Shown in pieces: positions 1 to 42,364 of a stretch of 42,364 bases of DNA; position 1 is the stretch's first letter, and every line of letters starts with the position of its first letter. The translations under genes were made by a program, and so were the position numbers. The notes under the pieces are model-generated. The model worked only from the letters and a program-made list of their open reading frames with translations. It ran no database searches and was not told the DNA's origin. The stretch is taken from positions 1 through 42,364 of the forward strand of contig MWCI01000025.1 of NCBI GenBank assembly GCA_002069965.1, in the 5' to 3' direction. This DNA comes from Spirochaetes bacterium ADurb.Bin218. GTDB lineage: Bacteria; Spirochaetota; UBA4802; UBA5550.

Positions 1-568
1 TATAATTATTTGCCACAATAACAGGAGCCTTTGCAATTATGTTTATACACTGCTCTGTAATCTTAGAAAAATCTCTTGTATCTGGATCCTTATCACATCT
101 GCTCAGGTGCGATATTACACTATGGAGAGCATACATTTGATTGTAATTTTCCACCTCACCTATTATTATACTCCTCTCCATATTGGAAAGCTTGGATCTC
201 CTATGAAGCTCATTGCTAAAGATTTCAAGATCTGACTTTGTAGGCAAAACATTTGTCAGTAACAAATAGACCACCTCTTCAAATCCAAAGCGCTTGTTTT
301 TTTCGTTAAAGTCTATTATCTCCTCAACATCATATCCACAATAATACAGCTTGCCATCTATGGGCTTTTTTATCTTTTTCGAAGGATCTTTTTCATCAGG
401 AACTATCTCATATCCAATTACCCTTCCCTTTGTTGTAATGCCAACAACAACACCTGTTCCATCCTGATTTCTTAAGCCTAATTTTATATCCTTTTCTTTT
501 ATTATTTCAGGAGATATATAATCGTGCTCCAGTGTTAATTTTTCGATCTTTTTTAAAATTTTGTCCAT
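1..568 (-). CDS. gltA: Citrate synthase, N-terminal part (cut by window edge)
   Basis: This is the first ~189 codons of a citrate synthase, which condenses oxaloacetate and acetyl-CoA in the cytoplasm; the C-terminal part lies beyond the left edge. I read it from the reverse strand. Family landmarks are GLRNQDGTGVVVGITTKGRV near residue 30, GKLYYCGYDVEEIIDF near 75, a KRFGFEEVVYLLLTNVLP stretch, and MYALHSVISHLSRCDKDP further on. Three in-frame ATGs lie at 580, 574 and 568. I chose 568 because GAGG sits six bases upstream of it. The gene follows prmA in the same direction after ~180 nt, so it may have its own promoter. The catalytic His and Asp of the large domain are outside the window, and a 2-methylcitrate synthase cannot be excluded from this half alone. 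Confidence 0.88.
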   Translation of the reverse strand, partial: MDKILKKIEKLTLEHDYISPEIIKEKDIKLGLRNQDGTGVVVGITTKGRVIGYEIVPDEKDPSKKIKKPIDGKLYYCGYDVEEIIDFNEKNKRFGFEEVVYLLLTNVLPTKSDLEIFSNELHRRSKLSNMERSIIIGEVENYNQMYALHSVISHLSRCDKDPDTRDFSKITEQCINIIAKAPVIVANNY

Positions 569-750
569 AGGCATCCTCATTTTGCTTTTATAAAAAATCA
601 TCCCAGAATAAAATTATTAAATCAATCAAATGACATTAAAGATAAACTGTAAAATTCTGAAGAGACAATTAAAATAGGGATGATTAATTAACTTATAGTG
701 TCCATTTAATGTAAATAATATGTCAAGAAAATAATTTTATTCATGAAAAT

Positions 751-1581
751 TCACAAGGGGGTTTCAAGCCAGAAAGCACACCATTCATCATCAGTTAAAG
801 ATTCTTTGATATTAAACCCATGATATAAAAAAAGCTTTTCCATATCCCCCTTCCAGAGGATCGATATTCCGCTTAAAAGAAGATGGCCCCCTGGCATTAC
901 CAAGTCTTTGAGTTTTTCTATATTGTCTTCGATTATTCTGGAAAGTAAATTTGCAGTGATGACTTTGTATTTTCTCTCTGTAGAAAAGTTATAGAGATCT
1001 GCAACAAAGGGTATAAGATTATCTATTCCATTTAATTTAAGATTTTTTTTAGCCTTTTCCACTGCTGCCCCATCATAGTCAAAGAGTTCTATATCTCGAA
1101 GCCCCAGGAGCCATGAAACAATTGCAAGGATTCCAGATCCAGTGCCAACATCAAGCATGGAGTGTTCCGTCCCAATTTCACAAAAAAGTTTGGTAAGCAT
1201 TTTTGAGCACATCCTTGTAGTTGGATGATGCCCATCGCCAAAGGCATCAAAAGGATCAATGTAAATTATATACTTATAAGGAGTAGCTGGAAGAGCTTTC
1301 CCCTCTGGCAAAACATATATATCAGGAGTTAACTCACAACCATTGTATTGCAATGCCCACTTTGCAGACCAATTCTCTTCAATAAGGGAGGAAGACAATA
1401 AAATCAAATCACCAGTGACCTGTGGTAGAAATTCACTGCTGGAGTAGACTTTTAGATATACAGAGAAATTTTCATACTCAAAAAAGTATGCAATAATTTC
1501 ACCATTTTTAAGGAGTCTCTGACAAAGCGTTTCCAGCTTTTTAAGATGAGACTTTTTTATTTCAAAAACATGTTCAAACAT
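751..1581 (-). CDS. prmA: Ribosomal protein L11 methyltransferase
   Basis: PrmA is a cytoplasmic SAM-dependent enzyme that methylates ribosomal protein L11. The 276-residue product has the family layout: a variable N-terminal substrate-recognition part (about 1-110), an FGDGHHPTTRMC segment, then the class I Rossmann motif LDVGTGSGILAIVSW near residue 143 and the motif TANLLSRII near 210, which corresponds to the PrmA N-x-L active-site region. It is slightly shorter than the usual ~290-310 residues, the difference being in the N-terminal domain. A candidate promoter lies just upstream. gltA follows downstream after ~180 nt. The family assignment is firm; the actual methylation target is inferred. 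Confidence 0.88.
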   Translation of the reverse strand: MFEHVFEIKKSHLKKLETLCQRLLKNGEIIAYFFEYENFSVYLKVYSSSEFLPQVTGDLILLSSSLIEENWSAKWALQYNGCELTPDIYVLPEGKALPATPYKYIIYIDPFDAFGDGHHPTTRMCSKMLTKLFCEIGTEHSMLDVGTGSGILAIVSWLLGLRDIELFDYDGAAVEKAKKNLKLNGIDNLIPFVADLYNFSTERKYKVITANLLSRIIEDNIEKLKDLVMPGGHLLLSGISILWKGDMEKLFLYHGFNIKESLTDDEWCAFWLETPL

Positions 1582-1599
1582 AGAAAACTTGGCAGTTCC

Positions 1600-1627
1600 A
1601 CAATAGGCCCCTGTCCAAATAAGTCAA
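1600..1627 (-). promoter_or_regulatory. Candidate sigma-70 promoter of prmA
   Basis: On the minus strand TTGACT (1622-1627) and TATTGT (1600-1605) are separated by 16 bp and lie about 20 bp before the prmA start codon. The spacing and sequence fit a housekeeping promoter. The assignment rests on consensus match only. Confidence 0.35.
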
Positions 1628-1878
1628 GAAATAAGTTTTATAATATAGATAAAGTGAAGGGGGGCAAGCATAAATTTAGCCAGCAATCCAGTAACACAGC
1701 GATATTTTCTATATTTGTTAAAAAACAGGAAAATTCTCCCACCCTACTATAGTATAACTGAGCAGTAATATAAATGAGGATCATCAGAAACAGTTCTATC
1801 TGTAATTGAAGGATGATATTTCCCTTTACCCTCTATTTAACACTACAGCGATAGTTCTGTGAGAGATGAGTCGCTTCA

Positions 1879-1911
1879 GGTCAAAATCCCCTATTAGCGG
1901 GGAAGTGAAAC
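1879..1911 (-). CRISPR. Single remnant CRISPR repeat
   Basis: On the minus strand a ~33-nt element begins GTTTCACTTCCCCGCTAATA and continues GGGGATTTTGACC. It has the anatomy of many type I-B/III repeats: a GTTTC start, a short CCCC/GGGG hairpin around CGCTAATA, and a TTTTGAC tail. It sits directly at the broken end of a cas2 fragment, where an array normally begins. No second copy with spacer spacing is visible on either side, so this would be a one-repeat relic, not an active array. The bases between 1590 and 1878 show no further repeat. Confidence 0.5.
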
Positions 1912-1986
1912 AAACCCTTCCAATAGCTTAGCCAATTTCTGTCTCCTTGAATCAGATACTATATCATAGCTCACTACTGTAAGCAT
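1894..1986 (-). pseudogene. cas2: Cas2 N-terminal fragment
   Basis: From the ATG at 1984-1986 the reverse strand reads MLTVVSYDIVSDSRRQKLAK then LLEGF. This is the typical start of Cas2, the small metal-dependent dimer that partners Cas1 in spacer acquisition: beta-strand 1 with the conserved YDI Asp, then D-x-R-R and the first helix. Full Cas2 is ~85-100 residues, but here the family match ends after ~25 codons, where the sequence passes into the CRISPR-repeat-like element and stops at 1894-1896. GGAG lies eight bases upstream of the ATG, so the start itself is intact. Another AGGAGGG-plus-ATG at 2013-2015 opens a 19-codon frame that overlaps cas2, possibly the start of a lost neighbouring gene. 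Confidence 0.7.
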
Positions 1987-2192
1987 ATAGCTCTCCATAG
2001 ATAAATGGCCGATAATTGGACATAAGCCCTCCTAAAACTTAAAATTTAATTCCCAAGGATTTCTCCTTAAGAATAAAAATAATAAAAGTTTTAGAAAAAA
2101 CTAAACTTTTTTTTAGTAGTTTTCAAAGAACAACAAATTTTTTTCCATTTTTAACTTTCTTAAGTCAAAAGCACCTTCATTTATCCTTAATC

Positions 2193-2534
2193 TCAAGCTT
2201 TACCCACTTTATTATCAAACCATTTTCCCTTTGACAAACTTTCAAGCTCACCTGTTGCCTCTGCACCATGCCTTATGGGATAATTGGGCCTGAATACTCC
2301 AATCCCTGCAGAAATATGGAAGATATCATTAAAACATGTAAACTTAGAAAATTTATTGTGAATTTCTATAGAAAAATCTATTAAATCCTTCCAGTTGCCA
2401 ACTGCGAAGAGATCATCTCCTCCTGAATATGTTATGTATATGTTATGCTCTTCTGCTATGTAATTTATGCACCACAAAAAGAAGTTATTCATGCTTCTAC
2501 TTAAGGTTGCAAAGCGCGAAATAGTCTTTGCCAC
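2193..2534 (-). pseudogene. csm1: Cas10/Csm1 palm-domain fragment (type III-A CRISPR)
   Basis: This 113-codon frame matches only the second palm (cyclase) domain of Csm1/Cas10, the large subunit of type III-A effector complexes that makes cyclic oligoadenylates. Visible are ISRFATLSRS, the catalytic YSGGDDLFAVGNW motif (GGDD near residue 40) and HISAGIGVFRPNYPIRHGAE. Full Csm1 is about 700-850 residues, so the HD nuclease domain, first palm and zinc domain are absent, and the C-terminal part breaks off after LESLSKG with an unrelated tail. The GTG at 2532-2534 is only the first possible start in an in-frame remnant and overlaps the 3' end of the cas6 fragment, so a deletion fused the two genes. 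No functional product is expected. Confidence 0.85.
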
Positions 2535-3157
2535 TGCAGATGATTTACTATATCAACAAAATCTATTGTTTGTAAAGTTTTACCTTCTTTCTTGAGCCTG
2601 CATGGAGTCAAAAATTCTATTTCAACTATATTAGATACTTTTTGATATTCAAGGGAAACTGGCAAAAAATTTCCATTTTCATAGGTCAGTTCCTCTAAGT
2701 TATAATTACGGCCATCTACTACATTAGTAATGTGACATAGGCTAAATTTACCTCTATGTTTTCCAAGGCCTTTTGCTCCGAGCTTTTCAATAGAAAAAAC
2801 AATATGAGGTAAATATTTGATAGCACTGCCTACTATGGTTATGGAAAATGCAAAATTTTCTCCTGCCTTGAGGCTTATAGGTCCATTAAACAATGGAGTT
2901 ATTGCAAAGGGATGAGGATAGTGAGTTGCTTTTTTCATATTGGAAAGATTCTGCAGCGAGACACTTTCAAAAACTCTTGCATAGGGACATGTCTCTGCCA
3001 GAAGGCAATCCCTGCAGATTGACTTCTTTTTACCCATGACGCAAAAAGTATGCTTCATGGACATACCCATGCCACCACGCAAAGCAATGGAAGGATATTT
3101 TTCCAAAAGCAGTTCGGTCTCTACCTTAAAATTTAAGCAGAAGCTAAATAATTCCAT
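2501..3157 (-). pseudogene. cas6: Cas6 crRNA-processing endoribonuclease, 3' end lost
   Basis: Cas6 cleaves CRISPR transcripts within repeats. The product shows the PF10040-type pattern: SIALRGGMGMSMKHTFC near the N-terminus, a C-x2-C...C-x-Y cluster (CRDCLLAETCPYARVFE), a HPFAITPLF segment, and the glycine-rich RAMP loop GLGKHRGKFSLCHI, followed by LTPCRLKKEGK. I prefer the ATG at 3157 to the GTG at 3187 because family members begin close to this hydrophobic strand. The family match fades at ~VNHLQ and the frame stops just inside csm1 sequence, so the last helix is lost. The N-terminal 200 residues look undamaged, and residual activity cannot be ruled out. An inverted repeat CTTAAGTG/CACTTAAG lies just upstream of the start. 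Confidence 0.75.
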
Positions 3158-3396
3158 AATTTTCTTAAGTGATAAAAAGTTATGCACTTAAGTTTTTTTA
3201 TCTTCAACCTCACCAGCCCCTTGCGTGATGATACTAAGCTCAAAAATCACATTGAGCTACCACCCATTGAAATAAATCCTTAAAACTTTTCCAATACCAA
3301 TAATCATATTTAAATCTATTGACATTAAGCAATAAATCTTTAATAATAAATCAATTATCTCAGAGGAGGCATTGAAAATAGTATTTATCATCAATG

Positions 3397-3498
3397 ATTA
3401 TTCCTAATATAATTTTTAGTGTAAAATCAAGAAAATATTATCCCAGCCAAAAGCGGTGAAGATAATAGAGTATTTTTATTTTAAAAGAATTTAAGGAA
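3397..3498 (+). repeat. Dispersed ~100-bp structured repeat, copy A
   Basis: This 102-bp stretch is closely similar to 27834-27939. Shared blocks include ATTATTCCTAA, TATAATTTT, AGTGTAAAATCAAGAAAA, a CCCAGCC core, and AGAGTATTTTTATTTTAAAA ending in TTAAGGAA. Between the blocks copy A can fold TATTATC against GATAATA, with CC/GG pairs inside. Its last bases (AAGGAA) serve as the ribosome binding site of the ThiF-like gene that starts six bases on, so here it looks like a promoter (TATAAT) plus a structured leader. The rest of 3158-3396 is AT-rich with no gene. Confidence 0.65.
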
Positions 3499-3503
3499 CA
3501 TGC

Positions 3504-4235
3504 ATGTTAAGTGACATAGAATTACAACTTTTAAAAAGACATTTTGAGATCCAAGGGTGGGATATCTCAAAACAAGAGGCTTTAAAAAACTCATCTGTTT
3601 TTGTTGCAGGTGCAGGAGGTCTTGGCAGTCCTGTACTTTTTTATCTTGCAGCAGCAGGTATTGGCAATATAAAATTTTGTGATAGAGATGTTGTTGATCT
3701 ATCAAATCTCAACAGGCAAATACTCTACACAATATCAGATTCCGGGAAGCCCAAAGCTCACATTGCAAGAGAGAGACTCTTACAATTGAACAGCTTTGCA
3801 AAGATCCAATCACTAAAAGGAGAGATAAATGAATCTCTCTTTGAAGATGAGCACTTTGACCTTATAATTGACTGCGTTGATAATTTTGAAACACGTCACC
3901 TATTAAATAAAATCTCTATAAAGAAAAATATACCTTTACTTCATGCTGGGGTAACTGAATTTTATTGTCAGGTAACACTACTTATTCCAGGACAAACCCC
4001 ATGCCTTGCCTGCTTTCTTCCAGAGGGGACAAAAAATTCTGGCAAAGGGATTATTGGTGCAATGGCGGGGATTGCAGGGTCGATTCAGGCTCTTGAGGCT
4101 ATAAAATTCTTATCCAAAACAGGAGAATCTCTTGTTGGTAAAATTCTTTTTGTTGACATGAAGAATATTTCTTTTAACACAATGAATATCAAAGTCAATC
4201 CAAAATGTAAAATATGTTCTCATTTAGCGAGGTAA
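3504..4235 (+). CDS. ThiF/MoeB/HesA-family adenylyltransferase
   Basis: This is an E1-like enzyme that adenylates the C-terminal glycine of a ubiquitin-like sulfur carrier (ThiS or MoaD type) in thiamine or molybdopterin synthesis. The 243 residues carry the nucleotide loop VFVAGAGGLGSPV near 33, DLSNLNRQIL near 65 with the conserved Arg, and IIDCVDNFETRHLLNK near 120. The structural zinc is held by CLAC near 164 and CKIC near 236. The length is normal for ThiF/MoeB without a rhodanese domain. No carrier-protein gene is adjacent, so thiamine and molybdopterin roles cannot be separated. It starts a three-gene run with the next two ORFs (3-nt and 1-nt gaps), downstream of the dispersed repeat that supplies its Shine-Dalgarno sequence. 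Confidence 0.85.
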   Translation: MLSDIELQLLKRHFEIQGWDISKQEALKNSSVFVAGAGGLGSPVLFYLAAAGIGNIKFCDRDVVDLSNLNRQILYTISDSGKPKAHIARERLLQLNSFAKIQSLKGEINESLFEDEHFDLIIDCVDNFETRHLLNKISIKKNIPLLHAGVTEFYCQVTLLIPGQTPCLACFLPEGTKNSGKGIIGAMAGIAGSIQALEAIKFLSKTGESLVGKILFVDMKNISFNTMNIKVNPKCKICSHLAR

Positions 4236-4238
4236 AAA

Positions 4239-4547
4239 ATGTTTAGAAAATCAAGAATTATTATGGCTGTGGCTCTACTGCTATTAATTTTTGGACTATT
4301 TATTTATTTCAAATACTTCTTCAGCTATGAGCAGAGGAATATAACTTTACGAAAGATCGAAACCATCACAGGTCAAAATCTTACTGTAACTGTATTTGGA
4401 TATGACGGCCGCATAATAAAAAGATGGACCAATGTGAAGAAAATAACAAGCTTCCAGGATGGACGCAATTACTCCTTCTTTTATACAAAGGATGGCAAAT
4501 ACGTCCAGATCCCTGACTCTGTGTGGTATATAGCAGAAGAGGAGTAA
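4239..4547 (+). CDS. Small single-pass membrane protein, unrecognised
   Basis: A 102-residue protein with a basic N-terminus (MFRKSR), one strong transmembrane helix at about residues 8-28 (IIMAVALLLLIFGLFIYF), and a ~75-residue tail rich in beta-forming and charged residues, ending with KYVQIPDSVWYIAEEE. By the positive-inside rule the tail should lie outside the cytoplasm. It could instead be an uncleaved signal anchor. The start is well supported by GAGG six bases upstream, and the gene is packed between the ThiF-like gene and recG, so it is surely translated with them. I do not recognise the family. It carries no cysteine or obvious catalytic motif. Confidence 0.7.
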   Translation: MFRKSRIIMAVALLLLIFGLFIYFKYFFSYEQRNITLRKIETITGQNLTVTVFGYDGRIIKRWTNVKKITSFQDGRNYSFFYTKDGKYVQIPDSVWYIAEEE

Positions 4548-4548
4548 T

Positions 4549-6639
4549 TTGAAAAGCATCCCTGTTTCTGCTCTAAAAGGCGTTGGCCCTGCAAGAGCCT
4601 CTGTTTTAAAAAGCGAGGCAGATATTGAAACTGTGGAGGATCTTCTCTATTACATACCACGTCGCTATCTGGACAGAAGCAACACAAAGAGAATCATTGA
4701 CGTTTTTGATGGAGAGGAGGTCACAGTATTTGGACGGGTTTTGTCTGTTACATTTGTCAATGCAAAGAAAAACTTCCTTGAGGTAAAAATATCTGATGGA
4801 ACTGATAGCCTTTCTGGAATATTTTTTGGAGGAATAAATTTTTTTAAAAAGATATTTGAGGAAAAGGATCTGGTTGTTTTCTCCGGCAAGGTCAACATAA
4901 ACAGAAAAAAGCAGATTGTCCACCCTGAATTTGATTTTTTTGAACAGGAAGTGAAAACATCAGAGCTTCTCAATACAGGGAGAATTATACCCTTATACAA
5001 ATCTTCAATGAATCTAAAAAAATATGGCCTTGACTCACGGGCTTTACGAAGGCTTATTCACTCTGCATTACAGGAATACTCACCCCTGATAGAAGAACCA
5101 ATTGACACCAATATTTTGCAAAAACATAATCTGCCAGATTTAAAAACTGCCATAAGAGGTGTGCACTTCCCCGAATCCCAGGAACAGGCAGAATTGTGCA
5201 GAAAGCGCCTTGCTTTTAATGAAATATTCTTTATGCAATCTTTTCTACAAATAAATAAATTATTATCAAAATTAAAGAGCCATAAAAAAACTACAAGTCC
5301 TGAACTTTCACTTTTTAATGAATTTATCAACAAGCTGCCCTATAGCCTCACCTCTGATCAAAAGAAGGCAATAGAGGATATAAAAAATGACATTTTTTCC
5401 TCTGCTCCAATGAATAGGCTTTTGCAAGGAGATGTTGGTTGCGGAAAGACTGCTGTTGCCCTTGCCACTGCAATGTTTCATATTGAGATGAATAATCAGG
5501 TTGCAATAATGGCACCCACAGAGATTCTTGCACGGCAGCATTTCAACAATGCAGAAAAATTTCTGCCAGATTCAATTCGCTGCGCTTTGCTTACAAGCTC
5601 CACACCATCAAAGGAAAAGAAAGAAATTCTGGAGTCTCTAAACTCAGGTGAAATAAAGCTCATCATTGGAACGCATGCGCTGCTGCAATCCAATGTAGTA
5701 TTTAAAAATTTGGGATACATAATAATTGATGAGCAACATCGCTTTGGGGTTGAACAACGAGCAAAACTCAGACTAAAAGGAGAAAATACTGATCTTCTTA
5801 TAATGACTGCAACCCCAATTCCCAGATCACTTTCCATGACTCTATATGGCGATATGGATGTTACGATAATAAAAGAAAAGCCAGGCAACAGACAGGAGAT
5901 AACTACCCTTGCCTTTCCAGATAGTAGACTGCCTGCTGTTTATAATTCTTTGAGAAAATATATAGATCAGGGTCGACAGATCTATTATATTCTACCTCTA
6001 ATAGAGGAGTCAGAAAAGATAGATCTAAAATCTGCTATAGAAACTTTCTATCACTTAAGCTCAAAGGTATTCCCAGATAAGCGAGTTGCTATTCTTCACG
6101 GTAAGATGTCTCAAAAGGAAAAAGATGAAATCATGGAGGCCTTTCGTGAGGGTTTTATAGATTTGCTTGTATCTACAACTGTTGTTGAGGTAGGAGTTGA
6201 TGTGGCAAACGCCAATGTCATGGTGATTGAGCATGCAGAGCGTTTTGGACTTGCGCAACTCCACCAGCTTAGAGGAAGAGTTGGACGCGGTGAACATAAA
6301 TCTTTTTGTGTGCTTATACACAAAGAAAATTTATCCGAAGATGCTGCACAGAGGATAAAGATAATGACAGAAACATCAGACGGCTTTCTTATATCCGAAA
6401 AGGATTTGCTCCTCCGTGGAAGTGGAGAGCTTATTGGCACAAGACAGCATGGTTTTTTTGAATTTGAATTTACAGATCCATCCCAGGATATAAACTTAAT
6501 CATAGCTGCAAGGGATGAGGCTCGTCTTTTTGTCCAGACACTGGATATAACAGATGAATTTTCTTTGAAAGATTTTTTTGCAAGCAACAAGATTATTAAA
6601 AACTTAAGGGCAAAGAGGTTATTTCAAATACTTGCATAA
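4549..6639 (+). CDS. recG: ATP-dependent DNA helicase RecG
   Basis: RecG is a monomeric branch-migrating helicase that remodels stalled forks and Holliday junctions. The 696-residue product shows an N-terminal ALKGVGPARASVL helix-hairpin-helix segment, an OB-fold wedge domain (about 60-160), the Walker A motif GDVGCGKTAVA near 285, the DEQH box (IIDEQHRFGVEQR) near 396, TATPIPRSL near 425, and the C-terminal helicase motifs STTVVEVGVDVANA and QLRGRVGRG near 545-575. The length is usual. The start is a TTG directly after the preceding stop, with GGAG just before it, and no ATG alternative exists near the conserved N-terminus. It is the last gene of the plus-strand run and ends at a strong hairpin. 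Confidence 0.96.
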   Translation: MKSIPVSALKGVGPARASVLKSEADIETVEDLLYYIPRRYLDRSNTKRIIDVFDGEEVTVFGRVLSVTFVNAKKNFLEVKISDGTDSLSGIFFGGINFFKKIFEEKDLVVFSGKVNINRKKQIVHPEFDFFEQEVKTSELLNTGRIIPLYKSSMNLKKYGLDSRALRRLIHSALQEYSPLIEEPIDTNILQKHNLPDLKTAIRGVHFPESQEQAELCRKRLAFNEIFFMQSFLQINKLLSKLKSHKKTTSPELSLFNEFINKLPYSLTSDQKKAIEDIKNDIFSSAPMNRLLQGDVGCGKTAVALATAMFHIEMNNQVAIMAPTEILARQHFNNAEKFLPDSIRCALLTSSTPSKEKKEILESLNSGEIKLIIGTHALLQSNVVFKNLGYIIIDEQHRFGVEQRAKLRLKGENTDLLIMTATPIPRSLSMTLYGDMDVTIIKEKPGNRQEITTLAFPDSRLPAVYNSLRKYIDQGRQIYYILPLIEESEKIDLKSAIETFYHLSSKVFPDKRVAILHGKMSQKEKDEIMEAFREGFIDLLVSTTVVEVGVDVANANVMVIEHAERFGLAQLHQLRGRVGRGEHKSFCVLIHKENLSEDAAQRIKIMTETSDGFLISEKDLLLRGSGELIGTRQHGFFEFEFTDPSQDINLIIAARDEARLFVQTLDITDEFSLKDFFASNKIIKNLRAKRLFQILA

Positions 6640-6677
6640 TTTAAATCCCTGCTTGTATGCAGGGATTTAAATTTTTT
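6640..6677 (+). terminator. Rho-independent terminator of recG
   Basis: A 13-bp perfect stem (TTTAAATCCCTGC, loop TTGTAT, GCAGGGATTTAAA) starts at the recG stop codon and is followed by TTTTTTAA on the plus strand. It separates the convergent recG and ftsH. The U-run is good only in the recG direction, although the stem is symmetrical and could hinder readthrough from ftsH too. Confidence 0.85.
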
Positions 6678-8574
6678 AATTTATTTTAATATCTTCCTCT
6701 GAGTCAACTACCTCATCAACATTTGTGCCTTTTGCTGCTGCAACAGGAGGGAGTTCCTGCCCTGCCATGATTAGTTTAATCTCCTCAGCATCCAAGGTTT
6801 CTCTCTCAATAAGATTCTTTGCCATAGCCTCAAACTTATCCATATTTTCTATAAGCTTGCGCCTTGCCTCTGAAAGACAGTATTGAATTATACTGTTTAC
6901 CTCTTCATCTATTAAACGAGCTGTTGATTCACTGTAATCCTGATGGCGTGATATTTCTCGTCCAAGGAATATCTGCTCATTCTTTTGTCCATAAGCCACA
7001 GGACCAAGCTTTTCACTCATTCCCCATTCTGTTACCATCTTCCTTGCTATATCTGATGCTCGAGCTATGTCATTACTTGAGCCAGTAGTTACATCACCAA
7101 ACTTAATCTGTTCCGCCAGATGGCCACCAAAAAGAATCTGTATCTGATTTAGCCAGTGCTGACGTGAATGAATATGCTTCTCCTCAGCAGGCAACTGCAT
7201 TGTAAGCCCGAGAGCTCTTCCCCTTGGTATAATTGTTATTTTGTGGACAGGATCGTTTCCTGATACAAGCCCAAGTATTGCATGACCTGCTTCATGATAG
7301 GCAATGACTTCCTTTTCTGAGTCAGATATAAGCATTGAACGCCTCTCTGGCCCCATAAGAACCTTGTCTTTAGCCTCTTCCATCTCCTGCATGCCAACAC
7401 GCTTTTTATTTTTTCTTGCAGTAAGAAGTGCAGCCTCATTTACAAGATTTGCAAGATCTGCCCCTGTAAATCCTGGAGTTCCCCTTGCAATAACCTTGAG
7501 ATCTACATCTCTTGCCAGAGGAATCTTGCGAGTGTGAACTGCCAGTATTTTTTCTCTGCCCTTGATATCTGGAGTATCAACAACTACCTGCCTGTCAAAT
7601 CTTCCTGGTCTAAGCAATGCAGGATCAAGGACATCTGGTCTGTTTGTTGCTGCAATTATTATTACTCCCTCATTTGTCTCAAAGCCATCCATTTCTACAA
7701 GTAATTGGTTAAGTGTCTGCTCTCTCTCGTCATGACCTCCACCAAGACCTGCACCTCTAAGTCGCCCAACAGCATCGATCTCATCTATAAATATTATACA
7801 TGGAGCATTTTTCTTGCCTTGTTCAAAAAGATCTCTCACCCTTGAAGCACCAACTCCTACAAACATCTCAACAAAGTCAGATCCGCTTATTGAGAAGAAA
7901 GGCACTCCAGCCTCACCTGCAATTGCCCTTGCAAGCAAAGTCTTACCTGTTCCCGGAGGGCCAACAAGCAACACACCTTTAGGAATCTTTGCACCAATGC
8001 TAACAAACTTTTTTGGCTCCTTTAGAAATTCGACGACCTCCTTAAGTTCCTCCTTTGCCTCATCAGCTCCTGCGACGTCATTGAAATTTACCTTATTCTT
8101 TAAATCAGGATTAAGCCTTGCTCTGCTTTTACCAAAGGCAAGAGCCTTATTACCTGCGCCCTGAATCTGTCGAAACATTAAAAACCAGATTATTATAAAA
8201 AATATCAACCATGGAAGAAAACTCAGCAATCCTTTGAGGAAAAACTTATCGTCTTCATCAACACCTTCAACCAGAACATTATTGGCTATCAAAACCTTCA
8301 AAAGTTCAGGATCCTCATAGGGGATTACGCTAACAAAGTCAAAATTATCACCGCCAAAGGATTGAATTGGTTTACCTTCTGCTGATTTATATCTCCCATA
8401 TATTTTGCGATTTTCTATCTTGACCTTAGCAACCTCTCCGTTTTTTATCTTTTCAATAAAAACAGTATAATCGAGGTTAACCCTACCTGCACCTTGATCA
8501 TTGAGTTTGAACATAGTCATTATTATCAATGCAATTAGCAGGAAGAAGGCTATTTGTTTTGCAGTTTTATTCAT
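6676..8574 (-). CDS. ftsH: ATP-dependent zinc metalloprotease FtsH
   Basis: FtsH is the hexameric inner-membrane AAA+ protease that degrades membrane and regulatory proteins. Order of parts: TM1 at about residues 7-22, a periplasmic domain, TM2 ([15 protein letters not shown]) near 120, and the AAA module with Walker [13 protein letters not shown], Walker [13 protein letters not shown] and the second region of homology [19 protein letters not shown]. The M41 protease domain follows, with zinc motif HEAGH near 430. The 632-residue length is typical. The frame is open to a TTG at 8577, but the ATG at 8574 has AGGAG six bases upstream and is the likely start. It closes the long minus-strand run that begins at aspS. 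The ~20 C-terminal residues are acidic and poorly conserved, as usual. Confidence 0.97.
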
Positions 8575-8625
8575 CAATTACTCCTAAAAAAATCTTATGA
8601 TCTATATACTTTGAGTCTTTTATAG

Positions 8626-10035
8626 TTAGTCTTTAAAATAAAATTTATAAATTAAATCAGAATCACTTTTTACCCAAAAGTTACAAGAGACCCTGTTTTC
8701 TACCTCTGTGATAGCTGAAGGAATATAAGCTGCTATTTCTCTGCCCACTATTATAAGAGGTATTCTTTCTTTGATTTTAATGTCAAGTTTCTTTTCGATC
8801 ATCAAATCCTTAATTTTTTTTGTTCCAGATTCAAGAAGTATTCTATCTCCATCACGCCTATTCCTAAGGGTTATAGATTTCTCAGAATCAGGCAAAGCCA
8901 TAAAAATTAAATCCTTTCTGCCTTTATTTTGAATAAAATCATTAAAATCTGTCTTTTCAAAATAAAAATATCTCTTAATCTCTGTTATAAAAATATTTCC
9001 GTTATTGAAAAGAGAAATATCGTATTCCCACTTATGAAAATTTTCCACCTGAGAGTTGTTTTCTATAACAATACATTTCTTCTCTTTATAAAGAGATTTT
9101 CTTATAATAAAATCATTATTCTGATAAAGCAAGATATTTGTTTTTGGCAGATTATATCTCTTTAAAATTTCATCAAAGATAGACTGCTTGAATTTAAATC
9201 CATATCTCCTATAAATCTCTCTCCCAAGTTTATACTTAATTAGAGCACTGTCATTCTTAAAAGTATCTGTTAATATGTAAAGAGAATTATTCTCCATAAA
9301 AACAGTATCTGGAAATGATTTTTTATAGAGCAAATCAAGAAGTTGTTCATTTTCCCTTGCATGTGCAGATATCTTAATAATATTAGAAATGGCATCAGCA
9401 AATCTCTCTGTAACCAGAGGCATTATTTTATTGCGAATATAGTTTCTTGAATATGTACAATCTTTATTTGACAGATCCTCTCTCCAGGCAATTGAATTTT
9501 CTCTTAAATAAGAGTAGATCTCCTCTGGCATCAAATCAAGCATTGGCCTTATTATATTGCCAGAGGTATATTCAATTCCCTTAAGACCATAAATTCCAGT
9601 TCCAAGAAAAATTCTCATCAAAAGAGTCTCTGCATTATCTGACTTATTATGAGCTGTTGCTATCTTATTAAAATTCTCCAATGAGGCAATTTCTGAAAGC
9701 ATTGAATATCTTACATTTCGTGCATGCTCCTCAAAGGATATCCCTTGAGGGGTCTGAGAGTTAAAATCATATTGTCGAATATAGGCTATGATCTTCAGAG
9801 ACCTTGCCTTTTCACAAACAAAATCCTCATCAAGAAAAGCATCCTGGCCTCGCATCATGTGATTGAGATGAAAAATTGCTATGTCAAAATTTATAATTTG
9901 ACGGTATCGCATCATCAAATCAAGCATAGCCATAGAATCCTTGCCAGCAGAAAGGGAAAGCAAAATTCTGTCACCTGAATCAATGAGACTGTGTGTCTTA
10001 ACTGTGTGGGTAAATTTAGAAAAGATATCAGGCAT
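8626..10035 (-). CDS. tilS: tRNA(Ile)-lysidine synthetase
   Basis: TilS uses ATP and lysine to convert C34 of the CAU-anticodon tRNA-Ile into lysidine, so that AUA is read as isoleucine. The 469-residue protein has the PP-loop near residue 28 as LSLSAGKDSMAMLDL (most TilS have SGGxDS), the IFHLNHMMRG strand, ATAHNKSDNAETLLMRIFLG near 125, RPMLDL and REDLSNKDCTYSRNYIRNKI in the N-terminal catalytic domain, and a C-terminal TilS_C-like stretch with ITLRNRRDGDRI near 395. Long low-similarity sequence lies between. It sits between ybeY (12 nt) and ftsH (51 nt), a common bacterial arrangement. Length and order favour TilS over TtcA despite the PP-loop variant. Confidence 0.93.
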   Translation of the reverse strand: MPDIFSKFTHTVKTHSLIDSGDRILLSLSAGKDSMAMLDLMMRYRQIINFDIAIFHLNHMMRGQDAFLDEDFVCEKARSLKIIAYIRQYDFNSQTPQGISFEEHARNVRYSMLSEIASLENFNKIATAHNKSDNAETLLMRIFLGTGIYGLKGIEYTSGNIIRPMLDLMPEEIYSYLRENSIAWREDLSNKDCTYSRNYIRNKIMPLVTERFADAISNIIKISAHARENEQLLDLLYKKSFPDTVFMENNSLYILTDTFKNDSALIKYKLGREIYRRYGFKFKQSIFDEILKRYNLPKTNILLYQNNDFIIRKSLYKEKKCIVIENNSQVENFHKWEYDISLFNNGNIFITEIKRYFYFEKTDFNDFIQNKGRKDLIFMALPDSEKSITLRNRRDGDRILLESGTKKIKDLMIEKKLDIKIKERIPLIIVGREIAAYIPSAITEVENRVSCNFWVKSDSDLIYKFYFKD

Positions 10036-10047
10036 AAGATAGATAAG

Positions 10048-10506
10048 TTACCCTGAGATTTTTTGCAGAATATCTTCCTCTAATTTCTGCATTATCTTTT
10101 CATCCTCTATAGATCTCTCGTGGTCATATCCAAGGAGATGAAGGATGCCGTGAATGAGCAACCTTAAAAATTCATCCATAAATGTAACTTCAAAGTCCTT
10201 TGCCTGTTCCTCTGCCTTTTCCAGAGATATATAAATATCACCAAGCTCTTCCTCCATACCATCACATAAAGGGAATGGCTCATCTCTATAGGCAAAGCTT
10301 ATAACATCCGTGGGTTTGTCTTTACTTCGATATTCTCTATTTATTTTGTGAATGACTTCATTATCTGTAAGGATAATACAAAGAGCTACATTATCAACTT
10401 TATTGAGAGTCAAAATTTTTTTTGTCAAAGTCTCAATATATTTTGCTGTAAGCTCCTTATATGGCAGAGAGATATTACCCTCTGTGTAAATTTCAATTCG
10501 TTTCAT
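10048..10506 (-). CDS. ybeY: Endoribonuclease YbeY
   Basis: YbeY is a zinc-dependent single-strand RNase that acts in 16S rRNA 3'-end maturation and ribosome quality control. The 152-residue product has the family signature: YRSKDKPTDVISFAYRD near residue 60, GDIYISLEKA near 90, and the metal site HGILHLLGYDHE near 118 with three histidines. The length is typical. It overlaps or abuts pgpH upstream (1-nt gap) and precedes tilS. The phoH-pgpH-ybeY order is widely conserved and supports all three calls. Confidence 0.96.
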   Translation of the reverse strand: MKRIEIYTEGNISLPYKELTAKYIETLTKKILTLNKVDNVALCIILTDNEVIHKINREYRSKDKPTDVISFAYRDEPFPLCDGMEEELGDIYISLEKAEEQAKDFEVTFMDEFLRLLIHGILHLLGYDHERSIEDEKIMQKLEEDILQKISG

Positions 10507-10507
10507 A

Positions 10508-12787
10508 TTATATTACCTGGCCTTTGACCTCTGCCATTTCTTTTTCCAGTTCTTTGAGTTTCTCTGAATCCGGATACTCAATCCTTGTATGATAAATTCC
10601 ATAGAGCATGTTCAAAAATACATTCTGAACTTTTTTTAACTCAACCATAGAAAGCCCTGAGCTATCAAGCTCACCATCATTGAGCTTATTATATATAATC
10701 TTTTTAACCATTCCTTCGATTTTATCTCTGTCTGGATCTTTAATAGATCTGGAGGCAGCCTCAATTGCATCTGCCAGCATAACAATTGCTGTTTCCTTGC
10801 TTTGCGGTTTTGGTCCTGGATACTGAAAGTCATCTCTGCTTACCACTTCATCAGGGGAATTACTTGCACTTTCAAGAGCTTGATGATAAAAAAATGTCAT
10901 AACAGAGGTTCCATGATGCTCCCGTATAAAGTTTATTACAGATTCAGGGATCTTATAGGACTTTGCAAGTTCGACTCCCTTTTCAACATGAGAGATTATA
11001 AGCCTGGCATATTCCTGAGGCTTCATTTTTTTTACTCGCGGATCTGTTATGCCATTTTCGATATAGATCCCTGCATCCTGAATCTTACCTATGTCGTGGT
11101 AAAAAGCTCCAACACGGGCAAGCATATAGTTTGCCCTTATCTCTTTACATGCAGCCTCTGCAAGAGTAGAAACCAAAAGAGAATGATTATATGTCCCAGG
11201 AGCATTGATGAGCATTTTTTTGAAAATACTTGCATTGAGATCTGAAAGTTCAAGAAGCTTAAACTTTGTAGTAATATCAAAAATATATTCATAAATTGGG
11301 AATATCCCAAGAACAAGAATTGAATTCAAGACACCATTGGCAAAAGCAAGCTGTGAATGAGTTAAAACTACCTTCCACGGAGTATTTTCAATGAGAGCCA
11401 GAGAAACTATTATAAATGAATTTATAGCCCCTAATATAAGCCCCCCTTTAAAAAAATCGCTTCTCTTGTCCACATTTATATTTATAAAAGAACTCATTAA
11501 TGCAGTGCTAAAAATTATTATAACAACCTGAAGATCAACATCAACCATCATCAGAGTATAAAAAACAAGATAAAGAGCCACAAAAAGAGATAAGTAGATA
11601 TTATACAAAATAGATATCATCATCACCACAAAGGGTATCGGCAGTAACAATATCGTTGCAACCTTTGAACTTTGAGCAATTTCAAAGGAGTCTACAAAAA
11701 AGGAGTATATCATAAAAAATAGTATAAGAGAACATACTACAATAATACCCTTACTATCTGGGAAATAAACCATCTCGTATGTAAAAGTAAAAAAACTCAT
11801 AATAAAAACAAATATTATCTGTAAAAATATTACCCCAAGAATAAAATTGAGATGGGAGGTTCGTGCATTTTTGTTGAGTATAGATATTTTTTGCAAAACA
11901 TCTCCTGTTACAGTATCTCCCTCTCTAACGATTGTCTGTCCTTTTTTCAACATGCCAGAGACTGGCTTAACCTCTTTGATTTTTTCATCAATCCTTCTTT
12001 TTGTCTCTTCCTCATTGAAATGAAGATTTGCCTTGAGATTGTCTTTTATTATTGTAACCACAGAATCCTGAGTCTTCTTTGGCAAATAGGGAGCAACAGA
12101 GGAGCAAATATTATTTAATCTACCCCTTATTGTATCTATAGTAACAAGCTCCTCTAACTTTGCAGAAACCTCATCATTCAAATCACCTGAGTCCTCTGTC
12201 CTTATGGTAACTGCATCTATTTCAAGATTGAGATCATTTTTATATTCTTTATCAAGAACCCCCAGGCCTTTATAATCATATATATAGATTAATATTTTTG
12301 AAACAGCTAATTTAAGTTGCCTCGGATTTTCATAAGAAAGCAAATTCAATAGGATTTCATCTGTATAGTGAAAATTTTTTGGAAGGCGATTTTTTAACAC
12401 CTCCAGTTGAATTGAAAAATCATTGCTTAAGGGCGGATAATCCTCTAAAACCTTAACAATATTCCCAAAAATGACCTCAACCATTTTGAGGTTATCCTGC
12501 AAAACAGTAGTGTCTTTATCAAAGACAAGCTTTCCTGATTGCAAAACCCTCTGCTTTTCAGCATTGGTTTCTGATTCTTTAATATAATATATATCTCTTT
12601 GAACTCTTATATCGCTTGTTGCAATATCACCTACATTATAACTGTAAGTTTTATCAGTAATTCTATAGGCAAGAATGCCAGTGGATGACAAAATGAGCAG
12701 AATGACAAAGATATAATAAAGCCTGATCTTTTTGTCCAGAATTACCCTTTTGAGATTTTTTTTTGATATGTCGCGGAAATCTATCAT
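10508..12787 (-). CDS. pgpH: 7TM-HD family phosphohydrolase (PgpH-like)
   Basis: A 759-residue membrane protein of the 7TMR-HD family. Listeria PgpH of this family hydrolyses c-di-AMP at the cytoplasmic face. Order of parts: TM helix at about 23-42, a long extracytoplasmic 7TMR-HDED-type domain (about 45-310) with a KKGQTIVREGDTV element, six further membrane helices between about 315 and 505, and a cytoplasmic HD domain with NHSLLVSTLAE, FYHDIGKIQD, ISHVEKG, REHHGTSVMTFFY and LADAIEAASRSIKDP. The HD pair (YHDIG) and downstream His/Asp metal ligands are present, so catalysis should be intact. Its place between phoH and ybeY is the canonical one. The substrate in this organism is inferred, and no diadenylate cyclase is visible in the window. 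Confidence 0.93.
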   Translation of the reverse strand: MIDFRDISKKNLKRVILDKKIRLYYIFVILLILSSTGILAYRITDKTYSYNVGDIATSDIRVQRDIYYIKESETNAEKQRVLQSGKLVFDKDTTVLQDNLKMVEVIFGNIVKVLEDYPPLSNDFSIQLEVLKNRLPKNFHYTDEILLNLLSYENPRQLKLAVSKILIYIYDYKGLGVLDKEYKNDLNLEIDAVTIRTEDSGDLNDEVSAKLEELVTIDTIRGRLNNICSSVAPYLPKKTQDSVVTIIKDNLKANLHFNEEETKRRIDEKIKEVKPVSGMLKKGQTIVREGDTVTGDVLQKISILNKNARTSHLNFILGVIFLQIIFVFIMSFFTFTYEMVYFPDSKGIIVVCSLILFFMIYSFFVDSFEIAQSSKVATILLLPIPFVVMMISILYNIYLSLFVALYLVFYTLMMVDVDLQVVIIIFSTALMSSFININVDKRSDFFKGGLILGAINSFIIVSLALIENTPWKVVLTHSQLAFANGVLNSILVLGIFPIYEYIFDITTKFKLLELSDLNASIFKKMLINAPGTYNHSLLVSTLAEAACKEIRANYMLARVGAFYHDIGKIQDAGIYIENGITDPRVKKMKPQEYARLIISHVEKGVELAKSYKIPESVINFIREHHGTSVMTFFYHQALESASNSPDEVVSRDDFQYPGPKPQSKETAIVMLADAIEAASRSIKDPDRDKIEGMVKKIIYNKLNDGELDSSGLSMVELKKVQNVFLNMLYGIYHTRIEYPDSEKLKELEKEMAEVKGQVI

Positions 12788-12817
12788 ATTCGTTAATTTA
12801 TATTTTTTATATTTATT

Positions 12818-13786
12818 TTATTCATTATAACCAGATTCTTCGTATGCAGCAACAATTTTTTCAACAACCGGGTGTCTGGAAATATCCTCTTTTGAAAATT
12901 GAATAAACTCTATGCCATCAATATTTTTTAATATTTTTTGACAATGAATGAGTCCTGAATTAAGCGGTTTGGCCAGATCTATCTGAGTGACATCCCCTGA
13001 TATTACAAATTTTGAATTTACTCCCAGCCTTGTCAAAAACATCTTCATCTGAGAAACCGTTGTATTTTGAGCCTCATCAAGAATTATATAGGCATTATTA
13101 AGAGTTCTTCCTCTCATATATGCAAGAGGTGCTATTTCAATATAACCCTTTTCAATATAAGAGGCAACTCTATCCATGGAAAGCAATTCAAAAAGTGCAT
13201 CATATAAAGGCCTGAGGTAAGGATTTATTTTCTGGACAAGATCACCCGGCAAAAAGCCAAGATTTTCACCAGCCTCAACAGCAGGCCTTGTGAGTATAAT
13301 TCTCTCAACCTTGCCCTTTAGAAAATAATTTATAGCTGCAACTACAGCCAAATATGTCTTCCCTGTCCCAGCAGGTCCAATACCGAAGGTTATTGGAGAT
13401 CTGTTTATTGCCCTTAAGTAATTAGCTTGATTCACAGTGCGAGGGACAATGGTTCTATTTGTATCTGGTATATATATCTTAAGGCTATTTATGTCATCTA
13501 CTTTTAGCTTCTGCCCGGACTTAAGAGATGATGTTATATATTTAACCTCAAAATCATCTATCTCTTTGCCAGGCTCTTTATTTGAGATATAATCAGAGAG
13601 CAGATGGAGGAGTTCCATCGCCTTATCTGCCTCTGCTTCTGTCTCTGACTGTATAATTATAGTATTGCCCCTCGGTATAAGAGTTACACCAAGAATGTGT
13701 TCAATGTGCCTGAGATTTTTATCTTTATGGCCACACAATCTCTTATAGAGGGTTGTGTCATCGATTTCAAAACTTTCCTGATACAT
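12818..13786 (-). CDS. phoH: PhoH-like ATPase
   Basis: A cytoplasmic P-loop ATPase of the PhoH/YbeZ type, linked to YbeY and RNA metabolism. The 322 residues contain an N-terminal KH-like part (LGVTLIPRGNTIIIQSETEA), then RTVNQANYLRAINRSPITFG, Walker A GPAGTGKTYLAVVAA near 139, TRPAVEAGENLGFLPGDL, MRGRTLNNAYIILDEAQNTT (Walker B, DEAQ) and FVISGDVTQIDL. The length is typical of the YbeZ subgroup. Its ATG overlaps the aspS stop codon (TAATG), which indicates translational coupling, and pgpH follows after 30 nt. Confidence 0.95.
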   Translation of the reverse strand: MYQESFEIDDTTLYKRLCGHKDKNLRHIEHILGVTLIPRGNTIIIQSETEAEADKAMELLHLLSDYISNKEPGKEIDDFEVKYITSSLKSGQKLKVDDINSLKIYIPDTNRTIVPRTVNQANYLRAINRSPITFGIGPAGTGKTYLAVVAAINYFLKGKVERIILTRPAVEAGENLGFLPGDLVQKINPYLRPLYDALFELLSMDRVASYIEKGYIEIAPLAYMRGRTLNNAYIILDEAQNTTVSQMKMFLTRLGVNSKFVISGDVTQIDLAKPLNSGLIHCQKILKNIDGIEFIQFSKEDISRHPVVEKIVAAYEESGYNE

Positions 13787-15561
13787 TACTTTTTGACAAT
13801 GCGAATAGAAAGTTCATTCAGTTGCTCCTCTGTTACTGGAGAAGGAGCCTCACTCATCATACACTGGCCTTTCTGAGTTTTAGGAAAAGCCATAACCTCT
13901 CTTATAGAACTACGCTTAAGTAATAACATCATAATCCTGTCAAGCCCAAGGGCAATACCTCCATGTGGCGGAGCACCATATTGCAATGCATCAAGTAAAA
14001 ATGAAAACTTGACTCTTGCCTCTTCCTCAGAGATCCCAAGAATGTTGAATATCTTTGACTGAAGTGAAGAGTCATGTATTCTGATAGATCCACCTCCAAT
14101 TTCAACTCCATTAAGAACAATATCATAGGCCTGAGCTTTTATCTTTTTTGCATTTTCCGGAGTCAGTGAATCAAGTAGAGGAATATGATCAGCAACAGGG
14201 GCTGTAAAGGGATGATGAACAGCGTAAAATCTTCTGTCCTCTTCATGGTACTCAATAAGTGGAAAATTTGTAACCCAAAGAAAATTCAACTTATTATCAT
14301 CAATAAGATCAAGATCCCTTGCTATCTTCAGTCTCATATGTGCCAGTGTTGCATTAACAATCTGCTCCTTGTCAACAGAGAAGAATACAACTGAAGGTTC
14401 TTTTAGATCAAATCTCTCTATAAGCTTTAACTTTTCATCCTCTGATATAAACTTTGAAATACCACCTTCAAGCTTCCCATCATTATACTTAAACATAGGG
14501 AAACCCTTTGCGCCAAATTTGCGGACATAGTCAGAATAGTCATCTGTCATTTTTCTGGAAAGCTTACCGCTATCTGGAACAGCAATACCCTTTATAACTC
14601 CACCTGTTGAAAGAGAAGATGAAAAAACATTAAAAGAAGAATTAACAAATATATCAGAGCAATCCCTTATCTCTATACTTACCCTTGTATCAGGGGCATC
14701 TGTTCCATACTTACTTATTGCCTCATCATAATCCATTACAGGGAAAGAATAGTCAATCTCCCTTCCTGTCAGTTCCTTTACAGCCTTTTTTATAAGACCC
14801 TCGATTATTTCCATTATCATCTTTGGAGTTATAAAAGAAAGCTCCATGTCTATCTGAGTAAACTCTGGCTGTCGGTCATTTCGCAAATCCTCATCTCTAA
14901 AGCACTTAACTATCTGGAAATATCTATCAAAACCAGATACCATTAAAATCTGTTTAAAAAGCTGAGGAGATTGTGGCAGAGCATAAAACTCCCCTTTATT
15001 GATTCTGCTTGGAACAAGAAAATCCCTTGCTCCCTCAGGAGTGGATTTATTTAAAATAGGAGTCTCTATCTCTATGAATCTATGGGAAGAGAGATACTCC
15101 CTTGTAAGCTGCATCATCTTATGTCTTTTTAATATAGCCTCTTTCATGTCCTCCCGTCTAAGATCTAAATATCTATATTTAAGACGGACTTCTTCATTTA
15201 CATTTTCCCTTATATCAATAGGGAAAGGTGGAACCAGCGATTTATTGAGAATCTCTATAGAAGATGCAAATATCTCAATATTACCTGTGGGGATATTAGG
15301 GTTTATAGTCTCTGGACTTCTCTCTCTAACCTTCCCTGTAACAGCAACTACAAACTCACTTCTGGTGCTGTCTGCAATTTCAGCATTTTCCTTAGAAAAG
15401 GAGGAATCAAAAACTGCCTGAATTATTCCTGTAACATCCCTTATTTCTAAAAAAACAACTCCACCTAAATCTCTCTTTCTATCAACCCATCCAAAAACAG
15501 TTACTTCCTTGCCATTATCCTCAATGCCAAGCTCTCCACAATAAGACCTGTTATTAAACAT
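13786..15561 (-). CDS. aspS: Aspartyl-tRNA synthetase
   Basis: A class IIb aminoacyl-tRNA synthetase that charges tRNA-Asp. The 591 residues show the N-terminal OB anticodon-binding domain (VTVFGWVDRKRDLGGVVFLE), the class II motif 2 FDRYFQIVKCFRDEDLR followed by RQPEFTQIDMELSF, the bacterial-type GAD insertion (about 280-420), LNGVEIGGGSIRIHD and motif 3 GIALGLDRIMMLL. The frame extends upstream to a TTG at 15573, but the ATG at 15561 has GAGGAG four bases before it and fits the family start. Whether it is discriminating or also charges tRNA-Asn cannot be told, because no GatCAB or AsnRS gene is in the window. It heads the minus-strand run that goes through to ftsH. Confidence 0.97.
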   Translation of the reverse strand: MFNNRSYCGELGIEDNGKEVTVFGWVDRKRDLGGVVFLEIRDVTGIIQAVFDSSFSKENAEIADSTRSEFVVAVTGKVRERSPETINPNIPTGNIEIFASSIEILNKSLVPPFPIDIRENVNEEVRLKYRYLDLRREDMKEAILKRHKMMQLTREYLSSHRFIEIETPILNKSTPEGARDFLVPSRINKGEFYALPQSPQLFKQILMVSGFDRYFQIVKCFRDEDLRNDRQPEFTQIDMELSFITPKMIMEIIEGLIKKAVKELTGREIDYSFPVMDYDEAISKYGTDAPDTRVSIEIRDCSDIFVNSSFNVFSSSLSTGGVIKGIAVPDSGKLSRKMTDDYSDYVRKFGAKGFPMFKYNDGKLEGGISKFISEDEKLKLIERFDLKEPSVVFFSVDKEQIVNATLAHMRLKIARDLDLIDDNKLNFLWVTNFPLIEYHEEDRRFYAVHHPFTAPVADHIPLLDSLTPENAKKIKAQAYDIVLNGVEIGGGSIRIHDSSLQSKIFNILGISEEEARVKFSFLLDALQYGAPPHGGIALGLDRIMMLLLKRSSIREVMAFPKTQKGQCMMSEAPSPVTEEQLNELSIRIVKK

Positions 15562-15751
15562 ATTTCTCCTCAAATAAAAGCTAAATTATTCTGTAATATT
15601 TATTTCATAAAGAGGAATTTTTACAGAAAATTTTTACTATAAAGTTATTTTTTTTAGCATATCTTTTGTCAAGCCTAAAAACAAAAGTCCTTAAGGAGTG
15701 ATAAAAATCCATAATATTTTACCATTTTTTTCAAAAATTGAGATAATTTAC

Positions 15752-15780
15752 TTGAAAGTCTAAACAGTAATTTTTATAGT
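15752..15780 (+). promoter_or_regulatory. Sigma-70 promoter of rpmB
   Basis: TTGAAA (15752-15757) and TATAGT (15775-15780) are spaced by exactly 17 bp and lie 32 bp upstream of the rpmB start, with AAGGAAA as ribosome binding site in between. The arrangement of this short isolated gene between promoter and terminator supports the call. Confidence 0.7.
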
Positions 15781-15812
15781 GTCAAAAAATTTATGTAAAT
15801 AAGGAAATCACA

Positions 15813-16001
15813 ATGGCAAAGTGTGAAATCTGTGGAAAATCAGTTCAATTCGGTTGCAGCGTAAGCCATTCAAATAAAAAGACTAATAGAATGTGGAAAC
15901 CGAATGTAAAGAAAATTCGAGTTCTGGATAACAACAGACCTACAAGAAAATACGTCTGCACAAGATGTATTCGCTCTGGTGCTGTGCAAAAGGCTGTATA
16001 A
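15813..16001 (+). CDS. rpmB: 50S ribosomal protein L28
   Basis: L28 is a small basic protein of the large ribosomal subunit. The 62 residues begin MAKCEICGKSVQFG, contain VSHSNKKTNRMWKPNVKK and end CTRCIRSGAVQKAV. Two CxxC pairs (residues 4-7 and 51-54) mark the zinc-ribbon (C+) form of L28. A Shine-Dalgarno site AAGGAAA lies upstream. It is monocistronic, with its own promoter and a strong terminator, and faces away from aspS. Confidence 0.97.
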   Translation: MAKCEICGKSVQFGCSVSHSNKKTNRMWKPNVKKIRVLDNNRPTRKYVCTRCIRSGAVQKAV

Positions 16002-16019
16002 ATTTTGCAATTATTTACT

Positions 16020-16049
16020 AAAAAAAGCAGACTCATGTCTGCTTTTTTT
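16020..16049 (+). terminator. Rho-independent terminator of rpmB
   Basis: A perfect stem AAAAAGCAGAC / GTCTGCTTTTT with a TCAT loop and a run of seven Ts lies 19 nt after the rpmB stop. A-tract and T-tract make it work in both directions, so it can also end the minus-strand transcript from the two membrane-protein genes to the right. Confidence 0.9.
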
Positions 16050-16053
16050 ATAT

Positions 16054-16221
16054 CTATCGTTTATCCCAAAAGCTTTTTGATTCTTGCGGTTTAAATGCCT
16101 TTCTTTCCTGTTTCTCTTTTGTGTAATATTTTTTTCCTGACTCATTATATCCAAAATTATTCTTGCTTAAAAAAAATGCAGTTGCCAACAATAATATCGA
16201 AACAATCATCGGTCTTAGCAT
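16054..16221 (-). CDS. Small membrane or exported protein (55 aa), translationally coupled
   Basis: I read this short ORF directly from the reverse strand. It encodes 55 residues: MLRPMIVSILLLATAFFLSK (a single hydrophobic helix or signal sequence) followed by a polar, basic tail rich in Lys, Glu and aromatic residues that ends SFWDKR. Its ATG overlaps the stop of the upstream gene as ATGCTAA, and AGGGGAAG lies just before it, so re-initiation is likely. The stop lies four bases from the rpmB terminator. I do not recognise a family. The coupling and the proper Shine-Dalgarno site are the reasons to count it as a gene. Confidence 0.6.
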   Translation of the reverse strand: MLRPMIVSILLLATAFFLSKNNFGYNESGKKYYTKEKQERKAFKPQESKSFWDKR

Positions 16222-17603
16222 AACTTCCCCTTAAAATGCTTAAACTTCCCCCTTTCACGAAAAAACAAAAGGTTATTTATAACAATAAGAATAAGGAAAA
16301 TCAAAAAGATTACAAAAAAATATCTCCTGCTTTGAGTTCTTTTCAACTCTGGAGCAAAATAATCCAGATTTAATTCTTCTTTGCTATAGATCTCAAGATA
16401 TAAATAATACTTTCCATCAACGGAAAGAACAAAAAATCTATCTTCCTGTTGAATAAACAAAGAGACAATATCTTTTAAAGTTAAAATTTTATCAGAAATA
16501 GAAGCTGAAAAAGAAATGGACTCCACAGGATCCTGCAACAGTTCAATCTCATCAAAAAAATTTCTCAAATTACTTTTCCTCGGATCCTTTTCTGTGTTAT
16601 CTGAAACCTTGCGTTCTTCCAGCAAAAAAACCTTAAAGCGAATATTATTTGGAAAAATATCTTTTTCACTAAAGCCCTTGCTCACTATTTTAAATTCATA
16701 CAGGGATCCGCTATATTTTAATTCAAAGGGACCATAGAGAATTTGTGATATATAATAGCCATCTACATTATCATTAATATGCTTATTTAAAGTAATAATT
16801 TCTCTTGAAACCTCAAGAGACTTAACATACTCATCGCAATAAAAACTATAAAGCAAAACAAAAAAGGATACAAGCATAGACAGGAAATAAACAACTACTT
16901 TTGATTTATAGCCTTCTATTCTATTTCTAAATCCGCTAAAAACTTCCTGTAGATCCTTTAGCTCAAAGGCTGTGACAATTTCTTCAATGTCCAGTGGGAT
17001 AGCCTCTATAACAGTTATCTCTGCTTTGTTTTTTAGAATTATATATTGTTGCTTATTCTCCTTGAGTTCATAAAAAGCAACCTCTTCTCCAATTTCCTCC
17101 TTGCAATCACTGCAACCTTCAAAGAAAATAGTACGTAAATTCGATAAAGAAAATTTATCATATCTCCTGCCTGCTAAAGTTAAAATACCATTGTCAATCT
17201 CAACTGCAATATCTACAACCTTGGATCCTAAAAAAAACTTATTATCATATTCAAAGATATAGCCTACATCAGCATTAACATTCTTTAAAAGCCATTTTGT
17301 TATAGCTTTCCCTGAATCAGAATAATAGAGAACTTTACCAGAAATTTGCAATTCATTACCATGAAGCCTACCTTTAAGACCAGTGGCCAAAATCTGAGAT
17401 GAAAATTTAGATGCGAAATCATCAGCAAAAACTCTGTAAAACTCAACTGTATTGCTATCATATTCTTTGTGACAATGAACGCAAAGTCCAAATAGCTGCA
17501 GAGGTTCCCGTCCCTTAACAAAAGGCAAAACTCTGCTGCTTTTGACCAGATCTCCGCCGCATGATGGACACTTCTGCATAGATGAATTTTTTAGATTTCC
17601 CAT
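16215..17603 (-). CDS. Membrane protein with N-terminal zinc ribbon, unrecognised
   Basis: A 462-residue protein that starts with a C4 zinc-ribbon-like pair (CPSCGG near 12, CVHCHKEYD near 37). A mostly beta-type cytoplasmic domain follows to about residue 235, with another Cys cluster CSDCKEE near 163. TM1 (VVVYFLSMLVSFFVLLYSF) lies near 245, then a ~160-residue extracytoplasmic domain, TM2 (YFFVIFLIFLILIVINNLLFF) near 430, and a short basic tail. It resembles no enzyme family I know. The topology would place the ribbon in the cytoplasm and the middle domain outside. The ribosome binding site is weak. The gene is coupled to the 55-residue ORF downstream, so the two probably act together at the membrane. 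Confidence 0.75.
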   Translation of the reverse strand: MGNLKNSSMQKCPSCGGDLVKSSRVLPFVKGREPLQLFGLCVHCHKEYDSNTVEFYRVFADDFASKFSSQILATGLKGRLHGNELQISGKVLYYSDSGKAITKWLLKNVNADVGYIFEYDNKFFLGSKVVDIAVEIDNGILTLAGRRYDKFSLSNLRTIFFEGCSDCKEEIGEEVAFYELKENKQQYIILKNKAEITVIEAIPLDIEEIVTAFELKDLQEVFSGFRNRIEGYKSKVVVYFLSMLVSFFVLLYSFYCDEYVKSLEVSREIITLNKHINDNVDGYYISQILYGPFELKYSGSLYEFKIVSKGFSEKDIFPNNIRFKVFLLEERKVSDNTEKDPRKSNLRNFFDEIELLQDPVESISFSASISDKILTLKDIVSLFIQQEDRFFVLSVDGKYYLYLEIYSKEELNLDYFAPELKRTQSRRYFFVIFLIFLILIVINNLLFFRERGKFKHFKGKLC

Positions 17604-17678
17604 AAGGGCACAATAATATATTTAGATTTGCAATGAAAGAATTTTTTATATTTGCGATAAATATTTATAATTATTGAA

Positions 17679-20501
17679 TCATTTTTTATTTTTCTTAAGC
17701 ATTCGTGCCAAAAACTGTCCTGTGTAAGATGATTTTTTATCCCCTATTTCTTCAGGAGTACCTTCTGCAACAATCTGGCCTCCATTTTCTCCACCCTCAG
17801 GACCAAGATCAATTACCCAATCTGCAGTTTTAATTACATCAAGATTATGTTCTATAACGATAACAGTATTCCCCTTTTCTACAAGAGAATTTAACACTTC
17901 TATAAGCTTTTTAACATCATCGAAATGAAGCCCTGTTGTTGGCTCATCCAGTATATAAAGAGTTTTTCCTGTTGCCCTGCGGGACAACTCTGTAGCTAAC
18001 TTTATTCTCTGAGCTTCCCCACCAGAAAGAGTAGTGGCAGGCTGACCTAATTTAATATATCCAAGTCCAACTTTATGTAAAGTCTCAAGCTTTGACTTAA
18101 CAGAAGGGATATTTTCAAAAAATTTGAGAGATTCCTCCACAGTCATATCAAGTATCTCAAAAATATTTTTTCCCTTATACCTCACTTCAAGTGTTTCGTG
18201 ATTATATCTTTTTCCTTTGCATACATCACATGTGATATAGACATCGGGCAAAAAATGCATCTCAATTTTTTTTACACCATCTCCCTCACAGGCTTCGCAT
18301 CGTCCTCCCTTAACATTAAAGGAAAAACGACCGGCCTTATATCCCTTCACCTTTGACTCAGGCAGATTTGCAAAGAGTTCTCTGATTGGGGTAAAGACTC
18401 CTGTATATGTTGCAGGATTTGACCTTGGAGTTCTACCTATTGGTGATTGGTCAATATCTATAACCTTATCAATCTGTTCTATGCCCGTTATCTCATCAAA
18501 AGCTCCTGGGTATTCCTTTGATGACATAACAAGAGAAGATAGTGCTCTGTAGAGAATTTCTATAACAAGAGTTGATTTTCCGGATCCAGAAACTCCTGTA
18601 ACAGCAGTAAATACGCCAAGGGGAAAATTTACCGTGATATTTTTCAGGTTGTTTTCCCTTGCTCCTTTTAAGGTCAAAAATCCCTTTGGCGATCTCCTTG
18701 TTGATGGGATCTCTATCTTCTTTATTCCTGTTAAATAATTCCCTGTTAGAGATTTTTGCGAATTTTTAATATCCTCCGGGGTTCCAATTGCGACTATATG
18801 GCCTCCGTGCAAACCCGCACCGGGTCCAAGATCTACAACATAATCTGCAGATAAAATTGTATCTTCATCGTGCTCCACAACTATAACTGTATTCCCAATG
18901 TCTCTTAATCTCTTAAGAGTATCAATCAATTTTTCATTGTCTCTCTGATGCAGTCCTATGCTTGGCTCATCAAGAACATATAAAACTCCCGTAAGATTTG
19001 ATCCTATTTGAGTGGCAAGCCTTATTCTCTGTGATTCCCCTCCAGAAAGAGTTCCTGCAGCTCTATCAAGAGTTAAATACTCAATGCCAACATCATTTAA
19101 AAATCTCAAACGGGATCTTATCTCTTTTAAAATCTGCTCTGCAATTTTTTCATCTGTTTTTGAAAGAGTCAATTTTGAAAAAAATAAAAAGGCATCTTTA
19201 ATGGACAGAGCTGTAAGCTCAGATATAGTCTTGCCAGAGACTTTAACAGCCCTGCTTTCAGGCCTCAGCCTCATACCATTACATGCAGGGCATATTTTGT
19301 TTGTCATATACTTTTCCATCCAGAGGCGCATTTCCTCTGACTGGGTTTCCCTATATCTTCTCTCAAGATTTGGGAGCACCCCTTCAAATTTTTTTGCAAA
19401 TTTAAATTGAGAGTCATAGCGTTTTATATCATAATTTATCTTTGCACCATCAGTCCCATATAAAATTATATCTTTTATATGAACAGGTAAATCCTTCCAC
19501 GGAGTATGCGGATCGAAGCCAAAACTCTTACCCAGGGCTACAACAGTCTCAAGATACCAGTAACTTGTGCTTTTGCCCCACACCTCCAGGGCTCCTTCCA
19601 TTAAGGATTTATTCTCATCAGCAACAACCTTCTCAGGATCAAACTGCATAATAAAGCCAAGACCATCACATTCAGGACATGCGCCAAAGGGAGTATTAAA
19701 AGAAAACATTCGAGGAGAGAGTTCAGGTATAGAAATACCACAATCTGGACATGAGAGATTTGTCGAAAATAGGCGCTCCTCTTCATTTATAATAGCAACC
19801 ACAATCCCTTCACTTAAATCAATAGCTGTTTCAACAGAATCTGCAAGTCGAGGACGAATACCATCCTTTATGACAATTCGATCAACTACAATCTCAACAG
19901 TGTGCTTTTTATTCTTATCCAGTTTAATCTCATCATCAACAGAAAAAAACTGACCATCGATGCGAAGTCTCACAAATCCCTTTTTTTTGGCAAAGTCAAT
20001 CCTGTCAACATGTTCACCCTTCTTACCTCTAACAAGGGGAGCCAGTATCTGTAGCTTTGTTCCTTTTGAATTTGCCATCAAAAAATCTACGATTTGATCA
20101 ACAGATTGTGATTTAATCTCTTTGCCACAGATATAACAATAGGGAACACCAATGCGTGCATAAAGAAGTCTGTAGTAATCGTAAATCTCTGTTACTGTAC
20201 CTACTGTTGAACGAGGATTTCTGTGAGTTGTTTTCTGTTCAATTGATATAGCAGGGGATAAGCCTTCAATGAGATCAACATCTGGCTTTTCCATTAAACC
20301 TAAAAACTGCCTTGCATAAGCAGAGAGAGATTCAACGTATCGTCTTTGCCCTTCTGCATAAATAGTATCAAAGGCAAGAGAGGATTTCCCTGAACCAGAG
20401 ACTCCTGTTATAACGACAAGGCTATCTTTGGGTATTTCAAGGGAAATATTCTTAAGATTATGCTCTCTTGCTCCTTTGATAATGAGTTTTCTTTCTTTCA
20501 T
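17679..20501 (-). CDS. uvrA: Excinuclease ABC subunit A
   Basis: UvrA is the damage-sensing ABC ATPase of nucleotide excision repair. The 940 residues contain two ATPase modules: the first Walker A is [20 protein letters not shown] and its signature [16 protein letters not shown] with [14 protein letters not shown]; the second Walker A is [14 protein letters not shown] and its signature [15 protein letters not shown] with [13 protein letters not shown]. Zinc fingers are CPDC...CPEC (near 255-280) and CEAC...CDVC (near 730-760). The frame is open to an upstream ATG at 20537, but the conserved start is [18 protein letters not shown] at 20501, which overlaps the preceding stop as ATGA. Coupling to the acidic zinc-ribbon gene upstream is therefore certain. 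uvrB is not in the window. Confidence 0.97.
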
Positions 20502-20806
20502 ATAATGGTGATGTTTGCTGACCCGCACATAGGACAAATTACATCTTCATCAACCTCATCTTCCAGTGCACCTTTTTTTCTAACAATGACATCTTCCCAT
20601 CTGTAATCACAGTCCTCGCAGGCATAGCTTATATGAACCTTTCTCTCTCTTCTTTCAGTTCTTTCTTCCTCTTCATCGTCGAATTCATCTTCGTCATCTA
20701 TAAAGTCCTCAAGGTCACTGAGTTCTTCTTCATTATAATTTTCTTCATAGTATTCATCTTCATAAACTTCGTCATCAAAATCTCTTTCGATATAATCATC
20801 TCCCAT
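20498..20806 (-). CDS. Acidic protein with C-terminal zinc ribbon, coupled to uvrA
   Basis: A 102-residue protein in two halves. Residues 1-52 are extremely acidic (runs of D and E with Tyr), followed by a basic turn ERTERRERK. Residues 55-102 form a zinc ribbon, with CEDCDYRW and [12 protein letters not shown] as the two knuckles. Its stop TGA overlaps the uvrA ATG, and a Shine-Dalgarno site AAGGTG precedes its own start. I do not recognise it as a named family. The acidic tail recalls DNA-mimic or nucleic-acid-competing segments, but that is only analogy. Because the two genes are coupled, a role near UvrA or in the regulation of its synthesis is worth considering. Confidence 0.72.
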
Positions 20807-21301
20807 ATTTACACCTTTCCTTATCTTAATACTTTTTCTTGCTAATGATTATTATTTACGAATCTTTTAGTAACTTTTCAAAAATATGGTTACTTTTTTA
20901 TATAAATTTCAATCAAAAAAATAACCTAAAGTCAAGCTGATAAGTTACCTTGAATAACAAAAAAAAGAGGGCTGTATTTGTCAAAATATTTTATTGATCT
21001 AAAAAAAATTTTTTTGCAAATCAATAATTAGCAAAACTTTTATACTATTATAAGATCTGTTTATTTTTTAATTGAATTTCAATATTAACTCTTTAATCTA
21101 TATAAGGAATAAAATGTTCTAATAGTATTTATCACACTAAAATATATTTTTATAAATTATTAGTGCACAGGCTTACCTTTTTCTAAACCAATTGCAAAAA
21201 TTTAGAAAGGTCTTTATAAAAAATTTAACTGTTGGCATAACTATGATAAAAAAATATTGGAAAGAAAGTTGACTTTATATTAACTATAATTTGCCTTATA
21301 G
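20807..21301. other. 495-nt AT-rich intergenic region
   Basis: No ORF with a Shine-Dalgarno site is visible here on either strand. The only clear structure is an imperfect inverted repeat at 21174-21211, ACCTTTTTCTAAA against TTTAGAAAGGT with a ~13-nt loop, which has a two-base bulge. The left part must hold the promoter of the acidic-protein/uvrA operon, but I could not single out a convincing -35/-10 pair. Confidence 0.4.
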
Positions 21302-22315
21302 TTAATTACTTATCTGTGGCACAGGATCTATTTGAATAAAATTAATCTCCCTGAGTTTTTTCGATGAGATTATTATATCCCACATTCCCCATTTTCCTGG
21401 GGTATCAGAAAGCTCCTCAAATAAAAGGTAAAACTTTCCATGGATAGTAACTTCATAGGGCAATGGTATAATGCAGTAGTCTTGGCTCAAGATGGACTCA
21501 TTGAGCTCTGCCAGGGTATGGACTTTTTCATAAATATTTTTTATACTGATTCGCAGTTTGCTAGTGATAATGTTTTTTCTTCCCTTAAATCTTACAAAAT
21601 CTATGTATAGATAGTAAATCAGATCCCTTTGATATCCCTCTACAAGGAAACTCTTTTTGTAATTTAACATATAAAAAGCATAGTTATCAACTACAGGGGG
21701 AGAGTCCTTAAATACCTGCAGCGAATTAAACTTTGCCCAATTAAAAAGATCTCTGTAGCTTAGAAATTTTAATCCCTCTAAGAGATTTGATGGATTGATT
21801 ATTATTGTATCTACATAAGCTGAATATTTCTCAGTGTCTACCTTTTTATCTTGCTTTTTCTCTTCCTGAACAATACTTTCCTGAAAAAGCCTTTCTGGGA
21901 GCTTGATGCTTTCTATGGATTTTGATGTAATATCCCTGGTTGTTTTTTCTTTATCCTTTGAAGACACAGGTGCTATACTTTTTTTTGCAGCAGGAGTTTT
22001 TTTGGCAATTGCCTTTTCTTTTTTCTTTGAAACAGTTCTTTTTGTGGATTTATTGTTTTTGCTCTTTTTGACTATCTTATTAGATTTAAGAGATTTATCC
22101 TCAACAGAAGGATTTTTACTTTCAGAAGAGAGCTTTTCCTTTGACTTAAGCTTAATCTCTTCAAGATCTTTTTTTATTTGATTAAGATCAATTGAAGATG
22201 GAGCGTCTTCTTCCACAACTGACCCACTGAGGATATCAATAGATTCCGCACAATAACCAAATGTGCTCAAATAAAATAGAGCTGCCACAGCAAAAGATAA
22301 AATATATATTCTCAT
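21302..22315 (-). CDS. Exported lysine-rich protein, unrecognised
   Basis: A 337-residue protein with an N-terminal signal sequence (RIYILSFAVAALFYLSTFGY, then CAES). The Cys at 23 could make it a lipoprotein by a relaxed lipobox, but a type I cleavage after CA is equally possible. Residues ~45-150 are low-complexity and very rich in Lys, Ser and Glu, with alternating SKNKSTKRTVSKKKEK-type runs, probably disordered. Residues ~160-337 look folded (many aromatic residues, DLFNWAKFNSLQVF, YYLYIDFVRFKG) and end with a strand-rich segment around LPYEVTIHGKFYLLFEE. I do not recognise the fold. It follows the 184-residue gene after 26 nt with AGGGG close to its ATG, so the two form an operon. Confidence 0.7.
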   Translation of the reverse strand: MRIYILSFAVAALFYLSTFGYCAESIDILSGSVVEEDAPSSIDLNQIKKDLEEIKLKSKEKLSSESKNPSVEDKSLKSNKIVKKSKNNKSTKRTVSKKKEKAIAKKTPAAKKSIAPVSSKDKEKTTRDITSKSIESIKLPERLFQESIVQEEKKQDKKVDTEKYSAYVDTIIINPSNLLEGLKFLSYRDLFNWAKFNSLQVFKDSPPVVDNYAFYMLNYKKSFLVEGYQRDLIYYLYIDFVRFKGRKNIITSKLRISIKNIYEKVHTLAELNESILSQDYCIIPLPYEVTIHGKFYLLFEELSDTPGKWGMWDIIISSKKLREINFIQIDPVPQISN

Positions 22316-22341
22316 CCCCTAAAACTCAGCAAAGAGGTCAG

Positions 22342-22896
22342 TTACTTTATAAGCCTCATTACCTTATCTGCATCTAAATTGGAAATAGCTCCAGAGCTCA
22401 AGGAAGCATCTTTAAATATATCATTTACATTTTTGACAAGAGATTCAAGTTTTTTGCCACTTGCAAGATTAGAGGCAGCAATGTTATCTGTTTCCACCTG
22501 GATCCGTGTAAGGGAGTTTACATCTTCATTTATCAGTTTTTGAATTTCTTCTCTCTTTGACATAAGAAGTGATGGAGTTATGTCCTTGCCAAAAAAATCC
22601 TGCAATATTTTTTGCCCATTATAAGTAGTTTTCTGTAAAATTTCTGCCATAGCCTCTGGAGAGGTATTTTTTGACAAATTGTCAATTCCTTCTCGTATTA
22701 TTTGATTCTTTGTAAGTGAGGTCTGAATTTCTTTAATTTCTCGCTCTATGCTTTCAATTCTTGAATTAAGAGCCTTTCCCAGAGATAGTGAATCTGTCTT
22801 TATATCTGCTTTGCTCTTATCACTGTTTTCATTGAGCTTGCGCTGATTGTTAATCTTCTGGGCAGAACCGAGGATTCCTTCTGCAGTAATTTTCAT
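22342..22896 (-). CDS. Helical soluble protein of 184 aa, unrecognised
   Basis: The product has no signal sequence, no cysteine and almost no aromatic residues. It is rich in Lys, Ser, Ile, Asn and Glu, with heptad-like spacing around residues 45-70 (SRIESIEREIKEIQTSL) and again near 110-160, so it is probably all-helical with coiled-coil stretches. The start is well supported by AAGGAAGGTG upstream and a strong promoter 50 bp away. The composition recalls secretion- or flagellum-related helical proteins, but I see no diagnostic motif and make no assignment. It is the first gene of a two-gene operon with the exported lysine-rich protein. Confidence 0.7.
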   Translation of the reverse strand: MKITAEGILGSAQKINNQRKLNENSDKSKADIKTDSLSLGKALNSRIESIEREIKEIQTSLTKNQIIREGIDNLSKNTSPEAMAEILQKTTYNGQKILQDFFGKDITPSLLMSKREEIQKLINEDVNSLTRIQVETDNIAASNLASGKKLESLVKNVNDIFKDASLSSGAISNLDADKVMRLIK

Positions 22897-22945
22897 TTTA
22901 CACCTTCCTTTGTGTTTATTTTTATGTATCTACACTCCTATATAT

Positions 22946-22975
22946 ATTATAATATAGATATAGCTTTTTTGTCAA
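22946..22975 (-). promoter_or_regulatory. Strong sigma-70 promoter of the 184-aa gene
   Basis: On the minus strand a perfect TTGACA (22970-22975) and a perfect TATAAT (22946-22951) are spaced by 18 bp, ending 50 bp before the start codon at 22896. It is the best consensus promoter in the window, so this unrecognised operon is probably well expressed. Confidence 0.75.
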
Positions 22976-23144
22976 TAAAATTTATCAGATCCTCTTCAAA
23001 GAATGCTAAATATTTGTTGACCCAAACTCTAAATCTTTTTTACACTACTGGTGATACACAATTCTATGCTAATAGCAATAAAAAATATTTGAATCAAGAA
23101 TAAGAACCAATAAAAATAAAACATAAATTTTAAGGTACCGGACA

Positions 23145-25133
<1,989 letters not shown>

Positions 25134-25167
25134 ATTCAAATTTATAAATTATTTAAAATAGTCAGAA

Positions 25168-26097
25168 CTACCTTAGAGGTAGATCTATAATCACTGCTGT
25201 CATATCATCTTTTTGGAATTCATGCCCCCCTATAAACTCATAGACAGACTCAAATATATTATTGATCACAAGCTGAGGAGGAAGATCGCACATCTCCAGA
25301 AGCTTTTGCTCAAGTCTTGGTTCTCCATACTGAGTATTAACACTTTTACTGAAAGCCTCTGTTATCCCATCAGTATAAAACATTATCATATCCCCCTGAT
25401 AAATATCTAAAGAGCATTCAGGGGTTCTGTAATATAAATCTTCATCGATAAGGTTTTTTATATCACTGCCAAGTAGATAGCCCTTTTCTGGGGACCAGAT
25501 CTCGCTTTTATTGTTTAGATTGATTATTTGAGGAAATTCACTTTCTCTTCTAATAATTATAGGGAAAAGCATACTTCTGTTATAAAAACGAAATTTCAGG
25601 CACCTGTCCCCCTCTTCAATAAAAACAAAATTAACAGAAGCAAAATCAGAAGAGCCTGATAGATCCATTATATCTGTAAATTTACAAGCAATAGCATAAA
25701 CTATCTCGCCATAATTAATTTGACCTGTAATTTTAAATTTTTCTTCAGCCTCTTTTACAGAGAGAGTAACAGCAGATTTTAGTCTTATTAAAGTTGTATA
25801 TGCTGGCAAGCCATGGCCGCTTATATCAGAAAAGACAAATAAAAATTTACCTCCAGGCAACTTCAAGAGATCAAAATAATCACCAGATAAAATAGAACCG
25901 TAAGCCCTCTGGAAACCAAGCCCCACCATTAGATATTTATTGGTAAAGCTATTGAAGAGTTCCCTTATAAGCCTCTTATCCTTTTCCCTTACCTGATTTA
26001 CCTCCTGTATGAGTATCTCATATTTATTTATGAGTTCAAGATACCCTTCAGGCATTTCAAGCGAACCATGATGCAAATCATTCCCCCACCTATTCAA
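25168..26097 (-). CDS. SpoIIE/RsbU-type PP2C serine phosphatase
   Basis: A 309-residue predicted Ser/Thr phosphatase of the PPM/SpoIIE class, which usually acts on anti-anti-sigma proteins in partner-switching. Residues 20-60 form a short coiled coil ([18 protein letters not shown]). The catalytic domain follows with [43 protein letters not shown] and [13 protein letters not shown], which include the conserved metal-binding Asp residues. It has no sensor domain and no membrane segment, so input probably comes from a partner. The start is a TTG overlapping the 3' end of pgi by 8 nt, with GGAG seven bases before it; an internal ATG would cut into the coiled coil. No anti-sigma gene is in the window. 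Confidence 0.85.
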
Positions 26098-27718
26098 ATC
26101 TGATTCTCCTATATCTCTTAATCAGATTGGCAGTTGATGAATCATGTTCCCCCATGGGCTCTCCCAATATTTCCTTGTAAATCCTTCCTGCAAGAACCTT
26201 GCCCAGTTCAACTCCCCATTGATCAAAGGAATAGATATTCCAGATAACTCCCTGGGTAAAGATCTTATGCTCATACATTGCAATGAGTTTTCCAAGAGAA
26301 TAAGGTGTAAGTTTATCAAAGAGAATTGTATTAACAGGTCTATTGCCAGGAAAGGTCTTATATGGCACAAGACGTTCCTCCACACCCTCTGAACGCACCT
26401 CTTTCTCTGTTTTGCCAAAGGCAAAGGCTTCAGCCTGAGCAAACATATTGGATATCAAAACATCATGATGTTCATAATCATTATTTAAGGGCTTAATAAA
26501 TCCGATAAGATCTGCTGGTATAATTTGAGTTCCCTGATGCATCAATTGATAAAATGCATGCTGGCCATTTGTTCCTGGTTCTCCCCAGATAACAGGCCCT
26601 GTTGCATAATCAACTACCAGTCCATCCTTTGTTATTGACTTGCCATTGGATTCCATATCCCCTTGCTGTAAATATGCAGGGAATCTATGGAGATACTGCT
26701 CATAGGGAAGCACAGCGTGAGTATGGAAGTTAAAAAAATTATTATACCAGATACCGAGAAGAGCCATGATAACAGGAATATTTTCATGAAAAGGCCTTTC
26801 TCTAAAATGCTTATCCATAGCATGAAATCCCTCAAGCATCTGAATAAAATTTTCATATCCAATAGAAATCATTATGGAAAGGCCAATTGCAGATGTGAGA
26901 GAATACCTTCCACCAACCCAATCCCAGAATTCAAACATATTTGAAGGACTTATACCAAAACGCTCCACCTCAGACTTGTTTGTAGAGAGGGCAAGAAAAT
27001 GCCTTGATACCGCCTGATCGCTTCCAGCATGCTGAACAATCCATTTCCGAGCAGTGCGAGCATTAAGCATTGTCTCTTGAGTTGTGAAGGTTTTTGAAGC
27101 TATGATAAAAAGAGTTTCTTCAGGATTTAAGTCTCTTATGGTTTCAATGAGATGAGTGCCGTCAACATTGGAAACAAAGTAAACATTAAGATCTCTCTTT
27201 GAATAATATTTTAAAGCCTCACATACCATATAGGGACCAAGATCTGATCCTCCTATCCCTATGTTAATTATATTTTTAACTGGTTTTCCAGAAAATCCAG
27301 GCCATTGCATATTTCTTATCTTTTCAGAAACCAGTTTCATCCTCTGCAAAACAGCTTCAATATCAGTCATGACATTTTTGCCATCAACATAAATTGGCAC
27401 GGAGCTCCTATTTCTTAAAGCTATATGAAGAACTGCTCTATTTTCTGTCTCGTTTATCTTCTCCCCAGTAAACATTCTTTCTGTCTCTTCCTTGAGATTG
27501 CATGCCCTTGCAAGATTAACTAACAATTCCATGGTCTCAGATGTTACTCTATTTTTTGAATAGTCAAAAAACAGACCTCCATCTTCAATGGAAAAGCGAT
27601 CCCCTCGCTGAGCATCATCATTGAATAGATCTCTCAAATGAATTCCTTTTATCTTATTATAATGATCAAATAAAGCCTTCCATTCATCCATATCTGTAAG
27701 ATATTTTTTCCCTGCCAT
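26090..27718 (-). CDS. pgi: Glucose-6-phosphate isomerase
   Basis: This enzyme interconverts glucose-6-phosphate and fructose-6-phosphate in glycolysis. The 542 residues match the long (E. coli-like) PGI class: [15 protein letters not shown] near 155, [15 protein letters not shown] near 205, [18 protein letters not shown] near 265, the GDMESNGKS motif near 350 and [19 protein letters not shown] near 380. The upstream ATG at 27730 has no Shine-Dalgarno site, whereas the ATG at 27718 is preceded by GAGG at six bases. The substrate-binding and catalytic segments are all present. Together with glmS nearby it controls the fate of fructose-6-phosphate. Confidence 0.96.
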
Positions 27719-27833
27719 ATTATACCTCATAGAAATATCTACACAAAAGCTTACTCTATTAATATATTTATTTCAAGCATTAAAAAATTTTTAAAAGGAA
27801 AATAAATCAAAGAATGTTGATCTTATTTCAGTA

Positions 27834-27939
27834 ATTATTCCTAAATATAATTTTCAGTGTAAAATCAAGAAAACATTACCCCAGCCGCCAAAGGTGGCAA
27901 GAGGAATAGAGTATTTTTATTTTAAAAAAAGTTAAGGAA
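27834..27939 (+). repeat. Dispersed ~100-bp structured repeat, copy B
   Basis: This is the second copy of the element at 3397-3498. Conserved blocks are collinear: ATTATTCCTAA, ATATAATTTT, AGTGTAAAATCAAGAAAA, CCCCAGCC and AGAGTATTTTTATTTTAAAA, ending GTTAAGGAA. The middle differs in sequence but folds again, with GCCGCC-AAA-GGTGGC as the inner stem and ATT.CC/GGAAT below it. No plus-strand gene follows: the next coding sequence is the 3' end of the acyl-CoA ligase on the other strand. The rest of the 363-nt gap between pgi and the ligase holds a hairpin at 28045-28073 and nothing else that I can see. Confidence 0.65.
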
Positions 27940-28044
27940 TAAATACTGATCTAATTTTTATATTTTAATGTGACTGAAAAATATCAAAAATGTTTCTTTT
28001 TGGAGGATATTTTTATTTCAAAAAAATAAGAATCATAGGGGATT

Positions 28045-28073
28045 TTCCGGCAGAAATTTAAACTCTGCCGGAA
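28045..28073 (-). terminator. Hairpin at the end of the acyl-CoA ligase gene
   Basis: A 10-bp perfect stem TTCCGGCAGA/TCTGCCGGAA with a ~9-nt AT-rich loop lies nine bases after the ligase stop. The following bases on the minus strand are AATCCCC, without a proper U-run, so it may be a transcript-end stabiliser, not a strict intrinsic terminator. Confidence 0.5.
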
Positions 28074-28081
28074 TATTATAA

Positions 28082-30019
28082 TTAGCTATACATCTTTTCT
28101 ATCACATCTGCATATTTCTCAAGAATAACTCTCTTTTTGGTCTTTTGAGATGGAGTGAGCATTCCATTATTTTCTGTAAACCTCTCTCGCAATATTGCAA
28201 AATTCTTGATAAGCTCAAAGCTCTCCAACTGTTTATTTGCAGAGTCAACTTCCTTTTGAATCAACTCTACCAGGCGTGGATGAGAAACAAAATCCTCTCC
28301 AACCTTTGTGCATATTGCAACGCCAGAGGAATCATCAAAAACAATCTGGCTCTTATCATAGTTTATGCCTTCTTTATCAAAAAGAGTCATGAAGTAATTA
28401 AAATTTGGCACAATCAAAGCTGTTATGTAATTTCTCTCATCACCAATAAAAAAAATCTGCTCCACGTAGCTGCTTGTGGAAAAAAGATTCTCAAGCTTTG
28501 CAGGTGCAATATTCTTACCAACAGCTGTGCAAATTATAGCCTTCTTTCTATCTATTATTTTATAATATCCATAGTCATCCTGAATTACAAGATCCCCTGT
28601 CTTAAACCAGCCATCCTCTGTAAAAGATTCCTTTGTAACCTCAGGCTTGTTTAGATATTGGCTAAATACTCCTGCCTCAGAAATTTCAAGTTCACCATCT
28701 TCAGCAATTCTGGACTGCCCTCCATTTGCATTTATTCCAACATATCCAGGTTTGCATGCAGTAACAGGATTTAATATGCAAGCATTAAAGCTCTCTGTTG
28801 AACCATAACCTTCAACAACAGCAAGACCTATAGTATAAAAAAACTTTAATAGTTCTGGTGCAATACCAGCACTCGCTGAAAAAGAATGTCTAAATCTGTT
28901 ACCAAAGAGAGCTCTTATCTTTGCAAATAGCTTATCTGCTATTTTATATTTTATACGCAACCCAAGTGGCAATCTTGAGGCAAGGTCAAAAGATGGGTGC
29001 ATATTATAACAGCCCTTCTCATCCTTTCTATATTCCAGAGCCTCAGTTCCAACCTTCAGTGCCCAATCAAAAATCTTTTTCTTCAATGGGCTTTCTTCCA
29101 TGGTTTGCCTGAACTGGATATATATCTTTTCATACAATCGTGGAACACAGTTGATCCATGTAGGATTATACTTTTGCATATCTTCAAGGAGAGTTCCTGG
29201 CTTGTCAGCATAAGCTATTGTTGAGCCATGAAGTATTGCAGCGAGCTGGCAGGATCCTCTATCAAAAATATGAGAAAGAGGTAAAAAACATAAAGTACGG
29301 TCGGTCTCATCAATAGCCATACCATATCTTTCCCAGAATTCATCAACCCCTGCCATTCTGGATACTCCATTAAAATGGCTGAGAACAACACCTTTGCCCT
29401 CACCTGTAGTTCCAGAGGTATAAATTATTGTATACCAGTCATTGATATTTATACTATCTTTTCTTGCTATATATTCTGGGTAGTTATTTTTTTTCCATTC
29501 CTCACCTATAGCTATAAAGTCCTTAAGACCAATAACTCGCTCATCATTACTTTTATAACCAAGATCAAGAACTATAATTTTTTTAAGTGCAGGCATTTCT
29601 GTATAATGAGAAAGCATCATCTGCAGATTCTTTTCATCACCAACAAAAAGAAACTTGCTGCCGGAATCCTTCATTATATATCCCGCTTCTTTAAAAGAAA
29701 GAGTTGGAAATATTGTAACGCTAACTCCACCACTGCAACATATTGCCATATCTGCCTGAGTCCAATGAGGGCTGCTTGCGGCCATAATCCCAACCATGTC
29801 CCCTTTTTCAAGACCAAAGGACATGAGGCCACAGGCCATAGCCTCCACTCTGTTTTTCATCTGGCTCCATGTAAGCCTTCCATTGTGATCGTTATAGTAA
29901 AGTTTTGGATTAAAAAGCTGGGCATCTCTATCTGGGAATTTTTCACAGGTATTATAAAAATGCCATGAGATTGGTTTAAGTTCCTGGCTTTTCCATCGCC
30001 ACTGCTCAAGTTTTGCCAT
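28082..30019 (-). CDS. Long-chain acyl-CoA synthetase (AMP-forming)
   Basis: This enzyme activates fatty acids to acyl-CoA via an acyl-AMP, for lipid synthesis or oxidation at the membrane face. The 645 residues show the ANL-family motifs: the P-loop YTSGTTGEGKGVVLSHFN near 200, LCFLPLSHIFDRGSC near 245, GYGSTESF near 413, DGWFKTGDLVIQDDYGYYKIIDRKK near 470-495, and a C-terminal LTPSQKTKKRVI region with the catalytic lysine area. The length and the GLRIKYKIADKLFAKIRALF linker fit the long-chain (FadD15/FAA) group, not acetyl-CoA synthetases. An inverted repeat lies 57 nt upstream of its start. No beta-oxidation gene is nearby, so the role is inferred. Confidence 0.88.
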   Translation of the reverse strand: MAKLEQWRWKSQELKPISWHFYNTCEKFPDRDAQLFNPKLYYNDHNGRLTWSQMKNRVEAMACGLMSFGLEKGDMVGIMAASSPHWTQADMAICCSGGVSVTIFPTLSFKEAGYIMKDSGSKFLFVGDEKNLQMMLSHYTEMPALKKIIVLDLGYKSNDERVIGLKDFIAIGEEWKKNNYPEYIARKDSININDWYTIIYTSGTTGEGKGVVLSHFNGVSRMAGVDEFWERYGMAIDETDRTLCFLPLSHIFDRGSCQLAAILHGSTIAYADKPGTLLEDMQKYNPTWINCVPRLYEKIYIQFRQTMEESPLKKKIFDWALKVGTEALEYRKDEKGCYNMHPSFDLASRLPLGLRIKYKIADKLFAKIRALFGNRFRHSFSASAGIAPELLKFFYTIGLAVVEGYGSTESFNACILNPVTACKPGYVGINANGGQSRIAEDGELEISEAGVFSQYLNKPEVTKESFTEDGWFKTGDLVIQDDYGYYKIIDRKKAIICTAVGKNIAPAKLENLFSTSSYVEQIFFIGDERNYITALIVPNFNYFMTLFDKEGINYDKSQIVFDDSSGVAICTKVGEDFVSHPRLVELIQKEVDSANKQLESFELIKNFAILRERFTENNGMLTPSQKTKKRVILEKYADVIEKMYS

Positions 30020-30075
30020 ACTTCCTCCCGATTAGATTTATATTTATTTTTCAAAACAAGAGTCTCAATTGAAAA

Positions 30076-30117
30076 GTTTCATTTTTATAAAAATATATAA
30101 TTTTATAAAAATGAAAC
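30076..30117. repeat. Perfect 17-bp AT-rich inverted repeat between glmS and the ligase
   Basis: GTTTCATTTTTATAAAA (30076-30092) and TTTTATAAAAATGAAAC (30101-30117) are perfect complements around an 8-nt loop. The element lies 79 nt after the glmS stop and 57 nt before the ligase start, in a 176-nt gap. It may be a terminator-like hairpin or a binding site of a dimeric repressor for the ligase. Confidence 0.6.
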
Positions 30118-30195
30118 AAATTCATAAATGAGAACATTGTTTCTACCAACCGTAGGAAATCAGTAAAAAAATTCAAACAAAAAAATGAAAAAATT

Positions 30196-32028
30196 TTACT
30201 CCACAGTAACGCTTTTTGCAAGGTTTCGTGGTTGATCTACATTACACCCTCTGAGCACAGCTATGTGATAGGATAAAAGCTGCAATGGAATAACAGAAAG
30301 AATTGGTACCAACGCCTTATGAGTCTCAGGGATATATATTACATGATCTGCATAATTATGTATTGTAAGATCCCCTTCTGTTGCAATGGCAATAATTCTA
30401 CCACTACGTGCACGCACCTCCTCCATGTTGCTTATAACTTTGCTATATATCTCATCTTTTGTAGCAATAAATACAACTGGCATATTCGCATCAATGAGAG
30501 CAATAGGCCCATGCTTCATTTCTGCAGCTGGATATCCCTCTGCATGTATATAAGAAATCTCTTTTAACTTCAATGCTCCCTCCAAGGCCACAGGAAAATT
30601 GAGCCCTCGCCCCAGATATAGAAAATTTCTACTCTCGCAATAGACTCTGGCTATTGTCTTAATCTCTTCATTCTTATCCAGTACCCTTTTAGCAAGATCT
30701 GGCAGTCTCAGAAGATCATCCAGTATCACCTTACCCTCTACAAAGGACATCTCTTTGCGCCGTGCGAAGAAAAGTGTTAATAAAACTATAACTGTGATCT
30801 GTGAAGTAAAGGCCTTTGTAGAGGCAACACCGATCTCAGGGCCTGCATATATATAGACTCCCCCATCAGATTCCCTTGCTATTGTGCTACCAACAACGTT
30901 TGTAATACCAAGAACTCTTACTCCCTTTGATTTAGCCTCCCGCAAAGCAGCAAGTGTATCTGCAGTTTCACCCGATTGGCTTATGGTGATGACAAGATCG
31001 CCTTTTTTCAAAACAGGCTTGCGATATCTAAATTCGCTTGCGTATTCTACCTCCACAGGTATTCTTGCATATTCCTCAAGAAGATACTCTGCAACAAGAG
31101 CTGCATGCCAGGAGGTTCCACATGCTATGAATATGATTCTTTCGATCTTTTCTATATCCTCATCCTGGAGCTTCAAGCCATCAAGTTTTACCCTTGCCTC
31201 GTCGTATATCACCCTTCCCCTGAAAGCATTTTGAATTGTATCTGGTTGTTCAAAAATTTCTTTAAGCATAAAATGGTCAAAGCCATGTTTGCTGATAGAT
31301 TCTATATCCCAGTCAATCAATGATATGTTCTTAGCTATGCCATTCTTTTTATGATCATATACCTTATAGCCATCACGCTTAACTTCAATTATCTCACCAT
31401 CCTCAAGGTAAACAACATTCCTTGTATAATCTACAATAGCACTGGCATCTGATGCTATAACCATCTCACCATCACCTATTCCAAGGATCATGGGACTACC
31501 CTTTCTTGCAGCAATGAGCCTCTCTGGTTCCTTTTTTGACATCAACACTATTGCATAAGAGCCTTCCACATGAGACAGTGCATGGAGAACTGCATCAAGC
31601 AGAGGCAATTCTTTGTGATACTCCTCAACCAGATGGACAACAACCTCCGTGTCTGTTTCACTCTTAAAAGTGTGACCCCGTTTAAGCAAAACCTCTTTTA
31701 AATCCTTATAATTCTCTATTATTCCATTGTGGATAATATAAAGCTCCCCTGTGCAGTCACTATGAGGATGGGCATTTTCATCAGTTGGAGCTCCATGAGT
31801 TGCCCATCTTGTATGGCCTATTGCTACTCTTGCCTCATTAAGAGAGTGGCAATCAACAATTGATTCCAGAGCAGAAATTTTACCTGCTTTTTTCCAGGAC
31901 AATAAATTTCCATCACAATTTACCACAATACCTGCTGAATCATAACCTCTATACTCCAACCTCTTTAAAGAACTGAGAACAACTAAAGATGCATTTCTAT
32001 GACCAATATAGCCGACTATTCCACACAT
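30196..32028 (-). CDS. glmS: Glutamine--fructose-6-phosphate aminotransferase (isomerising)
   Basis: GlmS makes glucosamine-6-phosphate from fructose-6-phosphate and glutamine, the first step towards peptidoglycan and other amino-sugar polymers. The 610 residues start MCGIVGYIGHRNAS, so Cys2 is the N-terminal nucleophile after Met removal. The glutaminase domain continues with RLEYRGYDSAGIVV and HTRWATHGAPTDENAHPH. Two SIS domains follow (ITISQSGETADTLAAL near 345; LYLGRGLNFPVALEGALKLKE near 465), and the protein ends DQPRNLAKSVTVE as the family does. The length is standard. I see no glmS ribozyme-like leader; instead a 69-bp tandem repeat array ends 12 nt before the start codon. Confidence 0.97.
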   Translation of the reverse strand: MCGIVGYIGHRNASLVVLSSLKRLEYRGYDSAGIVVNCDGNLLSWKKAGKISALESIVDCHSLNEARVAIGHTRWATHGAPTDENAHPHSDCTGELYIIHNGIIENYKDLKEVLLKRGHTFKSETDTEVVVHLVEEYHKELPLLDAVLHALSHVEGSYAIVLMSKKEPERLIAARKGSPMILGIGDGEMVIASDASAIVDYTRNVVYLEDGEIIEVKRDGYKVYDHKKNGIAKNISLIDWDIESISKHGFDHFMLKEIFEQPDTIQNAFRGRVIYDEARVKLDGLKLQDEDIEKIERIIFIACGTSWHAALVAEYLLEEYARIPVEVEYASEFRYRKPVLKKGDLVITISQSGETADTLAALREAKSKGVRVLGITNVVGSTIARESDGGVYIYAGPEIGVASTKAFTSQITVIVLLTLFFARRKEMSFVEGKVILDDLLRLPDLAKRVLDKNEEIKTIARVYCESRNFLYLGRGLNFPVALEGALKLKEISYIHAEGYPAAEMKHGPIALIDANMPVVFIATKDEIYSKVISNMEEVRARSGRIIAIATEGDLTIHNYADHVIYIPETHKALVPILSVIPLQLLSYHIAVLRGCNVDQPRNLAKSVTVE

Positions 32029-32040
32029 TTAACTTACCTC

Positions 32041-32344
32041 TTAATTTTTTTACTCCACTAAAAATGTTTTGGTTCTTGGATGATTTTTCAATCATCCCCA
32101 TCTTTTCTCTTAATTTTTTTACTTCAATAAAAATGTTTTGGTTCTTGGATGATTTTTCAATCATCCTCATCTTTTCTCTTAATTTTTTAACTCAAATAAA
32201 AAAGTTTTGGTTCTTGGATGATTTTTCAATCATCCCCATCTTTTCTCTTAATTTTTTACTCCAATAAAAATGTTTTGGTTCTTGGATGATTTTTCAATCA
32301 TCCCCATCTTTTCTCTTAATTTTTTACTCCAATAAAAAAGTTTC
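32041..32344. repeat. 69-bp tandem repeat array upstream of glmS
   Basis: Four consecutive units begin at 32041, 32110, 32179 and 32248 (periods 69, 69, 69 and 68), followed by a partial fifth unit from 32316 that merges into the 3' end of the next gene. Each full unit contains GGATGATTTTTCAATCATCC (a 7-bp stem with a 6-nt loop), TTTTGGTTCTTGGATG and a poly-T tract. Units differ by a few substitutions and one T. Read in the glmS direction each unit also carries an in-frame ATGGGGATGATTGAAAAATC-like start. The last partial unit includes the stop codon of the upstream gene, so the array seems to have grown from that gene's 3' end. Confidence 0.9.
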
Positions 32345-32794
32345 TGTTTTTATATTTTCAAGGATAAGAAAAACTTTTCTCTCACCTTCATATTCACTTA
32401 ATCTAAATCTCTTGATTTTCCCTGATATAGAAAAAAGTAATTTAGTCTTTTCTTCAAAATTTTTACCAAGTTGTACCTTTTTTAGAGTTTCTCTGTCGGA
32501 GATCTCCCCTTTTAGGACAAGCCATTGGCTACAGGCAAATTTTGCCTCAATAGTGTTACCATCAAAGGACCAAAGAGTGTAATCATAATCAGTTTTTATT
32601 TCCTTTCCAATCATCTCAACAAGATGAGAATAAAGTATCTTCCTGAAATAAGAGGCACTACCTGGAGGTCCACTGCTCCACTTCAGATAATATCGCCTGA
32701 GTTCAAGATAATTATCAGAAGCCTCTCTTGCCTTTATGTCTTGTGAAGAGAAATTTAAAAGCAACCACAAAAATAAAGCGGAAAAAGCATTCAT
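32324..32794 (-). CDS. Small exported protein, unrecognised
   Basis: A 156-residue product from the ATG at 32794 (the frame is open to a TTG at 32812). It starts with a signal-like hydrophobic stretch (NAFSALFLWLLLNFSS) and then QDIKAREAS, where cleavage is plausible after the Ala. The mature part of ~135 residues has many charged and aromatic residues (LELRRYYLKWSSGPPGS, YTLWSFDGNTIEAKFACSQW) and looks like a compact beta-rich domain with one Cys. I do not recognise it. Its stop codon lies within the first (partial) unit of the tandem repeat, and glmS follows in the same direction after the array. No clear Shine-Dalgarno site was found. Confidence 0.6.
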   Translation of the reverse strand: MNAFSALFLWLLLNFSSQDIKAREASDNYLELRRYYLKWSSGPPGSASYFRKILYSHLVEMIGKEIKTDYDYTLWSFDGNTIEAKFACSQWLVLKGEISDRETLKKVQLGKNFEEKTKLLFSISGKIKRFRLSEYEGERKVFLILENIKTETFLLE

Positions 32795-32985
32795 AAATGG
32801 CAATATTATCAAAAAATAACACTAAAAGTCAACTCTATTTTCTTAATAAAAATACTTCTTTGTCAGGTATGGCCTTATATATTGATAAATCAACAAATTA
32901 AAAATTTTTTCATATTGCACATAAAAAATATTGCCACATCTATAATAGATGATAAAATTTTAAAAAACTATAAAGGCTTTAAAAT

Positions 32986-33867
32986 ATGTTTAAAGAAAGA
33001 CTTTCCTGCTGCCCCTTATGTAAAAGCAGAGATATATCATTTAAATACGAAATTTTATCTTATTCAAATAAATTTACCACTGATATATGCAAAAGTTGTG
33101 GCTTTATATTTATGAATCCACAATTTGATGATGAAACGATTAAAAGCTTTTATAGTGAACAATATTACAGCGGTAAATCTGACTACTCATATATTGATGA
33201 GAGAGGTATCAAAAAATACTCATCCTATGTATGGGACAGCAGACTAAAAATCATCAGAAAATTTGCAAAAGGGGGCAACTTTCTTGATGTTGGATGTGCC
33301 TTTGGTGGTTTTCTTGAGAGAGCATCAAAATGGTATAGTCCCTTTGGAATAGAGATATCAGATTATGCAGCAACTCATGCAAAAAAAATATTTGGTGATA
33401 ACATTCACCATGGAACTATATTTAATCATCCATTTCAGGCTGAGAGCTTTTCTGTAATTACCATGATTGAGTTAATTGAGCATCTTTCAGATCCAAAGAA
33501 AGCCATTGAAGAGTGTTACAAACTCCTTAAAAAGGATGGGCTCCTTCTCATTCAAACTGCAAATATGGATGGCCTGCAAGCAAAAAGTGCAGGCCCGAGA
33601 TATGAGTATTTTATGCCAGGACACCTCTCTTACTTTAGCAAAAAAAATCTTTGCAAATTACTAAGATCTGTAGGTTTTTCTTATATAAAAGTTTTTCAAC
33701 CTGTTGAATTTGGTCTTTTACCTAAGCTTCTAAAATCACGGGGGAGTTTTAAGTCCTTCAAAGATTATAAAGCCTGGATTAGAATTGCAACCTATCATTA
33801 TAAAAGTAAAATTCATTGTGGAGACTTTGCTTTAACAAGTTCCATGGTGGTTTATGCCATAAAGTAA
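32986..33867 (+). CDS. Class I SAM methyltransferase with N-terminal zinc ribbon
   Basis: A 293-residue predicted methyltransferase. Residues 9-40 hold two knuckles (CCPLCKSRD and CKSCGFIFMNPQ), and the SAM-binding motif FLDVGCAFGGFLERA lies near 97. HGTIFNHPFQAESFSVITM and MIELIEHLSDPKKAIEECYKLLKKDG follow as motifs II-IV. This zinc-ribbon plus Methyltransf_23 layout is common among enzymes that modify sugars or lipids in surface-polysaccharide clusters, but no such cluster is present, so the substrate is unknown. It converges on hydF with a gap of one base and without a visible terminator. The ribosome binding site is weak (AAAGGC some 12 nt upstream). Confidence 0.82.
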   Translation: MFKERLSCCPLCKSRDISFKYEILSYSNKFTTDICKSCGFIFMNPQFDDETIKSFYSEQYYSGKSDYSYIDERGIKKYSSYVWDSRLKIIRKFAKGGNFLDVGCAFGGFLERASKWYSPFGIEISDYAATHAKKIFGDNIHHGTIFNHPFQAESFSVITMIELIEHLSDPKKAIEECYKLLKKDGLLLIQTANMDGLQAKSAGPRYEYFMPGHLSYFSKKNLCKLLRSVGFSYIKVFQPVEFGLLPKLLKSRGSFKSFKDYKAWIRIATYHYKSKIHCGDFALTSSMVVYAIK

Positions 33868-33868
33868 T

Positions 33869-35131
33869 TCATAGCCTAATGCCCCATGGCCTTAAAACCT
33901 TCTGTAAAGCATTAAGCCCCTGCATTGCAGAGAGAAATATGCCATAATTAGTATAAGGAATTCCCACAGAGTCAAGATCCCTGATCCGGGCCATCATCTT
34001 CTGTCTGCTTATCATGCAACCACCGCAATGAATGATAAGTGAATATTTCGTAAGATTTTTGTTATCCTGAAACTCTCTGCCAAAGTTATGCTCAACATTA
34101 ACCCCGGGGAATTTTTTTTGAATAATTGAGGGGATCTGCACTGTCCCTATATCTTCACCTATTCTGCTATGATTGCAGGCCTCTGCGATAAGTATGGAAT
34201 CACCAGGCTTTAAATCTGATAGAGCTTTAATCCCTTCTACAAAAGAAGCAAGTTTTCCTCCGCTCATGTAGTTGATCATCACTATAGAAAAAGTTGTAAG
34301 ATCAATATCTTCAGGACACCATGATGACATTATATCCATAGCCTGAGAATCTGTTATTATGCAGGCTGGACGTTGTCCCAATCCATTGAGCATATTAAAA
34401 AATCTCTTTTTCTCAAAATCATGTAAATCCCCTCTTGCTGCAGATAGATCAAGCCTGAAGGAAACAGGATAAGCCCAGTGACGTGTAATATACTCCTCTA
34501 CCATGGACTGAGGACGCAGAAATCTTCCAGGGGGAGTTTCCTCATCCATAGGGATAATCAATATATAAAACCTATCCCTCTTAACAGCAGGTAGCAAAGG
34601 AATATCAGACTTAAGATGCTGAAAATTATTCAATATAAATTGCAATAGCTCTGCTCTGAAGGAGAAATCATTTGCCCTGATCCTTATCTTTTTATGAAAT
34701 TTAAGCAAATTTATCGAATCTTCAATAAGTTCTATTTTCTGCTCATCATGCTTATTAAATATATTGTAAATGATAAGAATCTGCTTATCCATTTCCCGGG
34801 CCTCTTCAATCAATTCCCGCTCAGAGGTAAAATCCGAAGCAGAAGGATCTATAACCAGCAAAAGAAGATCACATTCCTTTAGATCGTTTAATACCTTTTT
34901 TCGCTTTTTTTGTCCAAGCTCACCAGATTCATCAATGCCTGCAGTGTCAAAAATTCTGACAGGGCCAAAACCATGCAACTCAAAAAGAGCTATTTTTGTA
35001 TCTGCAGTTGTCCCAGGAGTTGAGTCTACGATTGATGTTTCCTGCTGTGTAAGGAGATTCATTACAGAGCTTTTGCCTGCATTCATCTTCCCAAATATTC
35101 CTATATTGACTCTGTCAACTACCACTGACAT
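33869..35131 (-). CDS. hydF: [FeFe]-hydrogenase maturation GTPase HydF
   Basis: HydF is the scaffold on which the 2Fe subcluster is assembled and from which it is delivered to apo-HydA. The 420 residues comprise an N-terminal GTPase (G1 GKMNAGKSSVMNLL near 15, PGTTADTKIALFEL, G3 IFDTAGIDESGE near 60, NIFNKHDEQ as the NKxD-like element), a middle dimerisation domain, and the C-terminal cluster domain with C-N-H-S-R near 315 and HCGGCM near 366, which fit the family C-x-H...H-C-x2-C ligands. Its start lies inside the 3' end of hydE (17-nt overlap), so the maturases are co-translated. Confidence 0.95.
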   Translation of the reverse strand: MSVVVDRVNIGIFGKMNAGKSSVMNLLTQQETSIVDSTPGTTADTKIALFELHGFGPVRIFDTAGIDESGELGQKKRKKVLNDLKECDLLLLVIDPSASDFTSERELIEEAREMDKQILIIYNIFNKHDEQKIELIEDSINLLKFHKKIRIRANDFSFRAELLQFILNNFQHLKSDIPLLPAVKRDRFYILIIPMDEETPPGRFLRPQSMVEEYITRHWAYPVSFRLDLSAARGDLHDFEKKRFFNMLNGLGQRPACIITDSQAMDIMSSWCPEDIDLTTFSIVMINYMSGGKLASFVEGIKALSDLKPGDSILIAEACNHSRIGEDIGTVQIPSIIQKKFPGVNVEHNFGREFQDNKNLTKYSLIIHCGGCMISRQKMMARIRDLDSVGIPYTNYGIFLSAMQGLNALQKVLRPWGIRL

Positions 35132-36167
35132 CTTGTGCCCTCCTTAAAAAATGAACTGAAACTCCATGGTCCTTAAAATCTGGAATAAGACCAAGCCTAA
35201 TAATTCTTTCTTTTAAATCATCAATAAATTCCTTAGAATAAACACTTCCTACAGGTTTATTATTATATAGACTATAACTTGATCTAAACTCAAAGGGGGA
35301 AAATTGAGGCATAACAACATTTGCACCTGCCAGAAGCCCAAGTTCCCTGCCATCGGGAGACAATGTCTCCAGTGCAGTAGTTGAGGCAATATTGATATCT
35401 GGCATAATATGACGCAAAAGTGCAATCATGTTAAGACCAAGATTTAAACTCTCCTGGGGCCTATATTCAATACCACCCAATGGGGTATCTGCATGAGGGA
35501 TATATGGCCCCATTCCACACATGTCAATGTCCATTTCCTTAAAAAATAGAAGATCCTCTGCAAGGTTCTCAAGACTTTGATATGGTGAGTTAATCATAAC
35601 ACCAGTTCCAACTTGAAATCCAATCTCTCTAAGATCCCTCAAACATCTAATTCTATTTTCAAAGCTCATTGATTCAGGATGAAGTTTTTTGTAGTGAACT
35701 GGATCCGATGTTTCTATGCGCAATAAATAGCGACTTGCTCCACTGTTAAAAAATTCTTCATAGACCTCTCTTGTCTGTTCTCCTACAGAAAGAGTTATAC
35801 TCACCTGAGGATATTTTTCTTTAATGAGCTTTAAAATATACACAACGTAAGAGGTAAACTTTCGATCTCTTCTTTCGCCAGACTGTAGCACAATAGAGGT
35901 AATACCTGTTGATAACACCTCTCCCACTGATTGTAATATCTCCTCAAAGGACAGTTCATATCTGCTAATCTTTTTATTACTGCAGCGTATTCCGCAATAC
36001 AAACAGTCATTTATGCAAATATTGGAAAACTCTATAAGGCCCCTGAAATAGACTTTATCAGATAAAGTATTTCTCCTTATTTCAGAGGCCTTTCTATGAA
36101 ATTCCTCCTGTTCCCTGCCACGTAGTTCCAGCAGCTCAATGATTTCTTTTTTAGAAATAGATGTCAC
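35115..36167 (-). CDS. hydE: [FeFe]-hydrogenase maturation radical SAM enzyme HydE
   Basis: HydE is a radical SAM enzyme of H-cluster synthesis that supplies part of the di-iron precursor. The ~350 residues carry the CxxxCxxC cluster motif in FSNICINDCLYCGIRCSN near residue 50, SIVLQSGERRD near 95, LLRIETSDPVHYKKLHP near 155, GTGVMINSPYQSLENLA and MCGMGPYIPHADTPL near 220, all HydE landmarks. It overlaps hydG upstream and hydF downstream. The frame opens with a GTG at 36173, but a second GTG at 36167 has AAGG six bases upstream and is the more likely start. No ATG is available near the N-terminus. Confidence 0.95.
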   Translation of the reverse strand: MTSISKKEIIELLELRGREQEEFHRKASEIRRNTLSDKVYFRGLIEFSNICINDCLYCGIRCSNKKISRYELSFEEILQSVGEVLSTGITSIVLQSGERRDRKFTSYVVYILKLIKEKYPQVSITLSVGEQTREVYEEFFNSGASRYLLRIETSDPVHYKKLHPESMSFENRIRCLRDLREIGFQVGTGVMINSPYQSLENLAEDLLFFKEMDIDMCGMGPYIPHADTPLGGIEYRPQESLNLGLNMIALLRHIMPDINIASTTALETLSPDGRELGLLAGANVVMPQFSPFEFRSSYSLYNNKPVGSVYSKEFIDDLKERIIRLGLIPDFKDHGVSVHFLRRAQDVSGS

Positions 36168-37542
36168 GTTCACCCTTTTCTATTTTTTCAAGATTTTTGA
36201 CAGTGGCATCTTTACGTGCCTCATCAGGAATCTCCTGTAGTTCTTTTTCAATCAAAGCCTCTCCGAGCTTTCTCGTCTCTTCATCTGCATAATCCACAAG
36301 GTATTCCTTCAATGTCAAAAGAGCATTGGGCTGACAATGAAGCTTAATAAGACCAGGTTTTGCCATATCCATAAAATCCTTACCAACTCTACCTCTCCTA
36401 TAACAGCCTGTGCAAAAAGAAGGAATATATCCATGCTTGATTATTGACTTTATAACCTCTCCAGTGCTCCTTGTGTCATTAAGTGAAAACTGACCATGAT
36501 CCCTTGCAGAATCATCAGCACTATAGCCACCAGGATCTGTTCTGGAGCCTGCACTCATCTGAGATACTCCAAGATCAATGAGTTTGTCTCTCATCTGTGG
36601 ACTCTCCCTTGTAGAAAGAATAATTCCAGTATAGGGCACAGAGCAGCGCAAAACAGCAACAATCTTCATAAAGTCATCATCACTTACAGGATGAGGGACG
36701 TTTTCTGCGCAAGGGGCATTTTTTGCATACTCAATTCTCGGTATAGAGATAGTATGAGGCCCTATGCTATATTTTGACATGAGATGCTCTGCGTGTTGCA
36801 ATAAAGCAAGAGTCTCAAACTTCCAGTTATAAAGACCAAAGAGAGCACCAATGCCAACATCGTGCAGCCCATTCTCAAGGGCTCTATCCATAACAAGGAG
36901 ACGCCACAGAAAATCCTTTTTCTTTCCAGAGGGATGCATTTTATCGTAAGTTGCTCTGTGATAGGTTTCCTGAAAAACAGTATATGTTCCAATTTTTTTA
37001 GTAGCAATTTTTTTGAATTCCTCAGGGCTCAAAGGGGCAATCTCTACATTAATTCTTCTGATAGAGCTGCCCTTTGAATCGCGGACAGAATAAGCAGCAT
37101 CAATTGTCTCAAGGAAATAATCAAAGGAGGATCTTGCAGGATGCTCGCCCATTAGCATAAGTATTCTTTTGTGACCCTGCTCCAAAATAAGCCTTACCTC
37201 ATCTTTTACCTCATCAATGGTGAGACACCTTCGCTCCATCTCTTTATTATCCATCCTAAAACCACAGTAGAGGCAATTGTTTGAACAATAATTGGATACG
37301 TAAAGAGGAGCAAATAGAACCATCCTATTGCCATAAATCTTTTGCTTAACCTTAAGAGCAGTTTCAAAAAGAAGATTTTTATCTTCCTCGTTATCTATAT
37401 TGAGAAGCACTGCCGCCTCTTCAACAGAAAGCCCTACAAGAGTCTCAGCCTTTGCAAGTATCTCTTTGACCTCTGTTGAACCAGTTACTTTTTTATCAAG
37501 AAGGGACTGCAACCTTTCTTCATCGATAAATGAATGTTCCAT
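36151..37542 (-). CDS. hydG: [FeFe]-hydrogenase maturation tyrosine lyase HydG
   Basis: HydG splits tyrosine into p-cresol, CO and CN-, which become the diatomic ligands of the H-cluster iron. The 463 residues have the radical SAM motif CSNNCLYC in YVSNYCSNNCLYCGFRMDN near 88, GEHPARSSFDYFLETI near 145, TYHRATYDKMHPSGKKKDF near 195, SAGSRTDPGGYS near 340, and the second cluster motif near 385 (CTGCYRRGRVGKDFMD) with its third Cys in KLHCQPNALLTLKEYL, all diagnostic for HydG over ThiH. It is the first gene of hydGEF, with GGAAGG eight bases before the ATG. The upstream 225 nt hold a palindrome and two hairpins. Confidence 0.96.
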   Translation of the reverse strand: MEHSFIDEERLQSLLDKKVTGSTEVKEILAKAETLVGLSVEEAAVLLNIDNEEDKNLLFETALKVKQKIYGNRMVLFAPLYVSNYCSNNCLYCGFRMDNKEMERRCLTIDEVKDEVRLILEQGHKRILMLMGEHPARSSFDYFLETIDAAYSVRDSKGSSIRRINVEIAPLSPEEFKKIATKKIGTYTVFQETYHRATYDKMHPSGKKKDFLWRLLVMDRALENGLHDVGIGALFGLYNWKFETLALLQHAEHLMSKYSIGPHTISIPRIEYAKNAPCAENVPHPVSDDDFMKIVAVLRCSVPYTGIILSTRESPQMRDKLIDLGVSQMSAGSRTDPGGYSADDSARDHGQFSLNDTRSTGEVIKSIIKHGYIPSFCTGCYRRGRVGKDFMDMAKPGLIKLHCQPNALLTLKEYLVDYADEETRKLGEALIEKELQEIPDEARKDATVKNLEKIEKGERDIYF

Positions 37543-37577
37543 AAAAATAGCCTTCCATCAAAATAAAATTACATTAA

Positions 37578-37593
37578 TTTTATGACCATAAAA
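37578..37593. promoter_or_regulatory. Palindromic candidate operator of hydGEF
   Basis: TTTTATG-AC-CATAAAA is a perfect 7+2+7 palindrome centred 43 bp before the hydG start codon. A related half-site (TTTTATGATAAC on the minus strand) follows ~25 bp upstream. The position suits a transcription-factor site near the promoter. No regulator is identified, and the bases are AT-rich, so chance is possible. Confidence 0.3.
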
Positions 37594-37630
37594 ATAATTT
37601 TTTGTTATCATAAAAATCATATACAAAAAC

Positions 37631-37672
37631 AAAATTCCCCTCTCCAAAAAGATAAACTCAAAGGGGAATTTC
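37631..37672 (-). terminator. Second hairpin after hydA (possible terminator or hydG leader)
   Basis: On the minus strand AAATTCCCC and GGGGAATTT pair across a ~22-nt spacer, and the stem is followed by TGTTTTTGT. It lies 95 nt beyond the hydA stop and behind the main terminator, so it may be a back-up terminator or an element in the hydG leader. Confidence 0.45.
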
Positions 37673-37696
37673 ATATCTTCACAGTTCATAACTCTT

Positions 37697-37736
37697 AAAA
37701 AAACGGGCTTTCAGGCATTAAAATGCCTGAGGCCCC
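37697..37736 (-). terminator. Rho-independent terminator of the hnd/hydA operon
   Basis: On the minus strand GGGCCTCAGGCATT and AATGCCTGAAAGCCC form a long stem with one mismatched pair in the middle, followed by GTTTTTTTAAG. It begins 31 nt after the hydA stop and separates the hydrogenase structural operon from hydGEF. Confidence 0.85.
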
Positions 37737-37767
37737 AAAAGGAATATATCTGACATTAAACAGCTTG

Positions 37768-39549
37768 CTAAGCTCTACTTCTCCGTGGAGTGTAGTGCGT
37801 ATGCAACAACTCATGGGAGTGATGTCCCAATGGCTCATGAAGAAATTCTTCATATATAAGCTTTATCTCTGGATTATCATGAGATTTGCGCAATGGAAGT
37901 GAACTATCTGCAACATATATAGCATCAGCTCTTTTCTTGCGAATCTCAGGAGAAGTTGGTATTGGCTGCCCACCTCCTCCAATACATCCACCAGGGCATG
38001 CCATAATTTCTATAAAATGAAAGTTAGCTTTTCCAGATTTAATCTCTTTCATCAATTTATCTGCATTTGCAAGACCATGAGCAACTGCCACGCTAAGCTC
38101 TGCACCTTCAAGAAATTTCCACTCATCTTTTACATTTTCAATCTTGATCTTTGCACTTTTGATACCTTCCATTCCACGAACAGGCTCAATATTCAGATTT
38201 TTAAAAGGTACCTCTCTCCCTGTGACAATCTCGTATGCAGTTCTAAGAGCAGCCTCCATAACCCCACCAGTTGTTCCAAAAATTACAGCAGCACCTGTTG
38301 ACTCTCCCATTATGCTGTCATACTTCTCTTCTGGCAGAGATCTAAAATCAATTCCAGCCTGCCTTATCATATGCGCAAGCTCTCTTGTAGTGAGAACATA
38401 ATCAACATCCCTGAAACCACTGCTGTTCATCTCTGGTCTTGCAGCCTCAAATTTTTTAGCTGTGCATGGCATTATTGAAACAGAGATCATCCTGGCAGGA
38501 TCAATCCCCTTTTTCTTTGCATAATAGGTCTTTGCTAAGGCTCCAAACATCTGCTGAGGGGATTTACAGGTTGAGAGATTATCAAGCAGCTCCGGATACT
38601 GATGCTCAATAAACTTAATCCATCCTGGGGAGCAGGATGTCATCATTGGAAGAGCCACATTTTTTTTCTCAACCAGTGCCTCTTTTAGACGAAGAAGTAA
38701 CTCTGTCCCTTCTTCTATTATGGTAAGGTCTGCTGTAAAATCTGTATCAAGAACGGAATTAAATCCGAGAGCCTTTAAAGCCGCAACCATCTTTCCTGTG
38801 ACAATAGCACCAGGTTCCATTCCAAGGGCCTCTCCCAGCCCTACCCTTACTGCAGGAGCAGTTTGCACAACAACATGCACCTGAGGATCATCAATTGCAG
38901 CCCAGACATCCTCTATGTAATTTCTCTCTGTAAGAGCACCAGTTGGGCACCTATTTATACACTGACCACAGTTAGTGCAAACAACATAGTGCATGGGCTT
39001 ATTCATAAAAGTAGAAACCTTTGTATGATTTCCTTTATTCACTGACCACAGAGCAGATACTCCCTGCAGCTCAGCACAGGTTCTAACGCATCTTAAACAT
39101 CTGATACACTTACTATCATCTTTTACGATAGCAGGAGATGATATATCAATGGGGCTTCTATCTGCGACATCGATAAACTTATCTCCATCAGCAAGATATT
39201 CCTGAGCAAGAGCCTGTAGCTCACAGTTTCCGCTTCTGTAACAGGAGGTACACTCCCCGGCATGTTCAGAGAGAAGCAATTCTATAATAGTCTTTCTGGC
39301 TTCTCTGACCTTCTTTGTATTAGTGTATATTTGCATACCTTCAGCAGCAGGGACTGCACAGGAGGCAACAAGTGCCCTTGTTCCTTTTTGCTCAACAACA
39401 CAGACCCTGCAGTTGCCTGCAATACACAAATCCTCATGATGACAAAGAGTTGGGATCCTCACACCCACTTGCTTTGCAGCATTAAGAATTGTGGTTCCTT
39501 TATCAACAGTTACCTTTTTATCATTTATGGTTAATGTTACCTTTTCCAT
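37768..39549 (-). CDS. hndD: [FeFe] hydrogenase catalytic subunit (HndD/HydA type)
   Basis: Catalytic subunit of a cytoplasmic NAD-linked [FeFe] hydrogenase (group A). Order of parts over 593 residues: an N-terminal [2Fe-2S] domain (CHHEDLCIAGNCRVC near 36-50), the His-ligated cluster HAGECTSCYRSGNC near 95, two [4Fe-4S] ferredoxin motifs (CIRCLRCVRTC near 147 and CTNCGQCINRCP near 190), then the H-domain with L1 TSCSPGWIKFIE near 306, L2 MPCTAKKFEAARPE near 360 and L3 EIMACPGGCIGGGGQP near 497. L1 has Ser where the textbook motif TSCCPxW has the second Cys. The C-terminus GHHSHELLHTHYTPR is typical. No signal peptide is present. It follows hndC by 18 nt with GGAG eight bases before the ATG. 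Confidence 0.95.
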   Translation of the reverse strand: MEKVTLTINDKKVTVDKGTTILNAAKQVGVRIPTLCHHEDLCIAGNCRVCVVEQKGTRALVASCAVPAAEGMQIYTNTKKVREARKTIIELLLSEHAGECTSCYRSGNCELQALAQEYLADGDKFIDVADRSPIDISSPAIVKDDSKCIRCLRCVRTCAELQGVSALWSVNKGNHTKVSTFMNKPMHYVVCTNCGQCINRCPTGALTERNYIEDVWAAIDDPQVHVVVQTAPAVRVGLGEALGMEPGAIVTGKMVAALKALGFNSVLDTDFTADLTIIEEGTELLLRLKEALVEKKNVALPMMTSCSPGWIKFIEHQYPELLDNLSTCKSPQQMFGALAKTYYAKKKGIDPARMISVSIMPCTAKKFEAARPEMNSSGFRDVDYVLTTRELAHMIRQAGIDFRSLPEEKYDSIMGESTGAAVIFGTTGGVMEAALRTAYEIVTGREVPFKNLNIEPVRGMEGIKSAKIKIENVKDEWKFLEGAELSVAVAHGLANADKLMKEIKSGKANFHFIEIMACPGGCIGGGGQPIPTSPEIRKKRADAIYVADSSLPLRKSHDNPEIKLIYEEFLHEPLGHHSHELLHTHYTPRRSRA

Positions 39550-39567
39550 TTTTTACTCTCCATGATC

Positions 39568-40752
39568 TTAGTAGCAAATCTCCTCACGGAAATGCTCTGT
39601 AATTGAATTAAAGGGGCTTGCAACCGACTGTCCAAGGCCACATTTGGAAGCAACTGACATAGTTGCAGCAAGTTTACGCAATTCATCAAGATAACTCATT
39701 GGTTTTTCACCAGCTCTTATGGCCTCAATCCCCTTCAAAAGCTGCTGGCATCCAACTCTGCATGGTGTGCATTGTCCACAAGACTCTTCTTCAAAAAATT
39801 CAAGGAAATTTTTCAATACATGATACATGGAACGTGAGCTATTAAAAAGCATCATGGAACCACCAGTTGGCACTCCCTCAAAGCCAATTACTGTTGTTGC
39901 AAAATTTTTCCTTGGAACACAAACACCAGAGGCTCCTCCAACCTGAACAGCCTTTGTGTCTCCATCACCAAAGATATTGACAAACTCCTCTATCGTCATA
40001 CCCAATGGCAGTTCATATACTCCCTTTACTGAGCAATCTCCAGAGACAGAAAACACTTTGCCTCCCATAGAATCCTTTGTTCCTATGGATTTGAAGTAAT
40101 CAGCACCCTTTTCTATAATAGTTGCCACATAGGCAAGAGTCTCCACATTATTAACAACAGTTGGCTCATTCATATAACCTGCACCAACTGGAAATGGAGG
40201 TTTATTTCGTGGCTCTCCACGATTTCCTTCCATAGATTCAATGAGAGCTGTTTCTTCTCCACAAACGTATGCTCCGCTGCCAGAGCGGACATTCACAGAA
40301 AAATTAATTCCCTTTGAATTGAATATCTTATTCCATCGGTCGCAATTGGATTGCAGTTTATCTTTTAAGAAATTATACTCACCCCTCAGATATATATAGC
40401 CCTCTGATGCACCAACTGCATAAGCGCATATAGCCATGCCTGTTATAACCTTATCTGATTGTTCATCAAGAATTCTTCTATCTTTAAAAGTCCCTGGTTC
40501 ACCTTCATCGGCATTGCATATAACATACTTTTTATTTCCAGAGGCAGAGGCAGCTCCTCTCCACTTGATTCCTGTTGGAAATCCAGCTCCACCTCGTCCT
40601 CGCAAGCCAGAATCTGTGACCATATTTATAATATCATCAGGCTTCATGGAAAGCCCTTTAGCAAGAATAGCCCCACAGTCTGTGTCTTTAAATATGAGGT
40701 TCACTCTCTCCTGCATTTTTTCCAAAAGTTTATTTTTATCTGAAACAGACAT
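39568..40752 (-). CDS. hndC: NADH-binding flavoprotein subunit of the hydrogenase (NuoF/HndC type)
   Basis: Diaphorase-type subunit that carries FMN, NAD(H) and one [4Fe-4S] cluster and passes electrons to or from the catalytic subunit. Motifs: GLRGRGGAGFPTGIKWRGA near 50 (NAD/FMN loop), CNADEGEPGTFKDR near 80, YIYLRGEY near 118, SGAYVCGEETALIESMEG near 160, and the cluster motif ESCGQCTPCRVGC near 327 with the fourth Cys in SKCGLGQ near 370. At 394 residues it is the bare NuoF core: the N-terminal thioredoxin-like [2Fe-2S] domain and the C-terminal two-[4Fe-4S] domain of the longer HndC/HydB proteins are absent. GGAG lies upstream. It is separated from hndA by the receiver gene. Confidence 0.92.
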   Translation of the reverse strand: MSVSDKNKLLEKMQERVNLIFKDTDCGAILAKGLSMKPDDIINMVTDSGLRGRGGAGFPTGIKWRGAASASGNKKYVICNADEGEPGTFKDRRILDEQSDKVITGMAICAYAVGASEGYIYLRGEYNFLKDKLQSNCDRWNKIFNSKGINFSVNVRSGSGAYVCGEETALIESMEGNRGEPRNKPPFPVGAGYMNEPTVVNNVETLAYVATIIEKGADYFKSIGTKDSMGGKVFSVSGDCSVKGVYELPLGMTIEEFVNIFGDGDTKAVQVGGASGVCVPRKNFATTVIGFEGVPTGGSMMLFNSSRSMYHVLKNFLEFFEEESCGQCTPCRVGCQQLLKGIEAIRAGEKPMSYLDELRKLAATMSVASKCGLGQSVASPFNSITEHFREEICY

Positions 40753-40792
40753 ATTTTTTCTCCTTCATATCATATATTCCGGCAAAAAATTT

Positions 40793-41149
40793 TTATTTTA
40801 CCAGTTCAGTAAGCTCCTCTGCATTAACAGGTTTAGACATTGCTCCATTAAATCCAATCTCATGGATATCAAGAGTTCCTGCAGTTTCGTCTCCTACTGC
40901 ACTGAGGAGATAAATTTTGACATTCTTATCTTTTGATCTAATTTCTCTACAAAGTCTTATTCCTGAATCCATCTTTTCCATCATGAGATCCAGAAATACA
41001 ACATCTGGCTTTTCTTTGTTGAACTCATCCATACAATCCTTCTCATTGCCTGCTGTGAATACTATATGCCCTTCACTTGCCAGTATTGCCTTCATGGATT
41101 CGATGATATCCATATCATCATCCACCAGAAGTATCTTCTTTGTCGCCAT
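40793..41149 (-). CDS. Stand-alone response-regulator receiver protein in the hydrogenase operon
   Basis: A 118-residue CheY-like receiver with no output domain. The acidic pocket is in ILLVDDDMDIIE (residues 6-17), the phospho-acceptor Asp in VVFLDLMMEKMDSG near 54, the switch Ser in YLLSAVGDE near 82 and the conserved Lys in MSKPV near 104. Phosphorylation should therefore work. It lies between hndA and hndC with AGGAGG before its ATG and a 9-nt gap to hndA, so it is co-expressed with the hydrogenase and occupies the place where some relatives have hndB. No histidine kinase is in the window. A close relative is cut by the right edge (42238-42364). How it acts on the hydrogenase, if it does, is unknown. 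Confidence 0.9.
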   Translation of the reverse strand: MATKKILLVDDDMDIIESMKAILASEGHIVFTAGNEKDCMDEFNKEKPDVVFLDLMMEKMDSGIRLCREIRSKDKNVKIYLLSAVGDETAGTLDIHEIGFNGAMSKPVNAEELTELVK

Positions 41150-41158
41150 AGACTCCTC

Positions 41159-41629
41159 CTATTGTTTTTCCATATTACGATATTTCTGAACAACTGCAAC
41201 AACACTTTCAGGATTGAGTTCAGTATATACATCATCGTTGACAAGCATTGCAGGTCCCTGATGACACCAACCCATACAGTTTGTCTCAAGTAGAGTAAAA
41301 AGTCCATCTGGGGTAGTTTCTCCAACTCCTACTTTAAGCTCATTTTTAAGAGCATCAATGATTGCTGACTTTCCTGCCATATCACAGGATATTGTCCTGC
41401 ATACCCTTATAACATACCGGCCTCTGGGCTCTGTATCAAGAAAAGAATAAAATGTAGCAACACCATAGACTTCCGATGGCGACATCCCGAATGCAGCAGC
41501 CACATCCTCCAGCAAATCCTCTTTTAGCCATCTCTCTTTTGAGATAACATACTGAAGAACCGGAAGAAGGCTCTCGCGTCTTGTGCCATGTTTTGCTATG
41601 GCTTCCGAAAGAGACTTATTAGTTGTCAT
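41159..41629 (-). CDS. hndA: NADH-dehydrogenase-like [2Fe-2S] subunit of the hydrogenase (NuoE/HndA type)
   Basis: Small electron-transfer subunit of the NAD-linked hydrogenase, with a thioredoxin-like [2Fe-2S] fold. The 156 residues show the NuoE pattern: VLQYVISKERWLKEDLLEDV, FGMSPSEVYGVATFYSFL near 50, the first cluster pair in VCRTISCDMAG near 80, and the second pair in ETNCMGWCHQGPAMLVND near 118. The frame opens at an ATG at 41635, but GGGGG directly abuts it; the ATG at 41629 stands six bases from that Shine-Dalgarno site and is the likelier start. It is the first gene of the operon. The 170 nt upstream are AT-rich and hold TTGACG near 41680 (minus strand) without a good -10 partner. 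Confidence 0.93.
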   Translation of the reverse strand: MTTNKSLSEAIAKHGTRRESLLPVLQYVISKERWLKEDLLEDVAAAFGMSPSEVYGVATFYSFLDTEPRGRYVIRVCRTISCDMAGKSAIIDALKNELKVGVGETTPDGLFTLLETNCMGWCHQGPAMLVNDDVYTELNPESVVAVVQKYRNMEKQ

Positions 41630-41799
41630 AAACATCCCCCATAGTGTTTTTTTGTCAGTTAAATAAAAAAAATAATTTCGTCAACATAAAATAACACTTT
41701 TTATAAAAAAATATTCCCAAACATATATTTATTAAAAATTTGGTAACAACAAATTTTAATATGTCTTGATTGATGGATTAGATTCTTTATAGAGAAAAA

Positions 41800-42210
41800 A
41801 TGAATATTAACAGACAAAAATTTCTTAAATTAACTGGCGTGGCAATAGCAATGCTTGCAGTTGGTAATGCAATATCCTGCAATCCTGATGCAAAAATTGA
41901 AAAAATTGAGCATATCTACACATCTATGGACTCCCCTGATATTTCTAAATACGAAAAAATCTTTTTTGTTCAGGTTAACCAAAACAGATGCCAAGGATGC
42001 CACACTTGCAATGATTATTGCGCACTGACATAATAGATAGCAAAAGCCATGGTGGGCTTCATAGAGTCTATAGCCCGACGGATGTGTCAACTGTGGTCAA
42101 GCAATATATCCCATGAATTACTTCATACAGAATACTTTGACAGATCGTCAGCTGTCAAAAAAATAAAAGCTTCAGAAATAAAGCTTAAATTTTCAAAAAT
42201 GTCTATCTGA
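41800..42210 (+). pseudogene. Relic of a second [FeFe] hydrogenase with Tat-like signal
   Basis: The first 77 codons read like the start of an exported [FeFe] hydrogenase: a Tat/lipoprotein-like leader (MNINRQKFLKLTGVAIAM...AISCNP), then FFVQVNQNRCQGCHTCNDYC, half of a ferredoxin motif, and a stop. Homology continues in other frames: IDSKSHGGLHRVYSPT (41 bp on), then GCVNCGQAIYP, the second ferredoxin cluster, one base shifted. After a junction near 42100 comes SHELLHTEYFDRSSAVKKIK, the typical C-terminal tail of [FeFe] hydrogenases (compare SHELLHTHY in the intact enzyme). So there are at least two frameshifts and one large deletion that removed the whole H-domain. No activity is possible. 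It is divergent from the intact hnd operon. Confidence 0.78.
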
Positions 42211-42230
42211 GCCTTTAAAAGGCTCAGATA
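42204..42230 (-). terminator. Hairpin after the second receiver gene
   Basis: TATCTGAGCC and GGCTCAGATA pair perfectly around TTTAAAA, nine bases after the stop of the partial receiver on the minus strand, followed by GACATTTTTG. It also covers the stop codon of the hydrogenase relic on the plus strand, so it probably ends both transcripts. Confidence 0.65.
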
Positions 42231-42237
42231 AAAAACA

Positions 42238-42364
42238 TTAAGCCTGCGCAATTATATTTAAAAGATAATCTGGAGAAATAGGTTTTTCCAGTGAGCCATT
42301 AAAGCCTACTTCATGGACATCATGTGTGCCTGCATTATCACTACCAACAGAGCTGAGCATATAT
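42238..42364 (-). CDS. Second response-regulator receiver protein, C-terminal part (cut by window edge)
   Basis: Read from the reverse strand, the last ~41 codons give YMLSSVGSDNAGTHDVHEVG then FNGSLEKPISPDYLLNIIAQ and a final Ala. This aligns without gaps to the end of the receiver in the hnd operon (YLLSAVGDETAGTLDIHEIG, FNGAMSKPVNAEELTELV), including the switch Ser and the conserved Lys-Pro. It is therefore a paralogue from a local duplication. The N-terminal part with the phospho-acceptor Asp lies beyond the right edge. It also lacks any output domain. It probably ends another hydrogenase-related operon in the flanking DNA. Confidence 0.8.
   Translation of the reverse strand, partial: YMLSSVGSDNAGTHDVHEVGFNGSLEKPISPDYLLNIIAQA

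Follow-up and report, generated by a model that had tools for sequence, protein, structure and literature searches.

Stand-alone receivers of a hydrogenase-linked subfamily in an order of Spirochaetota, and their possible tie to an H2-sensing kinase

In the regulatory [NiFe] hydrogenases of the HoxBC-HoxJ-HoxA and HupUV systems, an H2-sensing domain drives a histidine kinase, and the output is a DNA-binding transcription regulator. Among the well-studied receivers Spo0F, CheY and DivK, we know of none that is a partner of a redox enzyme. On the [FeFe] side, the available excerpts of the HydDB description list the kinase-linked group C1 as putative, with its role undetermined (PMC5037454); hydrogenases of group C1/HydS are often encoded near catalytic hydrogenases, and the excerpts at hand mention no response regulator as the partner of group C (PMC5037454, PMC8163306, PMC11406978). 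In the literature searched, single-domain response regulators occur with hydrogenases only as passing mentions, namely a receiver gene adjoining a [NiFe] hydrogenase in Syntrophaceticus schinkii (PMC5113046) and the mvh/hdr cluster of Desulfobacterium autotrophicum with its histidine kinase and CheY-like genes (PMC2702500); these reports go no further than a possible role in H2 sensing and propose neither a receiver family nor a mechanism.

The window analyzed here, 42,364 nucleotides long, makes up the whole of contig C25, part of a draft genome of 3.03 Mb in 160 contigs (G000; its sister genomes are G001 and G002). Its minus strand carries one tight operon in the order hndA, REC, hndC, hndD, hydG, hydE, hydF. 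The hndA gene (41159-41635) encodes a NuoE-like [2Fe-2S] subunit with thioredoxin fold of 158 aa (PF01257, 163.9 bits), REC (40793-41149) a stand-alone receiver of 118 aa (PF00072) belonging to the hydrogenase-linked subfamily described below, hndC (39568-40752) a NuoF-like FMN/NADH subunit of 394 aa, and hndD (37768-39549) the catalytic subunit of an [FeFe] hydrogenase of 593 aa (PF02906, 333 bits). In HndD, the first H-cluster motif is TSCSPGW, the usual form being TSCCPxW. The maturase genes follow: hydG (36151-37542; Radical SAM and BATS domains), hydE (35115-36173; Radical SAM domain), whose product is 63% identical to that of the REC-adjoining hydE of G001, and hydF (33869-35131; HydF_tetramer and MMR_HSR1 domains). 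Elsewhere in the window, cas10-like remains at 2193-3187 (minus strand), beside prmA, are apparently broken up over two frames (a 113-aa ORF that matches Cas10-Cmr2_palm2 with 90 bits, and an overlapping 228-aa ORF without match), and a tandem array at 32038-32343, between glmS and a small ORF, consists of 4.5 copies of a 69-bp unit with 94% matches and yields a spurious repetitive plus-strand ORF.

HndD passes the NF040763 model for group A6, the 'NADH-dependent' [FeFe] hydrogenases, with 887.8 bits against a cut-off of 765. The match fits a non-bifurcating enzyme, but we rejected it as proof of such chemistry: the T. maritima control passes the same model, and the A6 match therefore does not discriminate the non-bifurcating type. 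Electron-bifurcating enzymes of the Hnd/HydABC kind are recognized by a beta subunit with the extra Fe-S domains B3, B4 and B5, and HndC consists of the NuoF core only (PF01512 and PF10589), with further Fe-S domains absent both before and after it. According to the excerpts at hand, missing B3/B4 has been linked to loss of bifurcation (PMC11406978), and HndC resembles in this respect the NADH-dependent, non-bifurcating hydrogenases described there for Syntrophomonas and Syntrophus (PMC7311640, PMC11406978). The electron-bifurcating tetramer of Solidesulfovibrio fructosivorans, hndABCD, shares homologues of hndA, hndC and hndD in the same order; it differs from the locus described here in that a receiver occupies the position of hndB between hndA and hndC, and in that our HndC is without the Fe-S domains linked to bifurcation.

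The preliminary description of this DNA had a CheY-like protein without output domain built into the hnd operon, and this holds in full: an intact REC gene stands between hndA and hndC, the REC domain spans residues 6-117 of 118, and the stop codon follows directly. The match to Response_reg (PF00072) is 84.8 bits (curated cut-off 30.2), and the set of phospho-switch residues is complete, with the acid pair D11/D12, the phospho-acceptor D54, the switch residue S83 and K106. REC is translationally coupled to hndA, its ribosome site AGGAGG overlapping the hndA stop codon (TAGGAGGAGTCTATG), and 40 bases separate it from hndC. An AlphaFold model built on the subfamily alignment of 41 sequences shows the complete (beta-alpha)5 fold with a mean pLDDT of 86.6, and it is close to the receivers of Spo0F, NtrX and YycF. 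The NCBIfam model for DVU0259/DivK gives 53.2 bits against a cut-off of 160, which places REC outside that family. That REC might be an Fe-S protein replacing HndB was considered and rejected, as there is no invariant Cys among the 41 aligned subfamily sequences.

A search of 59 genomes at E<=1e-20 recovered 56 members of the subfamily in 33 genomes, all within one order of Spirochaetota. Of these members, 48 lie at most 2.5 kb from genes for a hydrogenase, a formate dehydrogenase or partner signalling proteins: 25 stand directly after hoxW, which closes a hoxEFUYHW set encoding a group-3d type [NiFe] hydrogenase, five stand between hndA and hndC, and others adjoin hydE, a HydS-kinase fusion, an NAD-formate dehydrogenase, or a pair of kinase genes next to a group-4-like hydrogenase. 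REC between hndA and hndC is thus found five times, in genomes of three families (G000, G002, G042, G025 and G034; families f1, f5 and f7), and the absence of the receiver from the hnd operons of all relatives, which would have spoken against the proposal made for it earlier, is not what the survey found, the gene being kept in the last four of these genomes. In the source genome, the subfamily profile ranks the receiver of the Hox locus (contig C3) first, the hnd receiver second and a receiver on contig C16 (C16:13803), which adjoins a group-4-like small subunit, third among 59 REC matches; all three of these top full-length matches, at 198, 175 and 87 bits, belong to hydrogenase loci, and the other REC domains score lower. 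More distant relatives in other phyla likewise tend to lie in hydrogenase loci, with [NiFe] hydrogenases in Nitrospirota, Fermentibacteria, Anaerolineae and Spirochaetales MAGs; in Saccharicenans the neighbor is a formate dehydrogenase. Among the matches listed, such a neighbor was found for 10 of 21 distant receivers at >=80 bits and for 2 of 48 below (p = 5e-5), and the best-scoring ones are mostly single-domain. The association of the receiver subfamily with enzymes of H2 and formate metabolism is firm. It could still be argued that REC is a co-transcribed receiver of some unrelated pathway, as many hnd operons do without it and 8 of the 56 members have none of the gene classes checked within 2.5 kb (one of these eight, L063, stands behind hypB/hypF-like genes). 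The subfamily is, however, repeatedly linked to H2 and formate enzymes of four kinds, across several families of the order, and distant receivers in other phyla show such linkage too; this makes the explanation very improbable, and the genome survey already disfavors it.

The receiver is not a core part of the enzyme. In about 40 other Spirochaetota loci inspected around A6-type hydrogenases, hndA and hndC never have a receiver between them (in two of these loci, L289 and L292, a stand-alone receiver lies downstream), and within the same order G024 has hndA-hndC-hndD without it (L241). REC as a core subunit of Hnd was rejected on these grounds, and we regard it as an accessory part. G015 has a Hox set without receiver; both G024 and G015, the latter only 73% complete, also lack the receiver-linked kinase family.

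In the tree, the subfamily forms a group of 42 rows with support of 100/99. The hnd, hydE-linked and HydS-linked receivers fall into one clade (99/95), the Hox and formate-dehydrogenase receivers into a second (98/94) and those of the kinase pairs into a third (100/99). Judged from this tree, the subclades follow the type of enzyme (hnd/hydE/HydS, Hox/Fdh, group-4-like); an exception is the HydS-linked receiver of G011 (L046), which falls in the Hox/formate-dehydrogenase clade. In the subfamily alignment (A1, 41 sequences), D11, D12, D54, S83 and K106 are invariant. The aromatic residue of the Tyr/Thr switch at K-3 is absent from all 41, with V, A, S or T in its place, which makes an output through a CheY-like Tyr switch unlikely; the output surface would therefore be set in another way, or the phosphate passed on. 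Positions 14, 15, 18, 21 and 22, which we take to be those through which Spo0F contacts its kinase and phosphotransferase, hardly differ between the hnd-type and Hox/formate-dehydrogenase clades, and most class-specific residues lie in alpha3, the beta4-alpha4 region and alpha5. This is the pattern to be expected from a common kinase with differing targets, although the alpha3-alpha5 faces vary in most receivers anyway.

The missing K-3 aromatic bears on the possibility that the receiver never touches an enzyme. A phosphorelay intermediate of the Spo0F type takes its phosphate from a kinase and hands it to an HPt, and the receiver might likewise be a phosphate carrier or sink between H2-sensing or Cache kinases and a distant DNA-binding regulator. 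Spo0F, too, is without the K-3 aromatic, as are all 41 members, and structures of Spo0F are among the closest folds. Moreover, hybrids of the REC-HisKA-HATPase type adjoin several subfamily receivers, and multi-step relays are therefore present. No HPt gene was noticed nearby. Against a relay stand the lack of any DNA-binding response regulator seen beside subfamily receivers, the split of the clades by enzyme class, for which a common relay has no need, and the own copy per enzyme. We consider such a carrier possible, if doubtful; its place in the operon, which on that account would keep the level of the signal in step with that of the enzyme and nothing more, is likewise a doubtful reading.

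A second receiver of the subfamily is present at the right end of the window, where its last 41 residues (42241-42364, minus strand) are cut by the contig end. It scores 43.6 bits against the A1 subfamily profile. It had been described as a near-identical paralogue of the hnd receiver; the two share 18 of 39 residues (46%), so that a recent duplication was rejected, and the fragment is identical to the receivers G001:C390 and G002:C1:410246 at 31 of 39 positions (79%). As the G001 receiver stands directly before hydE, the contig-end gene looks like an ortholog of a hydE-linked receiver and not like a copy of the hnd one. The earlier statement that both genes keep the phospho-switch residues visible in the window stands for the hnd receiver, which has them all; D11, D12 and D54 of the second copy lie beyond 42364, the last position of C25. 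No 5' part of this receiver and no contig overlapping the right end of C25 were found in the source assembly, nor was the gene upstream of the orthologous G002 receiver found in the source genome.

The hydrogenase relic reported between the two receivers proved to be real, a decayed exported (TAT-type) [FeFe] hydrogenase together with the end of its small subunit, at about 41800-42190 on the plus strand (tblastn with the intact G002 pair, 5e-27 and 1e-08). It consists of the N-terminal third with frameshifts, followed by the end of the small subunit, the middle being deleted. In G002, G042, G025 and G034 an intact pair of large and small subunit is divergent from hndA, and in G042 a hydF-like gene sits between hndA and the pair. 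The intact pairs (L035:5917-7544, L041:4388-6220, L042:6251-7859 and L044:5657-7281) encode an H-domain protein of ~420 aa and a small-subunit protein of ~105 aa, both with TAT-like signal sequences.

The preliminary description placed the receiver under a sensor kinase, and a plausible orphan kinase exists in the source genome, though not near the hnd operon. It is a fusion protein of 669 aa (G000:C47:15440-17446) that contains Fe-S domains, an H-domain of [FeFe] hydrogenases (Fe_hyd_lg_C, 162 bits), a further FeS domain, HisKA (56 bits) and HATPase_c (91.5 bits), and it keeps Cys residues in the three H-cluster motifs (TTCP, GPC and NCCEGC). Its domains make it a putative sensory [FeFe] hydrogenase with kinase, similar to HydDB group C1. 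No response regulator gene lies beside it in the source genome. In G007, a homologue 70% identical to it lies next to an hnd-clade receiver, with hydG and the Hox operon close by, and in G011 another fusion kinase adjoins a receiver; in G048, outside the order, hndC, hndD, a fusion kinase, a divergent REC and a REC-kinase hybrid form one run. In G042, which has the hnd receiver and is 83% complete, no full-length fusion kinase was found. The kinase module of the fusion is 61% identical to that of one Cache-HAMP kinase of the source genome (the next reaches 40%), and the sequence around the phospho-histidine is nearly alike in both; relatives of this Cache-HAMP kinase adjoin subfamily receivers in five other genomes. 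Tested over 46 genomes from the order, the receiver co-occurs with the kinase family (29/33 with versus 3/13 without, p = 5e-5) and likewise with the Hox/Hnd diaphorase (p = 2e-5), both on raw counts uncorrected for shared ancestry. We hold the link of the receivers to an H2-sensing kinase with moderate confidence.

Several further genes accompany these loci. A second hydrogenase-kinase fusion, 45% identical and immediately followed by a REC-kinase hybrid (~380 aa), is found in G001, G002 and G007 (L249:189-1334, L250:6355-7500 and L251:2576-3715). The source genome encodes a third H-domain protein on contig C14 (L053:8306-9868), of 520 aa and with several Fe-S domains, convergent to which is a signalling gene that contains REC. 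Beside receivers of the hnd clade, G007, G002 and G001 encode a protein of ~235 aa (L045:3220-3927, L038:8059-8769 and L040:8503-8976) that is perhaps another partner in signalling, and its G007 copy has no match in Pfam or NCBIfam. Proteins of ~165 aa with a similar N-terminus (L244:6366-6860, L253:8524-9018, L117:8394-8906 and L075:5299-5811), two of which were examined and have no Pfam match, adjoin Cache kinases or receivers, mostly near FdhA-like genes, in the order and in Saccharicenans.

The matching receivers and the H2-sensing kinase suggest that the cell adjusts these enzymes directly by protein phosphorylation. We therefore hypothesize that the hnd receiver is a dedicated single-domain response regulator of the NADH-linked [FeFe] hydrogenase, the signal passing from an H2-sensing kinase through the receivers to the enzymes themselves; we put this forward tentatively, as a proposal somewhat short of probable, and direct action on the enzyme is, to our inference, the best single explanation. 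The H2-responsive kinase, with its H-domain and HisKA/HATPase_c module, would phosphorylate D54, perhaps joined by the Cache-HAMP kinase that shares its kinase module. The phosphorylated receiver would then use its alpha3/alpha4/alpha5 side to dock onto the enzyme it belongs to, probably at the NuoE/NuoF-like diaphorase part, and would change the activity of the enzyme or its coupling to NAD(H). On the Hox [NiFe] hydrogenase, the NAD-formate dehydrogenase and the group-4-like complex, sister receivers may act likewise, and a single H2 or redox signal could thereby set several near-equilibrium enzymes together. Hnd, Hox and NAD-formate dehydrogenase presumably run near equilibrium, and a fast, H2-dependent control of activity would therefore be useful. 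Of this scheme, the sequences show the subfamily with its genomic ties, the fusion kinase and the conserved active site; we infer that the fusion kinase passes on its phosphate, that the receiver binds the enzyme directly and which way the effect goes. The fuller version, in which an H2-sensing fusion kinase feeds enzyme-specific receivers that bind and gate hydrogenases and formate dehydrogenases, so that H2 metabolism is set without transcription, seems to us rather unlikely as a whole.

The receiver could also control maturases and assembly (the HoxW protease, HydE/F/G, HypF, FdhD) instead of the finished enzyme. Its position after hoxW in 25 operons would agree with this, as would its place beside hydE in G001, beside a hypF-like gene in G004 and, by sequence resemblance only, beside an FdhD-like gene in G011. 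Nevertheless, maturase genes are an ordinary part of these loci, and in the hnd operons the receiver is flanked by structural genes on both sides and hydGEF come downstream, after hndD; a checkpoint of this kind is improbable. Direct action of the receiver on the enzyme, if true, would be a case of two-component signalling that acts on a redox enzyme and not on transcription or motility. The subfamily bears on the means by which anaerobes, at low H2, control in which direction and how fast their reversible NAD-linked hydrogenases and formate dehydrogenases run, and also on the question of what the putative sensory [FeFe] hydrogenases of group C act on, and it offers concrete sets of kinase, receiver and enzyme.

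Compared with the systems described so far, the proposed signalling route is closest on its sensory side to hydrogenases of group C1/HydS, which in the available excerpts are likewise a putative H2-sensing H-domain joined to a histidine kinase (PMC5037454, PMC8163306, PMC11406978); it differs from them, as far as those excerpts go, in that the likely receivers are single-domain proteins encoded inside the operons of catalytic enzymes. With Spo0F, CheY and DivK the receivers share the fold, the active site and, if our reading is right, action through protein contacts, but the subfamily is without the aromatic switch of CheY and DivK. As in HoxBC-HoxJ-HoxA and HupUV, an H2-sensing hydrogenase domain goes together with a histidine kinase; unlike an output of the HoxA type, the receiver has no output domain and is present as a separate copy for each enzyme.
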